A DNA stretch of 64,000 nt, taken from positions 1-64,000 of the forward strand of contig JAHFUQ010000002.1 of assembly GCA_023265045.1 (NCBI GenBank), in the 5' to 3' direction. This document shows, piece by piece, positions 1 to 64,000 of this stretch. The DNA is from Acidimicrobiia bacterium (GTDB taxonomy: Bacteria; Actinomycetota; Acidimicrobiia; Acidimicrobiales; AC-14). The notes beneath the pieces were generated by a model, which searched no databases, had not been told where the DNA came from, and worked only from the letters and a program-made list of their open reading frames with translations. The position numbers and the translations under genes were made by a program. The first letter of the stretch is position 1. Each line of letters opens with the position of its first letter.

Positions 1-459
1 GGGCCTAAGAGCGTCCTCACTGTCGTGGGCGTGGCCGTGCTCGTCGCGCTCGTCGTTGTCGCGGTGGTGCTCGGCGTTAGCGCGCTGGCCGGCGACACGG
101 GCGTCAAGTACACCGACCTCAAGGCCGGCGACTGCTTCAAGCGCCCCCGCGGGAGCTTCAAGAACGTCACGACGGTCGCCTGCACCAAGTCCCACGACCT
201 CGAGGTCTACGCGGTGCTCGACCACCCGGCCGCCCGCAAGGACGGCTTCCCGGGCATGGACGAGCTCGTGCGCTACGCGAGCCCGCTGTGCCTGGCCCAG
301 TTCAAGGCCTACGCGGGGGTTGCGTTCGACCAGCTCAACCTGCAGGACGAGTACATCACGCCCCGGGAGTCGGCCTGGAAGGACGGTTCCCGCCGGTTGG
401 TATGCGCCGCCGGAGCGCAGAACAACCAACCGAGCACCAAGTCGATCAAAGCCGGGTAG
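1..459 (+). CDS. Septum-formation-family membrane protein, 5' end outside the window
   Basis: The frame is open from base 1, so the GTG at 25 is probably internal and the gene is cut by the window edge. What is visible is one hydrophobic helix (about 25 residues of V/A/L/G) followed by an extracytoplasmic domain of about 115 residues. That domain carries the pattern of the actinobacterial 'septum formation' domain: DLKAGDCF at its start, VACTKSHDLEVYAV with the Cys-His pair, then a second Cys (PLCLAQF) and a late Cys (RRLVCAA). Family members are usually anchored by one TM helix or follow a DUF4190-type segment; their biochemical role is poorly known. It converges on gltB with a 19-bp gap. 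The family call rests on this Cys pattern only. Confidence 0.7.
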   Translation, partial: GPKSVLTVVGVAVLVALVVVAVVLGVSALAGDTGVKYTDLKAGDCFKRPRGSFKNVTTVACTKSHDLEVYAVLDHPAARKDGFPGMDELVRYASPLCLAQFKAYAGVAFDQLNLQDEYITPRESAWKDGSRRLVCAAGAQNNQPSTKSIKAG

Positions 460-478
460 GCCGCCCGCCGAAGGGGCT

Positions 479-3400
479 TCAGGCGCTGGCGGAGACGCGT
501 CCCTCGCGCTGGGCCTCCATGCGGCGGATGCGGTCGACGGGGGCGACGATCCACATCTGCTCGAGGGTGGCCTGCCAGTCGCGGAGCAGGTCGGCGGCGT
601 GGGGGGAGCCGGTCAGCTCCTGGTGACGTTCCATGAGCCAGCGCAGCTCCTCGACCGCCTCGGCGTCGGGCCGGGCGGCCTGGACCATGGCGGCGTTGAG
701 GCGAGCGGTGAGGCGAGCCTTGGGGTCCCAGACGAACGCCTGGCCGCCCGTCATGCCCGCGCCGAGGTTGTAGCCCACCGGCCCGAGCACGACGACGGTG
801 CCGCCTGTCATGTACTCGCACGCGTGGTCGCCCACGCCCTCGACGACGGCCACTGCGCCCGAGTTGCGCACGCCGAAGCGCTCGCCCGCCGCGCCCGCGA
901 CGTACAGCGCCCCGCCGGTGGCGCCGTACAGGCACGTGTTGCCCGCCAGGACCGGGTCGCCGGCGTCGTTCGCAGGCGGTCGGACCACGATGCGGCCGCC
1001 GGCCATGGCCTTGCCCACGTAGTCGTTGGCCTCGCCCACCAGCTCGAGTTCGATGCCGTGAGTGAGAAACGCGCCGAAGCTCTGGCCCGCATTCCCCTCG
1101 AAGGTGGCGACCACCGTGCCCGGAGGCGGACGCTCGCCGAACTCGAGCGCCAACGCGCCGCTCAGGGCCGCGCCCACGGTGCGGTCGGCGTTGCGGATGG
1201 GGTACTTCAGGGCGATCTCGGCGCCGTCCCAGACATGGCGGTAGGCGTCGGTCAGCAGGCGGTCGCCCAGCTCCGAACGTGGCTTCTGGATGGCGACAGG
1301 GGCGACGAAGTGGCGGGCCGCGGTCGGGTCGGCGGGGGGCGTGATGAGCGGCGTGAGGTCCATGGTGTTTGCCCGCTGGGAGTCAACCTCCCTCTGGCGC
1401 AGGCATTCGACCCGCCCGATCGCCTCGTCCATCGTGCGGAACCCGAGCGACGCGAGCAGGTGGCGTACCTCCTCGGCCATGAAGAGCATGTAGGCGGCGA
1501 CGCCCTCGGGCGTGCCCGCAAACTTGGCCCGCAGGTGCGGTCGCTGGGTGGCGACGCCGGTCGGGCACGTGTCCTTGTGGCAGGCGCGAGCCATGATGCA
1601 GCCTTCGGCGATCATGGCGGCGGTGCCGAACGAGTACTCGTCGGCGCCGAGCAAAGCCGCCATCAGGACGTCACGCCCCGTCATCAACCCGCCGTCCATC
1701 CGCAGCCGTACCCGGTCGCGCAAGCCGTTCTCGATGAGCGTCCGCTGGGTCTCGGCCACGCCCAGCTCCCACGGGAGCCCGGCGTGCTTGATCGACATGA
1801 GGGGCGAGGCGCCCGTGCCGCCGTTGGCGCCGGAGATGTGGATGACCTCGGCCAGCGCCTTGGCCACGCCCGCGGCGATGGTGCCGACGTTGTCCTCGGC
1901 GACGAGCTTCACCGACACGTCGGCCAGCCCGTTGACCTGCTTGAGGTCGAAGATGAGCTGGGCCAGGTCCTCGATGGAGTAGATGTCGTGGTGGGGCGGC
2001 GGGGAGATCAAGCCGATGCCGGGCTGGGTGTGGCGGAGGGTGGCGATCTCGTCGGAGACCTTGGCGCCCGGGATCTGCCCGCCCTCTCCCGGCTTCGAGC
2101 CCTGCGCCATCTTGATGTTCAGCTCGTCGGCGTAGGCGCAGTACTCGGGCGTCACACCGAAGCGGCCCGACGCGATCTGCTTGATACGGCTGTTCTTGTC
2201 GCCCGTCTCCTGGCCCCGGGTGCGGTAGCGGTACCGGGCCTCGCCGCCCTCGCCGCAGTTGGACTTGCCTCCGACCAGGTTCATGCCCTCGGCGAGGGTC
2301 TCGTGCGCCTCCCGGCTCAACGCCCCGTGCGACATGGCGCCGGTGGAGAACCGGGTCGTGATGGAACGGGCCGGCTCGACTTCGTCAAGGGGCACGGCGG
2401 GGCCGGCGGGCACGAAGTCGAGCAGGTCGTGCAGCTCGGTCGGCGGACGCGAGTTCACCATCTCGGCGAAGCGGGTGTAGTTGTCGTCGCGGCCGTCGCG
2501 CAGGGCAGACTGCAGAAGGTGGGCGGCGCGCAGCTCGTTGAGCGCCTTCACGACCGGGTCGTTGTGGGTGTGGTACTCGGCGCCCGGCTTTTTGAGGGCG
2601 CGGTAGTAACCGCCGTCGATCAGCCGGTAGCCGGCGTGGCGGGCCATGCAGTCCTCGCCCAGTTCGCCCCAGCCGATGCCGCCGACCACCGACGGCGTGC
2701 CGACGAAGCACCGGTCTACCACCTCGGGGCCGAGGCCGATGACCTCGAAGATCTGGGCGCCTCGGTAGGAGTCGACCGTCGAGATGCCCATCTTTGACAT
2801 GACTTTGAGGACGCCGTCCTCCATGGCCGACTGGAGCCGCTGCTGCGCCTCGGGCCCTGACAACTCGGTGTCGTCGTTCTCATCCGCTTCGTGGGCGACC
2901 GTTTCGAGGGCGAGCCCCGGGCAGATGGCGTCGGCCCCGTAGCCGAGCAGGCAGGCGATGTAGTGGACGTCGCGGGCGTCGTCGGCGGACACGATCAGGC
3001 TGGTGTCCATGCGCAAACCGGCGGCCACCAAGCGATGGTGGATGGCGCCGACGGCCAGCAGGGCGGGGACGGGCACACGGGTGTCGGTGACGCCGCCGTC
3101 GTCGATGACGAGCAGGCCCGTGCCGGCGCGCACGTGGGTCTCGGCCTCGTCGCACAGCCGTTCGATGGCGTTCTTGAGGCCCCCAGGCCCGTCCTCCACG
3201 GGAAAGCTGGCGTCGAGATGGGCGGCGCCGAACCCGCCGTCGTGCCCGCTCAGGACGTCGACGATCATCGACGGGTAGACGAAGAACGAGCGCAGGGCGA
3301 GCAGGTGGGCCGCTTCCGGGCGCTCGGTCAGGATCGGCTTGCGAGGGCCGAGGAGCGTGCGCAGGCTCATCACCAGCCGCTCCCGCAGGTGGTCGATGGG

Positions 3401-4867
3401 CGGGTTCGTCACCTGGGCGAACCGCTGGCGGAGGTAGTGGTGGATGGGCCGGGGCCGCCCCGCCAGGTGGGGCAGGGGCGAGTCGTCGCCCATGGAGTAG
3501 GTCGGCTCCTTGGCTTCGTTCGCCATGGCCCGCAGCACCATGGCCAGCTCTTCGCGGCTGTAGCCGTACATCGCCTGGCGACGTTCGAGGGTGTCGGGGT
3601 CGGGCGTCTGGAGGATGGGCCGGCCCTTGGGCATCTCGCGGATCCCGTCGCCGGCCCAGCGGGAGTAGGCACCGCCGGCGGCGAGGCGCTCCTTGCAGGC
3701 ATGGTCGTTGAGGAAGCCCCGGCTGGGGTCGACGAACAGCATCTGGCCCGGACCCAATCGACCCCGCTTGACCATGCCGTGGCCCGACACGTCGATCGCC
3801 CCCGCCTCGGAGCACACGGCCACGAGGCCGTCGTCGCACACCGCGTAGCGCAGGGGGCGCAGCCCGTTGCGGTCGAGGGCGGCGCCCACGCCCAAGCCGT
3901 CGGTGAACACGAGGCCGGCGGGACCGTCCCACGGCTCCATCAGCGACGCGTGGTAGCGGTAGAAGCCTCGCACCTCGGGGTCGAGGTCGCGCTCGCCCTC
4001 CCACGCCTCGGGCACGAGCATGGCGATGGCGTGGCGCACGTCGCGCCCGGCCCGGGTCAGCAGCTCGACGACGGAGTCGAGGTTGCCCGAGTCGGAGTCG
4101 TTGGGGTCGATGACGGGGTGGAACAGCTCCTCGTCGCCCAGCCCCGACTCCTCGCTGCCGAGCCGGGCGCGGGCCCGCATGCGGTTGACGTTGCCGGCGA
4201 GGGCGTTGATCTCGCCGTTGTGGCAGAGCATGCGGAACGGCTGCGCGCGTTCCCAGGTCGGGAGGGTGTTGGTCGAGAACCGCTGGTGGAAGATGGCGAA
4301 CGGCGCCTCGAAGCGCTCGTCGGCCAGGTCGAGGAAGAAGTCGGCGAGCGCGTCGGCGACGACCAGGCCCTTGTAGACGACCAAACGGAACGAGCACGAC
4401 GCCACGTACGTGCCCGCGGTCGTGGCGGCGATGCGGCGGCGCATGCGGAAGGCGGCCTTCTCGGCTGCGGCCGCGCTGGCGGCGGCGCCGTTGCGGGCGG
4501 CGAGCACGGCCTGGCGGAACGCCGGTTTGCTGTCGTCGGCAACCTGCCCGAGGATGGCGTCGTCGGTCGGCGGCGTCCGCCAGTCGACCACCTCGATGCC
4601 CTCCGCCGTCGCGGCCGCCTCCACGGCGGCACGGGGATCGTCGCCCCGGACGAACAGCTGGGCGAGGCCCATGCCCTCGCCGAACAAGGCGGGCGGGATG
4701 GGCACCAGCAGGCCGGAGCCGTCGGACGAGCGGGCGTCGGCGGCCATGGCGCCGCGGTGTTTGACGCACGCCAGCCCGCCGAGCGCGGTCTGGACGATCT
4801 CACGGGAGGAGCGGCCTTTGGCGTCGGCGACGAAACCGATGCCGCAAGCGTCGAGCTCGGGGGCCAT
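479..4867 (-). CDS. gltB: Glutamate synthase (GOGAT), large subunit
   Basis: Large (alpha) subunit of glutamate synthase, which makes two glutamates from glutamine and 2-oxoglutarate in the cytoplasm. I take ATG 4867 (1462 aa) rather than the track's 5212 start. It is preceded by AAGGAAGG at SD distance and places the class II amidotransferase nucleophile at Cys8 (ACGIGFVADAKG), which maturation would expose. Order: glutamine amidotransferase (to about 400), central domain, FMN/2-oxoglutarate synthase barrel (about 780-1150) with the 3Fe-4S signature CIMARACHKDTC (C-x5-C-x4-C), and a C-terminal GxGxG beta-helix. Length matches the usual 1450-1530 aa. No gltD (NADPH/FAD subunit) lies on either side, so it must be encoded elsewhere or another reductase is used. 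The 345-bp 5' extension in the track is noncoding. Confidence 0.96.
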   Translation of the reverse strand: MAPELDACGIGFVADAKGRSSREIVQTALGGLACVKHRGAMAADARSSDGSGLLVPIPPALFGEGMGLAQLFVRGDDPRAAVEAAATAEGIEVVDWRTPPTDDAILGQVADDSKPAFRQAVLAARNGAAASAAAAEKAAFRMRRRIAATTAGTYVASCSFRLVVYKGLVVADALADFFLDLADERFEAPFAIFHQRFSTNTLPTWERAQPFRMLCHNGEINALAGNVNRMRARARLGSEESGLGDEELFHPVIDPNDSDSGNLDSVVELLTRAGRDVRHAIAMLVPEAWEGERDLDPEVRGFYRYHASLMEPWDGPAGLVFTDGLGVGAALDRNGLRPLRYAVCDDGLVAVCSEAGAIDVSGHGMVKRGRLGPGQMLFVDPSRGFLNDHACKERLAAGGAYSRWAGDGIREMPKGRPILQTPDPDTLERRQAMYGYSREELAMVLRAMANEAKEPTYSMGDDSPLPHLAGRPRPIHHYLRQRFAQVTNPPIDHLRERLVMSLRTLLGPRKPILTERPEAAHLLALRSFFVYPSMIVDVLSGHDGGFGAAHLDASFPVEDGPGGLKNAIERLCDEAETHVRAGTGLLVIDDGGVTDTRVPVPALLAVGAIHHRLVAAGLRMDTSLIVSADDARDVHYIACLLGYGADAICPGLALETVAHEADENDDTELSGPEAQQRLQSAMEDGVLKVMSKMGISTVDSYRGAQIFEVIGLGPEVVDRCFVGTPSVVGGIGWGELGEDCMARHAGYRLIDGGYYRALKKPGAEYHTHNDPVVKALNELRAAHLLQSALRDGRDDNYTRFAEMVNSRPPTELHDLLDFVPAGPAVPLDEVEPARSITTRFSTGAMSHGALSREAHETLAEGMNLVGGKSNCGEGGEARYRYRTRGQETGDKNSRIKQIASGRFGVTPEYCAYADELNIKMAQGSKPGEGGQIPGAKVSDEIATLRHTQPGIGLISPPPHHDIYSIEDLAQLIFDLKQVNGLADVSVKLVAEDNVGTIAAGVAKALAEVIHISGANGGTGASPLMSIKHAGLPWELGVAETQRTLIENGLRDRVRLRMDGGLMTGRDVLMAALLGADEYSFGTAAMIAEGCIMARACHKDTCPTGVATQRPHLRAKFAGTPEGVAAYMLFMAEEVRHLLASLGFRTMDEAIGRVECLRQREVDSQRANTMDLTPLITPPADPTAARHFVAPVAIQKPRSELGDRLLTDAYRHVWDGAEIALKYPIRNADRTVGAALSGALALEFGERPPPGTVVATFEGNAGQSFGAFLTHGIELELVGEANDYVGKAMAGGRIVVRPPANDAGDPVLAGNTCLYGATGGALYVAGAAGERFGVRNSGAVAVVEGVGDHACEYMTGGTVVVLGPVGYNLGAGMTGGQAFVWDPKARLTARLNAAMVQAARPDAEAVEELRWLMERHQELTGSPHAADLLRDWQATLEQMWIVAPVDRIRRMEAQREGRVSASA

Positions 4868-5070
4868 GGGCCTTCCTTGGGACGCGGGACAAAAAGACTG
4901 TTGGGGGCGCCGAACTGGGGGAACTTCCTCTTCGAAGAGGCGACGCTGCCTGGCCCAGGTGGTGGCGAAGGATACAACGTTTCCGGCCTGAACGCGCGGA
5001 GTAAACGCGCAGGGCGGTCTAGTCACTACGCACGGTAAAGTTTTGCCGCGTCCCGACCGACAAGGGGCTT

Positions 5071-6936
5071 GTGACACCGCCCGCTCGATCACGACGACCC
5101 ATGCGCAGCTTCCTTGCCGCTGGCGCCTGCGTCGTCGTGGTCGCGGTCGCTGGCCGGGACGTGGGGTGGGCCGTCCAGCCGCCATCACAGGCGGTCCCCC
5201 CCTTGTCCTCAACGCCTGCCCAAACGCCTGCCGACGACGCCGGCCGGGGCTTGCGCTACGGCGGGCTGCAGCGCAGCGCTGGTTCGGGAGCGTGCCGAGG
5301 CCAGTTCGAGATGCGGCTGTCCGACGGCGCCACCGGGTGCACCCACGGGCCCGATCCTGCCCCCGACGGTGTCGACGTGCGACAGGCGGCGCCGGTCGCG
5401 TCGGTGTCGGCCGAGGCCGCCACCGCGCTGGCCGCGATGGCCTGCCAGGGCGACGGCGTCACGGGGCCCCGGGTCCAACTTGTGTACGCCCATGCCGCGG
5501 GGGTCACGGACCGGTACGCGTCCCTGCTGGCGAATTTGCAGTTGTGGGCGGCCCAGGTGGACGACGTGTTCAACCTGAGCGCGGCCGAGACGGGCGGTAC
5601 GCGCCACGTCCGGTACGTGCACGACGGGTTGTGCGTCCCCACCGTCGCCAGCGTCACCCTGACCGCGACCGGCGACGACTCGTTCACCAACACCATCAAC
5701 GAGCTGCGTGCCCAGGGCTACAACCGCAGCGACCGCAAGTACTTGGTCTGGGTCGACGCCAACGTCTACTGCGGCATCGCCCAGGTGTACAACGACGATC
5801 GGTCGGGCCAGGACAACCCCAACAACGGCCGCGGCGACGTCCCCGGGATGGTCGCCCGGGTCGACAACGGCTGCTGGGGCGGGTCGAACCTGGTCGAGGC
5901 GCACGAGCTCACCCACAGCCTCGGCGGGGTACAGCCGACCGCCCCGAACGCCACCGCCAACGACCACTGCACCGACGACTACGACCGCATGTGCTATGTC
6001 GACGCCGCCGGCGTGACGATGCGGATCGTCTGCTCGGCCACGTCCCACGAGAACCGCCTCGACTGCAACCACGACGACTACTTTTCGACCGCGCCCACCG
6101 CCGGCAGCTACCTGGCCACCCACTGGAACACGGCCAACAGCGTCTTCCTCGCAGGCGGGGGAGGCACGCCGCCGCCAACCACCGTGCCGCCGCCGACGAC
6201 GACCACGACCACGGTCCCGCCGACCACGACGACGGTCCCGCCGACCACGACGACGACGAAACCGCCGGCGACCACCACCAGCACGACGACGACGACGGCG
6301 CCGCCACCGCCGGCATCACAGGCGACCCGTTTCGTCCAGGCCGCCTACCTCGACCTCCTCGGCCGGGCGCCCTCGGCGGCGGACACCACGACGTGGGTCA
6401 ACCTGCTGAACGGCGGGCTCTCGCGGGACGCGATGGCCGGGGCGATCGTGACCAGCACCGAGTACCGCCGCCGGGTGGTGTCGAACTACTACCAGACCTA
6501 CCTGGGACGGGCGGCGACGGCCGGCGAACAGGACACGCTGCTCGGCGTCATCTCCAATGGCTGGCTGCTGGAGTGGGTCCAGGCCGCCATCCTGGCCACC
6601 CCCGAGTTTTACGGCCGGCGGGGTTCGACGGCCGGCGGCTACGTCGACGGGTTGTACAGCCTGGTGCTGGGCATGACGCCGTCCGCAACGGACCGCGCCT
6701 TCTGGGTCACCCAGCTGACGACGATCGGGCTGGACCGGATGACGGTGGCGCTGGCGTTCACCACGTCGGCGCTGGCCCAAACCCAGGCCGTGAACTTCGC
6801 CTACACGACGTTCCTCCGGCGGGCGGCCGACGCCGCTGGCGCCACGTTCTGGACCGGCCAACTCGCGGGCGGGCTGCGCCAGGAGTACATGTACGCCTTC
6901 TTCGTGGGGTGCACCGAGTACTACGCCCGGGTTTGA
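5071..6936 (+). CDS. Secreted HExxH metalloprotease-like protein with Thr/Pro linker and DUF4214 repeats
   Basis: 621 aa. GTG 5071 has an aagggg SD; ATG 5101 is an alternative, and both keep a signal peptide (RSFLAAGACVVVVAVAG). Residues about 70-370 form a catalytic-looking domain with EAHELTHSLGG (HExxHxxG zinc-protease motif) and several Cys pairs (NGCWGG, DHCTDDYDRMCY) suited to extracellular disulfides. A low-complexity linker of PPTTT repeats (about 370-415) leads to DUF4214 repeats (RFVQAAYLDLLGRAPS; YYQTYLGRAAT; ATPEFY), a helical module of secreted proteins thought to bind surface polysaccharide or neighbouring proteins. Divergent from gltB. Protease activity is inferred from the zinc motif; I see no close named family. 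Confidence 0.75.
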   Translation: MTPPARSRRPMRSFLAAGACVVVVAVAGRDVGWAVQPPSQAVPPLSSTPAQTPADDAGRGLRYGGLQRSAGSGACRGQFEMRLSDGATGCTHGPDPAPDGVDVRQAAPVASVSAEAATALAAMACQGDGVTGPRVQLVYAHAAGVTDRYASLLANLQLWAAQVDDVFNLSAAETGGTRHVRYVHDGLCVPTVASVTLTATGDDSFTNTINELRAQGYNRSDRKYLVWVDANVYCGIAQVYNDDRSGQDNPNNGRGDVPGMVARVDNGCWGGSNLVEAHELTHSLGGVQPTAPNATANDHCTDDYDRMCYVDAAGVTMRIVCSATSHENRLDCNHDDYFSTAPTAGSYLATHWNTANSVFLAGGGGTPPPTTVPPPTTTTTTVPPTTTTVPPTTTTTKPPATTTSTTTTTAPPPPASQATRFVQAAYLDLLGRAPSAADTTTWVNLLNGGLSRDAMAGAIVTSTEYRRRVVSNYYQTYLGRAATAGEQDTLLGVISNGWLLEWVQAAILATPEFYGRRGSTAGGYVDGLYSLVLGMTPSATDRAFWVTQLTTIGLDRMTVALAFTTSALAQTQAVNFAYTTFLRRAADAAGATFWTGQLAGGLRQEYMYAFFVGCTEYYARV

Positions 6937-6943
6937 AACGCTT

Positions 6944-6981
6944 CCGGAGCCGAGGTGACGCTGTGGTCACTTCGGCTCCGG
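6944..6981. terminator. Bidirectional hairpin terminator between convergent genes
   Basis: Two 16-nt arms, CCGGAGCCGAGGTGAC and GTCACTTCGGCTCCGG, pair fully with one G-U wobble around a 6-nt loop. It lies 7 bp after the metalloprotease stop and 17 bp after the plsC stop on the other strand. There is no U tract on either side, as often seen in high-GC actinobacteria. Confidence 0.75.
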
Positions 6982-6998
6982 GGAAGCTCGGCGGCGCC

Positions 6999-7913
6999 TC
7001 AGGGCCAACGCTTGCCGGCGGACGAGCTGCGGCGCTTGTGGTCCCCGAGCGCCCACGACCGCCGCCAAGCGCCGGCGTCGGGACCGCCCAACGACGGGGT
7101 GGTGTTGTCGGCGGCGCGGCGGCGGGCGGTCCACCAGTCACTGGCGCCTTCGTCGGCCAAGATTGCGACGGTGGCCTCCAGCCGCGCGGCGAGGCGGCGG
7201 GCGTCCTCGCCCTCGCGCGGTCGCAGCGGCGGGCCGAACGTCACGTGCACGCCCGGCCCCCGACCGAGTGGGCCGCCCACGGGGGTCGGCAGCTTCTTAC
7301 CCTTCTTCTGGACCTTGCGGGTGCCCTCGATGTGCACCGGCACCAGCGGCCGCCCGCACCGGATGGCGAGGTACGCGGCGCCGCCGCGGAAGTCCTGCGC
7401 CCACCCGTCGGGGCTGCGACCGCCCTCGGGGAAGATCACGAGGCTCCAGCCGTCGTCGAGCAGGTCGGCGGCGAGGTCGGAGGACCGGCGGTTGATCCGG
7501 GTGCGCTCCATGGGAATGGCGCCGAGGGTGAGGGCCGACGCCGCGCTCTTGACCCGACTGTCGAAGAAGTAGTCGGCGGCCGCCGCGACCTGGGCCTTGT
7601 GGCGGAACCGGTCGGGGAGCGAGGTCAACAACAGCGGTGTGTCGAGGTGGCTGTGGTGGTTGGCGGCGAAGACGGCCGGCGCGTCGAGGTCCTGGATGCG
7701 GTCCAAGCCGTGGACCGTGGGCGACCCGAGGACGTGGACGAGCGGCCGCAGCACGTCGTCGAGGATCACCGCCCGGGCGAGCCGGGCCGCGTAGCTGCGG
7801 GACCAGTCGGTGTCGTAGTGCACGCCGGTGCGCTTCTCGACCGGCGGCCGGGGCACGCTCGTGGGCCAGCTCGGCTTGCCCAGAGGGAACGGCGCCCGGA
7901 GCCGCACGTTCAC
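6999..7913 (-). CDS. plsC: 1-acyl-sn-glycerol-3-phosphate acyltransferase (PlsC family)
   Basis: Membrane-associated acyltransferase that transfers an acyl group to lysophosphatidate or a related acceptor. The start is set by a GTGA overlap: GTG 7913 shares bases with the TGA of the upstream membrane-protein gene, so the track's 7946 start is less likely (304 aa from 7913). Motif I is NHHSHLD (the NHx4D form), motif III is FPEGGRSPDG, and a later LVPVHIEG segment completes the usual four-block pattern. Last gene of the five-gene lipid operon. With the FAR/HAD and alcohol dehydrogenase upstream it could esterify an unusual glycerolipid rather than make ordinary phosphatidate. Substrate not determinable from sequence. 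Confidence 0.88.
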   Translation of the reverse strand: MNVRLRAPFPLGKPSWPTSVPRPPVEKRTGVHYDTDWSRSYAARLARAVILDDVLRPLVHVLGSPTVHGLDRIQDLDAPAVFAANHHSHLDTPLLLTSLPDRFRHKAQVAAAADYFFDSRVKSAASALTLGAIPMERTRINRRSSDLAADLLDDGWSLVIFPEGGRSPDGWAQDFRGGAAYLAIRCGRPLVPVHIEGTRKVQKKGKKLPTPVGGPLGRGPGVHVTFGPPLRPREGEDARRLAARLEATVAILADEGASDWWTARRRAADNTTPSLGGPDAGAWRRSWALGDHKRRSSSAGKRWP

Positions 7914-8215
7914 GCCGCGGCTCGCGTCGACTTCATGCCCGCCCACGCGGCGGCGCCGACCACGACCATCGAGGCCAGGTCGGCGACGACGGCGCCCGCC
8001 ACGTTGCCGGCGCGGGCGTCCTCCTCGCCAAGGAGGGTGAGGTCGACCACGACGGCGGCGAGCGTTAGCAGCGCCAGCGTCTCGCTTCCGCCGTCGCCGC
8101 TACCGAAGTCGAGGGTGAGCCCGACGATCAGGGCGCCCACCATCGTCAGCGCGGTCCCCGCCAGGATGGCGGTCGCGGCCGCGCCGCCGATCGGATCGCC
8201 GTCGCCGTTGCTCAT
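7910..8215 (-). CDS. Small membrane protein in the lipid operon
   Basis: 101 aa from ATG 8215, which has a strong AAAGGAGA SD 6 nt upstream; the longer 195-aa track ORF reads antisense-like Arg/Pro sequence before this point. Three hydrophobic stretches (AAATAILAGTALTMVGALIVGL, ETLALLTLAAVVVDLTLL, GAVVADLASMVVVGAAAWAG) suggest a three-helix membrane protein with an acidic loop (GSGDGGSE, GEEDAR). Sits 11 bp after the LarA-like gene and overlaps plsC by GTGA, so translation is probably coupled. No family recognised. Confidence 0.75.
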   Translation of the reverse strand: MSNGDGDPIGGAAATAILAGTALTMVGALIVGLTLDFGSGDGGSETLALLTLAAVVVDLTLLGEEDARAGNVAGAVVADLASMVVVGAAAWAGMKSTRAAA

Positions 8216-8226
8216 CCGGTTCTCCT

Positions 8227-9840
8227 TTACGCCGTCACGTCCGCCATGACCAGCGGCGGGCACTTGAGGTGCATGATCGAAGGGTCGCGGCCTACGACGT
8301 CGCCCGCCATCTCCAGCGCGTCGCGGAAGGTCGAAGCGGGTTTGAACCCGAGCCGGCGCACAGCCTTGGCGTCGCCGCCCACGATGATGACGCCGTTGGG
8401 GTGGAGGTGTTGCAAGGCGTGCGCGCCCCAGTACCACATGTAGAACGGGTGGACGCCGTGGTAGGCGTAGCTCGTCCGGTACAGGTGGATGTACCACGGG
8501 TCGGTGGCGAAGTCCTCCTCGTACTTGGCTTCAATCTCCAGCGGGTCAGTGGTCTCCGTGAGCACCTGCTCGAAGAAGTCGATGTAGCTCGGGTGGTGGA
8601 CGGGGTGGAACTCCCACGGCGTGGGGTGGCTCATGATCACGACCCCGTTCTGGCGAACCAGGGGCTTGCCCCGGTACAGGTTGAAGAAGTAGCCGAGCCC
8701 GAGGCACATGACGAGGATGGGGTTCATCACCGAGTTGACGTTGTACGGGCAAATGTACGGGAGGCCCATCGTCAGGATGTCGGCCTGACCCTCGACGGGC
8801 ACCATCTGCTGGCGGTAGACGGCTTCGGTCGTGACGGCGTGTACCGCCTCCACGTCGCCCGCGTTCACGCCCGTCATCCGGTGCGGCGCCTTGATGGACG
8901 AGAAGATCTGGCGCGACATCGGGCGCGGCGTGCGCTCGAGCGACTTCGACACCGCCAGGTAGGACGCCCGGTCGCGCGCCGCCCACTCCCACTCCCGTCG
9001 TTGCAGGAACCGGAATGCGGACGGGAAGGTGTCGTTGTTCAGGGTGGTCTCGATCTGGAAGACCTTCACGCCTTCGGTCTTCAACAACCGGCCCATGCGC
9101 CAGTTCGACGAGTGCAGCTCGGAGCGCTTCTGGTCCATGACCGAGCGGCTCTCCTGCAGGGTGCGGACATTGTGGTGGTGGCGCAGGCTGCGGTAGCTGG
9201 TGAGGCCGGTGCCCAGGCTCTTGTGCCCGCCGTCCATCGACACCAGGTTGATGTTGACGTAGACGAGCAGGTCGCTGGTCGCCGCCCGCTTGTTCATCTC
9301 CACCAGTTCGCCGTGTGCCGTCTGGCCCACGACCACGAGGTTGCTCGGGTCCTCGCCGTCGTGCTGTTGGAGGAGGCCGTGGGGCGCGAAGGCGTCGTAG
9401 ATGCGGTCGCCCAAGGCATGGCGGAGCTCGGCCTCGGTCATGCGGCGGTGAAGGCCAAGGGCGGCGATCAGCACGACGTCGTCGACGTGGGCCTCGGCCG
9501 CCATCTCCAGCACCGCTTCGATCACGCGCTGGCGGTTGTCGGGCCGGCGCATCGGCGGCAGGGGCAGGGACAGGTCGTCGAACGCGATCGTGAGCTTCAT
9601 GCCCGGCTTCAGGAGGGCGGGCAAGGGCTCGCTGTCACCGAGCGGGTTGAGCAGGGCGTAGCGGATCGCCGCGTCGGGGTCTTCGAGCGGGGGCAACGGC
9701 TCGTTGGGGTACAACACCCGGCTGCCCACGGGCAGCTTTTCGAGGTGGAAGCCCTCGCCGGCGTGGAAGAGGACGGGCGGCGTCGACCGGTCGACCTCCA
9801 AGACGAACCCGGGCCGGGTGTGCTGCCGGTGGTCGCTCAT
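8227..9840 (-). CDS. LarA-superfamily (DUF2088) protein, atypical active site
   Basis: 537 aa. The N-terminal half carries the lactate racemase LarA/DUF2088 fold pattern: FDDLSLPLPPMRRPDNR, then ALGLHRRMTEAELRHALG (the GxHRxxTxxE block, His near residue 133), then SMDGGHKSLGTGLTSY near 205-215, aligning with the LarA lysine loop (typically FxGGRKSVLPG). LarA's lysine carries the nickel-pincer cofactor. Here the Lys is kept, but the His ten residues before it in LarA is replaced by Ile and a His sits just before the Lys. So the fold assignment is good, but lactate racemization is unlikely. No larB/C/E cofactor genes are present. Within the lipid operon it may act on a hydroxy-acyl or polyol substrate; that is inference. 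Confidence 0.75.
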   Translation of the reverse strand: MSDHRQHTRPGFVLEVDRSTPPVLFHAGEGFHLEKLPVGSRVLYPNEPLPPLEDPDAAIRYALLNPLGDSEPLPALLKPGMKLTIAFDDLSLPLPPMRRPDNRQRVIEAVLEMAAEAHVDDVVLIAALGLHRRMTEAELRHALGDRIYDAFAPHGLLQQHDGEDPSNLVVVGQTAHGELVEMNKRAATSDLLVYVNINLVSMDGGHKSLGTGLTSYRSLRHHHNVRTLQESRSVMDQKRSELHSSNWRMGRLLKTEGVKVFQIETTLNNDTFPSAFRFLQRREWEWAARDRASYLAVSKSLERTPRPMSRQIFSSIKAPHRMTGVNAGDVEAVHAVTTEAVYRQQMVPVEGQADILTMGLPYICPYNVNSVMNPILVMCLGLGYFFNLYRGKPLVRQNGVVIMSHPTPWEFHPVHHPSYIDFFEQVLTETTDPLEIEAKYEEDFATDPWYIHLYRTSYAYHGVHPFYMWYWGAHALQHLHPNGVIIVGGDAKAVRRLGFKPASTFRDALEMAGDVVGRDPSIMHLKCPPLVMADVTA

Positions 9841-9922
9841 CTGGCTGTCGCCGAGCTCTCCGCGCAGTTGGTGGCGATGAGGCCCAATTGCGCGGAAACG
9901 TCGCTCTGGCGGTGGCGGTAGG

Positions 9923-11089
9923 TCACCGGCGCTTCTCTCCTCGTAGGTCGAAGGCCACTTTCACTGCGCCGCGGCGGCCGGCGTTGGCGGCGTGTTCGAT
10001 GGCTTCACGGTAGCGGTCGAGCGGGTAGGTAGCCGTGACCAGGCGCTCCAAGCGGGCCTCGGTGACCAGCTCGAAGGCCATCTCGAAGGTGGACCGGCCG
10101 GAGGGTTCGCGGCCGTACGCGTAGGACCCGCGCAAGGTGATCTGGCGCTGCCAGAGCGGCGTGAGGTCGACGGTGACCGTCGACGGCATGCCCAGCAGCA
10201 CGACCAGGCCGCCCGGGCGCACGACGGCCCAATCTTCGGCCACCGACGCCTCGGTGCCCACGCAGTCGATCACCACGTCGGCGCCCCCCGAGAGCCGGCC
10301 GCCGACGCGCAGCGACCCGGTGGTCCGCCGCACCGCCCGCCGGGTCTCGTCCGCTCCCACGACAACATCGGCGCCCAGCTCCGACGCCAACCGGCGCTGC
10401 TCGGGGTGTTTGGCGACGGCCAGCACGGTGCCCGGCGTCGAGAACCGCCGCAGGGCAGCGATGGTGCACAGGCCGAGGGTGCCGGCGCCGAGGACCAGCA
10501 CCGTGCCGCCGTTGACCGCCCCGGCGCCGTGGATCGCGCACGCGGCGGGCTCCACCATCACCGCGGCCTCGTCGCTCATACCCTCGGGGACGGCGTGGAG
10601 CTGGCTCTCGTGGGCCACCAAGCCGGTCGACCACCCGCCCCCGGTGTCGGTGCAGTACCCGATCTGCAGCCCGGGCTCGATGGACCCGAACGAGATCCGC
10701 TCGCAGCAGTCGTGTCGACCTGTCGCGCAGGCGGCGCACCGCGGCTGCACCCCCCGCGCCACGCACCCCAGCACCGGCTCGAGCACAACCCGCTGGGAGG
10801 CGTCGCCGTCCAGCTCGCCGACAACCTCGTGGCCAGGCACGAACGGGAACGACACGACCGGCTCGAAGTAGCGCGACACGTGGCCGTCGATGGTCGCCAG
10901 GTCGGACCCGCATATGCCCGCGAGCCGGGGACGCACCCGGCGCCATCCCGGCCCGGGCAGCGGCGGCTCGTCGATCTCGGTCAATGTCAGCGGCCCCACC
11001 CGCGCCCCCAGCCCGGGCGCCAGCGATCCCGCGACCCACGCCGCCGCGTACCGCGGCAGCGACCGTTCGAACCGCAGGGCGCGGGTCAT
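9923..11089 (-). CDS. Zinc-dependent medium-chain alcohol dehydrogenase
   Basis: 388 aa from ATG 11089, which overlaps the FAR/HAD stop as ATGA; the 506-aa track ORF is over-extended. Features in order: catalytic zinc site GICGSD with VPGHEVVGEL, structural zinc-type Cys cluster (QPRCAACATGRHDCC), then a Rossmann NAD(P)-binding motif VLVLGAGTLGL with DVVIDCVGTE. Length and motifs are those of MDR/threonine-dehydrogenase-like enzymes. Coupled to the acyl-CoA reductase upstream, it may interconvert a fatty aldehyde and alcohol, or oxidise a polyol head group. The 82-bp gap to the LarA-like gene is the largest in the operon. Confidence 0.9.
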   Translation of the reverse strand: MTRALRFERSLPRYAAAWVAGSLAPGLGARVGPLTLTEIDEPPLPGPGWRRVRPRLAGICGSDLATIDGHVSRYFEPVVSFPFVPGHEVVGELDGDASQRVVLEPVLGCVARGVQPRCAACATGRHDCCERISFGSIEPGLQIGYCTDTGGGWSTGLVAHESQLHAVPEGMSDEAAVMVEPAACAIHGAGAVNGGTVLVLGAGTLGLCTIAALRRFSTPGTVLAVAKHPEQRRLASELGADVVVGADETRRAVRRTTGSLRVGGRLSGGADVVIDCVGTEASVAEDWAVVRPGGLVVLLGMPSTVTVDLTPLWQRQITLRGSYAYGREPSGRSTFEMAFELVTEARLERLVTATYPLDRYREAIEHAANAGRRGAVKVAFDLRGEKRR

Positions 11090-13446
11090 ACCCGCTCCGC
11101 CCGGTCGCCGCGGAGGCGGCCCCGCAGGTCCACCGGGCGCGGCGCCAACGGCAGCGGGGGGCGCAGCGGCCCGGCCGGGGCCTTGGTCCACTGCTCCACG
11201 TGCCAGCCCCGCTTGCGGGCGATGGCGGCCAGCTTCGGTTCGGCGTTGACGGCCACAGGGAACCCGACCGCCTCCAGCATGGGGAGGTCGCTGGCCGAGT
11301 CGGCGTAGGCGACCGACTCCGACATCAGCAAGTCGCGTGCCGCCGCATATTCGGCCATGACCAGGGCCCGGGCCTCGCCCGTCGGCGGGACGTCGACCAG
11401 CTCGCCGGTGAGCTTGCCGTCCTTCTCGGCCATCGTCGCGCACACCACGTCGTCGAACAGCGGCCGCAGCGGCTCGATGGCGAAGTCAAGCGCCCCCGTG
11501 ATGAGGACGGTCTTGGTGCCCGCCCGGCGGTGCTCGCGCACCCGGCGGAACCCGGCCGGGAACGACTTGGTGAGCAGGAGGTCGCTGAACAGCTCCCACG
11601 CGTCCTCCCGCAGGCGGGCCACCGTCGCGCCTTCGTACCGCCGGTAGAAGTGGCGCAGGAAGTCGCCCCGGTCCTTGCGGTCCAGCGCCCACAGGCTGGG
11701 CGCGGCGCGCAGCATGCGGGCCACGAAGCGCGTGCGCTCCTCGTCGGGCATGCGGCGGGTGGCGAGCCATGCGTACGACTCGACGACGTTGGACGCGATC
11801 AGGGTGTTCTCGAGGTCGAAGGCGGCGAAGTGCCGTTCGGGCGAGAGGACGGCGCGGCGGGTGCGTTCCTCGCGTGACAACCCTTCCCGCTTGGCGCCCG
11901 AAGTCCGCACCCGAGCCTGCTTGACGATGGACGGCATGTGGATCGTCTGGACGTAGCGGGCCCAGTCGATGACAGCGGTGTCGAAGGCGAACTCGGCCTG
12001 GTCCGCCTCGTCGAGCCCGTCCCACAACGCCCGCAGGCGAGCGTCGTCGAAGATCGCCTCGGTCTCCGCGTACGCGCCGTAGAGCTTGACGTAGCCGCGG
12101 GCCCGCTCGGCGTCGCTGCGCTTCTCCTCGACCCGTCCGCTGACCTCGGCCCGCTCGCCCCTGATGGGCAAGGCGCCGAGCGCCCTCTCGGCGCCCTTGA
12201 GGAGCTTGATGCCCTGCTCCAGCTGGCGCTGCACCCGCCCCCGCCCGCCGAAGGACCATTTGGGGACGACGATGGGCTGCCCGCGCGTGTCGTACAGCGG
12301 GTGCGCGCCGAAGTACTCGCGGACGAGGTCGACCAATTCGTCGTAGCGCAACGGGTTCCGGGCGCCCGTGGCGACCTGGTAGACCTCGACATCCCCGCTT
12401 GGCGCTGGGCCCCGCGCCGCCACGGCCAACAACGCCGAGACGACGAAGTCGACCGGGATCACGTCGACCACGCTTTCGGGGATGCCGGGGAACTCCTTCA
12501 GCAGGCCCCGGCCGTACGAGATGATCACCGGCTCGGCCATGCGGAAGCCGCGGATCCAGCCCGGGTGCGGGTCCGCCCACGCCGACTCGATGATCGACGG
12601 ACGGACGATCGTGAGGGGTACGTCGCCGCGCGTCTCGACCGCGGCCCGTTCGGCCAGCGCCTTGGTGTAGGCGTAGGCGTCTGGCCACCCCAGCGTCTGC
12701 GCCCGCGCCCGGCCCATTTCGACCAAGCGGTCGGCGACCCACTGTTCGCGCAGGCGCTCGGCCTTGGTGGCGAGCAGCGGAGGACCGGCGGCGCCCAGCT
12801 CTTGGCGCGCCTCCTTGGCGAACTGCTCCAGCAACTCGGGACGGCGGCTCTCGGCCTCGCTGTCGCCCCGAGCCCGGCGGGCGGCGTCGACCTCGCCGCG
12901 CCAGGCCACGTCGGTCGAGAACGGCGTCTCCGAGAGCACCGCCTCCGGCGCCCGGCCTCGGCGGGTCCCCGCCACATAGGCGGTCGAGACGGCGACCAGG
13001 TGCGGCGTCGCGCCCGCCTCGTTCAACACGTCGAGGACCCGTTTGGACCCGAGGAGGTTGACCTCGACGGCCCGGTCCAGGGGAGCGTCGAAGCTCACCA
13101 GGGCGGCGGAATGGATGACCGTGTCGCAGCCGGCCAGGGCGGCGCGGCCCTCGTCGTCCAGGCCCAGCCCGTCGACGGCCACGTCGCCGGCGATGACCTG
13201 AACGCGGGAGGCGATCTCGGCGTCGAACCGGTCGCCCAGCGCGGCCTTCAGCCGGGCGAACGCGTCGTTGCCGAAGATCTCCCGTCTGGCCCGCTGAGCC
13301 GGCGTGGTGCGCCGCCCGGCGCGGACGACGAGCACGAGCTGGCAGCCGGGCACGGCCCGCAGCAGACGCTCGACCAACGCCGTGCCGAGGAAGCCGGTGG
13401 CCCCCGTAATCGCGACTCGTCGCCCGTTCAGGGTGTCCTGGATCAC
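11086..13446 (-). CDS. Fatty acyl-CoA/thioester reductase fused to HAD-IB phosphatase
   Basis: 786 aa from GTG 13446; GTG 13470 is in frame but adds residues the family lacks. The N-terminal part is a 'male-sterility' NAD-binding_4 reductase: GATGFLGTALVERLL nucleotide site at 15-21, YAYTKALAE (YxxxK catalytic pair, about 258), VRPSIIES. Such reductases turn acyl-CoA or acyl-thioester into aldehyde or alcohol. The C-terminal 250 residues are a HAD-IB (phosphoserine-phosphatase-like) domain with motif I AFDLENTLIA (about 542) and motif III YADSASDLPMLEAVG. The second catalytic acid of motif I is Glu rather than Asp. PlsC-partnered HAD-IB domains often act on lysophosphatidate-type phosphate. 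First gene of the lipid operon, divergent from the beta-propeller gene with only about 46 bp between starts. Confidence 0.88.
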   Translation of the reverse strand: MIQDTLNGRRVAITGATGFLGTALVERLLRAVPGCQLVLVVRAGRRTTPAQRARREIFGNDAFARLKAALGDRFDAEIASRVQVIAGDVAVDGLGLDDEGRAALAGCDTVIHSAALVSFDAPLDRAVEVNLLGSKRVLDVLNEAGATPHLVAVSTAYVAGTRRGRAPEAVLSETPFSTDVAWRGEVDAARRARGDSEAESRRPELLEQFAKEARQELGAAGPPLLATKAERLREQWVADRLVEMGRARAQTLGWPDAYAYTKALAERAAVETRGDVPLTIVRPSIIESAWADPHPGWIRGFRMAEPVIISYGRGLLKEFPGIPESVVDVIPVDFVVSALLAVAARGPAPSGDVEVYQVATGARNPLRYDELVDLVREYFGAHPLYDTRGQPIVVPKWSFGGRGRVQRQLEQGIKLLKGAERALGALPIRGERAEVSGRVEEKRSDAERARGYVKLYGAYAETEAIFDDARLRALWDGLDEADQAEFAFDTAVIDWARYVQTIHMPSIVKQARVRTSGAKREGLSREERTRRAVLSPERHFAAFDLENTLIASNVVESYAWLATRRMPDEERTRFVARMLRAAPSLWALDRKDRGDFLRHFYRRYEGATVARLREDAWELFSDLLLTKSFPAGFRRVREHRRAGTKTVLITGALDFAIEPLRPLFDDVVCATMAEKDGKLTGELVDVPPTGEARALVMAEYAAARDLLMSESVAYADSASDLPMLEAVGFPVAVNAEPKLAAIARKRGWHVEQWTKAPAGPLRPPLPLAPRPVDLRGRLRGDRAERV

Positions 13447-13492
13447 TCCCGCATCTCTAGCAGGACCCACCGCAGCCCGTCGGCGTTACATA

Positions 13493-15028
13493 ATGGCGGG
13501 CTTGGAGGGGACCCGGCGGGGATGGGGTCGGCTGGTTCTAGCCGGCGCGCTCCTGAACGCGTCCCCTGCCGCCTGCACGACCAGGCTGGCGAGCGAAGAG
13601 GCGATCTCGGCCACCACCTCCACCACTCAGCTCGCCACGCCCTCGACATCGGCGGCGACATCGGCGGCTACATCGGCGGCGACCGCGAGCGCCCCTCCGC
13701 CCGCGGCGGTCCGGGCCGCCGCCACCCCGGCGCCCGTCGTTCCCGGCCTGCTCACCTTCCGCGGCAACGCCACCCGTACCTACTACGGCCAGGGACCGGT
13801 GCCGGCGGCGCCGAGCGTCCTGCGCCGGTTCCCCGACCAGCCGATGTGCTCGGACTCGCTCGACTACGGCGTCGTCCTGAAGTGGTGCGGGACGGGCTGG
13901 ACCGGCCAGCCCGCCGTCTTCGAGCGCCAGGGCAAGACGTGGCTGGTCTTCGGGGCGTACGACGGGGCGGTGCACTTCCTCGACGCCGACACGGGCCAGC
14001 GCCTCCTCGCCGACTTCCCCACCGGGGACCTCATCAAGGGGTCGGTCACCGTCGACCCCGACGGGTACCCGCTGATCTACATCGGCTCCCGCGACAACTA
14101 CCTCCGGGTCATCGCCCTCGACCGGCCCGCCCCGACCGAACTGTGGAAGCTGAACGCCTACGCCGTCAGCCCGACGCTGTGGAACGACGACTGGGACGGC
14201 TCGCCTCTCGTGAAGGACGACTACCTCTTCGAGGGCGGCGAGAACAGCCAGCTGCACATCGTCAAGCTTCACCGGGCCTACGGCGCCGACGGCAAGGTCA
14301 CCGTGGCCCCCGAACTCGTCTTCCATGCCCCCGGTTGGGACGACGAGCTCCTTGCCGACGTGGGCGACGGCGACGTCTCGATCGAAAGCTCGGTCGCTCT
14401 CTTCGGCAACACCCTGTACTTCGCCAACTCCGGCGGCCTGGTGCAGGGGTGGGACATCTCCGGCCTCAAAGACGGCGTCGCGCCCACCCGCACGTTCCGG
14501 TTCTGGACCGGCGACGACACCGACGCCACCGTTGTCGTCGACAACGAGGGAATGCTCTACGTCGCGTCCGAATGGGAACGCCACAACACGCGGTCCCGCC
14601 AGGTGGGCCAGATCATCAAACTCGACCCCCGGCGGGAGCGGCCGCTGGTGTGGTCGATTGCGGACCAGGGGACCGGGGACGAGGACGCCGGTGTCTGGGC
14701 CACGCCCGCGCTCTACCGAGACCTCGTCATCGTCCCGACCAACGGCGGCCGGCTCCTTGGCATCGACCGCCAGACCGGCGCCATCCGGTGGACGAAGGCG
14801 CTGGCCGACCCGACGTGGCAGTCACCCGTGGTGGTCGACGCGGTGCTCATCCAGGGGGACTGCAACGGCGTCCTGCACGCTTACGACCTCGCGAACACCG
14901 CGATCGACCCGCCCGAGCTGTGGACGCTGCGGCTGGGCGGGTGCATCGAGTCGACGCCCGCCGTCTGGAAGGGCCGGATCTACGTCGGCACCCGCGCCGG
15001 GTTCGTCCTCACCGCCGGCGACCGGTGA
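13493..15028 (+). CDS. Secreted PQQ-like (BamB-type) beta-propeller protein
   Basis: 511 aa from ATG 13493; the track's earlier start at 13304 overlaps the divergent gene. An N-terminal hydrophobic stretch (RLVLAGALLNASPAAC) ends in Cys, so it may be a lipoprotein, though the lipobox is weak. An Ala/Thr/Ser-rich low-complexity linker follows to about residue 80. The rest shows repeated WD/PQQ-type blades: YDGAVHFLDADTGQRL, IYIGSRDNYLRVIALD, GGRLLGIDRQTGAIRW, CNGVLHAYDL, GRIYVGTRAGFVLT. There are no catalytic dehydrogenase residues or Cys-Cys pair of PQQ enzymes, so a structural or binding role is likelier. ACATAATGG just before the ATG could allow leaderless expression. Converges directly on the sialidase-like gene. 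Confidence 0.8.
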   Translation: MAGLEGTRRGWGRLVLAGALLNASPAACTTRLASEEAISATTSTTQLATPSTSAATSAATSAATASAPPPAAVRAAATPAPVVPGLLTFRGNATRTYYGQGPVPAAPSVLRRFPDQPMCSDSLDYGVVLKWCGTGWTGQPAVFERQGKTWLVFGAYDGAVHFLDADTGQRLLADFPTGDLIKGSVTVDPDGYPLIYIGSRDNYLRVIALDRPAPTELWKLNAYAVSPTLWNDDWDGSPLVKDDYLFEGGENSQLHIVKLHRAYGADGKVTVAPELVFHAPGWDDELLADVGDGDVSIESSVALFGNTLYFANSGGLVQGWDISGLKDGVAPTRTFRFWTGDDTDATVVVDNEGMLYVASEWERHNTRSRQVGQIIKLDPRRERPLVWSIADQGTGDEDAGVWATPALYRDLVIVPTNGGRLLGIDRQTGAIRWTKALADPTWQSPVVVDAVLIQGDCNGVLHAYDLANTAIDPPELWTLRLGGCIESTPAVWKGRIYVGTRAGFVLTAGDR

Positions 15029-16642
15029 TCACGCGGCGGGGGCAGGCGTGCGGTCGCGCCGCGACAGCAGGAAGACGACCCCCATCGCCAGGCCCATGCC
15101 GATGGCGATGCCAGCGGCGATGAGGATCGGGCTCGGCACGCCGGAGTCCTTCTTCTTGGCGGCCCCGAAGGCGGCGTCGTCGAACACGATCGTGGCGAAG
15201 TAGGTGTCGTCGGCCGAGGCCGCGTTGAGGCCGTTGCGGCTGTCCTGCCAGGTGATGTAGGCGGCGTCGTCGGTGGAGGCGAGGCTCAGGGGGCCGTGGA
15301 CGTGGTTGTTGTTCGACCACACGCCGTAGTTGCGGTCGATGATCCGGTCGTTGACCTTGAGCTCCTTCGACCACGTCTTGCCGGCGTCGGTGGAGTACCG
15401 GTGGTAGATGTCCTGCATGCCGCCGCAGTTGCCGCCGGGGCAGTCTCCTTCCGGGGCCGGGCTGTTGCGGAAGTCGTACCACGCGATGTCGATGCGGCCG
15501 TTGGGCGCGACGGCGAGACCCGGGTCGTAGTGCTGGACGTTGACCAGCGCCGAGTCGGTGTTGATCACTTGCCGGTCGGTCCAGGTCTTGCCTGAGTCGT
15601 AGGACGCCCGGAAGTAGATGTCGCGGTCGTCCGCGGGGCGGACGGCACGCGGGTTGGGGTTGCCGTACCAGGTCACGTACAGGTTGTTGTTGGCCGGGTC
15701 GGCCCTGAGGGCCCACTTCCGGTCGAAGGAGAAGCCGGCGTTGCCCTGGTCGACCTCGTTGGCGTCGGTCCACGTGGCGCCGTGGTCAGACGAGGCGCGG
15801 TGGAGCACGGTGCGGATCGGCGCCGGCGCGGCGGGGTCAGTGCCCGCCGGCACCCGGCCGCGGCCGGGGAAGACGACGTGGACGACGCCCTTGCCGTCGA
15901 CCGCGGGGCGGGCGTCGTAGGACCCTTGGGGGTCGCCCTCGCGCAGGCTGAACGGCTTGGCGAAGGTCTTGCCGCCGTCGGACGACGAGGCGATGAGGGC
16001 CTTGTTGCCGGAAGGGTTGTCGTCGTTGGTGTGGAACTGCATCCACGAGACGTAGACGAACCGCGGGTCGTTGGGGTCGACGGCCACCCACGGGCGGTCG
16101 TTGCGCTTGAGCCCGCGGTCGGCTTCGGGGGCCTCCGGCGCGTCCCACACCTTGACGGTCGTGAACGTGGCGCCGTCGTCGTTCGACTTGGCCAGGAAGA
16201 CGTGCATGGGCCGGTCCGGCTTCGGCAGGTTGCTGAAGCGGGGGTCGTTGGCCTGGAAGGCCATGTAAAGGACCCCGTTCTTGTCGTACGCCATGGTGTG
16301 GTCGATGTTTGAGTCCGGGTTGCCGCACGCGTCGACCCACGGCTTGGTCATGGGGTCCCCGCCCGGCTCCCAGGACCGGCCATTGGTCGTCGACCGGTAG
16401 ACGTTGAGGACCTTCTTGTTCCTGGCGTCACAGTCGGCGATCACGAGGATCCCGTTGTTCGGGTTCCGCGCGATCTGGGGCGTGGAGTACCCCCGAGTCG
16501 GGTTGGGATCGGTGCTCACCTGCACCGCCGCCGTGACCCACGGGTCCTTGGTGGCCACCGCTCCGGAGGCGCCCGGTATGACGGCCGACGCCACGATCAT
16601 CCCCGCCGCCACCGCCGTCCACGAACGCACCAATGGACGCAT
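15029..16642 (-). CDS. Sialidase-like Asp-box (BNR) beta-propeller, C-terminally membrane anchored
   Basis: 537 aa from ATG 16642 with an AGGGGGG SD; the track's 770-aa ORF runs into antisense sequence. A signal peptide (SWTAVAAGMIVASAVIPGASGA) is followed by at least six Asp-box-like repeats (SxDxGxxW/F): TTNGRSWEP, SNDDGATFTT, SSDGGKTFAK, SSDHGATWTD, SYDSGKTWTD, STDAGKTWSK. A C-terminal helix (ILIAAGIAIGMGLAMGVVFLL) and RRDR end anchor it in the membrane. Asp-box propellers include exo-alpha-sialidases, but the catalytic Arg triad and Tyr/Glu pair cannot be assigned by eye, so enzymatic activity is unproven. Divergent from the M23 peptidase gene. Confidence 0.82.
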   Translation of the reverse strand: MRPLVRSWTAVAAGMIVASAVIPGASGAVATKDPWVTAAVQVSTDPNPTRGYSTPQIARNPNNGILVIADCDARNKKVLNVYRSTTNGRSWEPGGDPMTKPWVDACGNPDSNIDHTMAYDKNGVLYMAFQANDPRFSNLPKPDRPMHVFLAKSNDDGATFTTVKVWDAPEAPEADRGLKRNDRPWVAVDPNDPRFVYVSWMQFHTNDDNPSGNKALIASSSDGGKTFAKPFSLREGDPQGSYDARPAVDGKGVVHVVFPGRGRVPAGTDPAAPAPIRTVLHRASSDHGATWTDANEVDQGNAGFSFDRKWALRADPANNNLYVTWYGNPNPRAVRPADDRDIYFRASYDSGKTWTDRQVINTDSALVNVQHYDPGLAVAPNGRIDIAWYDFRNSPAPEGDCPGGNCGGMQDIYHRYSTDAGKTWSKELKVNDRIIDRNYGVWSNNNHVHGPLSLASTDDAAYITWQDSRNGLNAASADDTYFATIVFDDAAFGAAKKKDSGVPSPILIAAGIAIGMGLAMGVVFLLSRRDRTPAPAA

Positions 16643-16852
16643 TTCAATCCCCCCTGCGTTGCCCACCAATGGCGCGCACGCTAGCGAACGCGCCGCCAGC
16701 GCGCCCAGGGCGCCCGGGTTGGGTGTCACGCCTGCGGCCAGGCGGCCGTGCGGGTGGGCTGGCGAACGGTTCCCCTGTTGCGGGCGTGGCTCCAGTTGGC
16801 TGCTGTTGCTGGTGTTGCTACCGTGCACGGAGTGGGTAGAGGGGGGCGGATC

Positions 16853-18034
16853 GTGGCCGGCCTGGTTACGGGCGCGCTCGCGCTGGCCGTCGTCCACGCG
16901 CCGCCGGCCGGGTCCGCCCTGCCGACCGGCGGCGCGGTCCGTTTCGACACCGACGAGGCGTCGTCGCCCGACGAAGCCCGCCTGCTGAAGCAGGTCGAGG
17001 ACTCGCTGGCCCGCAAGAAGGGCCTCGACGCCCAGATCGGCGACCTGGACAGCAAGCTGCAGACCACCCAGGGCAACCTGCGCAACGCCCGCAACGTCCT
17101 CGGTGTGGCCATGGCGCGCCAGCGGGGTGTGGAAATCAAGCTGGTCGACATCCAGCGCCAGCTCGTGGCCGCCGAGGATGGCCTGCGCGCCCAGGCGATC
17201 TCGGCCTACATCGGCCGTCCGACCGGTAGCTCGATCGCCGACCTCCTCCACACGGCCTCGATCGACCAGTTCGCGACCAAGCAGACCTACATCCGGCTCG
17301 TGGCCGAGACCCAGTCGGACCTGATCCTCGACCGCGAACACCTCCAGGACAAGAACAACGACCTGCTGGGCGAGCTCGACGCGGCTCGGGCCACGGCGCA
17401 GCGCGCCACCGACACCATCGCGGCGCAGAATGCGGCGCTGGCTGCCGACCGCAGCGCCCAGGCCGCCGCCCGCTATCAGCTCAGCGTCGAGATCGCCAAC
17501 AGCAACGACGCACTGCAGGAGATCCTTTCGCGGCGAGACGAGTTCCAGGCGCAGGCGAGGGAGCTCGAAGCGCAGTCGGCGGCCATCGCCGAGTCCCTCG
17601 GGCGCAGCACCTCGTCGTCGTCGGCGTCGAGCGCCTCATCGTCGTCCGGCGGCCGGCTCGCCGACCCGCTGCCGAGCATCAGCGTGGCCTCGAGCTACGG
17701 ATGGCGGGTACATCCGATCTACGGCGACTGGCGTCTCCACACCGGTGTCGACCTGAACGCCAACTCGGGAGCGCCCATCCGAGCCGCCGGGGACGGAACC
17801 GTCGTCAGCGCCGGTTGGCTCGGGGGGTACGGCAACGCCACCATCATCGACCACGGCGGGGGGCTGGCGACGCTCTACGGCCACCAGAGCCAGCTCCTGG
17901 TGAGCGCCGGCCAGCGCGTCAAGAAGGGCCAGGTCATCGGCAAGGTGGGCTGCACGGGAAGCTGCACCGGCCCGCACCTGCATTTCGAGGTGCGCATCAA
18001 CGGCGAGCCGGTCGACCCCATGCCGTACCTCTGA
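16853..18034 (+). CDS. M23-family peptidoglycan endopeptidase with coiled-coil (EnvC/NlpD-like)
   Basis: 393 aa from GTG 16853, chosen because GAGGGGGG lies at SD distance and the signal peptide (VAGLVTGALALAVVHAPPAGSA) then starts at residue 1; the track start 16748 adds 35 residues. Residues about 35-245 are a long heptad-rich coiled coil, then a Ser-rich linker, then an M23/LytM domain (about 275-393) with SSYGWRVHPI, HTGVDLN (His296/Asp300) and HLHFEV, the zinc-ligand set of active lysostaphin-type peptidases. Two Cys (GCTGSC) sit before the HLH motif. Such proteins cut peptide cross-links or activate amidases at division. Retained zinc ligands suggest it is itself active. Confidence 0.9.
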   Translation: MAGLVTGALALAVVHAPPAGSALPTGGAVRFDTDEASSPDEARLLKQVEDSLARKKGLDAQIGDLDSKLQTTQGNLRNARNVLGVAMARQRGVEIKLVDIQRQLVAAEDGLRAQAISAYIGRPTGSSIADLLHTASIDQFATKQTYIRLVAETQSDLILDREHLQDKNNDLLGELDAARATAQRATDTIAAQNAALAADRSAQAAARYQLSVEIANSNDALQEILSRRDEFQAQARELEAQSAAIAESLGRSTSSSSASSASSSSGGRLADPLPSISVASSYGWRVHPIYGDWRLHTGVDLNANSGAPIRAAGDGTVVSAGWLGGYGNATIIDHGGGLATLYGHQSQLLVSAGQRVKKGQVIGKVGCTGSCTGPHLHFEVRINGEPVDPMPYL

Positions 18035-18150
18035 CGAACCGACGAGACCTCACGGATCCCTCACAGCCGGCTCACGCCCGCGCCATGGACGGGGACGAAC
18101 CTTCATGGCGACGGGCCCGGTTGGCGGGCCGCCGAACGATGGAGGTCTCC

Positions 18151-18705
18151 ATGAAACGGGTACTTGCAGCCGTGGGCGCGTTGGGTGTGGGCGCCCTTTT
18201 GTTGTCGGCGCCGGCGGGCGCGGCGACGAGCTCGCCGGGAAGTGTGCGCGCGGGCGAGGCGTCGGGCGCGCCCGACGCGGCCAGGGTTCGATGTGACGAG
18301 GGACGGTGGCCGCTCACCGTCGAGGGCGAACCACGCAACTTCAACCCCGGCGACCCCGCCGGCTACCGGATCTGGCACGACGGGACCGGCTGGCACCTGC
18401 GCACCACCACGCCCACCGACGGCGATCACGTCTTCCGCGGCGTGATCCGGTCGGCGGACGACGTCGTCGTCGTGAACGAGGTGCGCGACGAGCCGGCCGA
18501 CATCGTGCGGTCCGAAGGACATCTCATCGCCTTCGAGTTCCACACCCACGACCACATCGACGGGCTCGACTTCCGGGTCGGTTGCACCGACCACGTGAGC
18601 TTCAACCTGCAGGCCAACGGGGCGCAGGTCCCGGCGGCGCGCATCTGGCTGGGCAAGGTGGGACGGGCGCCGGGCAACCCCTTCACCGTCTTCCGGGGTC
18701 GCTGA
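18151..18705 (+). CDS. Secreted protein of unknown function
   Basis: 184 aa from ATG 18151 with a GGAGGT SD; the 334-aa track ORF begins inside the M23 gene in another frame. Clear signal peptide (KRVLAAVGALGVGALLLSAPAGAA). The mature part is rich in Trp, His, Asp and Gly (YRIWHDGTGWHLRTTTP; FEFHTHDHIDG; VGCTDHVSFNLQ) with two Cys (VRCDEG, VGCTD) that could pair. The pattern looks like a small beta-sandwich. I recognise no named family. The hairpin at 18719-18746 follows. Confidence 0.75.
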   Translation: MKRVLAAVGALGVGALLLSAPAGAATSSPGSVRAGEASGAPDAARVRCDEGRWPLTVEGEPRNFNPGDPAGYRIWHDGTGWHLRTTTPTDGDHVFRGVIRSADDVVVVNEVRDEPADIVRSEGHLIAFEFHTHDHIDGLDFRVGCTDHVSFNLQANGAQVPAARIWLGKVGRAPGNPFTVFRGR

Positions 18706-18718
18706 CGCGGCTGAGGCG

Positions 18719-18746
18719 CCGCCGCTCAGGCCAGACTGAGCGGCGG
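18719..18746 (+). terminator. Perfect 11-bp hairpin abutting the mscS start codon
   Basis: CCGCCGCTCAG and CTGAGCGGCGG pair perfectly around a 6-nt loop (GCCAGA). The last base of the 3' arm is the first base of the GTG start of the MscS gene. It can act as a terminator for the secreted-protein gene, and because the purine-rich GAGCGGCGG that would serve as SD lies in the 3' arm, it could also hide the mscS ribosome binding site. No U tract follows. Confidence 0.6.
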
Positions 18747-19666
18747 TGCCGAACGACGACTACCTGTACCGCCTCTTTCGCAAGATCGGGCTTTCGGATT
18801 TTGGCGCTGACACCGTCGCCGCGGTGATCCGAGGCCCGGTCTCGATCCTGGTCATCGTCCTTGCCGCAGCGGTGGTCTCGCGCTTCGCCGGCCGGCTGGT
18901 GCGACGGTCCGTGCAGGGCCTGGTCGTCCGGTCGCGTGGGGAGAGCGCCCACCTCGCCAAGCGGGCGGAAACGCTGTCGGGGGTGGCGGCCAGCCTGGTG
19001 CGCATTGCGGTCTGGACGATCGCGGCGCTCCTTGTCATCGACAAGATGGGCGTCAACCCCGGCCCCGCCCTGGCTGGCGCCAGCATCGTCGGCGTGGCCG
19101 TCGGTTTCGGCGCCCAAAGCCTGGTCAAGGACTTTCTTTCCGGCTTCTTCGTGCTCGCCGAGGACCAGTTCGGCGTGGGCGACGTGATCACCGTGAGCGA
19201 TGTCACGGGCACCGTCGAGGAGGTGAACCTCCGGGTCACGCGGTTGCGGGCCAACGATGGGACGGTGTGGTTCGTGCCCAACGGCGAGATGCGCAAAGTC
19301 GGCAACGCGGCCAAGGAGTGGTCGCGTGCGATCGTCGACGTGACCATCCCCATCGTGGCTGACGTCGCCGTCTCGATGGCGGCGATCTCGGACGAGGCCG
19401 AGCGGCTGGCCGCCGATGCCAGCTGGAGCGAGCTTGTCATCGAAGCGCCCGATGTGCTCGGGGTCGAGTCGATAACGGTGGACGGAGTCACCATCCGCGT
19501 GCAGGTGAAGACGCAGGCCGCGAAACACGGCCGCGTTGCCCGCGAGCTGCGTTCGCGCATCGGCGCCCGTCTCCACCGCGACGGGATCGTGCCGGTGCGC
19601 ACCGCGACGGCGGCGCCGTCCCCACCCGATGGCGATGTCAGGGAGGGGTCTGAGGGTCAGCCATAG
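18746..19666 (+). CDS. mscS: MscS-family small-conductance mechanosensitive channel
   Basis: 306 aa from GTG 18746. Three membrane segments: ILVIVLAAAVVSRFAG, AASLVRIAVWTIAALLVI, and the pore helix ALAGASIVGVAVGFGAQSLVKDFLSGFFVL, whose Gly/Ala spacing and Gln-Ser-Leu-Val-Lys-Asp turn are the MscS TM3 signature. A beta domain follows (GVGDVITVSDVTGTVEEVNLRVTRLRANDGTVWFVPNGEM) and a C-terminal alpha/beta cage. Opens under membrane tension to release solutes during osmotic downshock. Length matches E. coli MscS (286 aa) plus a short acidic tail. Confidence 0.93.
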   Translation: MPNDDYLYRLFRKIGLSDFGADTVAAVIRGPVSILVIVLAAAVVSRFAGRLVRRSVQGLVVRSRGESAHLAKRAETLSGVAASLVRIAVWTIAALLVIDKMGVNPGPALAGASIVGVAVGFGAQSLVKDFLSGFFVLAEDQFGVGDVITVSDVTGTVEEVNLRVTRLRANDGTVWFVPNGEMRKVGNAAKEWSRAIVDVTIPIVADVAVSMAAISDEAERLAADASWSELVIEAPDVLGVESITVDGVTIRVQVKTQAAKHGRVARELRSRIGARLHRDGIVPVRTATAAPSPPDGDVREGSEGQP

Positions 19667-19673
19667 TGGGGGC

Positions 19674-21950
19674 GTGAAAACCGCGATCGTCTCGACCTAT
19701 CCGCCGCGGTCTTGCGGTATCGGCACCTTCGCCAGAGACCTCCGCCAGGCGTTGTTGAGGGCGCCGCAGATCGACGACGTGGGGATCGTGTCGATCGTTC
19801 GCGAGGACACCGAACGGGCGCCTGAAGTCGTCCATCTGATCCGCCAAGACGTGCGCGGCGACTATGCGGCCGCCGCCCGGGCGCTCTGGCAGGGCGGCGC
19901 CGACGTCGTCATCCTGGAGCACGAGTACGGGATCTTCGGGGGGACCGACGGCGCCTATGTGCTGTCCCTGGCGGCGGAGCTCGGGCAGCCGTTCATCGTC
20001 ACCTTGCACACCATCCTGTCGATGCCAACGCCCAGCCAGGCGTCGATCGTCCGCGCCCTGGCCGACCGGGCGACGTTGGTCACCGTCTTCACCGAGACGG
20101 CGCGCAGCATGATGATCGAGGCCAACCTGGTCGACGACGCCAAGATCAGGGTCGTGCCCCACGGCGGGCCTGAACGGCTGGCCACGGGCGCGTCCGGCAA
20201 CGTCAAGCGCCGTCTGCGGTTGCCGTGGGGATCGAACTGGCTGGTCAGCGGCGACCAGGCCGCTTCGCTCACCGTGCTGGCGACGTTCGGACTGATCGGG
20301 CCGGGCAAGGGGATCGAGGTCGCCATCGAGGCGATGGCCACGATCGTGAGGAAGTATCCCGACACCGTCTACGTGATCGCGGGTCGCACCCACCCGGAGG
20401 TGGCGCGCCACGACGGCGAGCGCTACCGGCTGTCGCTCGAGCGCCTGGCGCGCCGGCTGGGCGTCTCCGACCACGTCCATTTCGACGACCGCTTCCTCAA
20501 CATGGAGGACCTGGCGACCCTGCTGGCGGCTACCGACATCTACGTCACGCCCTACGGGTCCAAGGAGCAGATCGTCTCGGGCTCGCTCACGTTCGCGCTG
20601 GCGGCCGGGTGCCCGGTCGTGTCGACGCCCTACTTCTACGCCACCGACATGCTGGCGTCCGGCGCTGGCGTCCTCTTTCCCTTTGGCGACGCCGACGCGA
20701 TGGCCGCGGCGGTGATCGAGCTCCTCGACGATCCCCATCGCTTAGAAAAGGCGCGGCTGGAAGCCGGGTCGATCGGCCACGAGCTGCTGTGGCCGACGGT
20801 CGGCCGGCGGATGGCGGAGGTGCTCGAGGAGGCAGTGGAGATCGGCGCGCAGGCCGAGCATGTCGCGTTTCGGGAACCGGCGGCCGAACCCCTCGCCGTC
20901 CTCCTGCCCCAGATCTGCCTCGACCATTTCTTCACCCTTGTCGACAGCGTCGGGATCATCCAGCACGCCGAGGGCTCGGTGCCCAACCGCCGGACGGGGT
21001 ACTGCGTGGACGACAGCGCCCGGCTCGCCATCGTCGCCGAGGGCCTGCGGCGGACGACCGGGCAGGCGAAGTTCTCACGGATCCTCGCCGAGTCGATCGG
21101 GTTCCTGCAGTACGCGTACGACGCGCCCGCCATGGGTATGCGCAACTTCATGTCCTACGACCGGCGCTGGTTGGACGAGCCCCACCTCGGCGACCACGTA
21201 GGCCGGGCCGTGTGGGGGCTGGGCGAGGTCATCGTCGGTTGCCGCCAGGCATCCATCGCCGAGCCTGCGATCCGGCTGTTCGACGAGTTGCTCCCGTCGG
21301 TCGAGCGCTGCGAATTCCCTCGCTCCATCGCCTACGGCTTGCTCGGGATCGCGCGTGCGTCAGAGCTGCTCGGCGACCGGCTGGACGACCTGCAACGCCG
21401 CCTCGCCAACCGCTTGCTCGACGCCTACCGCGAGCATCGCACCGCCGCCTGGCGGTGGTTCGAGCCGATGCTCACCTACGACAACGCACGCCTGTCGCAG
21501 GCCCTCATCGCCTCCGGACGCCGCCTCGGCGACCACCAGATGATGGACATCGGAGTGGAGACACTTGAATGGTGCGCAGGCCAATGCGGTGTCGGCGGCG
21601 ACTACATTCGGCTCGTCGGCAACGAGTGGCGCTCGAAGGGCGACCCCACCTTCAACGCCGGCGACGAGCAGCCGCTTGACGCGGCGGCGCTCGTCGAGGC
21701 GGAGGTTGAAGCGTTCCTCGTCACCAACGATCGCGCCCACGGTACCCACGCCCTGCAGGCGTTCGACTGGTTCCTCGGACGCAACCACTACGGCGTCCCT
21801 GTCTACGACTTTGCGACCGGAGGTTGCCACGATGGCATCGGACCGGGCGGCTTGAACCCCAACGAGGGCGCCGAGTCCACTCTTGCGTTCCTGTCCTCTC
21901 TGCTCGTCCTTGACGCCGCCGGCCTGCGCGCCACGGTGCCCGTGCAATGA
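19674..21950 (+). CDS. Glycosyltransferase (GT4-like) fused to an alpha/alpha-barrel glycosidase-like domain
   Basis: 758 aa from GTG 19674, 7 bp after mscS; the 804-aa start lies inside mscS. Residues 1-400 are GT-B with an N-terminal STYPPRSCGIGTFARDL, ILEHEYGIFGG, the donor-domain entry LATFGLIGPGKGIEVAIEA and the GT4 E-x7-E-like region (YGSKEQIVSGSLTFALAAGCPVVSTPYFYA). Residues about 410-758 look like an (alpha/alpha)6 barrel (TGYCVDDSARLAI; HLGDHVGRAVWGLGEV; FEPMLTYDNARLSQALI; LVGNEWRSKGDPTFNAGDEQPLDAAALVEA; FLGRNHYGVPVYD), as in six-hairpin glycosidases. Overlaps GH130 by ATGA, so the two are coupled, suggesting synthesis and turnover of a beta-mannan-like glycan or oligosaccharide. Confidence 0.85.
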   Translation: MKTAIVSTYPPRSCGIGTFARDLRQALLRAPQIDDVGIVSIVREDTERAPEVVHLIRQDVRGDYAAAARALWQGGADVVILEHEYGIFGGTDGAYVLSLAAELGQPFIVTLHTILSMPTPSQASIVRALADRATLVTVFTETARSMMIEANLVDDAKIRVVPHGGPERLATGASGNVKRRLRLPWGSNWLVSGDQAASLTVLATFGLIGPGKGIEVAIEAMATIVRKYPDTVYVIAGRTHPEVARHDGERYRLSLERLARRLGVSDHVHFDDRFLNMEDLATLLAATDIYVTPYGSKEQIVSGSLTFALAAGCPVVSTPYFYATDMLASGAGVLFPFGDADAMAAAVIELLDDPHRLEKARLEAGSIGHELLWPTVGRRMAEVLEEAVEIGAQAEHVAFREPAAEPLAVLLPQICLDHFFTLVDSVGIIQHAEGSVPNRRTGYCVDDSARLAIVAEGLRRTTGQAKFSRILAESIGFLQYAYDAPAMGMRNFMSYDRRWLDEPHLGDHVGRAVWGLGEVIVGCRQASIAEPAIRLFDELLPSVERCEFPRSIAYGLLGIARASELLGDRLDDLQRRLANRLLDAYREHRTAAWRWFEPMLTYDNARLSQALIASGRRLGDHQMMDIGVETLEWCAGQCGVGGDYIRLVGNEWRSKGDPTFNAGDEQPLDAAALVEAEVEAFLVTNDRAHGTHALQAFDWFLGRNHYGVPVYDFATGGCHDGIGPGGLNPNEGAESTLAFLSSLLVLDAAGLRATVPVQ

Positions 21951-22894
21951 CCGAGGCGCCGGCCCCCACGGGTCTTTTCGTCCGGTCGCCAGGAAACCCG
22001 ATCCTCGATCCGTCGCGCTGGCCGTATCTTGTCAACGCGGTCATGAACCCGGCGGCGACCATCGTCGGCGCAGAAACGCTGCTCGTGTGTCGCGTCGAGG
22101 ATTGCCGCGGCATCTCGCACTTGACCGTGGCCCGTTCGCCCGACGGGTACACCAACTGGCTCGTCGCCGACCACCCACTTCTTGCGCCGGACGAGAAGGT
22201 CGAAGGCGAGAAGTGGGGCCTCGAGGACCCGCGGGTGACACGTGTCGACGAGCTGGACCGGTGGGTCATCGCGTTCACGACGTACGGGGTGGGCGGGCCC
22301 AGCCTGTCGTTGGCGACGACATCGGACTTCCAAGCCGTCGAGCGCCTGGGCATGGTCATGGCGCCTGAGGACAAGAACGGCGCCCTGCTGCCGAGGCGGG
22401 CCGGCGGGGACTGGGTGCTGTTCCATCGGCCGGTCTCGGCCATGAACATGCGGGCCGACATCTGGCTCTCGCGTTCGAACGATCTCGGCAGTTGGACGGC
22501 GCCCCAGCACGTCATGTCGGCGCGTGAGGGGGCGTGGTGGGACTCAGCCCGGATCGGGGTGGGACCGCCACCCATCGAGACGAGCGAGGGCTGGCTGATG
22601 GTGTACCACGGCGTCCGGGTAACCGTCGCGGGCGCGCTCTACCGGGTGGGGCTGGCGCTCCTCGATCTCGACGATCCCAGCCAGGTGATCCGCCGTGCCG
22701 ACGAGTGGGTGCTCGGGCCGAGGGCCGAGTACGAGCTGTCGGGCGACGTGCCCGGTGTGGTGTTCCCGTGCGGGATGACCCACGACGCCGCGACCGACGA
22801 ACTGCGGCTCTACTACGGCGCGGCGGACACGTCGGTGGGCATGGCGACGGCGCCGCTCGCGGACGTCCTCGAGTACGTCATGCAGCCAAGTTAA
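21947..22894 (+). CDS. GH130-family glycoside phosphorylase/hydrolase
   Basis: 315 aa, five-bladed propeller family GH130 (beta-1,4- or 1,2-mannooligosaccharide phosphorylases and related hydrolases). Visible motifs: NPILDPSRWPYLVNAVMNPAA near the N-terminus, RVEDCRGISHLTVARSPDG, KWGLEDPRVTRVD (the conserved EDPR block), APEDKNGALLP, and GWLMVYHGV. Length matches the family. Its ATG lies in the ATGA overlap with the glycosyltransferase fusion. Phosphorylase versus hydrolase depends on phosphate-binding residues I cannot place by eye. It has no signal peptide and is presumably cytoplasmic, degrading short mannosides. Confidence 0.88.
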   Translation: MTEAPAPTGLFVRSPGNPILDPSRWPYLVNAVMNPAATIVGAETLLVCRVEDCRGISHLTVARSPDGYTNWLVADHPLLAPDEKVEGEKWGLEDPRVTRVDELDRWVIAFTTYGVGGPSLSLATTSDFQAVERLGMVMAPEDKNGALLPRRAGGDWVLFHRPVSAMNMRADIWLSRSNDLGSWTAPQHVMSAREGAWWDSARIGVGPPPIETSEGWLMVYHGVRVTVAGALYRVGLALLDLDDPSQVIRRADEWVLGPRAEYELSGDVPGVVFPCGMTHDAATDELRLYYGAADTSVGMATAPLADVLEYVMQPS

Positions 22895-22917
22895 GCGCCC
22901 GCCATTAACGTCAGGCC

Positions 22918-23598
22918 ATGCCCGCACCGCATGCGCCGTGGTCGCTCACCGGCGAGTGCGTACTGGCGTGGGCTCGCGGGCGAGGTCCGCACGGGAGCGA
23001 GCTGCCGGCCGATCTGCGGGCGTTGCCCGGGCCGTGCTGGGTCACGGCCGCCCGCTTCGAGACTTCGCCGGTGGGCCCGTACCTTGAGTTCGCCGTGAGC
23101 GAGCCCGCGCGCCTCGGGGCGCGGCCGGGGATGTGCGTGACGACGATGGTGGTCGACTCGCCGGACTCCCGTGTCGGCGGGCGCATGAACTGGGGCTTTC
23201 CCAAGGAGCTGGGCAAGCTTGTCTGGGAGGCGTCTGGTGACGAGCGGACCCTGACGTGGGAGGAGCGGGGCTTGCGGGTGCGCGCCGTGCCGGGCGGGCC
23301 AGCGGTGCCCGTGTTCCTCCCCATGCGCGCGTTGCAACGGCGCGCCGACGGGATGGTCGTCGTCCCCGCCCGGCTTCGCGGCCGGGCCCGAGTCAGCCGC
23401 ATCGAGATCGAGACGGCCGAGGACGACCCCCTCGGCGGCCTCGCCGGTCCCCACCGCGGTCTCCTCGTCGCCGGCCTCAAGCTCGTCGTCGACCCCGCCC
23501 GCCGCCCCCACGGCTTCGCCGCCACCCTCCGTGCCCCGCTGCGAGCGCCCGAGCCTGCACTATCGTTGGGCGGTCACAACGGCCATCGGGGCGATTAG
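22918..23598 (+). CDS. Acetoacetate-decarboxylase-like (ADC superfamily) protein
   Basis: 226 aa. The ADC-superfamily signature is visible in the middle: TTMVVDSPDSRVGGRMNWGFPKELGKLVWE, where the Lys of GFPKEL aligns with the Schiff-base lysine region of acetoacetate decarboxylase. A classical decarboxylase also needs a paired Glu set that I cannot confirm, and many actinobacterial homologs have unknown substrates. The gene ends in TAG at 23596-23598, inside the D-arm of tRNA-Val, so the CDS overlaps the tRNA gene by 10 bp. It is the last chromosomal gene before the island. Confidence 0.75.
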   Translation: MPAPHAPWSLTGECVLAWARGRGPHGSELPADLRALPGPCWVTAARFETSPVGPYLEFAVSEPARLGARPGMCVTTMVVDSPDSRVGGRMNWGFPKELGKLVWEASGDERTLTWEERGLRVRAVPGGPAVPVFLPMRALQRRADGMVVVPARLRGRARVSRIEIETAEDDPLGGLAGPHRGLLVAGLKLVVDPARRPHGFAATLRAPLRAPEPALSLGGHNGHRGD

Positions 23599-23660
23599 CT
23601 CAGCGGCAGAGCGCTGCCTTCACACGGCAGAGGTCGGGGGATCAAAACCCTCATCGCCCA
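23589..23660 (+). tRNA. tRNA-Val (anticodon CAC), integration site of the island
   Basis: 72 nt cloverleaf: acceptor GGGCGAT/ATCGCCC plus discriminator A, D stem GCTC/GAGC, anticodon stem CTGCC/GGCAG with loop TTCACAC (CAC reads GUG, Val), 5-nt variable region, T stem GGGGG/CCCTC. CCA is not encoded. The T loop is ATCAAAA instead of the near-universal TTCRANN, so T54 is A. All four repeat copies of the 3' half keep this A, suggesting the current 3' half was supplied by an integrating element. Confidence 0.93.
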
Positions 23661-23661
23661 C
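23616..23661 (+). repeat. Att-like 46-bp direct repeat, copy A (inside tRNA-Val)
   Basis: Runs from the anticodon arm to one base past the discriminator. Copy B at 36329 differs at 1 of 46 positions, copy C at 50403 at 4, and copy D at 51870 at about 8. This is the expected attL of the integrated element; the integrase gene starts 32 bp away. Confidence 0.9.
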
Positions 23662-23693
23662 TGTAAAAGTCCTGGTCAAAGCCTATGCTAGCT

Positions 23694-24860
23694 CTAGGCT
23701 AATGGCACTGACGCCGATTCACCCCGCGAAAACCCCGCGGGATTTTTCGACACTGGCAGTGCGAGGAGGTCACCGGCGGGCTCTGGCGGTGTCTTGGCGA
23801 AGCCGTCCAGGGCCGCCAGCACCGCCTCCTCGTGGCCCGGCAGGAGGTGCCCGTAGCGGTCGAGGACGAGCGCGACCGAGGTGTGCCCGGCCCATGTTGC
23901 GATCTGCTTGGGGCTCGCGCCGGCGGCGATCCAGAGCGAGACCGCCGTGTGGCGAAGGTCGTGCGGGCGCAGCGGAGCGAGGCGCGCTGCTTTGATCGCC
24001 GGCTGCCAATGCCGAGCACGCCACGCGTTGACACGGAGCGCGCCGCCGTCGGCTCCGGGGAAGACGAGATCATCCGGGCCTCCGCTTGAGAAGCGGCCGA
24101 GGTGCTCTGCAAGCGCGCTCGCAACCGACGCCGGGACCGGCACGGTGCGGTTGCCGGCGGAGGTCTTCGGTGCGTTGAAGATCAGCTCGCCCTTCACCTC
24201 GACGGCCGTCTCGATCACACGGACCTGGCGGCGAAGCAGGTCGACGCGGCCGCAGCGGAGACCGGCCAGCTCGCCCATTCGGAGACCGCAGTACCCGTCG
24301 AAGATCACCATCGCTCGATAGCGGGCGGGCATGGCGTCGGCAAGGGCGACGATCTCGCCCGGCGTCAGGAACCGCATCTCTTCTCGCTCGATCCTGGGAA
24401 GGTCGACGTTCCGGCACGGTGACTGAGCGATGAGGTCGCCGTCGACCGCAGCGCGCATGACCTTGGCGAGCGTCTGGTACGCCTTGTGGACAGTGGCTGG
24501 CGCGAGGCCCGACGCCGTCAGGTCGGCGACCCACGCGCGTACGTCAAGCTGCGAGATGCGTCCCAAGGCGTGGGTGCCAAACGCCGGCAGGACGTGGTTG
24601 CGCATGTACGACTCGTCGCGTGCTCGCGAGGACGGGCGGAGGTTCACGGTCGTCGCCCACCACCGCTCGACCCATTCGTCGAGGCGAGTGCGCGCTTGCA
24701 CGGGGTCGCGCCAGTCGCCGCGCTGCACGTCTGTGCCGACCCTCTCCAAGAAGCGCACGGCCTCTCGCTTGGTCGGGAAGGTCTGGCACCGCTCCCGCCC
24801 GTCGGGAGCCCGATAACGGGCCTCCCAGCGGCCGCTGGGGGCCTTCCGAACGTGACTCAT
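23694..24860 (-). CDS. int: Tyrosine recombinase (phage-type site-specific integrase)
   Basis: 388 aa from ATG 24860 (GGGAAGG SD); the 445-aa track start is upstream of it. N-terminal AP2-like DNA-binding segment (RKAPSGRWEARYRAPDGRERCQTFPTKREA), SAM-like core-binding domain (TTVNLRPSSRARDESYMRNHVLPAFG), and catalytic domain with GLRMGELAGLR (Arg), RPHDLRHTAVSLWIAAG (HxxR), WAGHTS (His) and LDRYGHLLPG (Tyr nucleophile). All R-K-H-R-H-Y elements appear present, so it should be active. It faces the tRNA, with its 3' end 33 bp from attL, the usual arrangement for tRNA-targeting elements. Confidence 0.95.
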   Translation of the reverse strand: MSHVRKAPSGRWEARYRAPDGRERCQTFPTKREAVRFLERVGTDVQRGDWRDPVQARTRLDEWVERWWATTVNLRPSSRARDESYMRNHVLPAFGTHALGRISQLDVRAWVADLTASGLAPATVHKAYQTLAKVMRAAVDGDLIAQSPCRNVDLPRIEREEMRFLTPGEIVALADAMPARYRAMVIFDGYCGLRMGELAGLRCGRVDLLRRQVRVIETAVEVKGELIFNAPKTSAGNRTVPVPASVASALAEHLGRFSSGGPDDLVFPGADGGALRVNAWRARHWQPAIKAARLAPLRPHDLRHTAVSLWIAAGASPKQIATWAGHTSVALVLDRYGHLLPGHEEAVLAALDGFAKTPPEPAGDLLALPVSKNPAGFSRGESASVPLA

Positions 24861-24924
24861 GTCGCCACCTTCCCTGAGGCAGTACGGCGATTGTACCGGC
24901 GGGCGGTGACAGCCCACCGCGCGC

Positions 24925-25161
24925 TCAAAGCCGCGGCGGCCTACGCGCGTTGTCGATCCATGCCTCGATCTCGCTCGGGTCGAACCGCAAAAGATGCCCC
25001 CACTTGACGAGCGGAATTCGCTCCTCGGCAACGAGGCGTCGGACGTGCCGCACCGTTACGCCGAGTCTTGCGGCGACCCAGTTGATGTCGACGAGTTCTT
25101 TCTCTGAGGTCGCCCCACGAGCCACTGATCTCCTCGATCGGGCTGCTTGGCCGTTCATCAC
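24925..25161 (-). CDS. xis: Excisionase-like helix-turn-helix (MerR-like/Xis) protein
   Basis: 78 aa. DINWVAARLGVTVRHVRRLVAEERIPLVKWGHLLRFDPSEIEAWID is the standard 'helix-turn-helix, excisionase family' (HTH_17) winged helix. The N-terminal 20 residues are basic and unstructured. It lies 64 bp upstream of int in the same direction. Such proteins bind near att sites and bias the integrase toward excision. Two adjacent ATGs (25161 and 25158) are possible starts. Confidence 0.88.
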   Translation of the reverse strand: MMNGQAARSRRSVARGATSEKELVDINWVAARLGVTVRHVRRLVAEERIPLVKWGHLLRFDPSEIEAWIDNARRPPRL

Positions 25162-25557
25162 CCTGCCTCCTCCAAGCGTCTCCGTGACGCTCTACCCCTC
25201 ACTACTGGTGTCCGAGAAGCCCAAATCAGACAGAGAAATCCAAGAATCTTCGGAATCGCGATGGCGACGCAACAACCGTCGATGTCGACGACGCGAAGTC
25301 GCGCGCCGACGGAGGTCGTCGCGCCGACCCGACGACCGGCTATCCCGACCGGCATCGAGCGCCCGCTGCTGTCCGAGCCTGACCAGTACGCACTGTCACT
25401 GACCATAGATGCCAAAGACAGACTTCTCAGCACCGCAACATACCGTGCCGTACCGCGGCAACATAGAGTCTTTACACCGCGGCAAGCTTGCCACCATACT
25501 GACGAATGAAGGGGACACGATTGCAAGGCGTCGCCTTGCAGGAAGGGCGTCGCCGGC
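25162..25557. promoter_or_regulatory. Repeat-bearing intergenic region between xis and relaxase, candidate oriT/promoters
   Basis: 396 bp with no convincing gene. It holds a direct repeat ACCGCGGCAA at 25452-25461 and 25476-25485, a palindrome GGCAAGCTTGCC at 25481-25492, and a perfect 9-bp inverted repeat TGCAAGGCG-t-CGCCTTGCA at 25522-25540, just before the relaxase start at 25558. Divergent promoters for xis/int and the relaxase must lie here. MOBF relaxases commonly have oriT just upstream, making the inverted repeat a candidate relaxase-binding hairpin. Confidence 0.5.
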
Positions 25558-28500
25558 GTGGCGTGGATGCGGATGATGGGCGTCGACTCGGTCGAGTACC
25601 ACCGTGCCACGGTGCTCGCGCGCGGTGACGACCACCCCGGCCAGGCCCTCGCGTACTACGCCTCGCGAGGCGAGACGCCGCTCGTGTGGGGCGGCGCGGG
25701 AGCCCGCGGCCTCGGCCTGACCGGCGCCGTCACCGACGAGCAATACGAGGCGATCTACGGCCCGGGCGGGGCGTGCGACCCGACCACCGGCGAGCGTCTG
25801 GCCCACACCCGCCGTCCCGGGCTGGAGCTGGTGATCTCGGCCCACAAGTCCGTCGCCGAGCTGGGCGTGGTGGGACGGGCCGAGCACATGCACCAGATCA
25901 TGGACGCCGAGCGCGACGCCACCCTGGCCTACCTCGACGAGCTGACCCAGCGGGTGGGCGGCCGGCGCGGCGCGCAGGCGACGCGCGTCGGCGCCGAGGG
26001 CCTCGTCTACGCCACGGCCCGCCACGCCACCAGCCGCGCCGGCGACCCCTGCCCGCACGACCACGCGCTGGTGGCCAACGTTCTGCGCATGGACGACGAC
26101 GGGGGATGGAAGGCGGCCGACACCGCGCTCTGGCGCGAGCACCTGCACGCCGCCACCATGGCGGGGCGGATGGCGTCGGCGGCCAAGGCGGTCGAGCTGG
26201 GCTACGCCGTCGTCGCCGACCCCGGCCCCACGGGACGCCTCGGGCACTGGGCGGTGGCCGGCGTTCCCGACGAGGTCATGGACGTCCACTCCAAGCGGGC
26301 GGCGGAGATCCAGGCCGAGGTGGAGCGCACCGGCCACGACTCCTACCAGGCCCGCAACGTGGCCGCACGCGCCACCCGGGACCCCAAGCGCCACACGCCG
26401 GTGGGCGAGCTGATGGGCCGGTGGACGGCCGAAATCGAGGCGACGGGCTGGAGCGTCGAGGACCTGCGGGCCACGATCGACGCCGCAGCCCGGACCTGGG
26501 AGCCGCCCCGGCCATGGCTCCGAGACGACGAGCTGCGGCAGGCGGTGGCCGAGGCCCTCGCCCCCGACGGCCCCCTGGCGGCCCGCAAGGTGTTCTCCCG
26601 CCGGGACGTGGTGGTGGCCGTCGCCCCGTCGCTCTACGGCCGCCGGGCGTCGGAGCTGGAGCGGGTGGTCGACGCCACGCTGGCCCACGCCGAGGCCGTC
26701 CCATTGCTGCGGGTGGCGGGGGCGATCGAGCGCCCCTACGCCACCGCGACCACCATCGCCAGGGAGCAGGCGATCGCCGCCGAGGTCGACGCCCTGGCCC
26801 GGCGGGCCGACGCCCCGGCCGTGTCCCGGCCGGACGCGTGGGCGGCGCTGGCCCGGGGCCAGGTGGCGCTGGGCCGCCCCTTCACCCCCGGGCAGCGGGA
26901 GGCGGTGGAGGCGGCCCTCACCTCGGGCCGGGGGGTGGACCTGGTCGTCGGGGTGGCGGGCTCGGGCAAGACCACGGCCCTGGCCGCCGTCCGGGACGGC
27001 TTCGAGCGGGCCGGCTACCAGGTCATCGGGGCCTCGACGTCGGGTCAGGCGGCCCGCGCCCTGGGCCGCGAGGCGGGCATCGAGGAGAGCCGCACGCTGG
27101 CGTCGCTGCGCGGGCGGCTGGAGCGGGGGACGACCGCCCTCGGACCGCGCCACGTGGCCATCCTGGACGAGACGGCCATGACCGACGACGCCGACCTGCT
27201 CGCCTTCTTGGCCGCGGCGCGGGAGGCGAGGGCCAAGGTGGTGCTGGTGGGCGACCACCGCCAGCTCTCCTCCGTCGGCCCCGGCGGCGGCTTCGAGGCC
27301 CTGCTGCGCCGCCACCGCGACGCCGTGCACGTGCTCGGGGAGAACGTCCGCCAGCGGGACCCCGGTGAGCGGGCCGCCCTGGAGCGACTGCGGGCGGGCG
27401 ACGTGGCCGAGGCGGTGGAGTGGTGCGCCGCCAACGGACGGATCGTGGCCGCCCCCGACCGGGAGGCCGCCCTCGACGCCGCGGTGGCGGGATGGGCGGC
27501 CGACGTGGGCGTCGGCGCGCACACCGCCTTGTACGCGTGGCGGCGGGCCAACGTCGCCGATCTCAACCGCCGGGGCCGGGCGGAGTGGGACGCCATGGGC
27601 CGGCTGTCGGGCCCGGAGCTGGTCGCCCCCGGCGGCGCCGCCTACCGGGCCGGCGACCGCATCGTCACCCTCGCCCCCGGCCAGCGGGGCAAGAGCGTGA
27701 CCTCGGAGTGCGGGACCGTGCTGGCCGTCGACGTCCGCCGGGGCGAGCTGGCGGCGGTGATGGACGACGACGGCCGGGTCGTCCATTTCGGCGGCGACGA
27801 GGTCGACGGCGATCATCTGGCCCACAGCTACGCCGTCACCGTCCACCGGAGTCAGGGATCGACGGTGGAGCGGGCCCACGTCCTGGAGGACGGCGGCGGC
27901 CGGGAGCTGGCCTACGTGAAGATGAGCCGGGCCAAGGAGCGCTCCGTCGTCTACGCGGTGGCGGACGACCACGAGCAGGCGGTCGAGGACCTCGTCCGGG
28001 GCTGGTCGTCCTCCCGCCGGCTGCGCTGGGCCATCGACACGGGAATCCCGGCGCCCGAGCTCGAGGAGGCCGTCGCGCGCACGCCCGGCCTCGACCCCAG
28101 GACGGCGGCGGCGCTGCGCCGCGGGCGGCTGGTGGCCGAGCGCGACGCCGTCGTGGCCGCCGCGCCGGCGGACTGGCGGCCGCGGGTCATGCGCAACCTC
28201 GACGAGATCCTGGACCTCGGCCGTCGGCGCGACGACCTGGCACGCGGGACGGGCCGCTACGCCGACACCCCGGCCGGGGAGGCGGCGAGAGACCTGGCCG
28301 CGGCCACGCGCCGCCGCGAATGGGAGGAGCGCATGGCCGCGTCGCCGACGACGTCGCGATGGAGGCGGCGGTCCCACGCCCGGGAGGCGGAGGCGTGGGG
28401 CGGCCGCGAGGTGGAGGCCAAGAGCCGCTGGGAGCGCCTGGCCGGGCCCGAGCTGGCCCGCCTGGGCGTCGAGGAGGCGACGCTGCGCAGGGCCGACGAG

Positions 28501-28713
28501 GCGTTGCGCAACGGCGTGCGGATCCGCGGCGACTGGCTGGAGCAGCACCCCGAGGCGGCCCGGCGCGTCGCCCGCCTCGAGTCGGAGATCGATCGCCTGG
28601 AGCGGGTCATCGACCCGGAGGCGGCCACGATGGCGCAAGAGGTGGGCCGGACGCCGTGGGCCAGGGCGCCGGAGCGGGCTCACGTGCTCGAGGGTCCCGT
28701 GCTCGAACTGTGA
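25558..28713 (+). CDS. TrwC/TraA-type relaxase-helicase (MOBF)
   Basis: 1051 aa. The first 300 residues are a TrwC relaxase domain: N-terminal Tyr candidates (Y14 region; AYYASRGE), and the three-His metal motif HATSRAGDPCPHDH (about 158-170) that binds the cation used to nick oriT. Residues about 435-860 form an SF1B (RecD-like) helicase with Walker A GVAGSGKTTAL (about 467), Walker B ILDETAMTDD, GDHRQLSSVG, and VHRSQGSTVERAHV. The C-terminus is Arg/Glu-rich and helical. GTG 25558 is the track start; ATGs at 25567, 25573 and 25576 are equally possible. Nicks and unwinds the element for transfer. No partner T4SS genes are nearby. Confidence 0.9.
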   Translation: MAWMRMMGVDSVEYHRATVLARGDDHPGQALAYYASRGETPLVWGGAGARGLGLTGAVTDEQYEAIYGPGGACDPTTGERLAHTRRPGLELVISAHKSVAELGVVGRAEHMHQIMDAERDATLAYLDELTQRVGGRRGAQATRVGAEGLVYATARHATSRAGDPCPHDHALVANVLRMDDDGGWKAADTALWREHLHAATMAGRMASAAKAVELGYAVVADPGPTGRLGHWAVAGVPDEVMDVHSKRAAEIQAEVERTGHDSYQARNVAARATRDPKRHTPVGELMGRWTAEIEATGWSVEDLRATIDAAARTWEPPRPWLRDDELRQAVAEALAPDGPLAARKVFSRRDVVVAVAPSLYGRRASELERVVDATLAHAEAVPLLRVAGAIERPYATATTIAREQAIAAEVDALARRADAPAVSRPDAWAALARGQVALGRPFTPGQREAVEAALTSGRGVDLVVGVAGSGKTTALAAVRDGFERAGYQVIGASTSGQAARALGREAGIEESRTLASLRGRLERGTTALGPRHVAILDETAMTDDADLLAFLAAAREARAKVVLVGDHRQLSSVGPGGGFEALLRRHRDAVHVLGENVRQRDPGERAALERLRAGDVAEAVEWCAANGRIVAAPDREAALDAAVAGWAADVGVGAHTALYAWRRANVADLNRRGRAEWDAMGRLSGPELVAPGGAAYRAGDRIVTLAPGQRGKSVTSECGTVLAVDVRRGELAAVMDDDGRVVHFGGDEVDGDHLAHSYAVTVHRSQGSTVERAHVLEDGGGRELAYVKMSRAKERSVVYAVADDHEQAVEDLVRGWSSSRRLRWAIDTGIPAPELEEAVARTPGLDPRTAAALRRGRLVAERDAVVAAAPADWRPRVMRNLDEILDLGRRRDDLARGTGRYADTPAGEAARDLAAATRRREWEERMAASPTTSRWRRRSHAREAEAWGGREVEAKSRWERLAGPELARLGVEEATLRRADEALRNGVRIRGDWLEQHPEAARRVARLESEIDRLERVIDPEAATMAQEVGRTPWARAPERAHVLEGPVLEL

Positions 28714-29009
28714 GAACGCGGCCAAGCCCGCCGCCACGGCGGTGGGCCGTCTCAATTGTCTTCTCGGGGGTGTCCCGCCGGCGTCAAGGCCACAGCCCTC
28801 CGGGCGGCGGCGGCGCCGCCGGCCTTGACCCCGCTGGCCGGTTTGCCCCGAGCACGACCCGCTGATCCGTCTGAGCGTCGGCGACGAGAAATCGGTGCGC
28901 GGAATCACTCAAGGCCGTTGCGCCGCCGTCCGATACCTGTAGATGCGCCCCGAACGGGGGCGACTGGCGGAGCGGGCTCCTGGCCCCCTCGGCGTACAGG
29001 GAGGCTGAC
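28714..29009. other. Intergenic region between relaxase and RHS gene
   Basis: No gene seen. A GC hairpin (about 28726-28747, CCGCCG-cca-CGGCGG core) 13 bp after the relaxase stop is a plausible terminator without a U tract. The RHS start has a GGGAGG SD near 28998-29003. No clear -35/-10 pair stands out. Confidence 0.5.
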
Positions 29010-32000
29010 ATGGCAAAGCAGTCGAAGAGACGCGCCCACGCGACCCAGTGGAGGTCCCGGTTCCGGCCTTGCGCCGTCCTCGCCATCGTCGCCACTCTTT
29101 GTTCGTTGCCGGTCATCGTCGTCGCGGGACCCGCCTCGGCGGCGACTACAGCTCCCGCGACATCGCCGAACTCGCCCGCCAGTCCGGCCGCCAAGCTGCC
29201 CACCCCTGGCCCCGCCACGCTGCCGGCCCCCGCAGGCGCCCCCAACCCGGCGACGCCGAGCGCCCTCGTGGCCGCCGACGTCAAACTCCCGGGACTCCCG
29301 GCCTCGGCGCCGAAGGTGGCCACGAGCGACAGCTACACCGCCTTCACCCACACCGCCACCCACAACGACGGCTCCGCCACCGTCGAGGTCAGCGCCAAGC
29401 CCGCCCACTACCAGGACGCCAAGGGCGTCTGGCACGACGTCGACACCACCCTTGTGGCGGCCGCCGACGGCGCCTACGTCGCCAAGGCGGCCGCGACCTC
29501 GGCCAAGGTGGCGGCCCACGCGGGGTCGGCGAGCGTCAACGTCCCCACCAAGGCGGGCGCGATCGCGGCGGGTCAGTCGGCGGCCGCCCCGGTCGCCGCC
29601 ACTGTGGCCGGCGACCAGGCCAGCTTCAAGGGCGCGCTGGGGGCCAACGACGTGGCCGAGAAGGTCACCGCCGACGGCTACGAGGAGACGATCACAATCG
29701 CCGCCCCCGGCGGGCCGTCGTCCTACACCGACCAGTTCACGCTGCCGGCGGGCGTGACAGCCCGCAACGGGGGCCTCGGCGTCGAGTTCGTCGACTCGTC
29801 GGGCTCGGTCGTGGCCAGCTTCGGCGGGGTGAAGGCCGAGGACTCGGCCGCCGGCCCGTCGGGCGGCGCGGTCGCGCCGGGCACGGCCCGCGTCGCCACC
29901 ACGAACGGGAACGTCGTCACCGTGGACGTGTCCGTCGACGCCGCGTGGGCGTCCGACCCGGCCAGGGTCTACCCGATCTCCCTCGACCCGACCATGACGA
30001 CGATCTACACCGACGGCTCCTCCTCCTACGACGGCTACGTGGACGGCGACTACCCGACCTCCAATTACGGCTGGACCGACCCCGAGCTGGCCGCCGGCTA
30101 CGCGGGGCCGGCCTCGTCGGGCGGCTCCTACGCCCGCACCCTCCTCTACTTCGCCCTCGGCGGCCTGGCGGGCTCGGGGGCGGCGGTGTCGGAGGCCCAC
30201 CTCGCCGTCGACAACCAGCACTCGTGGGTGTGCAACCCGCCGGGGTCGCAGATCAACCTCGTGGGCGTGGCGTCGCACTTCGACTTTTCGACGACCTGGA
30301 ACACCCAGCCCGGCCTGGACGGCTACGCGTACACGACCAGCGCCCCGTTCTCCTTCGGCGACACCTGTGGCGGCGCCGGGTGGGTGAACCTGGACGCCAC
30401 CGCCCTCGTCCAGCGCTGGCTCAACGTCGGCGGCGAGGCCAACAACGGCCTCGAGCTGAACGGCGTCTACCAGGGCGACGAGATGAACAACTACGGCTGG
30501 AAGGAGTTCTGGTCCGAGCGCGGCGGCCCCGCCCCCGCCCTGGTCGTCAACTACACGCCCGCCGCCGTCCCCGGCCCGCCGACCAACGTGGTCGCCACCG
30601 TCGGCAACGCCACCGCCACCGTGAGCTGGGTGCGCCCGGCCAACGCCGGCACCCCGGCCCTCGACGGGTACTACCTCTACGCCTACAACTACCCCGCCAT
30701 GACCCTGGCGGGCTCGGCCGTCGTGGGCTCGGGGACGACCAGCTCGACGGGGCCCGCCACCAACGGCCAGGCCTACGTGTGGGCCGTCTACGCCCACAAC
30801 GCCAAGGGCTTCAGCCCGGCGGCGTGGTCCAACGTGGTCACCCCCGCGGCGCCGCCGAGCACGCCCCAGAACGTCGTCGGCAACGGCGGGAACACGGCCG
30901 GGGCGGTGCGCTGGGCCCCGCCGGCCTCCAGCGGCGGGGTGCCCGAGGACCTCTACCTGGTCGCCCTCTACGACCTGGGGACGAATCCGGCGACGCTGGT
31001 GAGCTACTTCACCGTGTGCGGCACGTGCACGTTCACCCCCTATCCCGGGCTGGTGAACGGCCACGCCTACGAGTACGCGGTGTGGGGCCACAATGGGCCC
31101 GGCGGCTACGGGCAGCCGTCGCTGTCCAACATCTTCTCCTCCTCGGCCGCCGACCCCATGGCGGGGGCGGGCGACCGCTCCTACTTCAGCTACCAGAGCT
31201 TCGCCCTTGACGACCGGATGGCGGGCAAGGTGAACATCGGCACCGGCGACCTGCAGGTGTCCATGACCGACCTCGCCGTGCCCATGGTGGGCGGGGGCCT
31301 GTCCCTCACCCGCACCTACAACAGCATGGAGGCGGCGCTGGGGGCGCGCGTCGACTACTCCGGCCAGTTCGGCTACCTGTGGTCGTCCAACCAGACCCCC
31401 GACGTGCGTCTGGTGCCCACGCCGGACCCGGGCACGGTCATGATCGTGTCGCCCACGGGCGGCGCCGCCATCTTCGTGGGGACGGCGGGAGCGAGCTCGA
31501 CCGCCTACACGACGCCGCCGGGCCTGGACTCCACGCTGGCCCGCAACGCGACCGACGGGACCTACACGCTCACCGTGCACGCCAGCCAGGAGGTCCTGCG
31601 CTTCGGGGCCGACGGGCAGCTCCTGTCCGACACCGACGCCAACGGCAACGCCCTGACCTTCACCTACGCCGACGGACGGCGGGAGGCCTCCATCGTCGGC
31701 ACGGCCGGCTCCTCCCCGGGGAACACGATCAGCTTCGTCTACGGCGGCCCGGCCGGCCAGATCTCCTCGGTCTCCCAGACCGCCGCCGACGTGGCCACCC
31801 GCACCGTGAGCTACACGTACAACCCCTCCAACGACGCCATCAACCAGGTCACCGACCCCAGCGGGCGGGTCACGACCTTCCAGTACGACGCCAACAACAA
31901 CCTGTCCAAGATCACGGTCAAGGCCAACTCGACCGCCCCCGACTACCAGGTGACCACCTTCGGCTACGACTCGTCCCACCGGGTCACGTCGGTCGACCGG

Positions 32001-34445
32001 GCCATCTCCAACCCGACCCAAGCCGACGCCGTCTGGCGCTACGACTACTCGACGCCGGGCCAGACCAAGGTCACCGACGCCGACGGGCACCCGCCGGTGG
32101 TGTACGCGATCGACGGGTTCGGGCGGGCGACGTCGGTCGCAGACCCCAAGAACGCGCCCAAGGCGGCGACGACCACATTCACCTCGGATTACAAGGTGGC
32201 CACGGTCCAGGGCGCGACGAACTGGGGGACCGGCCTGAAGACGGTCAACGATTGGTCCGCCAACGGCGGGGAGAGCCTCACGAGCAGCACGAACCCGATC
32301 CTGGCGGTGACGGCGAACACGTTCCTCGGGCCGATGGCGTACTTGGCGGACAAGTCCGACGACTCCATGGACCACTGGACCAAGTTCACGTACGGCCCGA
32401 ACGTCAACACCCTCACGGCCACCGACCCCGTCACCGGCGCGATGGCGATCACCCTCCACAACCCCGACGGCACCGTCGCGCTCTCGGCCGACCCCAACAA
32501 CACGACACAGACGGACCCCCTGCACCCCGAGACGCAGCCGCCGGCCAAGTCGACGACGTTCGCGTACTTCCCCACGCACCAGCTCTCCACCGTCACCCCG
32601 CCGACGGGCAACTCCCTCGCCACACAGAGCTTCACCTACGACGGCGTCGGCCGGCTGAAGACGGCCCGCAGCGGCAACGGCGTGACAACCACGTACACCT
32701 ACGACGCCCTCGACCGGGTGAGCGGTGAGACCTTCAGCGACGCCACGCACGCGGTGACCCTCGGCTACGACACGCTGGGGAACCCCAGCACCCGCTCGGA
32801 CGCCTCGGGCCAGACGTCGTGGTCCTATGACACCGCCAACCGCCTGCAGACCAAGACGCTCCCTGGCGGCGCGCAGCTGATCTACCAGTACGACTCCGTC
32901 GGCAACCTGACGTTCGTCAACGACGGCGGCGTGATCACCCGTTACCAGTACGACAAGGTCAACGAGCTCGACCAGGTGCTGGAGCCCTCCGGCCGCTACG
33001 ACGTCTTCGCCTACGACGCCGACCACCGCCGAACGGACACCTGGTACGGGACGCCCGCCGGCGTCGTCTACGACGCCAGCGGCAACAACGTCGTGGCCCC
33101 GGCGTCCTTCGCCGCCCACATCCACAGCGCCTACGATCCCGCCGGCAACCTGGCGGAGATCCGGACCACACGGGCGAGCTCGGACGCCCCCGCCAACCGA
33201 CTGGCCGACATCTCCTACGCCTACATCGTGCCCGGCGGCTCGACCTGCGCCACCGCCGGCAAGGTGACCACGCTGCGGCAGACCTCCACCGACGTGATCA
33301 CGAACGCGGTCACGTCCTATTGCTACGACTCGGCCGGGCGCCTCACCCAGGCGGCCGCCGCCGGAGGGCCGACCTACACCTACGTGTACGACCGAGACGG
33401 CAACCGCATCCTGGACGCGGCGGGCACGCACACCTTCAACACCGCCAACCAGCTCACGGACACGGGCTACGTCTACGACCCCGACGGGAACCTGACGGCC
33501 TCCCCGGCGATCTCGGCTCTGGCCTACAACGGCGTCGACCAGACCACGTCCATGACCAAGGCCGGAATCCCGAGCAGCTTCGCCTACGCAGGCACGGGCC
33601 AAGCGGAGCGCACCTCCGCCGGCTCCACGACGGCCCAGAACGGCGCCTTGGGCGTGGAGACCGAGACCACGGCAGGGGCCACGACGACCTACGTGAGGGA
33701 TCCGTCGGGAACGCTCATCTACGAGCACACGCCGGCGGCGGGGGACTTCTACTACTACTTCGACGGGCTGGGCTCGGTCGTCGGGCTCGTCAACCCGGCG
33801 GGCCAGCAGCGGGCGGCGTACACTTATGACCCCTACGGTTCAAACGCCACCGCCACCGCCGTGAACGGATCCCTTCCGTCCAACCCCTGGCGCTTCACGG
33901 GCGGCTACTTCGACGCCGCCACCGGCTTGTACCACCTCGGGGCCCGGTACTACGACCCTACGACCGGCCGTTTCACGCAACCCGAGGGGACTGGCTACCT
34001 CTACGTGGGCGACAACCCCGTCAACGGCACGGACCTCTCCGGAGCCAAGAAGAAGAAACTGAGCCCGGACGAGGAGGCGCGGGTCGCTGCGACCATCGAT
34101 GGCTGTGTGAACACGCCAGACATCGCGTACTCGAATTCATCCTTCTGCATCAACTTCATCACGGCATGGAGCCAGGGAGATCTCACTGACTACGGCTTCG
34201 GGTTTGTACCGAAGGGATCCAGTAAGTGTTCGTCGTTTCTGCGGACCGCAGCGGGCCTTCTTGGTGTCGGCGGATACGCCCGGGCCGCGCAGGATGCCGC
34301 AAAGGGCAACTACTCGGGTGCCGTGAAGGAGGTGGTTGGCACAAAGTGGATCAGCGGTCGGGAGGCCTTCTTCCTTGGTCGGATGGCCACGCCCCTTTCA
34401 TTGGTAGCGACGGCCGTGGATTCCGCCTGTTCCATTAACCCATAG
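29010..34445 (+). CDS. Secreted RHS/YD-repeat protein with variable C-terminal tip (polymorphic toxin candidate)
   Basis: 1811 aa from ATG 29010. Signal peptide (AVLAIVATLCSLPVIVVAGPASA), Ala/Thr-rich segment, DNRLRE-type domain (about 330-515; GDYPTSNYGWTD, FDFSTTWNTQP, WLNVGGEANNGLELNG), two FN3-like domains (about 515-715), a DUF6531-type entry (GDLQVSMTDLAVPMVGGGLSLTRTYNS), many YD repeats, and the RHS-core end RFTGGYFDAATGLYHLGARYYDPTTGRFTQPE...YVGDNPVNGTDLSGA (about residue 1673). After the core, about 135 residues are unrelated in style: KKKKLSPDEEAR, four Cys, and Gly/Ala-rich possibly membrane-active helices (TAAGLLGVGGYARAAQ, ATPLSLVATAV). RHS cores encapsulate a cleaved C-terminal toxin, so this tip is the presumed effector. 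No known nuclease or deaminase motif is visible. Confidence 0.9.
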   Translation: MAKQSKRRAHATQWRSRFRPCAVLAIVATLCSLPVIVVAGPASAATTAPATSPNSPASPAAKLPTPGPATLPAPAGAPNPATPSALVAADVKLPGLPASAPKVATSDSYTAFTHTATHNDGSATVEVSAKPAHYQDAKGVWHDVDTTLVAAADGAYVAKAAATSAKVAAHAGSASVNVPTKAGAIAAGQSAAAPVAATVAGDQASFKGALGANDVAEKVTADGYEETITIAAPGGPSSYTDQFTLPAGVTARNGGLGVEFVDSSGSVVASFGGVKAEDSAAGPSGGAVAPGTARVATTNGNVVTVDVSVDAAWASDPARVYPISLDPTMTTIYTDGSSSYDGYVDGDYPTSNYGWTDPELAAGYAGPASSGGSYARTLLYFALGGLAGSGAAVSEAHLAVDNQHSWVCNPPGSQINLVGVASHFDFSTTWNTQPGLDGYAYTTSAPFSFGDTCGGAGWVNLDATALVQRWLNVGGEANNGLELNGVYQGDEMNNYGWKEFWSERGGPAPALVVNYTPAAVPGPPTNVVATVGNATATVSWVRPANAGTPALDGYYLYAYNYPAMTLAGSAVVGSGTTSSTGPATNGQAYVWAVYAHNAKGFSPAAWSNVVTPAAPPSTPQNVVGNGGNTAGAVRWAPPASSGGVPEDLYLVALYDLGTNPATLVSYFTVCGTCTFTPYPGLVNGHAYEYAVWGHNGPGGYGQPSLSNIFSSSAADPMAGAGDRSYFSYQSFALDDRMAGKVNIGTGDLQVSMTDLAVPMVGGGLSLTRTYNSMEAALGARVDYSGQFGYLWSSNQTPDVRLVPTPDPGTVMIVSPTGGAAIFVGTAGASSTAYTTPPGLDSTLARNATDGTYTLTVHASQEVLRFGADGQLLSDTDANGNALTFTYADGRREASIVGTAGSSPGNTISFVYGGPAGQISSVSQTAADVATRTVSYTYNPSNDAINQVTDPSGRVTTFQYDANNNLSKITVKANSTAPDYQVTTFGYDSSHRVTSVDRAISNPTQADAVWRYDYSTPGQTKVTDADGHPPVVYAIDGFGRATSVADPKNAPKAATTTFTSDYKVATVQGATNWGTGLKTVNDWSANGGESLTSSTNPILAVTANTFLGPMAYLADKSDDSMDHWTKFTYGPNVNTLTATDPVTGAMAITLHNPDGTVALSADPNNTTQTDPLHPETQPPAKSTTFAYFPTHQLSTVTPPTGNSLATQSFTYDGVGRLKTARSGNGVTTTYTYDALDRVSGETFSDATHAVTLGYDTLGNPSTRSDASGQTSWSYDTANRLQTKTLPGGAQLIYQYDSVGNLTFVNDGGVITRYQYDKVNELDQVLEPSGRYDVFAYDADHRRTDTWYGTPAGVVYDASGNNVVAPASFAAHIHSAYDPAGNLAEIRTTRASSDAPANRLADISYAYIVPGGSTCATAGKVTTLRQTSTDVITNAVTSYCYDSAGRLTQAAAAGGPTYTYVYDRDGNRILDAAGTHTFNTANQLTDTGYVYDPDGNLTASPAISALAYNGVDQTTSMTKAGIPSSFAYAGTGQAERTSAGSTTAQNGALGVETETTAGATTTYVRDPSGTLIYEHTPAAGDFYYYFDGLGSVVGLVNPAGQQRAAYTYDPYGSNATATAVNGSLPSNPWRFTGGYFDAATGLYHLGARYYDPTTGRFTQPEGTGYLYVGDNPVNGTDLSGAKKKKLSPDEEARVAATIDGCVNTPDIAYSNSSFCINFITAWSQGDLTDYGFGFVPKGSSKCSSFLRTAAGLLGVGGYARAAQDAAKGNYSGAVKEVVGTKWISGREAFFLGRMATPLSLVATAVDSACSINP

Positions 34446-34462
34446 AGATATGTAGGTGTAAG

Positions 34463-34642
34463 ATGATGAAGATCCTCCAGGCCTTCTTGCTGTTCGCTAT
34501 ATCGACGCTGTTGTTGGGGACCGTGGCCTACGTTCTGAAGGCGCAGGACCTTGGTGCATCGCTCTCAGAAACCTTTATAGTCATGGGGATCTTCAGTGCA
34601 ATTGGAACGGTCGTTCGATATATCATCTCAGAAGACGACTAA
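34463..34642 (+). CDS. Tiny two-helix membrane protein after the RHS tip (immunity candidate)
   Basis: 59 aa, absent from the ORF track because of its length. ATG 34463 (a second ATG at 34466) lies 17 bp after the RHS stop with TAGGTG upstream. Sequence pattern: one helix (ILQAFLLFAISTLLLGTVAYVL), a short KAQDLGAS turn, a second helix (TFIVMGIFSAIGTVVRYII), and an acidic end (SEDD). In RHS systems the gene right after the tip usually encodes the cognate immunity protein, and a membrane-embedded one would fit a membrane-targeting toxin. Base composition is lower in GC than its neighbours. Inferred from position. Confidence 0.6.
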   Translation: MMKILQAFLLFAISTLLLGTVAYVLKAQDLGASLSETFIVMGIFSAIGTVVRYIISEDD

Positions 34643-34728
34643 GGGCACCGCCCACCTAACGAGAGCGAGGGGTTGGTTGATGATCTCGCTGCTGCCCTCG
34701 AACGGGCCTTGGCCACCAATGGTAGCGG

Positions 34729-34845
34729 ATGACTTCGCACATTCTTAAGATCCTTGGTGGGATCGCCTGCGTGGTGATCGTTGTGGTCGCCCAACTCATA
34801 AAGACCAACCGCTGGCCGCCGCGGCGATACCCACGTAAGGACTGA
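34729..34845 (+). CDS. Very small single-helix membrane protein
   Basis: 38 aa from ATG 34729, not in the track. Pattern: short start, one helix (ILGGIACVVIVVVAQLI), then a basic tail (KTNRWPPRRYPRKD), i.e. N-out/C-in by the positive-inside rule. It lies in the cluster of tiny ORFs after the RHS gene. Without an SD of quality it could be a remnant of a longer immunity gene. Confidence 0.35.
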   Translation: MTSHILKILGGIACVVIVVVAQLIKTNRWPPRRYPRKD

Positions 34846-34994
34846 CGACCGAAGCAAGCTAGGCAACAAATGGCACCCGACTTCGGCCGTGAATCGGTCG
34901 TCGTTCCTTCTCCGGCGGACGGGATTGACTGGAAAGAGTTGGCGACGGCATCGTCCTCGCTGAGACGGATTTAGGATCACACACTGGATGGTCC

Positions 34995-35189
34995 ATGAGG
35001 ACAAAAGCGTGGCCCGCGCTGGAGGGCTTACTGTTGGGCACTGGGATCGCGCTGACGAGCTATTACTCTGATGTCGACCCATGGTTCTATCACCATGCCA
35101 TCTTGTCGACGTTTTGGGGCGCGTTCTTCGCAGCCGCCGTTTTCCTCGTTCGATCGAAGCGATGCCGAAATCGTCGCAGCTCTCAATGA
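34995..35189 (+). CDS. Small two-helix membrane protein
   Basis: 64 aa. Two hydrophobic segments (LEGLLLGTGIALTSYY and AILSTFWGAFFAAAVFLV) joined by DVDPWFYHH, with a basic tail (RSKRCRNRR). Size and topology resemble the 34463 and 35452 proteins, though without clear sequence identity. Probably another member of the immunity-like pool. After it, another frame reads DAEIVAALNDPWIGGSTLSR, protein-like but with no start. Confidence 0.45.
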   Translation: MRTKAWPALEGLLLGTGIALTSYYSDVDPWFYHHAILSTFWGAFFAAAVFLVRSKRCRNRRSSQ

Positions 35190-35451
35190 CCCATGGATCG
35201 GCGGATCGACTCTCAGCCGATTGTTCGATTCGCTGCTTGCTAGCGAGTAGGCTCGTTAGCCAAAAAGCGCGTGGCGAGGGACGGACGGATCGGCGACTTG
35301 GCAGGACCCGACCCGCGAACGTCAATATCCCAGGAAATGTCCGAGCAACTGCGTCGAGCGTGGCCAACCACCACCGTCGAACGGGCACTTGGTACGCGAA
35401 CTCGTTACGGCGCCATCTTACACGATGCCAGCGCCAACGGCGTCGACGCCT

Positions 35452-35646
35452 ATGAGCTCCTTCGACCGCCTGAGTATCTGGTGGCGATTTCTTCTCGGGG
35501 TCGTCATCCTCGGGCCTTTGGTTTACGCCCTTAAAGCTCGTCAACGGGGCTACTCGATTTGGGCAAGTCTGATCGCCGCTGGCGTGTTCAGCGCAGCTGT
35601 GCTGACGCTCGAGGCAATCGTGCGGCGCTACCGGAGCCGAGACTGA
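35452..35646 (+). CDS. Small two-helix membrane protein, distant paralog of the 34463 protein
   Basis: 64 aa from ATG 35452 (the 85-aa track start at 35389 adds an unlikely leader). Two helices: WWRFLLGVVILGPLVYAL and SLIAAGVFSAAVLTLEAIV, then RRYRSRD. The segment YALKARQRGYSI...GVFSA matches YVLKAQDLGASL...GIFSA of the 34463 protein at the same position between the helices, so the two appear homologous. A second copy far from an intact toxin tip suggests a displaced toxin/immunity cassette. Confidence 0.5.
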   Translation: MSSFDRLSIWWRFLLGVVILGPLVYALKARQRGYSIWASLIAAGVFSAAVLTLEAIVRRYRSRD

Positions 35647-36328
35647 CGTTTTCGCCCGATTGGTTTCCTCCAAGCCATCGGCGATGGCGGCCTGTTGCCG
35701 GCCGGATTGGTTTGCAAACGGCTCGGCAGGTTGACTCGCCATGGTTCGGCGGCAAACGATGGTCACTTTGCCGAGCTCGGGTATACGAGCGACCCCGGCC
35801 CCGAAGGAACCGGCGTCGAACGGCCGCAGGAGATCCTGATCAATCGCGTGTGAGGGCCGTCGGCAACCTGCCGGACGCGCTGGTTCGCCGGCAGCCGGGA
35901 CTGCCCGGACCGGTGCCTACGTGTCTTCCTGCCAACGAGGCCGGCGCCGGCCAGCCGGAGCGCCGCGGTAGACGACTCCCGGGAAGCGTCGATGCTGAGG
36001 CCCCTCGAGCAGACCGGAGAGGAGAATTGTCACGCTCGACCCGGTGTGCGCTGCTTCCTCCTCGAGCCCCCTTGGGGGAGGTCTGCCGGCAAACAGAAGG
36101 AGGTCGGTCGCACCATGGCGTCTTGTAGTAGGGGGGTTGCGCCACGTGTAGCGCACCACGGGCGGGACCACGGGATGAGAACAAGTCTCAACACAGGCCT
36201 CCGCACCCCGCGGATACCCCGCGGAATTTCGGAGAACGGCGGCGAATGTCGGTCATCGGCGGACAAGGAAAATGGCCTCTGACCTGCTATGTCGCGCTTC
36301 AAACGCACGTCAGAGACTCGGGCAATTG
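35647..36328. other. Gene-poor right end of the mobile element
   Basis: 682 bp with no supported gene. One frame (about 35682-35852) reads a protein-like string ending SDPGPEGTGVERPQEILINRV but has no start, so it may be the tail of a degraded effector or immunity cassette. The 189-aa track ORF here is Arg/Pro-rich and probably spurious. At 36204-36230 CACCCCGCGGATACCCCGCGG resembles the DNA at the very end of int (23718-23740), a possible shared integrase arm site. Confidence 0.4.
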
Positions 36329-36374
36329 GCCTTCACACGGCAGAGGTCGGGGGATCAAGACCCTCATCGCCCAC
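36329..36374 (+). repeat. Att-like 46-bp direct repeat, copy B (attR of the element)
   Basis: 45 of 46 bases match copy A in tRNA-Val. Only the anticodon-arm-to-3'-end part is present, as expected for an attR made by integration into a tRNA 3' end. The bases after it (to about 36520) resemble those after copy D with conserved spacing. Confidence 0.88.
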
Positions 36375-36751
36375 GCCAAACCTGTCGACAAACGACGGAG
36401 TGAGCAAGGTACGAGAGGTCGTTCGCCGCAACCGGACGGTCTTGACGGCGATCGAAGGACATCGCTCGGGCGTCCGATCGGCTCTATCCAGTGAACGCTG
36501 CCGTGTCAGAGTTGACCCGTGGGGCTAGCGGCAACCAGCGAAAGCAGGGTGGTCGACTCTGCGCCTTCCCCGTTCGTCTGTTCCAAACTTTCAAGCCCCG
36601 AATGGGTCCACGGGCGGCAACCGCCGCCGCTAGTGATCGTTTCACCCCTAGCCGCATCGATCGCCGGGCATGGTCGTCTTCCACTCAAGCCGACTGGGCT
36701 CCCCGCGGGATGTTCGCCGTCCCTCGCCGCCCGACAGCCGCACGTCGGGAG
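36375..36751. other. Intergenic DNA right of copy B
   Basis: 377 bp without a supported gene. Its first 150 bp are homologous to the right flank of copy D: GAGTGAGCA at offset 69 and GAACGCTGCCGTG at offset 164 (162 at D) from the repeat start. The 79-aa and 82-aa track ORFs crossing the tRNA remnant are artefacts. Confidence 0.6.
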
Positions 36752-38005
36752 TTAACTTCCGATCACCTTGACCACGCCGCCGTACATGCCGGTGCCGCAG
36801 CTGTAGCCGATGTCGCCGGCGGTGACGACCCCGAGATCCACCGTCGTGTCGCCACCCGGCTTGAGGCCCTTCTCCAGGCCCCTCTTGGGCATGACCACGA
36901 CGCTGGCGCACCCGAGGTCGCTGTCGGCGTGGAAGACCAATCGCGTCGGCAGGCCGGCCTTGGCCTGGATGATCGCCGGTGCGAAGGGGGCGCCGCCGCC
37001 ATTGGAGTCGCCGTAGGAGACGTTGATGTCGACGACCTGGACTCCATCCTCTCCGACTTTGGCCATGGGCGGGGGCTGGTCGGTGTTCGAGGCCTGGCCG
37101 CTGAGACCAGCGGTGGCGGCTTTACCACCGCCGAGCGCCGACGGGACTGCGGCCGCCACTCGCGGAGCAACCTTCTGGAGGGTGACGCTCGAGCCGATCA
37201 GCACGAGCCCGCTGTTGATCGACAGAGCGCCGGCGATGGCGACGGCGACGGCCGCCAGCTTGGTCAGGTGCCCGCCCAGAACGGCGCCCGCCCGCCGCAC
37301 CGCATAGCCGATGGCCGCGAACAGCGGGGTGGTGCCCAGCACGAAGGCGCCCATGGCTGCCGCTCCGGTGAAGACGGAGCCGTTGGCGATGACCAGGAAC
37401 TCGATGCTCAGGGTCACGCCGCAGGGAACAAGGACCGTGAGGAAGCCGACCACCAGCGGCGTGAAGGTCGACTCGGCGCGAGCGCTGCGCCGGAGCAGCC
37501 TGGTGAACGAGGCGGGAGGGGCGATCACGAACGAGCGCTTGCCCAGGAGGCCGAACATGTTGGCCGCCATGAGGATCATCAGCCCCCCGGCGGCCATCTG
37601 CATGTAGGCCCGCACACGGAAGTTGGGTTGCAGGGCCGCGCCGAAGAGCCCGAGCAGGGCGCCGAAGGCGACATGCGACACGAGCTTGCCGGCGATGAAT
37701 CCGCCCACGGGCACGGCGTCTTCGACCAGAGCGGGACGGGCGGGACGGGTCAGCACGGCCACGTTGCCAGGACCCGAGTCGCCGGCGCCGACTACGGCGT
37801 CACCGACGTCATCGATGAGCGACGGCTGTTCCGCCGGTGCGTGACGGCCGTCGATCGGCGCGTCCGACGCGACGGGCTCGGCGGGACGCGCGTCATCGGT
37901 CGGCCGGCGGCGGGCGACCGCGCCGGCCAGCAGCCCACCCTGCACGGCGGCGCAGGACGCGCCTCCTGCGAACAGGCCCGTGACGAAGACGCTCCATATG
38001 TTCAA
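36752..38005 (-). CDS. TauE/UreH-like (DsbD-type) membrane protein with C-terminal cupredoxin domain
   Basis: 417 aa from TTG 38005 (GGGGGT SD). N-terminal SVFVTGLFAGGASCAAVQGGLLAG, then helices to about residue 290 (VPVGGFIAGKLVSHVAFGALLGL; VGFLTVLVPCGVTLSIEFLV; AFVLGTTPLFAAIGYAV), the 'urease accessory UreH-like' transporter fold found in copper loci. The last 90 residues are a cupredoxin-like domain with Cys (LGCASVVVMPKRGLEKGLKPG) and the end motif YSCGTGMYGG, giving Cys-Cys-Met type ligands. Third in line after csoR and copA on the minus strand. Paralog of the plus-strand gene at 42173, with a longer loop after the first helix. Likely moves or delivers copper across the membrane. Confidence 0.82.
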   Translation of the reverse strand: MNIWSVFVTGLFAGGASCAAVQGGLLAGAVARRRPTDDARPAEPVASDAPIDGRHAPAEQPSLIDDVGDAVVGAGDSGPGNVAVLTRPARPALVEDAVPVGGFIAGKLVSHVAFGALLGLFGAALQPNFRVRAYMQMAAGGLMILMAANMFGLLGKRSFVIAPPASFTRLLRRSARAESTFTPLVVGFLTVLVPCGVTLSIEFLVIANGSVFTGAAAMGAFVLGTTPLFAAIGYAVRRAGAVLGGHLTKLAAVAVAIAGALSINSGLVLIGSSVTLQKVAPRVAAAVPSALGGGKAATAGLSGQASNTDQPPPMAKVGEDGVQVVDINVSYGDSNGGGAPFAPAIIQAKAGLPTRLVFHADSDLGCASVVVMPKRGLEKGLKPGGDTTVDLGVVTAGDIGYSCGTGMYGGVVKVIGS

Positions 38006-38059
38006 CGTGGACCCCCGTAACGTCGGAAACGATGGCGAGCTTTGGCGTGCAACTATCGA

Positions 38060-41000
38060 CTAGGGCAATGGTCGGCTGGGGCGGATCGCAATCGTCGTGA
38101 CGGCCCGGTCGACTCGCTGGAGCACCGCCGCCGAGCTCGGCGCGAAGTATCCGTCCCCGGCGTAGCGGGCCGTCACCGGCCCGGTTCCGGGCAGCCGCGT
38201 GACCCAAGGGGCCGACCCCTGCCCCACGGCGTTCAGGTTGATGGTGGCGATGACGGTGTCCTCCGACGCGACGACCACCGAGCCGGTGGGAACGCCGGCG
38301 CCGCCCCCGCCCACTTCGACGGTGATTTGGACCGGCTCGCCGAAGGACGAGGGATTGGGCCGGCACGCGAGCGTGGTGGTCGTCGGGACCCGCACGACCA
38401 GGGTGAGCGCCGCACCGGCGGGGGCGAAGTTCTCGTCGCCCTCGTAGGCCGCGGTCACCGCGACGCTTCCGAGTCCGAGACACGACGCCGTCATGAGCGC
38501 TTGACCGACCTCGTCGAGCGCCAGAGCGTCCTCGATGTCGCCGCCAATCGAGAGCCGCACCGTCCCGGTCGGTCTGGCGACGCCGTCGGGACCCCGCACG
38601 GTGACGACGAGACCCACCGGTTGGCCCAGCGTCGCCGGGTTTTCCGAAGCCGCCAGCGCGACGGCGGGCGTCGCCCGCTCGACGGTCTGCGTGAGCGACG
38701 CGGAACTCGGTTCGAACCGCTCGTCGCCCGAGTACTCGGCGGTGATGAGCTGCGTACCGGCGCCCAGCGACGACGTCGTGGCCTGGGCGACGCCCTGCTC
38801 GTCGACGCCGACTTCGGCCAGGCACGTGGGGCCGTCCGAGAACGTCACCTGCCCGGTCATGCCGCCACCTGTGGCCGAGCCGACGGTGGCGACGAAGGTG
38901 ACAGCCTCGGCATAGACGGAGGGATTGACCGAGGATTCCGCCGCGCCGGCCGGCGCTTGCTCGGCCTCCGCCGGCGGGGTGTCGTCGGCCCGCTCGACAT
39001 CCCTCGGAGCCGACCCCGCGGCCCGAGCCGACGTAGCGAGCGCCGGCCGGCGTACACCCCGGAAGCGGGCCAAGCGCAGGCTGTTGGACACGACCGACAC
39101 GCTGGAGGTGGCCATGGCCGCGCCCGCGATGATCGGGTTGAGAAGGCCGGCTGCGGCCAGGGGGATGAGGGCCACGTTGTAGCCGAAGGCCCACCCGAGG
39201 TTCTGCAGGATGGTTCGGAACGTCCGGCGCGACAACAGGATGGCCGTGGCCACGCCGTCGAGGTCGCCCGACAGCAGCGTGATGTCGGAGGACTCGATGG
39301 CGACGTCGGTCCCGGTCCCGATGGCGATGCCCAGGTCGGCCGCCACCAGCGCGGGGGCGTCATTGATCCCGTCGCCGACCATGGCCACCACCCGCCCCTC
39401 GGCCTGCAGGCGACGGACCTCGCCGACCTTGTCGGCGGGGAGGACCTCCGCCAGGACGCGTTCGATGCCGAGCGCGGCCGCGATCGACTCCGCCGTGGCC
39501 CGGTTGTCGCCGGTGATCATGGCCACGCCCACGCCGAGGCGCCGGAGGGCGTCGACCGCGCCGGGCGCGTCGTCCCTGACGGTGTCGGCCACCGCCAGCA
39601 CTCCTCGGACCCGGCCGTCCCACCCGGCGAAGACCACGGTGCGGCCTTCGGCCTCCAGGGTCGCGGCCGCGTCCTCGAGCTCCGGGTCGATGGCCAGGCC
39701 CGCTTCGGCGGCGAGCTTGCGCCGTCCGACGTGGACCATGACCCCTTCCACCATCGCCCGCACGCCGTGGCCCGCGACGGCGGAGAAGGCGGTGGCGGCG
39801 AGCACGGGGACGGCTCGCTCCCGGGCGCCGTCGACGATGGCGCGGCCCACCGGGTGCTCCGACCCCGCCTCGACGGCGGCCGCCCTTCGCAGCAGCTCGC
39901 CCTCATCCACCCCGGCGCCGACCACCATGTCGGTGAGGGCCATCTCGCCCTTTGTCAGGGTGCCGGTCTTGTCGAACACGATGGTGTCGATGCGCTTGGA
40001 GCGCTCCAGGACCTCGCCGCCCTTGATCAACACGCCCATGGATGCGCCCCGGCCGGTGCCGACGAGGATGGCGGTGGGGGTGGCCAGGCCCAGGGCGCAC
40101 GGGCAGGCGATGATCAGTACGGCCACGGCCGCCACCAGTCCCTTGGTCGGGTCGCCCTCGATGAGCCACCACCCGGCCAGGGTGCCCACGGCGATGAGGG
40201 CCACCACTGGGACGAAGACGCCCGAGATGCGGTCTGCCAGCCGCTGCACCGGGGCCTTGGCGCCCTGCGCCTGCTCGATGAGGCTGACGATCTGGGCCAA
40301 GGCGGTGTCGGCGCCCACGGCGCTGGCGCGCACCGTGAGCACGCCGTGGGTGTTGAGGGTGGCGCCCGCCACCTTGTCGCCCGGGCCCTTATCGACCGGC
40401 GCCGACTCGCCGGTGAGCATGGACTCGTCCACGGCGGACGAGCCGTCGGTGACGACGCCGTCGACCGGGACCTTCTCGCCCGGGCGCACCCGCACCACGT
40501 CGCCGAGGCGCACCGCCTCGACGGGCACGGTCCGTTCCTCGCCGTCCACGACGAGACGGGCCTCCTTGGCCCCCAGCTCGAGGAGCTTGCGGATGGCGCT
40601 CGACGCCTTCCCCTTGGCCCGCGCCTCGAAGTACCGGCCCAGCAGGAGGAACGCGATGATCAGCGCCGAGGAGTCGAAGTAGAGGTCCGAGTGCGGGCGC
40701 CCGAGGGCCACCTGGTAGGTGGAGAACCCGAACGCGGCCAGCGTGCCCATGGCGATGAGCGTGTCCATGCTGGCCTGGAGGGCCCGAGCCCGCATGGCGG
40801 CCTGGCGAAGGAACGGCCAGCCCGCCCAGAACTGGACCGGGAGGGTGAGGGCAAAGGCGCTCCAGCGGGCCCACGGCCGGTGCATGTACAGCATCGACAG
40901 CACCAGCACGGCGATCCCGAGCGGCCAGGCCACGAGCACACGCCGCAGCCACATCGACTGCACGCGGGCCTCGGCGTCGCCCTCGTCGGCCTGCGCGTCG

Positions 41001-41260
41001 GTCTGCAGCGGCGTGAGGGCGTAGCCGATCTTGGCGGTCGACGCGACCAGGTCCTCGACCGACACCTTCGAGGCGTCGTAGCGGACGCTGGCGCGGGCCA
41101 CGGCGAAGTTCACGTCGGCCTGCGTCACCCCGGGCTGTTTGGCCAGGGTGCGCTGCACTCGCGCCGCGCACGAGCCGCACGTCATGCCCGAGACGGTCAG
41201 CTCCAGCTCCGTCAGGTCGTCGGTGGGCGACTGCCCCCGTGCCGCCGTGTGCTGGCTCAT
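38060..41260 (-). CDS. copA: Copper P1B-type ATPase (CopA) with C-terminal Ig-like repeats
   Basis: 1066 aa; known CopA proteins are about 700-830 aa. N-terminal HMA domain [11 protein letters not shown] (about 25-31), TM helices, actuator ([13 protein letters not shown]), ion-binding CPC helix [14 protein letters not shown] (about 387), phosphorylation site [10 protein letters not shown] (about 428), HP motif [18 protein letters not shown] (about 629), and the last TM pair ([33 protein letters not shown]), ending about residue 730. This set is CopA-1 for Cu(I) export. An acidic linker then leads to about 280 residues of three Ig-like (Big_3/5-type) repeats: [12 protein letters not shown]...[18 protein letters not shown], ...[18 protein letters not shown], ...[14 protein letters not shown]. 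Starts in an ATGA overlap with csoR. Confidence 0.93.
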
Positions 41261-41577
41261 CGGCTCAGGGCCGCGGCTTCGCTCATCTCCAGCTCAGCGG
41301 CCGGGCCCATCGCGATCTTGTCGTAGCGCAGGGCCTCCATCAGCTCGTCGACGATCTCGGAGGTCCGCCCCGCCTGCATGGCCGCGGCCACGCAGGTCTC
41401 CAGGTGGTTGCGCAGCACGATGCGGTTGGCCCGCTCCAGCGATCCCTGCACAGCCGAGAGCTGCTTCATGATCTCGGGGCAGTAGGTCTCGTCCTCGACC
41501 ATGCGCACCACGGCGTCGAGGTGGCCGCGGGCGGTCTTGAGCCGGTTGAGGACGGCGGTCTGGTGGATGCTCTTCAT
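41257..41577 (-). CDS. csoR: CsoR-family copper-sensing repressor
   Basis: 106 aa all-helical DUF156 protein. Copper ligands are in place: Cys33 (TYCPEIM), His58 and Cys62 (RNHLETC), the Cys-His-Cys set of Cu(I)-sensing CsoR. Apo-CsoR binds GC-rich inverted repeats and Cu(I) releases it. The stop overlaps copA (ATGA), so repressor, pump and the 36752 gene form one transcript. The operator lies just upstream, in the divergent gap. Confidence 0.95.
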
Positions 41578-41587
41578 AGGGTCGGAA

Positions 41588-41634
41588 CCCTACCCCTACC
41601 CGGGTGGGGATCGCCACCCCACCCCGGGTGGGCA
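41588..41634. promoter_or_regulatory. Tandem CsoR-type operators in the divergent copper promoter
   Basis: Two adjacent C-run/G-run palindromes: CCCCTACCCGGGTGGGG (about 41594-41610) and CACCCCACCCCGGGTGGGC (41615-41633). CsoR sites in GC-rich bacteria have this form (TACCCC/GGGGTA half-sites). They lie 11 bp from the csoR start and 32 bp from the divergent membrane-protein gene, so each may cover one of the two promoters. Confidence 0.7.
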
Positions 41635-41665
41635 GAGAACCGGGCAACTGCTACCGTCGCACACC

Positions 41666-41917
41666 GTGAAGCGGGCCTTTTTCATCGCGCTGGTGGTCGT
41701 GGTCATCCTGACCGGGCTCCCCCTCGTCGTGGGAATGCCCGGGATGTCCTGTCCCGACTGCGGTTCGGCCACCGTAACGGGATCGGCCTGTGCGGTCCTG
41801 GTGGCGGCATTGGGGCTGTTCATCGCCATGACCTTCGAGCAGCTGCGGGCCCGCCGGCCGCCGGGGCTGGGGCGATTGCACGTGACCACCGTCGAACGAC
41901 CTCCACGCCTGGCCTAG
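41666..41917 (+). CDS. Small Cys-containing membrane protein, divergent from csoR
   Basis: 83 aa from GTG 41666 (the 138-aa track ORF starts inside csoR). Two helices (AFFIALVVVVILTGLPLVVG; VTGSACAVLVAALGLFIAMTF) flank a short loop with MPGMSCPDCGSA, a Met/Cys-rich motif able to bind Cu(I). A cytoplasmic basic tail follows (RARRPPGLGRLH). First gene of the divergent copper operon. No named family recognised; the role as copper buffer or partner is inferred. Confidence 0.65.
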   Translation: MKRAFFIALVVVVILTGLPLVVGMPGMSCPDCGSATVTGSACAVLVAALGLFIAMTFEQLRARRPPGLGRLHVTTVERPPRLA

Positions 41918-42002
41918 CGCAGCCCGCGCTCTCGGTGCCGCCAGGCCCGAGGTCAGTCCAGGTTCACGACGGGGCGATCGCGCCCGGATCGGAGGTAGAC
42001 AG

Positions 42003-42176
42003 ATGAGAACGCTGCTCGGCGCGCTGCCCCTTCTTGGTTGCGCCGCCATGTGCGTTGGCTGCGCACGGATGATGAGCCGCCGCCCCCGCTCGACCGAAAC
42101 GACAAGCGAGGGCGACAACCCCCTCGCCGGCGGCGACGGAAGCGAGACGTCGCCGGGCGGGGAAGGCCGGCCGTGA
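42003..42176 (+). CDS. Tiny Cys-rich membrane peptide in the copper operon
   Basis: 57 aa, not in the ORF track. ATG 42003 follows GGATCGGAGG (SD). One hydrophobic helix, TLLGALPLLGCAAMCVGCARMM, carries three Cys and three Met, then a hydrophilic Ser/Gly/Asp-rich tail. Its TGA (42174-42176) overlaps the GTG start of the next gene as GTGA, a strong sign that it is translated. Metal binding is inferred from the Cys/Met content and operon. Confidence 0.65.
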   Translation: MRTLLGALPLLGCAAMCVGCARMMSRRPRSTETTSEGDNPLAGGDGSETSPGGEGRP

Positions 42177-43222
42177 CCTTGTGGGGGGTGTTCGTCACCG
42201 GGCTGGTGGCGGGGGGCGCCTCGTGCGCGGCCGTCCAAGGAGGCCTGTTGGCGGGACTCCTGGCGCGGCGACGGCCGGACGCTGTGAGGCCGGGCGCCGG
42301 GCCTGTCGGCAGGCGCACGCGACTGGACGACGCCGTTCCCGTGGGCGGGTTCCTCGCCGGCAAGCTGGTGTCGCACACCCTTCTGGGCGCCGCGCTCGGA
42401 TTGGTGGGCGATGCCGTCCAGGTCAGCTTCCGCACCCGCGCTCTCCTGCAGATCGTCGCGGGCGTTCTCATGCTGACGATGGGCGCCCACCTGCTCGGCG
42501 TGCGGTCGTTGGCCCGCCTCGTACCCGAGCCTCCGCCGAGGTGGTCCGCCCTGGTGCGCCGCAACGCCCGTTCGGCCAGCGCCGGCGCCCCGGCCCTGCT
42601 CGGCTTGGCCAGCGTGCTCATCCCGTGCGGGGTGACGCTGAGCGTCGAGTTCCTGGCCGTAGCCTCTGGCTCCGCTGTCACCGGCGCGGCCACCATGGCC
42701 GCCTTCGTGCTGGGGACCGCGCCGCTCTTCGGGGCCCTCGGCTACGCCGCCCGGCGCTCCGCGACCGTCCTGCGCGGACACCTCGCCAAAGTCGCGGCCG
42801 TCGCGGTTGTCGTCACCGGGCTGGTCTCGATCAACGCCGGGCTGGTGCTCTCGGGGTCGAACACGACGCTGGCGAGCCTGTGGGCCTCCGTCACCGGGCA
42901 CGACTCTGACGCACCGACGGCCGCCGCCGGCCCTGCGACGCCGCTGTCGGCTGACGGAGTGCAGGAGGTGGTCGTGGCCGTACGCGACACGGGGTACTCC
43001 CCGTCGGTGGTTACGGTGAGGGCCGGGGCGCCCACCCGGTTGACGTTCCGCACGGCCGGCACGCAGGGCTGCACCCGCACCGTGGTCGTCCCCAGCCTGA
43101 GAGTCAACCGTCTGCTCCCGAGCACGGGCGACACCACGCTGGAGCTGGGAACGCTGAAACCGGGTCGGCTGCGCTACACATGCGGCATGGGCATGTACTC
43201 CGGGACGATCGAAGCGGTATGA
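42173..43222 (+). CDS. TauE/UreH-like membrane protein with cupredoxin domain, paralog 2
   Basis: 349 aa. Start GTG 42173 set by the GTGA overlap; the track's 394-aa version has a spurious Arg-rich leader. Same architecture as the 36752 gene: GVFVTGLVAGGASCAAVQGGLLAG, VPVGGFLAGKLVSHTLLGAALGLVG, SVLIPCGVTLSVEFLAVASGSAVTGAATMAAFVLGTAPLF, then a cupredoxin domain (VTVRAGAPTRLTFRTAGTQGCTRTVVVPSL...YTCGMGMYSG). The two differ by a long loop in paralog 1. Ends in an ATGA overlap with the CopZ-like gene. Confidence 0.82.
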   Translation: MTLWGVFVTGLVAGGASCAAVQGGLLAGLLARRRPDAVRPGAGPVGRRTRLDDAVPVGGFLAGKLVSHTLLGAALGLVGDAVQVSFRTRALLQIVAGVLMLTMGAHLLGVRSLARLVPEPPPRWSALVRRNARSASAGAPALLGLASVLIPCGVTLSVEFLAVASGSAVTGAATMAAFVLGTAPLFGALGYAARRSATVLRGHLAKVAAVAVVVTGLVSINAGLVLSGSNTTLASLWASVTGHDSDAPTAAAGPATPLSADGVQEVVVAVRDTGYSPSVVTVRAGAPTRLTFRTAGTQGCTRTVVVPSLRVNRLLPSTGDTTLELGTLKPGRLRYTCGMGMYSGTIEAV

Positions 43223-43464
43223 GCGCGTCGGCCGCCGTCAAGGCGACGTTTGCCGTAAGAGGGATGCATTGCGCGAGCTGCGGGATCCTCATCGACGAGG
43301 TCGTCGAGGAACTCGACGGCGTGTCCGCGTCGGCCACCAGCGTGCGGCGCAGCCGGACGGTTGTCACCTACGACCCGGCTCGGGCCAGCGCGGCCGACAT
43401 CACCGCCGCGATCGCCCGCGCCGGGAGCTACCAGGCCCAGCTCCTCGACGGGCCGCCGCCGTAG
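43219..43464 (+). CDS. copZ: Heavy-metal-associated (HMA) domain copper chaperone
   Basis: 81 aa from ATG 43219 in an ATGA overlap. Ferredoxin-like HMA fold with the metal loop GMHCASCG (MxCxxC) and SVRRSRTVVTYDPARASAADITAAIARAGSY. Typical CopZ size. Would pass Cu(I) to CopA's own HMA domain (GMTCGSC) or to the cupredoxin-bearing partner. Last gene of the plus-strand copper operon. Confidence 0.88.
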   Translation: MSASAAVKATFAVRGMHCASCGILIDEVVEELDGVSASATSVRRSRTVVTYDPARASAADITAAIARAGSYQAQLLDGPPP

Positions 43465-43534
43465 GGCCATGGTCGAGCGGGCAGCGGTTGAGGACGTTGC
43501 CCCGCGGCCGGCGGCCTCCGCCAGTGCGACATTA

Positions 43535-43550
43535 CGCGCCGTTGGGCGCG
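43535..43550. terminator. Short hairpin between convergent copZ and MFS genes
   Basis: CGCGCC-gttg-GGCGCG, a perfect 6-bp GC stem with a 4-nt loop in the 100-bp gap between two convergent genes. Plausible terminator for either strand; no U tract. Confidence 0.4.
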
Positions 43551-43564
43551 GTTCCTCGACGGTC

Positions 43565-44884
43565 CTACGCCGGGAGGCCGTCCTCGGCGGCCGTGGCGGC
43601 GGGCGATGAAGCCCTCCCGGCGTAGGGATCGTTGTGATCCGACGCGAGGAGGCCCAGCTCCGCCGGCGACGCCAGCCATCCCCATGCGCCGGCGGCCATG
43701 AGCACCACGCCGCCCATGAGGTAGACGGCGCGGATGCCGAACGTGTCCGCCAGCACGCCGCCGAGGCCGATGCTCGCCAGCCTCGCCGCCTGCCACAGGG
43801 TGTCGTAGAACGAGAACACGCGACCCCTGAGGCGGTCGGGCACGGTCGCCTGCAGCACCGAGTTGTAGGTCACGGCGCCTGTGGACGTCCCGACCCCGTA
43901 CGCGACGAGCGCGCCGGCGGCCACCGCGAACGCCGAGAAGGCGGCCAGGACGAGGTCGACCAGGCCCCGCAGGAGGTAGGGCCCGTAGAGCAGGGCGGGG
44001 CGGCGGGCGTCGGAGACGTACCGCTGCAACGCCAATGGACCGGAGCCGGCGCCGACGCCGATGGCTGCCAGCAACAGGCCGAACCGCCCGGCGCCGACGT
44101 CGAGGTGGCGCTGGGCGAGGACCACCAGCAGCGCCGAGGTGGCCCCGGCCGACAGCGCGGCCAGGCCCTGAACCCCGGCCAGCACCGAGAGGAACCGGCT
44201 GGAGCGGATCGCCCGCAGTCCTTCGACCACGTCCGCGACATGCTGGGCGGGCGGCGCCAGCGGGCGCTCCGGTATGGGCAAGCGATGGAGCAGCGCCGCC
44301 GACAGGACGAACGAGGCGGCGTTGATCCCAAACGCCGGCCCCGCCCCCGCGAAGGCCACCAGCGCGCCGGCCGCCGGCGCGAGGACGATCTGGGAGATGA
44401 CGGCGGCCGACCACAGACCGGAGTTGGCTGCGACGAGGTCCTCGGCGGCGACGAGCGTCGGCACCACGCTCGCGGCCGCGGGCTTGAAGAAGACGGTGAA
44501 GGCGGAGAAGCCGAGCGCGGCGGCGTAGACGATCCCCAGGCGGTCGCCCCACACCACCAGGGCCAAGGCGATGGCGGCCCGGCCCAGGTCGGCCACGACC
44601 ATGACCCGGCGGCGGGGGAGGCGGTCGACCACCGCCCCGGCCACGAAGCCCAGCAGCAGGACGGGGGCGATCTCGAACGCCACCGTCGTCCCCACCTTCA
44701 GGCCCGAGCCCGTGAGCCGGTACACCAGCAGCACCAGTGCGACGGCGTTGAAGGTGTCGCCCCAGCGCGACACCGTCTGGGCGACGAACAGCCGCCGGAA
44801 CCCCGTCGACGCCAGCGCACGCCCAAGGCTCGAACGCCGCCGCGGGGACGACCCGGCGGCGCGCCCGCGTCGTCGCCGGGTCAC
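43565..44884 (-). CDS. MFS transporter (enterobactin-exporter/drug-efflux type)
   Basis: 439 aa from GTG 44884. The track's 742-aa ORF reads through the merR gene antisense, and its internal ATG near 45034 would lie upstream of the promoter described at 44935-44965, so the GTG is preferred. About 12 helices; early FRRLFVAQTVSRWGDTFNAVALVLLVYRLTGSG and the A-motif-like AGAVVDRLPRRRVMVVADLGRA identify the MFS_3 group (EntS-like). Basic N-terminus (RRRRGRAAG). Under a MerR-type promoter, it probably exports a metal or metal-induced compound; substrate unknown. Confidence 0.85.
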   Translation of the reverse strand: MTRRRRGRAAGSSPRRRSSLGRALASTGFRRLFVAQTVSRWGDTFNAVALVLLVYRLTGSGLKVGTTVAFEIAPVLLLGFVAGAVVDRLPRRRVMVVADLGRAAIALALVVWGDRLGIVYAAALGFSAFTVFFKPAAASVVPTLVAAEDLVAANSGLWSAAVISQIVLAPAAGALVAFAGAGPAFGINAASFVLSAALLHRLPIPERPLAPPAQHVADVVEGLRAIRSSRFLSVLAGVQGLAALSAGATSALLVVLAQRHLDVGAGRFGLLLAAIGVGAGSGPLALQRYVSDARRPALLYGPYLLRGLVDLVLAAFSAFAVAAGALVAYGVGTSTGAVTYNSVLQATVPDRLRGRVFSFYDTLWQAARLASIGLGGVLADTFGIRAVYLMGGVVLMAAGAWGWLASPAELGLLASDHNDPYAGRASSPAATAAEDGLPA

Positions 44885-44934
44885 AAGCCCGCGGGCGACG
44901 GCGGCCCGGTTCGAGGCGCGGAGCGCACGGGACG

Positions 44935-44965
44935 ATCCAACAGCTTCCCGCCGCTGGAACGTCAA
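44935..44965 (-). promoter_or_regulatory. MerR-type promoter with 19-bp spacer driving the MFS gene
   Basis: On the minus strand TTGACG (44965-44960) and TTGGAT (44940-44935) are separated by exactly 19 bp instead of 17, and the spacer holds an inverted repeat (TTCC ... GGAA). This is the diagnostic layout of promoters activated by MerR-family regulators, which untwist the DNA to realign the boxes. It lies about 110 bp from the divergent merR start and about 50 bp from the MFS start. Confidence 0.65.
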
Positions 44966-45073
44966 GCCCCCGGTCGTAGCCTTCAGGCGGGACGGAGAAT
45001 CTACGATCGCGCCCGTGACGACCGGGACGTTCATGGTCGGCCGCGAGCCGGCCCGCTGACGGGAGGAGTCCAG

Positions 45074-45565
45074 ATGCGCATCGGCGAGCTGGCCGACCTC
45101 GTCGGCGTCAATCCGAAGGCGATCCGCTACTACGAGGGCATCGGCCTTCTCCCCAGCCCCCAGCGCGCTCCGTCGGGGTACCGGGACTACACGTCGGCCG
45201 ACGTCGAGCGCCTCAGGTTCGTCTCGACGGCGCGGCGGCTGAACCTGTCGTTGTCGGAGATCGCGGAGATCCTCGGCTTTCGCGAGCGCGCGGAACGGCC
45301 CTGCGACTACGTGCTCGGCGTCCTCGACCGCCAGGTGGAGGACATCGACCGGCGCATGGCGCAGATGGCGCGGCTCCGTGCTGAGCTGGTCTCGATCAGG
45401 GCGCACGCCGACCCCGTGCCCCGGGACGAGGGGTGCTACTGCGCGGTCATCGAGCACGCCGCCGTGGGCCGCGACCGGCGCGCTGGGGCGGCGATGGGCG
45501 AAGGCGGCCGCCCGTCGCGCCCCTCGCCTCCCGCCCGCAACCAGCCCGCGCCGGCGGCTCCTTGA
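45074..45565 (+). CDS. MerR-family metal-responsive regulator
   Basis: 163 aa from ATG 45074 with a GGAGGAG SD; the 643-aa ORF of the track is a read-through of antisense. N-terminal winged helix MRIGELADLVGVNPKAIRYYEGIGLLP and SGYRDYTSADVERLRFV, a dimerisation helix (DRQVEDIDRRMAQMARLRAELV), and effector-site Cys77 (ERPCDYV), Cys121 and Cys123 (GCYCAVIEH). One Cys before the long helix and a pair after it is the metal-binding pattern of the MerR/PbrR/CueR group. The C-terminus has a Pro/Ala/Arg-rich tail. Metal identity not determinable. Confidence 0.88.
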   Translation: MRIGELADLVGVNPKAIRYYEGIGLLPSPQRAPSGYRDYTSADVERLRFVSTARRLNLSLSEIAEILGFRERAERPCDYVLGVLDRQVEDIDRRMAQMARLRAELVSIRAHADPVPRDEGCYCAVIEHAAVGRDRRAGAAMGEGGRPSRPSPPARNQPAPAAP

Positions 45566-45649
45566 CATTCCCATCGCTGGAAGGTGTAGAGCAGGGCCGA
45601 CGGGGGGGAGGCAGCCGAATCGATGAGCGCGATACCGGCGGGGACGCAC

Positions 45650-46018
45650 ATGCGGAGGACTTACGCCGGGGCGGCGCTCCTGCTGGCGGTGGCCTTCGGC
45701 GCGTGCGGCGGCGGAGGGGCGGCCAAGGACGACCCCCTGGCGCTCCAGGGCAAGCCGTCGGACGCCTGCGGCCAGGCCATCATGGACGGCCACAACATGG
45801 AGGCGGCGGGCAGGTCCGCGCCCTTCCTCCCCTCCGTGCGGGTGTGCGGGTCCCTCGCGGCCTGGACGGCGGCGGCGAACGCGTTCGGGATCGACCTCAA
45901 GGGCCGCGAGGCGCAGTTCGTCGACAACACGTGCAACGCCGCCGGCGACGAGGTGAAGGCGCTCAACATCTGCCGAGAGGCCAAGGCGGCCCTGAGCGAC
46001 CCGCGCCGCATTCCGTGA
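45650..46018 (+). CDS. Secreted lipoprotein of unknown function, Cys-rich
   Basis: 122 aa from ATG 45650 (131 aa from ATG 45623). Lipoprotein signal RRTYAGAALLLAVAFGACGGGG. Mature part has further Cys (SDACGQAIMDGHN, VRVCGSLAAW, DNTCNAAG, LNICREA), suggesting two disulfides, with helical SLAAWTAAANAFG. No family recognised. Its TGA overlaps the following gene's GTG as GTGA. Lies between merR and the arsenic locus. Confidence 0.7.
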   Translation: MRRTYAGAALLLAVAFGACGGGGAAKDDPLALQGKPSDACGQAIMDGHNMEAAGRSAPFLPSVRVCGSLAAWTAAANAFGIDLKGREAQFVDNTCNAAGDEVKALNICREAKAALSDPRRIP

Positions 46019-46280
46019 GGCACAGGGCCTCGGGCCTCTCGGATCCCGAGGCCGCCGCCTTCGCCGCCCTTGTGGAGCGGCTCGGCGACCCGGATCGGCG
46101 CCGGTTCATGCGGACGGCGCTCGGCGCGGGCGCGGGCGTCGGGGCCGCGGCGGCTCTCGTCCTGCTCCTTGTCTGGCGCTGGCCCTGGGCGGCGGTCATG
46201 TCCTTCGCACTGACGTTCGTGGTCGGCATGGCCACGGGGTCGCTGCTCGTGGGTCGAGCCTCTCCCGCAGGCTCCGGTGA
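46015..46280 (+). pseudogene. Small two-helix membrane protein gene, apparent 1-bp deletion near its end
   Basis: Starts at GTG 46015 (GTGA overlap). Reads DPEAAAFAALVERLGDPDRRRFMRTALGAGAGVGAAAALVLLLVW...AVMSFALTFVVGMATGSLLVG, two membrane helices after a charged N-terminus. In the given frame there is no stop until 46767, inside the next gene. One extra C in the CCC run near 46265 would give an end (ASPRRLR) whose TGA overlaps the esterase GTG at 46277. Either a read error or a real frameshift. Confidence 0.5.
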
Positions 46281-47204
46281 TCGCCACGAGCGCGCTGCGC
46301 CGCTCGGGGGCCGCGATCAACCGTCGTTCGGTTGTCGTAGCGGCGCTGCTGATGTTCGGCGCATGCGGCGGATCGACGTCGACGTCCGAGCCGACGCCCC
46401 CGCCCGCCGTCCAGCACCACGACCTGAAGGCCGACGGCCTGTCCCGCGCCTACCGCCTCTTCGTGCCGCTGTCGGTCGACCGGAGCCGCGCCACGCCGCT
46501 GGTGATCGTCCTGGCCGGGGTCGGCAACACGGCGAGAGCATGGTCGAGGCGACGCGTTTCGACCGCGTAGCCGAGCGCGAGGGGTTCGTCGTGGCCTACC
46601 CGAGGGCGTCGACAAGACATGGAACGCGGGCTACTGCTGCCTGGGACGGGCGACGAGCGGCCCGGACGACGTGGGGTTCCTGGGCCGTCTCATCGACGAC
46701 GTCGAGGCCAACAACAAGATCGACGTCAACCGGGTGTACGCCGTCGGCGTCTCGGCCGGGGCGATGATGGCCTACCGCCTGGGCTGCGAGCTTTCGGCAC
46801 GCATCGCCGGGGTGGGCTCGGTGGCCGCGGCCATGGTCCTCGACGACTGCCGTCCCGCCCGGCCCGTCTCGGTCATCGAGATCCACGGCACGGCCGACGG
46901 GCTCGTCCCCTACCAGGGGGGCCGCACCGCCGGAGGGGCGACGCAGCCGTCGCCCCCCACGCCGGCCGTCCTGCAGCGCTGGGCCGACCTGGACGCCTGC
47001 CCCTCAGCCGCGGCGACGAAGACCGACGGCGCAGTGTCGACATCGACCTGGACCGGTTGCGGCGCGGGAACGGCCGTGAAGCTCATCACGATCGACGGCG
47101 GCGGCCACACGTGGTTCGCCGAGGGGCTCGGCCCCGTGAGCGGGGCGGTCGACGCCACGAGCGAAATCTGGGCCTTCCTCAGCGCCGCTCGCCGGACGGC
47201 CTAG
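46277..47204 (+). pseudogene. PHB-depolymerase/feruloyl-esterase-like lipoprotein (LpqC type), two frameshifts
   Basis: Alpha/beta-hydrolase of the poly(3-hydroxybutyrate) depolymerase-like family, read in three frames: 46277-about 46540 (lipoprotein signal VVVAALLMFGACGG, HHDLKADGLSRAYRLFVPL, LVIVLAGVGNTA), about 46540-46600 (ESMVEATRFDRVAEREGFVVAYP), about 46600-47204 (GVDKTWNAGYCCLGRA, DDVGFLGRLIDDVEA, nucleophile region VYAVGVSAGAMMAYRL, GTADGLVPYQGG, GGGHTWF). The pieces join into one full-length protein of about 305 aa if one G is restored near 46538 and one C near 46599, both in homopolymers. Catalytic Ser, Asp and His regions survive. Overlaps arsR by 4 bp, convergent. Confidence 0.75.
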
Positions 47205-47551
47205 GCGAGCACCCCCCGCAGCGCGCCCAGGCGCTCGGGCACCGCGCGGTACCAGACCCACCGGCCCCGCTTGTCGCCGGCGATGAGGCCGGCGTCGCTG
47301 AGGATCTTCAGGTGGTGCGACACCGTGGGCTGCGACCGCGCCAGCGGATCGACGAGCTCACACACGCACGCCTCGCCCGCAGGCGCCGAGGCCAGCATGC
47401 TCAGGAGGCGCAGGCGCACCGGGTCCGACAGGACGGCGAAGTCGCGCGCGAGCTCCGCCGCCCGCGGCTCGGACAGCGGCGACGACAACACCGCGGGGCA
47501 GCACTGGTCGTCTTGCGGGACCGCCACGGGTCGTTGCGCCCTCGTCGCCAC
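47201..47551 (-). CDS. arsR: ArsR-family arsenic-responsive repressor
   Basis: 116 aa from GTG 47551 with a GGAGGAA SD. Winged helix with DFAVLSDPVRLRLLSMLASAP, ACVCELVDPLARSQPTVSHHLKILSDAGLI, RGRWVWYRAV. Candidate As(III) ligands: Cys17-Cys18 (DDQCCPAV) near the N-terminus plus Cys62/Cys64 in the recognition-domain helix. This combination (adjacent N-terminal Cys pair plus one in the CxC region) is that described for corynebacterial ArsR proteins. Divergent from the arsI-aqp-arsC operon, which it presumably represses. Confidence 0.92.
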   Translation of the reverse strand: MATRAQRPVAVPQDDQCCPAVLSSPLSEPRAAELARDFAVLSDPVRLRLLSMLASAPAGEACVCELVDPLARSQPTVSHHLKILSDAGLIAGDKRGRWVWYRAVPERLGALRGVLA

Positions 47552-47566
47552 AATTCCTCCATTGAC

Positions 47567-47612
47567 AATCGTCGATGAATCAGGTTGACTGATCGAGGAG
47601 AGTCTATATATC
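47567..47612. promoter_or_regulatory. ArsR operator/promoter between arsR and arsI
   Basis: An AT-rich island in GC-rich DNA. AATCAG-gtTGA-CTGATC (about 47578-47595) forms an imperfect dyad of the ATCA/TGAT type bound by ArsR proteins. TTGACT (47585-47590) and TATATC/TATATA (47605-47612) form a plausible plus-strand promoter, so ArsR binding would cover the -35 box. Confidence 0.6.
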
Positions 47613-47623
47613 AGGAGGGATTG

Positions 47624-48097
47624 ATGTCACGAGTGCAGCTGGCCCTGAACGTGGACGACCTGGACGCCGCGGTGGACTTCTACTCGAAGCTGTTCGCCAC
47701 CCCGCCGGCCAAGCGGCGCGACGGCTACGCCAACTTCGCCATCGCCGAGCCGCCGCTCAAGCTCGTGCTGTTCGAGCAGCCCGGCAAGGGGGGCACCATC
47801 AACCACCTGGGCGTCGAGGTCGAGAGCACCGAGCTGGTCGGCGCGGCCCAGGCCCGCCTAGCGGGGGAGGGGCTGGCCACGGCGACGGAGGACGGCGTCG
47901 CTTGCTGTTACGCCCGCCAGGACAAGGTGTGGGTGGACGGGCCCTCGGGCGAGCCGTGGGAGATCTACACCGTCCTCGAGGACGTCGAGATGCCCGCAGG
48001 CCAGCTTCGCACCGTCGACCCCGAGACGGGCGCCGTGTGTTGCGCGACCGTCGGCGACGACGGCCTGGTCGTGGCCAGCTCCGCGCCGTGCTGCTGA
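47624..48097 (+). CDS. arsI: ArsI/CadI-family glyoxalase-fold protein (organoarsenical lyase type)
   Basis: 157 aa from ATG 47624 with a GGAGGG SD (track start 47585 lies in the promoter). Vicinal-oxygen-chelate fold: SRVQLALNVDDLDAAVDFYSKLFATPPAKRRDGYANF, LKLVLFEQPGKGGTINHLGVEV, and the vicinal Cys pair ACCYARQDKVWVDGPSGEPWEIY. In ArsI the CC pair binds trivalent organoarsenicals and Fe(II) cleaves the C-As bond; actinobacterial homologs were first named CadI (cadmium-induced). Further Cys occur in the tail (AVCCATVG, APCC). First gene of the arsenic operon. Confidence 0.88.
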   Translation: MSRVQLALNVDDLDAAVDFYSKLFATPPAKRRDGYANFAIAEPPLKLVLFEQPGKGGTINHLGVEVESTELVGAAQARLAGEGLATATEDGVACCYARQDKVWVDGPSGEPWEIYTVLEDVEMPAGQLRTVDPETGAVCCATVGDDGLVVASSAPCC

Positions 48098-48104
48098 CGC
48101 GCCG

Positions 48105-48903
48105 TTGACGCCGTCGCTCCCTCGGCGCGCCTTCGCTCCCTCGGCGCGCCTTCGCCGAAGCGCTCGGCGCGGCCCTGCTGGTCCTCGCCGTCGTCGGGTC
48201 CGGGATCGCCGCCCAGCGGCTCTCACCCGGCGACGCGGGCCTGCAGCTGTTGGAGAACGCGGCCGCGACCGCCGCCGCCCTGGTCGCCATCATCCTCGCC
48301 GTGGGGCCGGTGTCGGGGGCCCACCTGAACCCTGTCGTGACCTTGGCCGACAGGGCCTTTGGCGGGCTCTCGACCAATGACGCGGCCGCCTACATCGGCG
48401 CCCAGGTCGTAGGCGGCGGCGCGGGGGCGGTTGTCGCCAACGTGATCTTCTCCCTGCCCGCCGTCGAGCTGTCGACGCACACCAGGAGCTCGGGCGGGCT
48501 GTGGGCGAGCGAGGTCGTCGCCACCTTCGGCCTGCTCCTCGTCGTGTTCGGCGTGGTCCGCTCGCGACGGGCCGCGCTGGCGCCGTTCGCGGTCGGCGCG
48601 TACATCGGAGGCGCGTACTTCTTCACCTCGTCGACGAGCTTCGCCAACCCGGCGGTGACCCTGGCTCGAACCCTGTCGAACAGCTTCGCCGGCATCGCGC
48701 CGGGATCGGTTCCCGCCTTCGTCGTGGCCCAGCTGGTCGGGGCCGCCCTCGCCGTCGCCACGATCCGCGTGCTGTATCCCTCTATGACCGACTGCGCCGC
48801 CGCCGTCGCCGTCGCCGTGCCGCACGCCGAGTTGCCCGCGAGCGGCCCTCGTGAACCTGCATTGTCCCGGGCGCAGCGCCCTGAAACGACAAGGAGCCCC
48901 TGA
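48105..48903 (+). pseudogene. aqpS: Aquaglyceroporin (MIP) of the arsenic operon, frame broken by a 19-bp duplication
   Basis: MIP channel with AEALGAALLVLAVVGSGIAAQRLSPGD, loop B GAHLNPVVTLAD (NPV in place of NPA) and loop E SFANPAVTLAR. The track shows only 48250-48903, but coding similarity extends upstream to about 48150 with no in-frame start. TTG 48105, 7 bp after the arsI stop, begins MTPSLPRRAFA and would flow into AEALGAALL if one copy of a 19-bp tandem duplication (48114-48151) were removed. As given, the frame is shifted after codon 11. MIP channels in ars operons (AqpS) let As(III) leave the cell after ArsC reduction. Ends one base into the arsC ATG (TGATG). Confidence 0.8.
48114..48151 (+). 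repeat. Exact 19-bp tandem duplication in the aquaporin gene
   Basis: TCGCTCCCTCGGCGCGCCT occurs twice head to tail (48114-48132, 48133-48151). 19 is not a multiple of 3, so the second copy shifts the reading frame. Deleting one copy restores an uninterrupted TTG-initiated aquaporin reading frame. Confidence 0.9.
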
Positions 48904-49550
48904 TGTCCGATATCGGAACCGTTCCCCTCGAGCAGCGGCCGATGCTCAGGTCCGCCGCGCATCGACTCGCCGCCGAGTTCCAGGGCACGTTCGGCGAGGA
49001 GACCATCGAGCTGTTCCTCTTCACCAGCTACGACCAGTTCGCGGCGGGGGCGAAGGTAGCTACCTTCCTGCCGCTGTTGGCCGAGCGCTTCGCCCGCCAG
49101 CGCCTCCAGGCCCTCGCTCGTGTCGAGGGCAAGGCCAACGACGGGACGCCCGTTGTCCTTTTCCTCTGTGTGCACAACGCCGGGCGCTCCCAGATGGCCC
49201 TCGGGTGGTTCAACCACTTGGCCGGCGAACGGGCCTTGGCCTGGTCGGGCGGTTCAGAGCCGGGCACGGAGGTCAACCCGGCTGCCATCGCGGCGATGGC
49301 CGAGATCGGCATCGACATCTCCGAGGAGTTCCCGAAGCCGTGGACCGACGAGATCGTCCGAGCGGCGGACGTGGTGGTGACGATGGGCTGCGGCGACGCT
49401 TGCCCGCTGTTCCCGGGCAAACGCTACGAGGACTGGGTGCTCGACGATCCCTTCGGCAAGGCCGTCGAGGAGGTGCGGCCGGTGCGCGACGAGATCGGCC
49501 GGCGCGTGCGGGCCCTGCTCGCCGAGCTGGGAGTCAGCACGCACTCGTAG
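48903..49550 (+). CDS. arsC: Arsenate reductase, LMW-phosphatase type with N-terminal helical domain
   Basis: 215 aa. Residues 1-75 form a helical N-terminal domain (RSAAHRLAAEFQGTFGEETIELFLFTSYDQFA) typical of actinobacterial versions. Then the LMW-PTP-like ArsC domain with P-loop LFLCVHNAGRSQMAL (CX5R), ALAWSGGSEPG, GIDISEEFPKPW, VVTMGCGDACPLFPGKRYEDW (second Cys pair for the redox relay) and DPFGKAVEEVRPVRDEI. Reduces As(V) to As(III) using mycothiol or thioredoxin. Directly after the aquaporin. No ArsB or ACR3 pump is encoded. Confidence 0.92.
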   Translation: MSDIGTVPLEQRPMLRSAAHRLAAEFQGTFGEETIELFLFTSYDQFAAGAKVATFLPLLAERFARQRLQALARVEGKANDGTPVVLFLCVHNAGRSQMALGWFNHLAGERALAWSGGSEPGTEVNPAAIAAMAEIGIDISEEFPKPWTDEIVRAADVVVTMGCGDACPLFPGKRYEDWVLDDPFGKAVEEVRPVRDEIGRRVRALLAELGVSTHS

Positions 49551-50402
49551 CTTGACGTGACCGAGATTGGGAACCGGCCCATTCGGTGACGCGTTGCGCT
49601 TGCCGCGGTGGCGGTCCGGCATGACAGGCTCGATGAATTCGGCTGGCTCACCGCCGCGTCGGCGAACGGCCCGGTCAACGCCGCCAACCGCCTTCATTTC
49701 GGGAAGGCAACCTTCGCAACGGCGCGCAATTTTCGCCGCCGTGCCGTTGCAGTGACCCCTTGAGCCGCCCCGTATGTCCTTCCGGAGCACCTGGTCGTTC
49801 ACGTACGCACGCGGATCGGGATCGCCGAGGTCGTGCTCGGCGGCCGGTCCGCACCAGGCAATGTGGACCCGGAGCCGCATGGCCCTTAGCCTCCAAGACG
49901 CCCGGTCGTCGCCGTCGTCGGGGGTGACCACCCGGAGCGCTCGCTCGCCAGCCGGCGGCAAGCCAAACGGGACTGCCAACCGGCTTTTGGTCCATCCACT
50001 CAGGAGACCGAGGACAGCCCTGGCGCGGCCGCCGTTCGAGAGCTGCGTCACGAGATGAGTCGGCAAGCCTGTCGGGCCGCGACGTGAAGGCGGCCGCGAT
50101 TGTTAGGGGCGGTTCCAATCGCCGCGCGGAGCCATGGCACGCCTGGATGGCGACCCAGGTCAGCGACAGCGACCGCTTCTCGGAGGCCGAACGTGGCCAA
50201 TCCTGAGCACCGACGACAACAGGCGGCTTGGCTGCCTGACACCTGCCGTGTATCGGTGAGCAAAGAGTGAGCGAAACAACGGGCAAACACCGGCAGGAAC
50301 GGCCCTCGACGGACATAGCCCCATGTGACTCTACCTGCGGATACACAGCCGTTCGGAGTCGTTAATGGACCTGGCTGCCCGTGGGTTCTAAGGCCGACAC
50401 CT
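49551..50402. other. Gene-poor stretch before repeat copy C
   Basis: 852 bp without a supported gene; overlapping Arg-rich ORFs on both strands are low quality. One minus-strand frame near 49850-49750 reads WCGPAAEHDLGDPDPRAYVNDQVLRKD, protein-like, perhaps a gene remnant. Bases 50237-50296 (TGACACCTGCCGTG...GGCAG) match 51705-51765 left of copy D at the same distance (167-168 bp) from the repeat. Confidence 0.45.
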
Positions 50403-50448
50403 GTCTTCCCACGGCAGAGGTCGGGGGATCAAATCCCTCATCGCCGAC
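50403..50448 (+). repeat. Att-like 46-bp direct repeat, copy C
   Basis: Matches copy A at 42 of 46 positions. Bases after it (ACTGTAAGATCGCAGG) resemble those after copy A (ACTGTAAAAGTCCTGG), i.e. the integrase-side end of the element. A tRNA-like ORF on the minus strand (EGFDPPTSAVG) is an artefact of this remnant. Confidence 0.82.
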
Positions 50449-50671
50449 TGTAAGATCGCAGGTCCGAGCCGATGCGCCCTGCCCATCGTGCGAGATCGCC
50501 GACTTGGGTGGCGCAGGAATGGCGCGAAAATGGCGCGGCCCATTCGTCGGCGGCCCCTCGTGCGTTGGTCGACGAGTGAGGAACATCGTTGAGCCGCCGG
50601 GCTCCGTGTCGCTTACTCCCTATTTGGTCGCCGAACGCAGTCGGTAGGCTCGGCTCAGCAGCATCTCGCCG

Positions 50672-50693
50672 CGTACCACGAAGGTGTGGTACG
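50672..50693. promoter_or_regulatory. Operator palindrome of the toxin-antitoxin pair
   Basis: Perfect 8-bp inverted repeat CGTACCAC-gaaggt-GTGGTACG ending 7 bp before the antitoxin ATG at 50701. Position and symmetry fit autoregulation by an antitoxin dimer. Confidence 0.7.
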
Positions 50694-50700
50694 TTCGGCT

Positions 50701-51114
50701 ATGGAGATCGAAGAGGTCCTCGACAAGATCACCGCGCTCCTCGATGCCGACGACCATGGCACCGTCAACACGTCCATGCGGATACCGGCAGCGTTGCGCG
50801 ACGCCGCGTCGCTTGCGGTCGCACATCTGGGCGTCGCCTCCTCCACGACGGCGCTCACCTCAGTTGCAATCCGCGCCACGATCGAGACGGCGGTGATGGC
50901 CGCGGCACTCGAGGCTCACTATCGGGTGGTCCCTGACGCTCGACCGACCCTTGCCGAAACTGCGCTTGCGCTTGCCGCGCAGGACGGGTCGCCGCTCGCC
51001 GCCCGCCAGGATCTCGTCGAGCGGGCTGCCGCAGCTGTCCTCGCCCGTCGGCCCGACGCAGACGCCGACGACGTCCTGCTCTGGGCCGAGGCTCAGCAGG
51101 CGGTCGGCGCGTGA
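50701..51114 (+). CDS. Antitoxin-like protein of a VapBC-type pair
   Basis: 137 aa from ATG 50701 (the GTG 50686 of the track lies within the operator). NTSMRIPAALRDAASLAVAHLGVASSTTALTSVAIRATIETAVM resembles a ribbon-helix-helix DNA-binding unit (MRIPAALRDAASLAV). The C-terminal part is helical and acidic (RRPDADADDVLLWAEAQ), as expected for a toxin-wrapping tail. Its TGA overlaps the toxin's GTG (GTGA). Called from context plus RHH pattern; no exact family recognised. Confidence 0.65.
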   Translation: MEIEEVLDKITALLDADDHGTVNTSMRIPAALRDAASLAVAHLGVASSTTALTSVAIRATIETAVMAAALEAHYRVVPDARPTLAETALALAAQDGSPLAARQDLVERAAAAVLARRPDADADDVLLWAEAQQAVGA

Positions 51115-51521
51115 GGACCGTCGTCCTCGACAACGAGGCCGTGCAGGCACTTGTCGACGCCGATCACCCGAAGCACCGAGCGGTCATCGCGCACCTCGCC
51201 GGCGTGGTCACGCGCCGCAGGAGGGGTCCGGCGGTGGACGTCGTCGTGCCGACAGCGGTACGGGTGGAGGCGGGCTGGGACCGATCTGAGCGGAGTGCCG
51301 CGCCGGCCAACCGACTCAGAGTCCGTGACGAGGATCTCGGCACGCAGTCGGCAAACCTTGCGGCGAGGATCCGGATCGCCAGCGGCGTCAGCGTCGCCGA
51401 CGCCCATGCGGGGGCGCTGATGCGCTCCCTGACCAGTGACGACATCGTCGTCCTCACCAGCGACCCTGAGGACATGGAGCGCGCATCGGCGCCAAGGCGG
51501 ATCACCGCGGTCAGGATCTGA
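51111..51521 (+). CDS. PIN-domain ribonuclease toxin (VapC-like)
   Basis: 136 aa. PIN fold with its acidic residues in order: Asp7 (VVLDNEAV), Glu (PTAVRVEAGWD), Asp (ASGVSVADAHAGALM) and Asp (VLTSDPEDM). These bind Mg/Mn and cut RNA, often tRNA or rRNA in VapC toxins. GTGA overlap with the antitoxin. Lies between repeat copies C and D, so it probably stabilised a former element and survived its decay. Confidence 0.82.
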   Translation: MRTVVLDNEAVQALVDADHPKHRAVIAHLAGVVTRRRRGPAVDVVVPTAVRVEAGWDRSERSAAPANRLRVRDEDLGTQSANLAARIRIASGVSVADAHAGALMRSLTSDDIVVLTSDPEDMERASAPRRITAVRI

Positions 51522-52149
51522 TGGGCTCGTTCCCGCGTGCGGCAAGCAGCTTGACGGTTGGGGTTGAGGGGTTTCCGCATTGCGCGAGCGATCCGGCGCT
51601 TTCGCTCGTTCTCGGCTCGGCGCTTCCTCAACCACGACGGTCGCAATCGCTTGCGGCGTGAACGCGGGCCGGTCGATACTGCACCAACTGTCGCTCTGGC
51701 CCGGTGACACCTGCCGTGCAGTAATGGCGCGGAAATGGCGCGAAACCAAGGGCAAGGATAGGCAGATTGGCATACCGACGGACGTGGGGTCAGCGCCGCA
51801 ACCTGCGAGAACACGTCCGTTGAGCGCCGTTGACAACCCTTCTGCACACCCTGTTCCACGCGGAACTCAGTCTTCACACGGCAGAGGAACGCGGATCAAC
51901 ACCCCGATCGCCCACACAAAATCTGTCCACAGACAACCGAGTGAGCAGAAGTTGAGAGTCGTTCCCGGAACCTGCGGGTAGCAATGGCCATCGACAGACA
52001 TCCGCGCGGGCCTCGGTGCATGAATCCGAGCGAACGCTGCCGTGCGTGAGTTGAGGTCGCGGCCGGTTTCGGTAGGGCAACAGCAATTCAACCAACTCCC
52101 GTTACACGGTTGAGGTCGGAAATAGGCGCCCGGCGCGGCGACTCTGGAC
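51522..52149. other. Decayed element end around repeat copy D
   Basis: No supported gene. Contains 51705-51765 (homologous to the left flank of copy C), an internal repeat ATGGCGCGGAAATGGCGCG (51724-51742), nearly identical to 50520-50538 after copy C, and repeat copy D. Right of D the sequence to about 52060 is homologous to the right flank of copy B. The ABC-permease stop is at 52150. Confidence 0.6.
51870..51915 (+). repeat. Att-like 46-bp direct repeat, copy D (outer island end)
   Basis: About 38 of 46 positions match copy A; changes cluster in the T-arm (GAACGCGG for GTCGGGGG). Oldest-looking copy; the probable distal junction of the island with the chromosome. Confidence 0.75.
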
Positions 52150-53100
52150 TTACCGTCGATGGCGTGATGACGGGTCCAACGCATCCCGAAGCCCGTCGCC
52201 GACGAGGTTCACGCTCAACACGACCAGTGCGATGACGAGTCCTGGAAAGTAGAACAGCCAGGGCCGAGTGGTGGCGGCGCCTTGGGCGTTGGCGACGAGC
52301 GCGCCGAGCGACGTGTCCGGCGGGCTGATCCCGAGGCCGAGGTAGGACAGCCCCGTCTCGGCGAAGATCGCCGCGCCGATGCTGAACGTCGCTTTGATGA
52401 TGATGAGCCCGATCGTCTGGGGCAGCAGGTGACGGAACAGGATGCGGATGTTCCCGGCGCCGATCGCCCGGGCCGCCTCCACGAATTCCTGCTCGCGGAG
52501 CGAGAGAACCATCCCCCGGACGACTCGTGCGATCGTCGTCCACGACAGGCCGGCGATGATGAGCGCGATGGCGACCCAGTTTCCCGGGCCGCGCACCGAT
52601 CCGGCCAGCACCATGAGGACGGCGATTCCAGGCACGGTCAGCACGAGGTCAGTCAACCGCATCAGCACGGTGTCGACCCATCGGCGGTAGAAGCCCGCAA
52701 CCGCCCCGATCACCGACCCCACCGTCGTCGAGACCAGCGCGGCCAGGAGTCCAACTTGCACGGACTTTTGCGCTCCTCTCAACACCCGCGCCAGCCCGTC
52801 GTGGCCGACACTGTCGGTCCCCATGGGATGGCGCCACGAGGGAGCCGTCGAGAATTCGGACGTGATATCGGCGTAGCCGTAGTGCCAGAGCCGGCCTCCG
52901 ACGAGCGCGGCCGCCACGACAAGGAACAGCACGGCGAGCGCCGCGAGCGACAACGGCTGGGAGGCGAAGCGTCGGAGCGCTAGGCGCCACGGGCGGGAGG
53001 GAAGAGTCCGCCCCAGCGCAGACTGGGGCGGCGTACGCGCCACCGTCATCGCCGCGTCCCGATCAGTCGCCAACGGTCTGGTCTCGCGGATGTCAGTCAT
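52150..53100 (-). CDS. dppC: ABC transporter permease, DppC/OppC type
   Basis: 316 aa from ATG 53100 (MTDIRETRPLA). The region before the first helix is basic. Six helices, N-terminal SLAALAVLFLVVAAALVGG, the periplasmic signature HPMGTDSVGHDGLARVLRGAQKSVQVGL, and the EAA loop EFVEAARAIGAGNIRILFRHLLPQT that docks on the ATPase. FAETGLSYLGLGISPPDTSLGALVA near the end is typical of DppC. Overlaps dppB by 8 bp. Confidence 0.93.
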   Translation of the reverse strand: MTDIRETRPLATDRDAAMTVARTPPQSALGRTLPSRPWRLALRRFASQPLSLAALAVLFLVVAAALVGGRLWHYGYADITSEFSTAPSWRHPMGTDSVGHDGLARVLRGAQKSVQVGLLAALVSTTVGSVIGAVAGFYRRWVDTVLMRLTDLVLTVPGIAVLMVLAGSVRGPGNWVAIALIIAGLSWTTIARVVRGMVLSLREQEFVEAARAIGAGNIRILFRHLLPQTIGLIIIKATFSIGAAIFAETGLSYLGLGISPPDTSLGALVANAQGAATTRPWLFYFPGLVIALVVLSVNLVGDGLRDALDPSSRHRR

Positions 53101-54070
53101 AGCGAACCCGCGGGTCGAGCCATCCGTAGGCCAAGTCGGCAAGCAGGTTGAAGACCGTCACCGTGGTCGCGGTGACCATCAGCCATGCCAACACGACGTT
53201 CGTGTCCACCGTCACCACGCCGTCGACCAACATCTGGCCCATACCCTGCCAAGAGAACACCCGCTCGACGATCACGGCCCCTGCGAAGAGGTGACCGAAG
53301 TGGAGGCCCAGCAACGTGGTCAGGGGAATGAGCGCGTTGCGCAGGCCGTGGCCGATCACAACGCGCGTCTCCGAGAGCCCCTTGGCCCGAGCCGTCCGCA
53401 TGTAATCCCGACCCAGGACGTCGAGCATCGAGCTCCTGAGGTACCGGCTCCACACCGCGATGGGCGCAAGGACGAGCGTGATCGTCGGCAGGACGAGGTG
53501 GCCCGAGTAGTTCGCCAGGCGATGAAAGAGCCCGCCGGTCAGGTTCGGGTCCGCCTCGCCCACGGTGAAGATGATCTGGTGGCCGAGGAGGCGATTGAGC
53601 CGGATGGCGGCGTACTCCTTGAGCAGCCCGCCCACCCAGAAGATGGGGAGCGCCAGGAAGAGATACGTCACGAGCCGGGCGCCGCGATCGAACGCCGAAT
53701 CGCGACGCACGGCGCCCGTTGCTCCGAGCACTACGGAGATGCCGATCGCGATGACCGTCGCAGTCGTGACCATCCGCAAGGTGACCTGAAGGCGCGCCCA
53801 GAGCAACTCCCTCACGTCGCTGCCCCCGACGGACTTGCCGAGGTCACCCCTGACGAACCGGGTGAGCCACTCGCCGTACCGCTGCATGACCGGCCGGTCG
53901 AGGTGCATCTCATGGCGACGGGCCTCGATCACCTCGCGCGTCACGTCGGGCTGGTTTCTCAGAGCCGCAAGCGGGTCGCCGGCGTTCGCCACCAGCACGA
54001 AGACCAGCACCGATGCGGCGAACACGAGCAGAACCGCCCACAGGAGCCGCCGGAGGAGGAAGGCGGCCAA
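53093..54070 (-). CDS. dppB: ABC transporter permease, DppB/OppB type
   Basis: 325 aa. Starts AAFLLRRLLWAVLLVFAASVLVFVLV. DppB signatures: DRPVMQRYGEWLTRFVRGDLGKSV, the EAA loop RDYMRTARAKGLSETRVVIGHGLRNALIPL, and the ending VERVFSWQGMGQMLVDGVVTVDTNVVLAWLMVTA. Pairs with DppC as the importer channel. 48 bp after the first solute-binding gene. No ATP-binding subunit genes follow, so these are elsewhere or shared. Confidence 0.93.
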   Translation of the reverse strand: MAAFLLRRLLWAVLLVFAASVLVFVLVANAGDPLAALRNQPDVTREVIEARRHEMHLDRPVMQRYGEWLTRFVRGDLGKSVGGSDVRELLWARLQVTLRMVTTATVIAIGISVVLGATGAVRRDSAFDRGARLVTYLFLALPIFWVGGLLKEYAAIRLNRLLGHQIIFTVGEADPNLTGGLFHRLANYSGHLVLPTITLVLAPIAVWSRYLRSSMLDVLGRDYMRTARAKGLSETRVVIGHGLRNALIPLTTLLGLHFGHLFAGAVIVERVFSWQGMGQMLVDGVVTVDTNVVLAWLMVTATTVTVFNLLADLAYGWLDPRVRYD

Positions 54071-54118
54071 GGCCTATGCCGAAACCGTGTCGGCGACGTT
54101 CCCGGACAGGATCACGGG

Positions 54119-55756
54119 TCAGCGCCGCGTCGTGCGGGCCCAGCGCTCGGCGTTCCAGGACACCCCGCCGCCGACGTTGCGCTCCACCCCGACGAAAGTG
54201 TCCCGGACGGCGAGGAGCATCGGCGCATGGAACAGCGGGAGGCTGGGCATGTCCTCCCAGATCAGGCGGTCGGCTTCCTCCAGGAGCTGCGCCTGCCGCC
54301 CCTGATCGAGCTCCTCGGCCACCTGCGCCACCAACTGGTTGAGGCGGACGTTCGAGTAGCCCCAGTTCCCGCCTCCAGGCCGGAACTGCGCGGGCACCGC
54401 GCCGTCGGCTCGTTTGCCGTAGGAAGTGATCTCCAGGTCCAAATTTCCATTCGCCAACTCGGTCGTGATCGCTGGGAACGGGAGGTTGTCGGGGCGCGCC
54501 TCGATGCCGGCCCGTTTGAGCTGGTCCTGGACGAGCTCCTCGATCACGAGCCGTCCCTGGTCGCCGCTCGAGGTCGAGATCCGGAACGACAGTCGCTGGT
54601 CGCCGCGGGCGTAGACACCGTCCCCGCCCAGGCGAAAGCCGGCCCGCTCGAGGAGTGACTTGGCGCCGGCCACGTCCGGGCGGTCGTACCGGCCGCCGCG
54701 GGTGTCCCGATACCAAGGCTGACCGTCGGCGAACAGGTGGTTGTTGGCCAGCGCCAGCTCCACTCCGACCCCTCGGAACCGGGCGAGGATGGCAGGCCGG
54801 TCCACGGCGAGGGCAATCGCCCGCCGGACGTCAGGAATGGCCAGGAACTCGTTGCGGAGGTTGAACCCGAGCTGGTGCTGGGCCAGCCCGCCGAACACGT
54901 CCGTGCGCAGGCCGGGGATCCGGCGCAGGCGTGCGACATCGTCCGCGGGGGCGTCCCTCGCCACCAGGTCGATCTCACCGTTCCCCAGCGCGGGGATGGG
55001 GTCGGAGACGATGCGATAGACGATGGACTCGAGGCTGGCTGGTCGTCCCCAGTACCTCTCGTTGCGAACGAGCGTCAGGTCCTTGCCCGGGTTGTTGCTC
55101 GCGATGCGAAACGGCCCTCCGGAGACGAGGGCATCGGGATCGAACCGATCGAAGCCGTGGTTCCACCCCACCCTCCGGGCGATGTGGGCGGGAACGAGCG
55201 CCTGAGCGCCCCAGAGCATTGCCTGCCAGAGCCGGTAGGGCCGCTTGTAGACGAGGGTGACGGTCCTGCCGTCGTCGGCCCCGGTGATGCTCTCGATCGG
55301 CTCAGCCACGTCGGGGAAGCGGATCGCCTCGGCTGGGCTGCCGTCGATGTCGGTCGCGCCCGGGAGGCGCATCTTCCAGTTGTAGATGAAGTCGTCGGCG
55401 GTGATCGGAACCCCGTCAGACCACACCGCCTTGGGGTTGATCCGGTAGACGACCGTCTGAGGGCTGGCGTTCGTCATCTCCACGCTGTCCAACAGGTCAC
55501 GGTCCCAGGCCAACGATCCGTCCGGCGCCCGCGCTGCCGGGGAGGGCCACACGCGTAGCATCAGCTGCCCGAGCATCCCGACGTTGTGGCGCGCCAGGGC
55601 GATGTTGAAGCCGGCTACATCGCCGGCCCCCCCGACTACGAGCGTCCTGCCGGGCACCGTCACCGGCGTCTTCTCCGTCGCCGGCGTGCCGCGCCCGTCT
55701 CCGCCGGCACAGGCGGTGCAGCTGAGCAGGAGGAGCGCGGTTGTCAACTCGCTCAC
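54119..55756 (-). CDS. ABC solute-binding lipoprotein, SBP family 5
   Basis: 545 aa. Signal with lipobox (ALLLLSCTAC) at the extreme N-terminus; the start may lie slightly off, since the leader is short. SBP_bac_5 pattern: NPKAVWSDGVPITADDFIYNW, VTLVYKRPYRLWQAMLW, LTLVRNERYWGRPASLESIVYRIV, and GYSNVRLNQLVAQVAEELD near the end. Binds peptides or similar oligomers for DppBC. Paralog of the next gene, sharing most motifs. Confidence 0.9.
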   Translation of the reverse strand: MSELTTALLLLSCTACAGGDGRGTPATEKTPVTVPGRTLVVGGAGDVAGFNIALARHNVGMLGQLMLRVWPSPAARAPDGSLAWDRDLLDSVEMTNASPQTVVYRINPKAVWSDGVPITADDFIYNWKMRLPGATDIDGSPAEAIRFPDVAEPIESITGADDGRTVTLVYKRPYRLWQAMLWGAQALVPAHIARRVGWNHGFDRFDPDALVSGGPFRIASNNPGKDLTLVRNERYWGRPASLESIVYRIVSDPIPALGNGEIDLVARDAPADDVARLRRIPGLRTDVFGGLAQHQLGFNLRNEFLAIPDVRRAIALAVDRPAILARFRGVGVELALANNHLFADGQPWYRDTRGGRYDRPDVAGAKSLLERAGFRLGGDGVYARGDQRLSFRISTSSGDQGRLVIEELVQDQLKRAGIEARPDNLPFPAITTELANGNLDLEITSYGKRADGAVPAQFRPGGGNWGYSNVRLNQLVAQVAEELDQGRQAQLLEEADRLIWEDMPSLPLFHAPMLLAVRDTFVGVERNVGGGVSWNAERWARTTRR

Positions 55757-55797
55757 GAACCGCGGGGCCCGGCCCGGCGGCTCAGCGTCGGCGCCAC

Positions 55798-57450
55798 CTA
55801 CCTGCCAGCCTTTCGGGCCCAGCGCTCCAGGTTCCAGAACGGAGAAGCCCCCGGCGCCGCCGGATTGGGCTCGACGTTCACGAACGTGCTGCGAACGGCC
55901 ATCAGGCCGGGGAGCTGGTAGAGCGGCACAATCGGCAGGTCGTCCCAGAGGATTCGATCGGCTTCATCCAGAATGGCCTGTCGCTCGGCGTCGTCGAGCT
56001 CGAGGTTCGACTGGGCGACCAGCTCGTTCGGTCTCGGGTTGGCGTAGCCCCACCGGTTGCCGGGCCGGAACTGGTTGACGCTTCCGAACAGGTTCTTGCC
56101 GTAGAGGGTGACCTCCACGTCGAAGTCCCCATTGCTCAGCTGGGGGCCGAGGACGCTGTCCGGGGCGTTCTCGATCCGCAGCTCGATGCCGGCCTGCTTG
56201 ACCTGGGCCTGCACGAGCTGGAGCTCGGCCTCGTGGGGAAACTCGGGAAAGGTGCGGGCCCGAAGCGCCAGCCGTTTGCCGTCACGGGCGTAGACACCGT
56301 CCGCTCCGAGCGAAAACCCTGCCTCCTCGAGCAGTCTCTTCGCGCCCGCCACGTCGGGCCGGTCGTAGCGGCCCCCGCTCGTGTCCCGATAGGCGGGCTG
56401 GCGGTCGGAGCGCAGGAAGCTGTTGACCACGTTGACGGTCGGGTCGCGGTCGACCATGCGGTCGACGGCCAGCGCAAACGCCTTGCGCACGGCCGGCAGG
56501 GCAAGGAGCTCGTTGCGCAGGTTGAACCCCACGTACTCCTGGGACAGCGTCGGCGTGACTCTTGTCGTGATGTCCCGTGTCTGCCTGAGCTGGGCGATGA
56601 GGTCGGGGACGGCGTGGCCCACGAGAAGGTCTCCCTCGCCGCTCTTGAGGGCCGTGGCGCCCGCCTCCTCCCCGGTGAACCGGAAGACGACGCGGTCCAG
56701 CGTCGCCGGCGCGCCCCAGAAGCGCTCGTTGCGAACGAGAGTCAGGTCCCGGCCGGGGTTGAAGCTCCCGATCTTGTATGGGCCGTTGGACACTTCGAGC
56801 GTCGGGTCGAACCGGGCGAAGCCGGAATTGAACCCGACCCGCCGGGCGACATGGGCCGGGATCAGATAGTTGAAGAGGAGCCCCGCCTTCCACTGCACGT
56901 TGCGCGCCTTGTACACGACGGTCACGGTCCTGCCCCCGTCCGAGCCGGTGACGCTGGCGATGGGATCCCCCCCGCCGGGAAGCGCAACCGACTGCGTCGG
57001 CGTGCCGTCGGCATCCCTAGCGCCGGGGCGGGCCGTCTCCCAGTTGTAGATGAAGTCGTCGGCGTCGACGGGGGCCCCGTCGGACCAAACGGCCCTGGGG
57101 TTGATCTTGTAGACGACCGTCTGGGGGTCCGTGTTGATCATTTCCGCGCTCGTGAGGAGATCGGTGTTGAGCGCGAACTGGAAATCGGGCCGTACGATCC
57201 ATGCTCCCCGCCATAGGGCGGACATGACGGCAAGGTTCGTGGCGGACTGCTTGTCGGGGATCTTGACGTTGAAGCCGGCGGGCTCCTCGGCCCCGACAAC
57301 GGTGAGGGTTCCTCCTACCTGCGTCCCGGCGGTGCCAGTCGATCGCGAGTCCGTCCGGCCATCGCCGCACCCAGCTGTCGCGAGCACCAGCCCCAAGCCG
57401 ATCGCACCGCTGGTTGCCGATGAGAAGGTCCTGGGTCTTCTTGCTTTCAC
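55798..57450 (-). CDS. ABC solute-binding lipoprotein, SBP family 5 (paralog)
   Basis: 550 aa from GTG 57450, fixed by the GTGA overlap with the DUF1059 gene; the 684-aa track ORF is over-extended. Lipoprotein signal SGAIGLGLVLATAGCGDG. SBP_bac_5 motifs INPRAVWSDGAPVDADDFIYNW, LTLVRNERFWGAPATLDRVVFRF, WGYANPRPNELVAQSNLELDDAERQAILDEADRILWDDLPIVPLYQLP. Two binding proteins beside one permease pair suggest two ligands or a duplication. Confidence 0.9.
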   Translation of the reverse strand: MKARRPRTFSSATSGAIGLGLVLATAGCGDGRTDSRSTGTAGTQVGGTLTVVGAEEPAGFNVKIPDKQSATNLAVMSALWRGAWIVRPDFQFALNTDLLTSAEMINTDPQTVVYKINPRAVWSDGAPVDADDFIYNWETARPGARDADGTPTQSVALPGGGDPIASVTGSDGGRTVTVVYKARNVQWKAGLLFNYLIPAHVARRVGFNSGFARFDPTLEVSNGPYKIGSFNPGRDLTLVRNERFWGAPATLDRVVFRFTGEEAGATALKSGEGDLLVGHAVPDLIAQLRQTRDITTRVTPTLSQEYVGFNLRNELLALPAVRKAFALAVDRMVDRDPTVNVVNSFLRSDRQPAYRDTSGGRYDRPDVAGAKRLLEEAGFSLGADGVYARDGKRLALRARTFPEFPHEAELQLVQAQVKQAGIELRIENAPDSVLGPQLSNGDFDVEVTLYGKNLFGSVNQFRPGNRWGYANPRPNELVAQSNLELDDAERQAILDEADRILWDDLPIVPLYQLPGLMAVRSTFVNVEPNPAAPGASPFWNLERWARKAGR

Positions 57451-57656
57451 TCTCCGCTCCCTCCCCGGGCTGACGAGTCGAGGTGCCTTCGCCGGCCTGT
57501 TGTCCCAAGCAGTGCTGCGGCCGCCTCGACGGTGAGCTCCGATCCATGGCTCTCGCGGGCGTGCGCCTGGGCTGCCGCAATGAGCTGGTCGCGATCGTCC
57601 CCGACCGTTTCGAATCCACAATCGCAGCGAAGAACCCCGTGCGCGCCCATGTCCAT
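57447..57656 (-). CDS. DUF1059 small protein
   Basis: 69 aa. MGAHGVLRCDCGFETVGDDRDQLIAAAQAHARESHGSELT is the DUF1059 pattern: CxCGFE with a later HxxxxHG, possibly a small metal-binding domain. Tail is Arg/Gly-rich. Overlaps the following SBP gene by GTGA, so it heads the transporter operon, 54 bp after the SARP regulator's stop. Function unknown. Confidence 0.78.
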   Translation of the reverse strand: MDMGAHGVLRCDCGFETVGDDRDQLIAAAQAHARESHGSELTVEAAAALLGTTGRRRHLDSSARGGSGE

Positions 57657-57710
57657 CCGTGAGCGTGACGGTACGAAGCGGGCGTTGATGCAGCGTTGAT
57701 GACGCGGTCA

Positions 57711-60700
57711 TCAGCGGACCGTCAGCTGCTCGACCTGGGCTGTAAGGGCGGTCATGCCGAGCTGCTCGGCCGTCCTGCCAGCCGCGGTGAGCAGCTCGGT
57801 CGATCGGTCCCGGTCGCCCCCTGGACGCTGGCGGAGCGCGCGGCCGTACCAATACTGGGTCCGGCAGAGTAGGGGCGGGGCCGACAGGCCGGCGTCGACG
57901 GGCAGGGCGTTCTCGAAGTGCCCTTCGGCGTCGTCCCAGCGTTCGAGCGTCGCGGCCAGCATGCCCAGGTGGCGGTCCACCGATCCGAAGCAGTAAGCGG
58001 GCATCCCCGTCACGACCTGACCGGCGTAGGGCAGCAACCTGCCGTAAAGGCGGCCGGCGTGGTCTCGATCATGCAGTGCAGTCGCCACCTCCACCAGGTT
58101 CGCGAGGAGGCCCATCTGCATCACTCGCCGCGTGCCCGGGAGGGCGTCCGTCAGGTCAGTGAGATCGGCTCTCGCACCCTCGCTATCGCCGGTGCCGGCC
58201 CTCGCCACCGCCAACCACCCACGGTAAACCGGCGCAAAGTCTTGTCCCCCGGTAGCGCCGCGTCGGCTGACCTCGAGCAGGTCCTGGAATCGGCCCTGGT
58301 TCCACAGCAGGGTCGACGCGCGGTGGCTTGCCGGACGTCGCGTCCGCTTTTCGGCGAAGACCTCGTCCGCGCGGTCGGCGAGGGCTTGGACCTCCTCGAA
58401 TCGACCGTCCATGTCCGCCTGCACCACGCGCCAACGGGCGGCGTTCGACCGGGGACCCCAGGCGCGAGTCTCCCGACCGAGCCGCTCGAGCAGCTGCACA
58501 TCGGCGTCGAACCCGGCCCGGTCCCCGTTGATGAGACGGGAGATAACTCGCTCGTCGTAGCCGAAGCCTGGGTGCTGGTCGTTGGTGTGGAGAGTCACAA
58601 GCTCCTCGGCGATGGCCAGGAGGCCGGCCGCATCCGGCGTTCCGAGGAGGACGGTCCATCTTCGGTAGAGCACGTAGCCGAGCGCGACCTCGTCGCCGAC
58701 GGCGTAGGCGAGCTCGAGAGCTTCCTCGCTGAGACGGTCGGAGACCTCGTCGAACGGCACCCGAACGGTTGCCAGCGCGGCCAGCAGGCGGGCACGGAGG
58801 CTCGGCGAGCGGTCCCCGAGAGCATCGAGCGCCTCCCCGATCGGCTCCTGTCGCTGTCCTTGGCCACCGACGCCGACGGCCTGGAGGCAGGCGGCCTCCG
58901 CCAGCTCGTCGACCATCCCGTAGGCGCCTGCCTCGCCCGCCGCGAGACGGGCCACGTCCCGCCCTTCGTCGTTCCGGCCGTCGCGATAGAGGGCCTGCGA
59001 CAACGCCAGCAGCACGGCGACCCGCCGCTGATGGTCGGGCGGACGAAGAGCGTCGAGAGCGCCGAGCCCACGCTGGAGGATGGCCACGGCGGCGTCGGCC
59101 GCGGGCAAGGCGAGGGCGTGGTCCGCCGCCGCCACGGCGTAGTCGGCGGCCTTCTCGGCGCAGCCCGCGGTGGCCGCCTCCGCGAAATGGTGGGCCAACG
59201 CCGGTAGGCGGTCGCCGTCTTCGCCGGAGCCGGACTCGATGGCCTCCCCCACGAGCCGGTGCAGGCGCGCCCGGCGGGCGGCCCCGAGGCGGCCGCACAA
59301 GGCATCGCGCACCAGTGCATGGGCGAAGCGGTAGGAGCCAGGGGTCCCGACTTCGACCACCAGGCGGGCGGCGACGCCCTCCTCCACGGCGTCGAGGGTG
59401 GCGTCGCTCTCCGCCTGGCCGGCGGCGCGCTCGAGCACGTCCAGGTCGAAGTCGATACCTACCACCGCGGCCAAGGTGAGCGCCCTGTTGGCGTCTTCGG
59501 ACAGCCGTCCCAGGCGGCGCCCGACGACATCCACGACGCCGGCTGGAACGTCAAGCTGAGCGTCGCCCGAGTAGTACCGCCACGGGCCCGCACGGCGGAA
59601 CACCGCTCCGGTCTCCCCCAAGTGGCGGAGGAGCTCACCGACGAAGAACGGATTGCCGGCGGTGTGCGACCACAACGCCCTGGCCAGGGGCGCGGGGTCC
59701 TCCGCGTCCCCGCTGGTGGCGGCCACGAACGCCTCCACCCCGGCCTCGTCGAGGCCCCGCAGCGAAAGCCACTCGACGCCGGGCTGCCGGCGGAGGTCAG
59801 CCAGCGCAGCGGTGAGCGGGTGGTCCCGGCCGACCTCGGAGTCGCGGTAGGTGACCACCACCAGAAGGCGCTCGGCGTCGTCCGACGCCAGGAGGTGGCG
59901 CAGGAGCTGCAACGTCGCCGGGGCGGCCCAGTGGAGATCGTCGAGCACGAGCACGACCGGTGCGGCCACGGCGGCTCGGCGCAGCAGCCCGACGACCGCT
60001 TCGAACAGTCGCCAGCGATCCGAGTCAGCGTCGACGCTGTACGGCGGGGCCGTGCCCGGCAGGCGGCGGGCGAGCGCCGGAACGAGCCGCATGAGCTCAC
60101 CCCCGTGCGCGGCCACGTGATCGATGAGCTCGCCGACGGGTGCACCGAGCACGTACTGGGCGAGGGCCTGTGCAAAGGGCTGGTACGCCACGCCGAGGTC
60201 CTCGTCGCAGCGCCCGTAGAGGACGCGCGCGCCCTCGCCGTAGGCCAGCCGAGCGCCGTGCGCCACCAGCGTGGTCTTGCCGACTCCGGGTTCGCCCGCC
60301 ACCAGCACCGCGTGGCGGCCATCGACTGTGGCCCGTTTGAAGGCCGCAGCCAGTGCGTTCGTCTCCGCCACCCGGCCCACCACGAAGCTGCCGGGAGCGG
60401 CCGCCAGCGCCCGCGGCAAGACTAAGGCCGGCGCCTGGGCCGAGCCCTCCAGCCCACGAGCGCCTTCGTCGCCCAGCAGCCGCAGGTAGGTCGCGTCCGT
60501 GGCAGGGGAAGGGTTGACGCCGAGCGCCTCGGTGAGCACGGCCCGGCAGCGCTCGTAGGCCTCGAGGGCCGCACCCCGGTTGCCGGCGCCGGCGTGCGCG
60601 GCCATGAGCAGCTGGTAGGCCGACTCCCGGTAGGGCTCGAGGGCGACGGCCTCCTCGGCTGCCACCAGCGCGTCGAGCCACTCCGCCCGCGCCAGCGCAG

Positions 60701-61226
60701 CCTGGGCCCGCACTTCAAGGGCAGACAGGTGCAGCTCCCGAAGCTCGGCCTGGCGCCGCTCGACCCACACCCCGGTGGCGCCGGGAGCGAAGTGGCGGGC
60801 GGCGATCTCCGCCGCCTGGGCGGCGAGCGTGTCCGCGGCCGCCGCATCCCCAGCGTCCAGCGCGGTCCGGGCGTCGGACAGGGCCGTGGCCGCCTCCTCC
60901 ACGTCAACAGCCACTTCTGCGGGCAACTGCAGCTGGTACGTCCCCGCCACGGTGGCCAGGGCGACCGCGCCGTCGAGATCCGCCGCCCCGAGCGCCCCCC
61001 GGATCTTGAATGCCACCCCCCGCAGCATCTGCTCCCAGGAGGCGGGCAGCTCTTCGCCCCACAGCACCTCCGCCAGCTCGTCGCGCGGGACGGGACGGTG
61101 GCGTTCGCACGCCAGGTAGGCGAGGGCAACGCGGCCCGGGCGGCCCAGCCCGCCGGCGGGCACGGCCACGCCGTCGACCTCAAGGCCTACCTGTCCGGCC
61201 AGCGTGAGCCGCCGTGCCATCGCCAT
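57711..61226 (-). CDS. SARP-type regulator with BTAD, AAA ATPase and TPR-like C-terminus
   Basis: 1171 aa. N-terminal OmpR-like winged helix (GGLGRPGRVALAYLACERHRPVPRDELAEVLWGEELP), BTAD helical domain to about 245 (WVERRQAELRELHLSALEVRAQAAL...LLMAAHAGAGNRGAALEAYERCRAVLTEALG), then an AAA_16/STAND ATPase with Walker A VAGEPGVGKTTLV (about 310) and Walker B VLVLDDLHWAAP (about 424), and a long helical repeat (MalT-like TPR) half. Such proteins activate secondary-metabolism or stress operons on ATP and ligand binding. It precedes the DUF1059-SBP-ABC operon in the same direction, which it may control. Divergent from the cupin gene. Confidence 0.9.
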   Translation of the reverse strand: MAMARRLTLAGQVGLEVDGVAVPAGGLGRPGRVALAYLACERHRPVPRDELAEVLWGEELPASWEQMLRGVAFKIRGALGAADLDGAVALATVAGTYQLQLPAEVAVDVEEAATALSDARTALDAGDAAAADTLAAQAAEIAARHFAPGATGVWVERRQAELRELHLSALEVRAQAALARAEWLDALVAAEEAVALEPYRESAYQLLMAAHAGAGNRGAALEAYERCRAVLTEALGVNPSPATDATYLRLLGDEGARGLEGSAQAPALVLPRALAAAPGSFVVGRVAETNALAAAFKRATVDGRHAVLVAGEPGVGKTTLVAHGARLAYGEGARVLYGRCDEDLGVAYQPFAQALAQYVLGAPVGELIDHVAAHGGELMRLVPALARRLPGTAPPYSVDADSDRWRLFEAVVGLLRRAAVAAPVVLVLDDLHWAAPATLQLLRHLLASDDAERLLVVVTYRDSEVGRDHPLTAALADLRRQPGVEWLSLRGLDEAGVEAFVAATSGDAEDPAPLARALWSHTAGNPFFVGELLRHLGETGAVFRRAGPWRYYSGDAQLDVPAGVVDVVGRRLGRLSEDANRALTLAAVVGIDFDLDVLERAAGQAESDATLDAVEEGVAARLVVEVGTPGSYRFAHALVRDALCGRLGAARRARLHRLVGEAIESGSGEDGDRLPALAHHFAEAATAGCAEKAADYAVAAADHALALPAADAAVAILQRGLGALDALRPPDHQRRVAVLLALSQALYRDGRNDEGRDVARLAAGEAGAYGMVDELAEAACLQAVGVGGQGQRQEPIGEALDALGDRSPSLRARLLAALATVRVPFDEVSDRLSEEALELAYAVGDEVALGYVLYRRWTVLLGTPDAAGLLAIAEELVTLHTNDQHPGFGYDERVISRLINGDRAGFDADVQLLERLGRETRAWGPRSNAARWRVVQADMDGRFEEVQALADRADEVFAEKRTRRPASHRASTLLWNQGRFQDLLEVSRRGATGGQDFAPVYRGWLAVARAGTGDSEGARADLTDLTDALPGTRRVMQMGLLANLVEVATALHDRDHAGRLYGRLLPYAGQVVTGMPAYCFGSVDRHLGMLAATLERWDDAEGHFENALPVDAGLSAPPLLCRTQYWYGRALRQRPGGDRDRSTELLTAAGRTAEQLGMTALTAQVEQLTVR

Positions 61227-61378
61227 TCACCCTACTCGTGCCCGTTCCTCCGGGCCCCTGATGTTCGACACGACGCCGTTGATGCCAACTCCAACGCGGT
61301 CAACGGGTCGTCAACGCGCCGTTCGTACGGTCGGCCTCGATGACAAACCCGCACACCGCAGCGACCGGAGGGATTGCG

Positions 61379-61888
61379 ATGACGGCCACGATGACAGACC
61401 TCCCCGAGCGAGTGACACCCTCGGCGGCACCCGCCGCCGAGTACGAACGCACGACGCGCCGGCCCGCATGGGCCGTCCTCGCCATGGTCGGCGGGCTCTT
61501 GGTCGTCGCCGCCTCAACCGCTCCACTCGTCATGAACCTCGCTCGTGAGACGACCCACGCCGCAGGGGCGGCGTCAACGTCTGCGGTTTCGCTTCCCACC
61601 GTCGGAACGTCCGCGACCACCTATCTGCCGGGGCACTCGAGCGCGTGGCACGTGCACCCGGGCGTGCACTCGGTCGTGGTGCTGCGCGGCACGTTGACGA
61701 TCTACGACGAGCACTGTGTCCGTTCTGAGTATGGACCTGGCCAGGTCTACTTGGGCGGGGACGCCCCTCACTTGGCCCGCAACGACGGCGCCGAGTCCCT
61801 CGATGTCGCCATCACGTTCGTCTACCTCCCGCTCAGCGGGGATCATGGCGTCGCAGTTTCGCCGCCCGAGGGATGTGACCTCCGATGA
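61379..61888 (+). CDS. Membrane-anchored cupin-domain protein
   Basis: 169 aa from ATG 61379 (CGGAGGG SD; the track start 61340 lacks one). One N-terminal helix (AVLAMVGGLLVVAASTAPLVM), then an extracytoplasmic cupin: SSAWHVHPGVHSVVVLRGTLTIYDEH (HxHx...motif 1) and YLGGDAPHLARNDGAESLDVAITFVYLP (motif 2 His). A Cys pair (EHCVRSEYG; PEGCDLR) may form a disulfide. Metal-binding cupin of unknown substrate. Ends in ATGA overlap with the next gene. Confidence 0.8.
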   Translation: MTATMTDLPERVTPSAAPAAEYERTTRRPAWAVLAMVGGLLVVAASTAPLVMNLARETTHAAGAASTSAVSLPTVGTSATTYLPGHSSAWHVHPGVHSVVVLRGTLTIYDEHCVRSEYGPGQVYLGGDAPHLARNDGAESLDVAITFVYLPLSGDHGVAVSPPEGCDLR

Positions 61889-63382
61889 CGGCGTCGAGGG
61901 TCAAGCCCGAGGCTACCTACCTCATCCTTGGTTCTCCCGCTCTCGCCGGTCGTCACCGTCCCGATGAGCTGATGAATGTCTTCACGAACGAGGCGGCAGC
62001 TCGAGGCGCGTTCCAGGATCTCCGGCGCGAGGTGGGATCCGGGTCGGGTTGGGCCGAGCTCGTGGTGGTGGAGGAGGGCGTCGTCAGGCCACTCTGCTGG
62101 TTCGGTCTGCCGCCTGCGGATGGGCGCGCTTGCGTCGCGCCGGCACCAGAGACAAGGCGCCCGACTGCCCGGTGGGTCTGCGGGGTCCTGGCGGTTGCCG
62201 CCGGTGCGGCACTGTGGCTGTTCGCTGGTAGCGCAGGGCGTGTCGGCGCGGCCGTTGCGCCCCACGTTACGAAAACCGGGCTCATCACGGTGACCGACGG
62301 GCAGCGTGCCGAAGCGACGGTGACGAACGACAGCGACGCGTGCCATCGAATCGAGATTGCGCTCATAGACGGCGACGGTCACCCTGTGGCCTCGGACGCA
62401 AGAACCGTATGTCCGAGCCAGCACCTCACGGTCGGGCACAGCCCGAACGGAAAACTCCGGCTGCGGTCCGTCGTCGCCCTGTATGGCGTCGCCGAGTCGA
62501 TCGTCCAGCCTTTCAACTTGCGGGGTTCGGACGGCTGGGCCCACCGCAAGCGCCGCCTCGGCGCGATGGCCGAAATCGAGAGTCGCGTGTTCGGCCGCCA
62601 GTCGGCCCTTGATTTTTTTTGGCGCACCACGCCGCCCACTTGCAGGCCGGCTACGCCGGCTACCAGTCGCCCGCCGCCCTGACCCTGGCAGAGTCGCTCC
62701 TCATCGTCGGGGCACCGTCGAGCGAGATCGACAGCGCCCTCGAGGCCGCGCTCGTGTCGGCGCACAACGTCCAGGACCCGGTCTTTTGCGCCCGCACGCG
62801 GCGCGCGTCAACGCCATGCGCCAGTGGTGGAGTGGAGGCCTGAGCGACCCGATCGAGGCGGCCATGCACCTGGCCGCGAGGCCTGACGACCCACGGTACG
62901 GGGCGTTGCACGCGGTTGGCGAGACGTACCGTCGGCGGTCGGCGTCGAGGTCGATGATCGAATTGCCCGACCAGTTCCGGCAGGCGAACACGTTGGAGAT
63001 GCTCGCCGACGTGGTGTACCAGAGGCCAGCGATCGAGTTCGCCGGGCTCAACGGCGGTATCGACACGCGGGTCGCCCTCAAGGATCAGGCCGTCGTCGTC
63101 CCCGATGCGGAGCTCGCGGCTCTCTTCGCGGCGCGGATCGCAGCCGAGCTTGTCGTCCGAGACGACCTCGACGTCGGCGTGCGCCGGAAGGCCGCGCAAC
63201 GCCTCGTCCCGATTGCCGCTCGCCACCCGACGGCGCTCGACACCGTGCTCAGCCGCCTGCTCCTTCTCGATCCGGCTGGGTCAACAGCACAGCTGGGCGC
63301 CCTGTCGGCCGCTGTCCATCCGCCGGCGAGCGACTCGGTGGCATCGGCCCAAACCGACCCCCTGGGGTTTGGGCCGGCCTGA
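61885..63382 (+). pseudogene. Membrane protein gene read in three frames, two apparent single-T losses
   Basis: Frame 1 (61885-about 62620) starts in the ATGA overlap and has one helix (WVCGVLAVAAGAALWLFAGSAG) and a beta-rich domain (TKTGLITVTDGQRAEATVTNDSDACHRIEIALIDGDGHPV). At a T8 run (62613-62620) protein-like reading passes to frame 3 (LAHHAAHLQAGYAGYQSPAALTLAESLLIVGAPSSEIDSALEAALVSAHNVQDPVF), and at a T4 run near 62784 to frame 2 (HAARVNAMRQWWSGGLSDPIEAAMHLAARPDDPRYGALHAVGETYRRR... to 63382). Restoring one T at each run gives a single ORF of about 499 aa. No family recognised. The split into a short CDS (61885-62682) in the track is the literal reading. Confidence 0.55.
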
Positions 63383-63907
63383 CGGCCTCGTCAGCGCCGG
63401 CGCGAAGATGGCCGAATCATCTGCACGCATTCGATCCCGCCCAATGCCTTCATCGCGGAATGGCAGCCCGGGTCCTTGGCCCGGGCCAGGTCGCACAGCC
63501 GATCGAAGCCCGTAACGACGCAAGAGGACATGGACGTCCATGAAGCCACGGCCTCGGCGCGGGTGAACGGCGCTAGCAGCTTGTTGGCTGGCGAGCCCCT
63601 CGCCGGCGAATACGGGGCCCGAACGGCCCACGCTCTGCCGGGAGCAGGCGGGGTCGTAGCACAGGTCGACCCGCGTGCGGTCGTCCTCTCGCGGGGCGGC
63701 ACTGGAGCCGCGGCCTGCGGTCGGCGGGGCATGAGCGCGCCGGCTCCCGGATCCCCCGGGGCGGCCTTGGCTCAGGTGTCACCCGAAGGGGCCCGCCGTG
63801 CGTCTGTGTTGAAGAGGTCGTATCGAGTCGGGCGCTGCGGTTGACGTGAGACGCGTGCCGTACTCCCACAACTGCGGCAGTCTGTTATCGCGAGAGGAGA
63901 GGAAGCC
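63383..63907. other. Region without a supported gene
   Basis: Overlapping ORFs on both strands (for example 63391-63732 minus, 63476-63844 plus) have no domain, SD or codon pattern that separates them from chance. The minus-strand string MSSCVVTGFDRLCDLARAKDPGCHSAMKALGG looks somewhat protein-like but is only 46 aa. Confidence 0.4.
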
Positions 63908-64000
63908 GTGAGCACAACCGATGTCGCAAGGACGAGGAAGGCGCTCTGGATCGTCGTAGCCGCCGCCGCGACCCTGTTCGCTATCGGCGTTGCCATCAAC
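63908..64000 (+). CDS. N-terminus of a membrane or secreted protein, cut by window end
   Basis: 31 codons from GTG 63908, with GAGAGGAGAGGAAG as a strong SD. Short polar start (STTDVARTRK) then a hydrophobic helix (ALWIVVAAAATLFAIGVAIN), a signal peptide or TM anchor. The rest is outside the window; no function can be given. Confidence 0.6.
   Translation, partial: MSTTDVARTRKALWIVVAAAATLFAIGVAIN

Follow-up and report, generated by a model that had tools for sequence, protein, structure and literature searches.

The window, the whole stretch of 64,000 nucleotides that we analyzed, comes from an Acidimicrobiia bacterium with a 4.3 Mb draft genome that is 85% complete, and contains five minus-strand genes (13446..6999) that fill exactly the range singled out in an earlier note on this DNA. 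These genes encode a fusion of a fatty acyl-CoA reductase (FAR) and a HAD domain, a zinc-dependent alcohol dehydrogenase (ADH), a LarA-like protein, a small membrane protein, and a PlsC-type acyltransferase (Table 1). The earlier note described the genes as bound together by ATGA and GTGA overlaps, and both are present: an ATGA at 11089-11086 couples the FAR-HAD gene to the ADH gene, and a GTGA at 7913-7910 couples the small membrane protein to PlsC. A further GTGA, at the ADH stop (9926-9923), opens a 29-codon open reading frame that ends on the LarA start. Because the median ADH-LarA gap in the loci we fetched from relatives is about -4 nt (FAR-ADH, -4 nt; LarA-PlsC, 26 nt), this short frame is probably a coupling feature confined to the window genome.

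Table 1. Features of the operon, in positions of the window
Feature	Coordinates	Strand	Details
FAR-HAD fusion	11086..13446	-	786 aa; NAD_binding_4 residues 13-338, Sterile/FAR_C (weak) 448-505, HAD-IB 541-725
HAD motif I, FDLENTL (DxE)	11804..11824	-	position approximate, computed from residues 542-548
Zn-ADH, zinc-dependent medium-chain dehydrogenase	9923..11089	-	388 aa; nearest ketose reductase / sorbitol dehydrogenase
29-codon orf between ADH stop (GTGA) and LarA start	9840..9926	-	read from sequence
LarAH14/15/16-family protein, NPN-enzyme fold	8227..9840	-	537 aa; K207 (cofactor lysine), H223 (nickel ligand), H131 (catalytic His), N196/N198 (at the His174 region), L92 (at Arg75)
Small membrane protein	7910..8215	-	101 aa; window genome only
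PlsC-type acyltransferase	6999..7913	-	304 aa; H86-x4-D91, E163-G-G-R

The lipid enzymes claimed for this operon are borne out by domain matches. A single FAR-HAD chain carries both NAD_binding_4 (E 5e-59) and HAD (E 8e-26), its nearest PDB entry is a fatty acyl-CoA reductase (7eoz), and the two domains are fused in 69 of the 70 relatives tested; the match to Sterile/FAR_C falls just short of its cut-off (34.4 bits vs 35.4). In the alignment of relatives, the FAR motifs TGxxGxxG (T14-G15-T17-G18-F19-L20-G21) and YxxxK (Y258/K262) are kept. PlsC carries an Acyltransferase domain (E 2e-19) in which the HX4D and EGxR motifs (H86...D91 and E163-G-G-R166) are kept across 79 sequences, and the ADH, with ADH_N and ADH_zinc_N domains, is nearest to ketose reductases that act at C2.

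The HAD domain had also been flagged for a motif I of the DxE rather than the DxD type. The motif does read FDLENT in the window, and DLE[NHQ]T is constant in Acidimicrobiales loci, with DxEGT in most other families and the remaining HAD motifs conserved (T650, D716-x3-D720). However, the canonical DxDGT occurs in the same operon in the Rubrobacter-like family, in family f75 and in one further locus, and we rejected the idea of a special chemistry on this ground. Since Asp and Glu are interchangeable among orthologues, the glutamate is, judged by these alignments, a tolerated replacement and a variant of the lineage.

Conservation of the operon across Actinomycetota

The operon is a real, conserved module of Actinomycetota. 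The order FAR-HAD, Zn-ADH, LarA-like protein, PlsC is present in nearly all of the 80 named Acidimicrobiales loci with enough flanking sequence (most of the named records closest to the window are labelled Acidimicrobiales or its families) and in 20 loci of other actinobacterial families, where LarA identity is 56-65%; altogether it is kept in about 100 loci of relatives. The operon is absent around more distant LarA proteins (25-45% identity), and plasmid records of named taxa gave one distant larA match only. At the level of whole genomes, a LarAH14 protein, the family to which the LarA-like protein belongs (see below), scores over cut-off in 127 of the 148 genomes of the order and in 72 of 297 genomes of the phylum. 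The FAR-HAD fusion is found in 78 of these 297, including every one of the 72 with LarAH14 (p ~2e-62; two lists compared by hand), and 4 of the other six FAR-HAD genomes contain LarAH14 fragments.

This synteny and near-perfect co-occurrence strongly support the view, put forward in the earlier note, that the operon acts as a single functional unit. That note had proposed a survey of the five genes across genomes, with scattering in relatives as evidence against a unit, and the core genes are not scattered. The unit is nevertheless smaller than the five genes that stand in the window, since none of the other loci that we fetched has a match to the 101-aa membrane protein; we therefore rejected it as a fifth member and count a conserved core of four. 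Neither ADH nor PlsC adjacency is strict within this core, because the ADH is missing from one clade (loci L102, L105, L110, L113, L114 and L117-L119), where FAR-HAD lies directly before LarA, and because PlsC does not adjoin LarA in the Rubrobacter-like family (f77). In 65 loci a TetR-type regulator lies next to the operon, usually upstream of it and divergently oriented; in the window it has no significant match.

The LarA-like protein and the nickel-pincer cofactor genes

The LarA-like protein matches NCBIfam NF052592 (LarAH14/15/16) over residues 12-535 of 537, at 880.9 bits (E 2e-265; curated cut-off, 740 bits), and contains a Lar_N domain (E 3e-34). It is thus a member of a curated family described in 2020 (groups 14-16 of Desguin 2020), and not an undescribed kind of protein. 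The earlier note had seen a LarA relative that lacks the His ten residues before the cofactor lysine, and this observation stands: Ile197 occupies that position relative to Lys207, and His174 of LarA is not retained, with YVNIN in its place. Its novelty does not stand, since the absence of His174 from groups 14 and 15 has been published (PMC7583248, PMC12611868). What is new about this LarA is its gene context.

The alignment with relatives, on which LarA residue equivalences were counted by hand, shows that D89, H131, K207 and H223 are kept and correspond to Asp72, His108, Lys184 and His200 of LarA. N198 aligns with Asn185 of LarA_Sp, which replaces His174 there. The earlier note had named a His restored by alignment at another position as evidence against its reading; no His stands at position 174, and the invariant His464 does align with an active-site His of LarA_Sp, His401. 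Arg75 of LarA (Lys76 in LarA_Sp), which contacts the substrate carboxylate and the NPN phosphate, is Leu92 in the window protein and in nearly all relatives, with Ile or Cys occasionally. An AlphaFold2 model (pLDDT 85.7) has 9q3k as its best structural match (TM 0.76/0.85).

Characterised LarA relatives act on 2-hydroxy acids (PMC7583248, PMC11770544), and FAR together with PlsC would fit a diol lipid: LarAH14 could isomerise a 2-hydroxyacyl compound or set its C2 hydroxyl, FAR could reduce it at C1 to a 1,2-diol, and PlsC could acylate the diol into membrane lipids. However, such 1,2-diol or 2-hydroxyacyl lipids are an unlikely product, as the carboxylate-binding Arg is replaced in nearly all relatives, no 2-hydroxylase is found among the conserved neighbours, and seven assays of a Frankia LarAH14, 2-hydroxy acids included, showed no activity (PMC7583248, PMC12611868). 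Alternatively, LarAH14 could epimerise glycerol C2 by a hidden redox step and so set an unusual sn-configuration on which the other enzymes build. LarA chemistry is a hydride transfer at a secondary alcohol (PMC12611868), and the ADH is similar to C2 ketose reductases; yet an enzyme with one catalytic His is not expected to racemise from both faces, and we regard this role in glycerolipid stereochemistry as improbable. Desguin et al. have suggested that a LarA without one His could work on a single enantiomer, passing the hydride to an adjacent site.

The window genome encodes larB, larC and larE together with a single LarA, and in four loci of two families (L149, L155, L156/L209 and L188) these three genes lie beside FAR-HAD, ADH, LarA and PlsC. 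In L155, L156/L209 and L188, LarE, LarB and LarC directly follow PlsC, and in L149 they adjoin the operon, LarE being encoded on the other strand. NCBIfam models confirm all three in L188 and, in L156, LarB and LarC; the remaining assignments rest on tblastn. This linkage of larE, larB and larC to a lipid operon is new here and ties the nickel-pincer nucleotide (NPN) cofactor to the lipid genes.

Across the 148 genomes of the order, LarAH14 and larC occur together in 122, LarAH14 alone in 11, larC alone in 5 and neither in 10 (p 7e-7). The approximately 11 LarAH14 genomes in which no larC is recognisable, with nothing over cut-off for larB either in the ten that were checked (weak matches are PurE-like), could mean that LarAH14 is no longer NPN-dependent and is a partner of FAR-HAD that is either structural or powered in another way. 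We consider this quite unlikely, given that the LarAH14 copies from these same ten genomes retain the cofactor residues, and given the four loci in which the cofactor genes cluster with the operon. We infer that LarAH14 uses NPN in the window organism. Replacement of His206, beside the cofactor lysine, by Trp was considered as a mark of larC loss and found unconvincing (7 of 10 vs 11 of 34).

Candidate lipid products of the operon

The myxobacterial elb operon for ether lipids comprises the gene classes FAR, HAD, oxidoreductase and AGPAT (PMC9131029), and the window operon matches these classes. A relative with a chromosome of 3,225,748 bases, the Rubrobacter-like genome, also carries FAR-HAD, ADH and LarAH14. 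From that length we take this genome to be Rubrobacter xylanophilus DSM 9941. The abstract of a paper on Rubrobacterales lipids reportedly names a putative ether-lipid operon in need of more study, and the operon described here may already have been noticed there. Dominant mixed ether/ester lipids are reported for Rubrobacterales in a title that PMC11150832 cites. Our search of article texts found nothing on Acidimicrobiales lipids or on such an operon.

We looked for AGPS or Ger as a hidden enzyme for the ether bond and rejected both: none of five genomes yielded the Ger-type DUF2229, and the PF02913 proteins that we examined, from the window organism and the Rubrobacter-like genome, are closer to glycolate/lactate dehydrogenases than to AGPS. 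Since no Ger was found, the PF02913 proteins are dehydrogenase-like, the gene classes resemble elb, and the ADH is of a C2-acting type, a 1-O-alkyl glycerolipid would be the best guess for the product. Because of the match to elb and the presence of the core in the Rubrobacter-like genome, we tentatively favor, at a little less than an even chance, an operon that builds 1-O-alkyl (ether) glycerolipids with the NPN enzyme LarAH14 as a regular member. The ether or alkylated glycerolipid proposed in the earlier note is thus kept as the leading candidate.

The same note had also named a wax. Such a reading would have FAR supply fatty alcohol for wax-ester or fatty-alcohol storage while the other enzymes recycle intermediates, and it is consistent with the FAR domain and with the wax synthase homologues that are common in Acidimicrobiia (PMC10351704). 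However, no wax synthase is found among the conserved neighbours read, LarA, HAD and PlsC have no known role in wax-ester synthesis, and small genomes of approximately 2 Mb retain the operon, all of which makes a storage operon very improbable.

For the ether-lipid reading we infer the following steps. Starting from a fatty acyl thioester, the FAR domain would make a fatty alcohol or aldehyde; LarAH14 would transfer a hydride to NPN from a secondary alcohol, probably C2 of the glycerol in a phosphorylated acyl- or alkyl-glycerol intermediate; the ADH, where present, might act on a ketone at C2, for instance in the step from alkyl-DHAP to alkyl-glycerol-3-phosphate; PlsC would acylate sn-2; and the fused HAD domain would remove phosphate. 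A more specific form, which we consider rather unlikely, makes LarAH14 a nickel-pincer "hydrogen-borrowing" ether synthase, in which C2 of 1-acyl-glycerol-3-phosphate would be oxidised, the hydride held on NPN, the C1 acyloxy group replaced by the FAR-derived fatty alcohol, and the hydride returned to yield 1-O-alkyl-glycerol-3-phosphate. If true, this enzyme would replace AGPS and Ger in aerobic Actinomycetota.

Some observations point away from an ether product: FAR with an acyltransferase also suits other alcohol-derived lipids, larC is not recognisable in every genome with LarAH14 (approximately 11 lack it), and the ADH is missing from one clade while PlsC does not always adjoin LarA. The presence of a predicted nickel-cofactor enzyme in a conserved set of lipid-type genes, with the cofactor genes in the same cluster in some relatives, points to an unexplored membrane-lipid pathway, probably one for ether lipids. 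None of the publications cited here gives an NPN enzyme a lipid role. The operon, near-universal in Acidimicrobiales and flanked by larE, larB and larC in some relatives, brings together this point and two questions: what LarAH14 does, a question that dates from 2020, and how ether lipids arise in aerobic bacteria that have neither AGPS nor Ger.

Comparison with known systems

Among known ether-lipid systems, the elb operon (ElbA-E), compared by gene class, resembles the window operon in bringing together FAR-like, HAD-like, oxidoreductase and AGPAT-like proteins. The two differ in architecture, in that ElbD joins FAR-like, ACS, ACP and AGPAT domains, whereas the window operon has no such multidomain protein: HAD is the only fusion partner of FAR, PlsC has a gene of its own, and the operon proteins contain neither ACS nor ACP. 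The window operon also includes a LarA/NPN enzyme; the comparison covers the Elb proteins other than ElbC, which is described as unknown. The Ger/PlsA and AGPS routes would share the class of product; of their enzymes, DUF2229 was looked for in five genomes and not detected, and the PF02913 proteins of the two genomes examined are dehydrogenase-like rather than AGPS-like.

With the LarAH14/15/16 family, the window protein shares a full-length match over the cut-off and the same absence of His174. The publications cited give that family no substrate, pathway or lipid context, whereas in the loci analyzed here it belongs to an operon with FAR-HAD, ADH and PlsC and, in some of them, stands beside larE, larB and larC. 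The single-His enzymes LarA_Bw and LarA_Sp (PDB 9q3j and 9q3k) are alike in having one catalytic His, the cofactor Lys and the Ni-ligand His; they differ in overall sequence (24% identity), in the replacement of Lys76 by Leu92 and of His306 by Pro365, and in context, which is sugar-related in their case and lipid-related in the window.

Cofactor genes and the LarA-like protein

The cofactor residues of LarAH14, the LarA-like protein of the operon, are intact in ten genomes of Acidimicrobiales (G012, G017, G019, G026, G034, G046, G048, G108, G118 and G135) in which neither LarC nor LarB was recognisable. This pairing may reflect salvage of the nickel-pincer nucleotide (NPN) cofactor, diverged biosynthetic genes, or an NPN-independent use of the protein. 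In four loci from two actinobacterial families (L149, L155, L156 and L188), the operon, comprising FAR-HAD (a fatty acyl thioester reductase fused to a HAD domain), ADH (a Zn-dependent dehydrogenase), LarAH14 and PlsC, directly adjoins larE, larB and larC.

Gene junctions and neighbours

ADH and LarA usually overlap directly in relatives, whereas in the window a short orf bridges them, starting on the ADH stop (GTGA) and ending on the LarA start (ATGA). Upstream of FAR-HAD, most relatives carry a divergently oriented TetR-type regulator, which is often adjacent to the operon; no match to it was found within the window. Many Acidimicrobiales also carry, 3-10 kb downstream and on the strand opposite to the operon, a gene for a HAD-PlsC fusion; about 20 loci resemble L089 in this respect.

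Positions of the bridging orf and of genes neighbouring the operon
Feature	Locus	Position	Strand
TetR-type regulator (example)	L068	4414-3772 bases before LarA	divergent
Beta-propeller-like gene, in the regulator's place	window	about 13480-15028	+
29-codon orf between ADH and LarA	window	9840-9926	-
HAD-PlsC fusion gene	L089	5324-6719 bases after LarA start	opposite to operon

Base composition

Elsewhere in the window, which is ~70% GC, AT skew is strong (0.23) at 32001-34000, and GC falls to 60% immediately afterwards, at 34001-36000.

What the first reader, a model, noticed from the sequence alone, without database searches (positions are those of the whole stretch)
33990..35646. RHS toxin tip followed by a pool of tiny membrane proteins
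After the RHS core the last 135 residues are a tip I cannot match to known toxin classes, with Gly/Ala-rich helices. It is followed at once by a 59-aa two-helix protein and then three further tiny membrane-protein ORFs (38, 64, 64 aa), some missing from the ORF track. Immunity proteins that live in the membrane usually guard against membrane-active toxins. A novel pore-forming or membrane-disrupting RHS effector with several immunity genes, carried on a mobilizable element, would be a new system.
Basis: inference. Interest (0 to 1): 0.78.

Follow-up and report, generated by a model that had tools for sequence, protein, structure and literature searches.

The report
Mobile RHS toxin with membrane partners
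A secreted bacterial weapon protein carries a swappable, cysteine-framed tip that probably attacks cell membranes and is followed by a tiny two-helix membrane protein that probably protects its owner, and the pair rides on a DNA element inserted at a tRNA gene; the principle is known from other bacteria, but the tip family is new.

Summary
Window 29010-34445 encodes an 1811-aa RHS protein whose last 133 residues (34044-34445) match no Pfam, NCBIfam, PHROG, PADLOC or PDB sequence. A 59-aa two-helix hairpin follows 17 nt later (AlphaFold2 pLDDT 81). The last small ORF (64 aa, 35452-35646) is its paralog. The 38-aa ORF and the other 64-aa ORF have no homology support.

The tip has four homologs, all RHS tips, in three genera of one taxonomic family. 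The intact ones share a four-cysteine frame, a polar N-half and a Gly/Ala-rich, more hydrophobic C-half. Three of the four precede related 3-TM proteins. A related element at the same tRNA-Val site in another genus has a 66%-identical core up to residue 1678, then an unrelated tip and a different small membrane gene: cassette swapping.

The locus is a ~12.7-kb element: tRNA-Val, integrase, TrwC relaxase, RHS, small ORFs, 45-bp att repeat.

Best reading: a membrane-acting polymorphic toxin with an integral-membrane immunity protein, in the manner of Tse5/Tsi5 and CDI ionophores but unrelated in sequence. Pore formation is inferred. This copy lacks one aspartate of the RHS self-release protease, so it may not release its tip.

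The parts
23589..23661 (+). tRNA-Val (cac), insertion site of the element; its last 45 nt (23617-23661) are the left att copy
   Evidence: ARAGORN; direct repeat D1; comparison of copies
23694..25031 (-). tyrosine integrase of the element
   Evidence: Pfam Phage_integrase 1.5e-17
25558..28713 (+). TrwC/MobF-type relaxase-helicase, 1051 aa
   Evidence: Pfam TrwC 6.4e-49, AAA_30 3.3e-53
29010..34445 (+). RHS protein, 1811 aa, with an N-terminal signal-peptide-like hydrophobic segment, DUF6531 and RHS/YD repeats
   Evidence: signal peptide read from sequence
33825..34043 (+). RHS-associated core (C-terminal plug). The first DPxG of the release-protease motif is missing here (QPEGTGYLYV where a relative reads VDPVEGGSCNGYDYV)
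   Evidence: TIGR03696; comparison with relatives
34044..34445 (+). tip, residues 1679-1811: four-Cys frame (residues 1699, 1713, 1740, 1807), polar N-half, Gly/Ala-rich C-half; predicted membrane-acting toxin
   Evidence: homologs by profile, Cys positions and hydropathy, sharp boundary with a relative at residue 1678
34463..34642 (+). 59-aa two-helix membrane hairpin, predicted cognate immunity protein
34729..34845 (+). 38-aa single-TM ORF; status as a gene uncertain
   Evidence: no relative found
34995..35189 (+). 64-aa ORF with one TM segment; status as a gene uncertain
   Evidence: no significant relative
35452..35646 (+). 64-aa two-helix paralog of the 59-aa protein, predicted orphan immunity gene (longest ORF starts TTG 35389)
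36330..36374 (+). right att copy: 45 nt of the tRNA-Val 3' end with one mismatch

Best explanation
This is a polymorphic toxin-immunity pair carried by an integrative mobilizable element. The RHS protein is exported, probably by Sec, and its shell presents or delivers a C-terminal tip of about 133 residues (shown: RHS shell and tip boundary; inferred: export and delivery). The tip is one of a small family built from a polar N-half and a Gly/Ala-rich, moderately hydrophobic C-half framed by four conserved cysteines (shown). It probably inserts in, or acts at, the cytoplasmic membrane of a competing relative and collapses its membrane potential (inferred). The 59-aa hairpin that follows sits in the owner's membrane and blocks the tip there (inferred); its 64-aa paralog is an orphan immunity gene kept against a related toxin (inferred). 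Tip and small membrane gene are exchanged together as a cassette behind a conserved RHS core (shown by comparison at the same tRNA-Val site in another genus).
For: Tip without enzyme or family match. Homologous tips found only behind RHS cores, in three genera of one family. The tips have almost no invariant polar residue besides Cys, which argues against an enzyme active site. Four-Cys frame in all intact copies; C-half GRAVY 0.23-0.98 against -0.19 to -1.08 for the N-half. Partners: three of the four homologous tips precede mutually related 3-TM proteins of about 91-108 aa (E=6e-8 and 3e-6); the fourth has a 66-aa 2-TM ORF at +295; the window has the 59-aa hairpin at +17. Small membrane partners are enriched behind RHS genes of this family: 10 of 23 against 49 of 3000 random positions. 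RHS tips with a membrane partner have more hydrophobic C-halves (p=0.005). Cassette swap: core 66% identical up to residue 1678, then an unrelated tip and a different 3-TM gene.
Against: The window tip has no segment reaching the usual TM threshold (best 19-residue mean 1.17; homologs reach 1.53-1.72). AlphaFold2 gave no usable model of the tip (pLDDT 41.6). In the same taxonomic family a phospholipase-A2-like tip and a DUF6973 tip are also followed by membrane ORFs, so a membrane partner does not prove a pore. One relative of the 59-aa protein stands alone in a genome without a detected RHS core. This RHS copy lacks the first aspartate of the release-protease motif; in Tse5 the equivalent mutant D1141A does not cleave or kill (PMC10684867).
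Confidence: 0.6

Rival explanations
1. The tip is an enzyme acting at the membrane or cell wall (lipid, lipid II or peptidoglycan), and the small membrane proteins shield the substrate or bind the enzyme there.
For: In the same taxonomic family a PLA2-like tip (Phospholip_A2_3, 1.1e-9) and a DUF6973 tip (3.2e-13) are followed by 4-TM ORFs. The N-half of the tip is polar and better conserved between copies than the C-half.
Against: No enzyme family match; across the five aligned tips only P, C, F and A are invariant, with no invariant His, Asp, Glu, Ser or Lys; the Gly/Ala-rich hydrophobic C-half is the part most like known ionophores.
Confidence: 0.2
2. The tip is a worn-out or non-toxic end and the small ORFs are unrelated passengers or remnants; the locus no longer works as a weapon.
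For: First DPxG of the release protease missing, alone among the family copies compared; the tip is less hydrophobic than its homologs; two of the four small ORFs have no relatives; one homolog is broken by a stop codon and the RHS at the same site in G029 appears split between two frames.
Against: The full 1811-codon frame is open; the four cysteines are kept; the 59-aa partner is intact, close by, and has a paralog.
Confidence: 0.15
3. The tip is a structural or adhesive end, and the small membrane proteins anchor or regulate the RHS protein instead of giving immunity.
For: Some RHS ends in the same family look like small hydrophilic, possibly beta-rich domains without a membrane neighbour (L034, L038, L041).
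Against: The sharp core-to-tip boundary with swapping of both tip and neighbour, and the orphan tip plus 2-TM cassette on contig C48, are the pattern of toxin-immunity cassettes.
Confidence: 0.05

Closest known systems
Tse5/Tsi5 of Pseudomonas aeruginosa (PMC9637101, PMC10684867)
   Same: RHS shell with a C-terminal tip and no enzyme motif; immunity protein with two predicted TM regions; the RHS shell of Tse5 (8cp6) is matched by this RHS protein (4.9e-16)
   Different: Tse5 is delivered by the T6SS; here a signal-peptide-like N-terminus and no T6SS gene in the element were seen. No sequence similarity of tips was found; the window copy lacks one release-protease aspartate; pore formation is untested
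CDI ionophore toxins CdiA-CT with CdiI (PMC11630599)
   Same: Two-part toxin ends; immunity proteins are small (72-100 aa), very hydrophobic two-helix hairpins; highly polymorphic pairs
   Different: Carried by CdiA, not RHS; no detected homology; the four-Cys frame is not described there in what I read
TspA/TsaI of Staphylococcus aureus (PMC9484751)
   Same: Membrane-depolarising polymorphic toxin followed by a string of paralogous membrane immunity genes
   Different: T7SS substrate; TsaI is a five-TM DUF443 protein with 2-16 copies; here two paralogs of a two-helix protein
Imm-CdiI and Imm17 immunity families (PMC3482391)
   Same: Two-TM immunity proteins of polymorphic toxins
   Different: No Pfam match of the window proteins to any immunity family
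WapA/WapI of Bacillus subtilis (from memory)
   Same: Secreted RHS/YD protein of a bacterium without T6SS, with a variable toxic C-terminus and an adjacent immunity gene
   Different: WapA toxin ends known to me are soluble nucleases with soluble immunity proteins

Membership tests
RHS polymorphic toxins | RHS/YD repeats ending in the RHS-associated core domain | tested here: met
   PF05593 1.9e-33; TIGR03696 58.1 bits over a cut-off of 32.5
RHS polymorphic toxins | Variable C-terminal tip after a conserved core, exchanged between relatives | tested here: met
   66% identity up to residue 1678, none after, at the same tRNA site in another genus; diverse tips in the family
RHS polymorphic toxins | Aspartyl release-protease motif DPxG-x18/19-DPxG (found in many, not all, RHS proteins) | tested here: not met
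   First DPxG absent in this copy; present as DPxxGG...DLxG in most relatives
RHS polymorphic toxins | Adjacent gene gives immunity | not testable with these tools
   Candidate 59-aa gene at +17 nt; needs expression test
Pore-forming RHS toxins (Tse5 kind) | Sequence relationship of the tip to a known pore-forming tip | tested here: not met
   No Pfam, NCBIfam or PHROG match and no PDB match to the tip profile; Tse5-CT itself was not compared directly
Pore-forming RHS toxins (Tse5 kind) | TM or amphipathic helices in the tip | tested here: inconclusive
   Homologs reach 1.53-1.72 on a 19-residue scale, the window tip 1.17; no usable model
Pore-forming RHS toxins (Tse5 kind) | Membrane depolarisation by the tip, relieved by the immunity protein | not testable with these tools
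   Bench assay needed
Two-TM immunity proteins (Imm-CdiI, Imm17, Tsi5 kind) | Small two-helix membrane protein next to a toxin gene | tested here: met
   Hydropathy and AlphaFold2 hairpin
Two-TM immunity proteins (Imm-CdiI, Imm17, Tsi5 kind) | Sequence match to one of those families | tested here: not met
   No immunity family in Pfam or NCBIfam up to E=1
Integrative mobilizable element | Integrase, relaxase, and flanking att repeats at a tRNA gene, no conjugation channel genes | tested here: met
   Integrase, TrwC, tRNA-Val and 45-bp att repeats; no other long gene in 23.7-36.3 kb

The most novel reading that the evidence does not exclude
A new class of secreted RHS toxins in which a Gly/Ala-rich membrane-inserting domain is framed by conserved disulfide-forming cysteines, one of them near the very C-terminus, paired with miniature membrane immunity proteins, and spread as interchangeable cassettes by tRNA-integrating mobilizable elements. 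In the order-level sample, tips with a hydrophobic C-half carry a Cys in the last eight residues more often than other tips (19 of 31 against 17 of 70, p=4e-4, exploratory).
Probability: 0.3. Interest if true: 0.6.

Novelty: new variant of a known kind. Interest (0 to 1): 0.48.

Why it matters
The characterised membrane-depolarising polymorphic toxins I found come from T6SS, CDI or T7SS bacteria. A four-cysteine tip family with membrane partners, in a lineage with apparently exported RHS proteins and on mobilizable elements, would extend that mode of attack to organisms without those machines and give a simple toxin-immunity pair to test. It would also link RHS weapons to the upkeep and spread of the element that carries them: a cell without the immunity gene would be at a disadvantage beside cells that have it.

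Tried and rejected
Pattern scans of genome contigs (two) and viral contigs (one) with two tips found no relative; plasmid records had none for the tip or the two-helix proteins. Weak tip hits in other families (L006-L008, L015-L019, L058, L059; E 0.002-0.01) were treated as chance; those translated (L006-L008) are not RHS tips. Homology between the 59-aa hairpin and the 3-TM partners of related tips was tested profile to profile and not supported (probability 2%). The 66-aa ORF behind the G079:C32 tip is not detectably related to the window ORFs. Single-sequence AlphaFold2 of the tip was useless, so no fold search was run. The long minus-strand ORF 34639-35766 and the 124-aa ORF 35081-35455 have no family match and no third-position G+C signal and were taken as spurious. 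At order level, outside the family, small membrane partners are less common (10 of 78), so the pattern is not claimed for the whole order.
Full report
What is there. The window carries one RHS gene, 29010-34445, 1811 codons. RHS repeats, DUF6531 and the RHS-associated core (residues 1606-1678) are clear, and the shell region matches solved RHS shells including Tse5 (8cp6, 4.9e-16). The N-terminus reads as an export signal: a basic stretch, a hydrophobic core and an AxA end; this is from the sequence, not from a tool. The tip, residues 1679-1811, has no match in Pfam, NCBIfam, PHROGs or PADLOC, and the profile of its family has none in the PDB. The tip and the small ORFs are 49-60% G+C, against 71% for the RHS core.

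The small ORFs. The 59-aa ORF begins 17 nt after the RHS stop. It has two hydrophobic segments and is modelled as a helical hairpin with helices 2-29 and 34-58 (pLDDT 80.7). The last ORF, 35452-35646, is its paralog (33% over 58 residues, E=7e-9; also the second hit in the whole genome). The 38-aa ORF and the middle 64-aa ORF each have one hydrophobic segment; I found no significant relative of either. So the 'pool' rests on two related proteins, with two possible further members.

The tip family. A second RHS gene in the same genome (contig C48) has a related tip (E=1e-6 over 55 residues). A profile search of 298 genomes of the order found, beyond two chance-level hits, only five tips in three genera of one taxonomic family: window, C48, G079:C32, G115:C8, and G079:C37, which is broken by a stop codon. 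The four intact copies share four cysteines at matching places (window tip positions 21, 35, 62, 129), a polar N-half and a more hydrophobic C-half. The C-half differs most between copies. Few polar residues are invariant, which does not suit an enzyme.

The partners. The C48, G115 and G079:C37 tips are each followed by a 3-TM protein of about 91-108 aa; these three are related to each other. The G079:C32 tip has only a 66-aa 2-TM ORF, 295 nt downstream. The window has the 59-aa hairpin. The window proteins are not detectably related to the 3-TM group. Related tips thus have membrane partners of different families. Among 23 RHS genes of the taxonomic family, 10 have a small ORF with at least two TM windows within -20 to +60 nt; random positions give 49 of 3000, and 39 long genes gave four, three of which were RHS genes. 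Outside the family the figure is 10 of 78 RHS genes. Contig C48 also holds an orphan RHS end with its own 70-aa 2-TM ORF.

Tip swapping. At tRNA-Val(cac) in another genus (G029:C57) lies a related element: integrase 44%, TrwC 56%, and RHS 46-66% identical to the window's. The identity runs to residue 1678 and stops; the tip and the 112-aa 3-TM gene behind it are different. This is direct evidence that tip and small membrane gene change together behind a conserved core. The G029 RHS appears split between two frames.

The element. Between tRNA-Val (23589-23661) and a copy of its last 45 bp with one mismatch (36330-36374) lie only an integrase, a TrwC relaxase, the RHS gene and the small ORFs, which fits an integrative mobilizable element of about 12.7 kb. 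In the order, an RHS core lies within 12 kb of a relaxase at seven places, this one included, where about one is expected by chance (listed matches only, rough null). Most of these also have an integrase and a tRNA.

How it probably works. The best reading is an exported RHS toxin whose tip attacks the membrane of related competitors, with the 59-aa hairpin as immunity protein. The shown steps are the RHS shell, the tip boundary, cassette swapping, the two-helix partner and its paralog, and the mobile context. The inferred steps are export, delivery, membrane insertion, depolarisation, neutralisation, and disulfide formation. The principle is known: Tse5 is an RHS pore-former with a two-TM immunity protein (PMC9637101); CDI ionophores have 72-100-aa two-helix immunity proteins (PMC11630599); TspA is followed by strings of membrane immunity genes (PMC9484751). 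No sequence link to any of them was found, though Tse5-CT and CdiA-CT were not compared one to one.

Caution on this copy. Relatives carry DPxxGG before the second aspartate of the release-protease motif; the window reads QPEGTG and lacks the first DP. In Tse5 the equivalent mutant D1141A is not cleaved and does not kill (PMC10684867). The window copy may therefore not release its tip, or may do so otherwise.

Verdict. It is a new tip family working, most likely, like known membrane-depolarising polymorphic toxins.

Noticed in passing
window 23617-23661, 36330-36374, 50404-50448, 51871-51915: Four copies of the tRNA-Val 3' end in a row, with 0, 1, 4 and 8 mismatches, as if elements were inserted in tandem; the 36.4-50.4 kb stretch holds metal and arsenic-type genes (copper P-type ATPase, CsoR-like repressor, ArsR-like regulator, MIP channel, LMW phosphatase-like protein).
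   Followed up: partly
window 38060-41260 (-): A heavy-metal P-type ATPase whose C-terminal third consists of three bacterial Ig-like (Big_3_5) domains in the same reading frame, an unusual fusion.
   Followed up: no
RHS loci of the order sample (L020-L147): RHS tips with hydrophobic C-halves tend to end in a cysteine within the last eight residues (19 of 31 against 17 of 70, p=4e-4). Exploratory.
   Followed up: partly
L002, minus strand, about 263-1040: Orphan RHS end cassette downstream of an intact RHS gene, with its own 70-aa 2-TM ORF; by eye both resemble the tip and 77-aa 2-TM ORF at the start of G079:C37 (L020).
   Followed up: partly
L037 and L047: A phospholipase-A2-like RHS tip (G115:C31) and a DUF6973 RHS tip (G079:C16), each followed closely by a 4-TM ORF.
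   Followed up: no
L154 2599-2817 (-): A lone relative of the 59-aa/64-aa hairpins (72 aa) in a genome with no detected RHS core.
   Followed up: partly
L165 (G066:C66), L166, L167, L168: Further integrase, TrwC and RHS groupings beside tRNA-Leu (two copies flanking), tRNA-Ser, tRNA-Arg and tRNA-Pro, suggesting RHS toxins are regular cargo of such elements in this order.
   Followed up: partly
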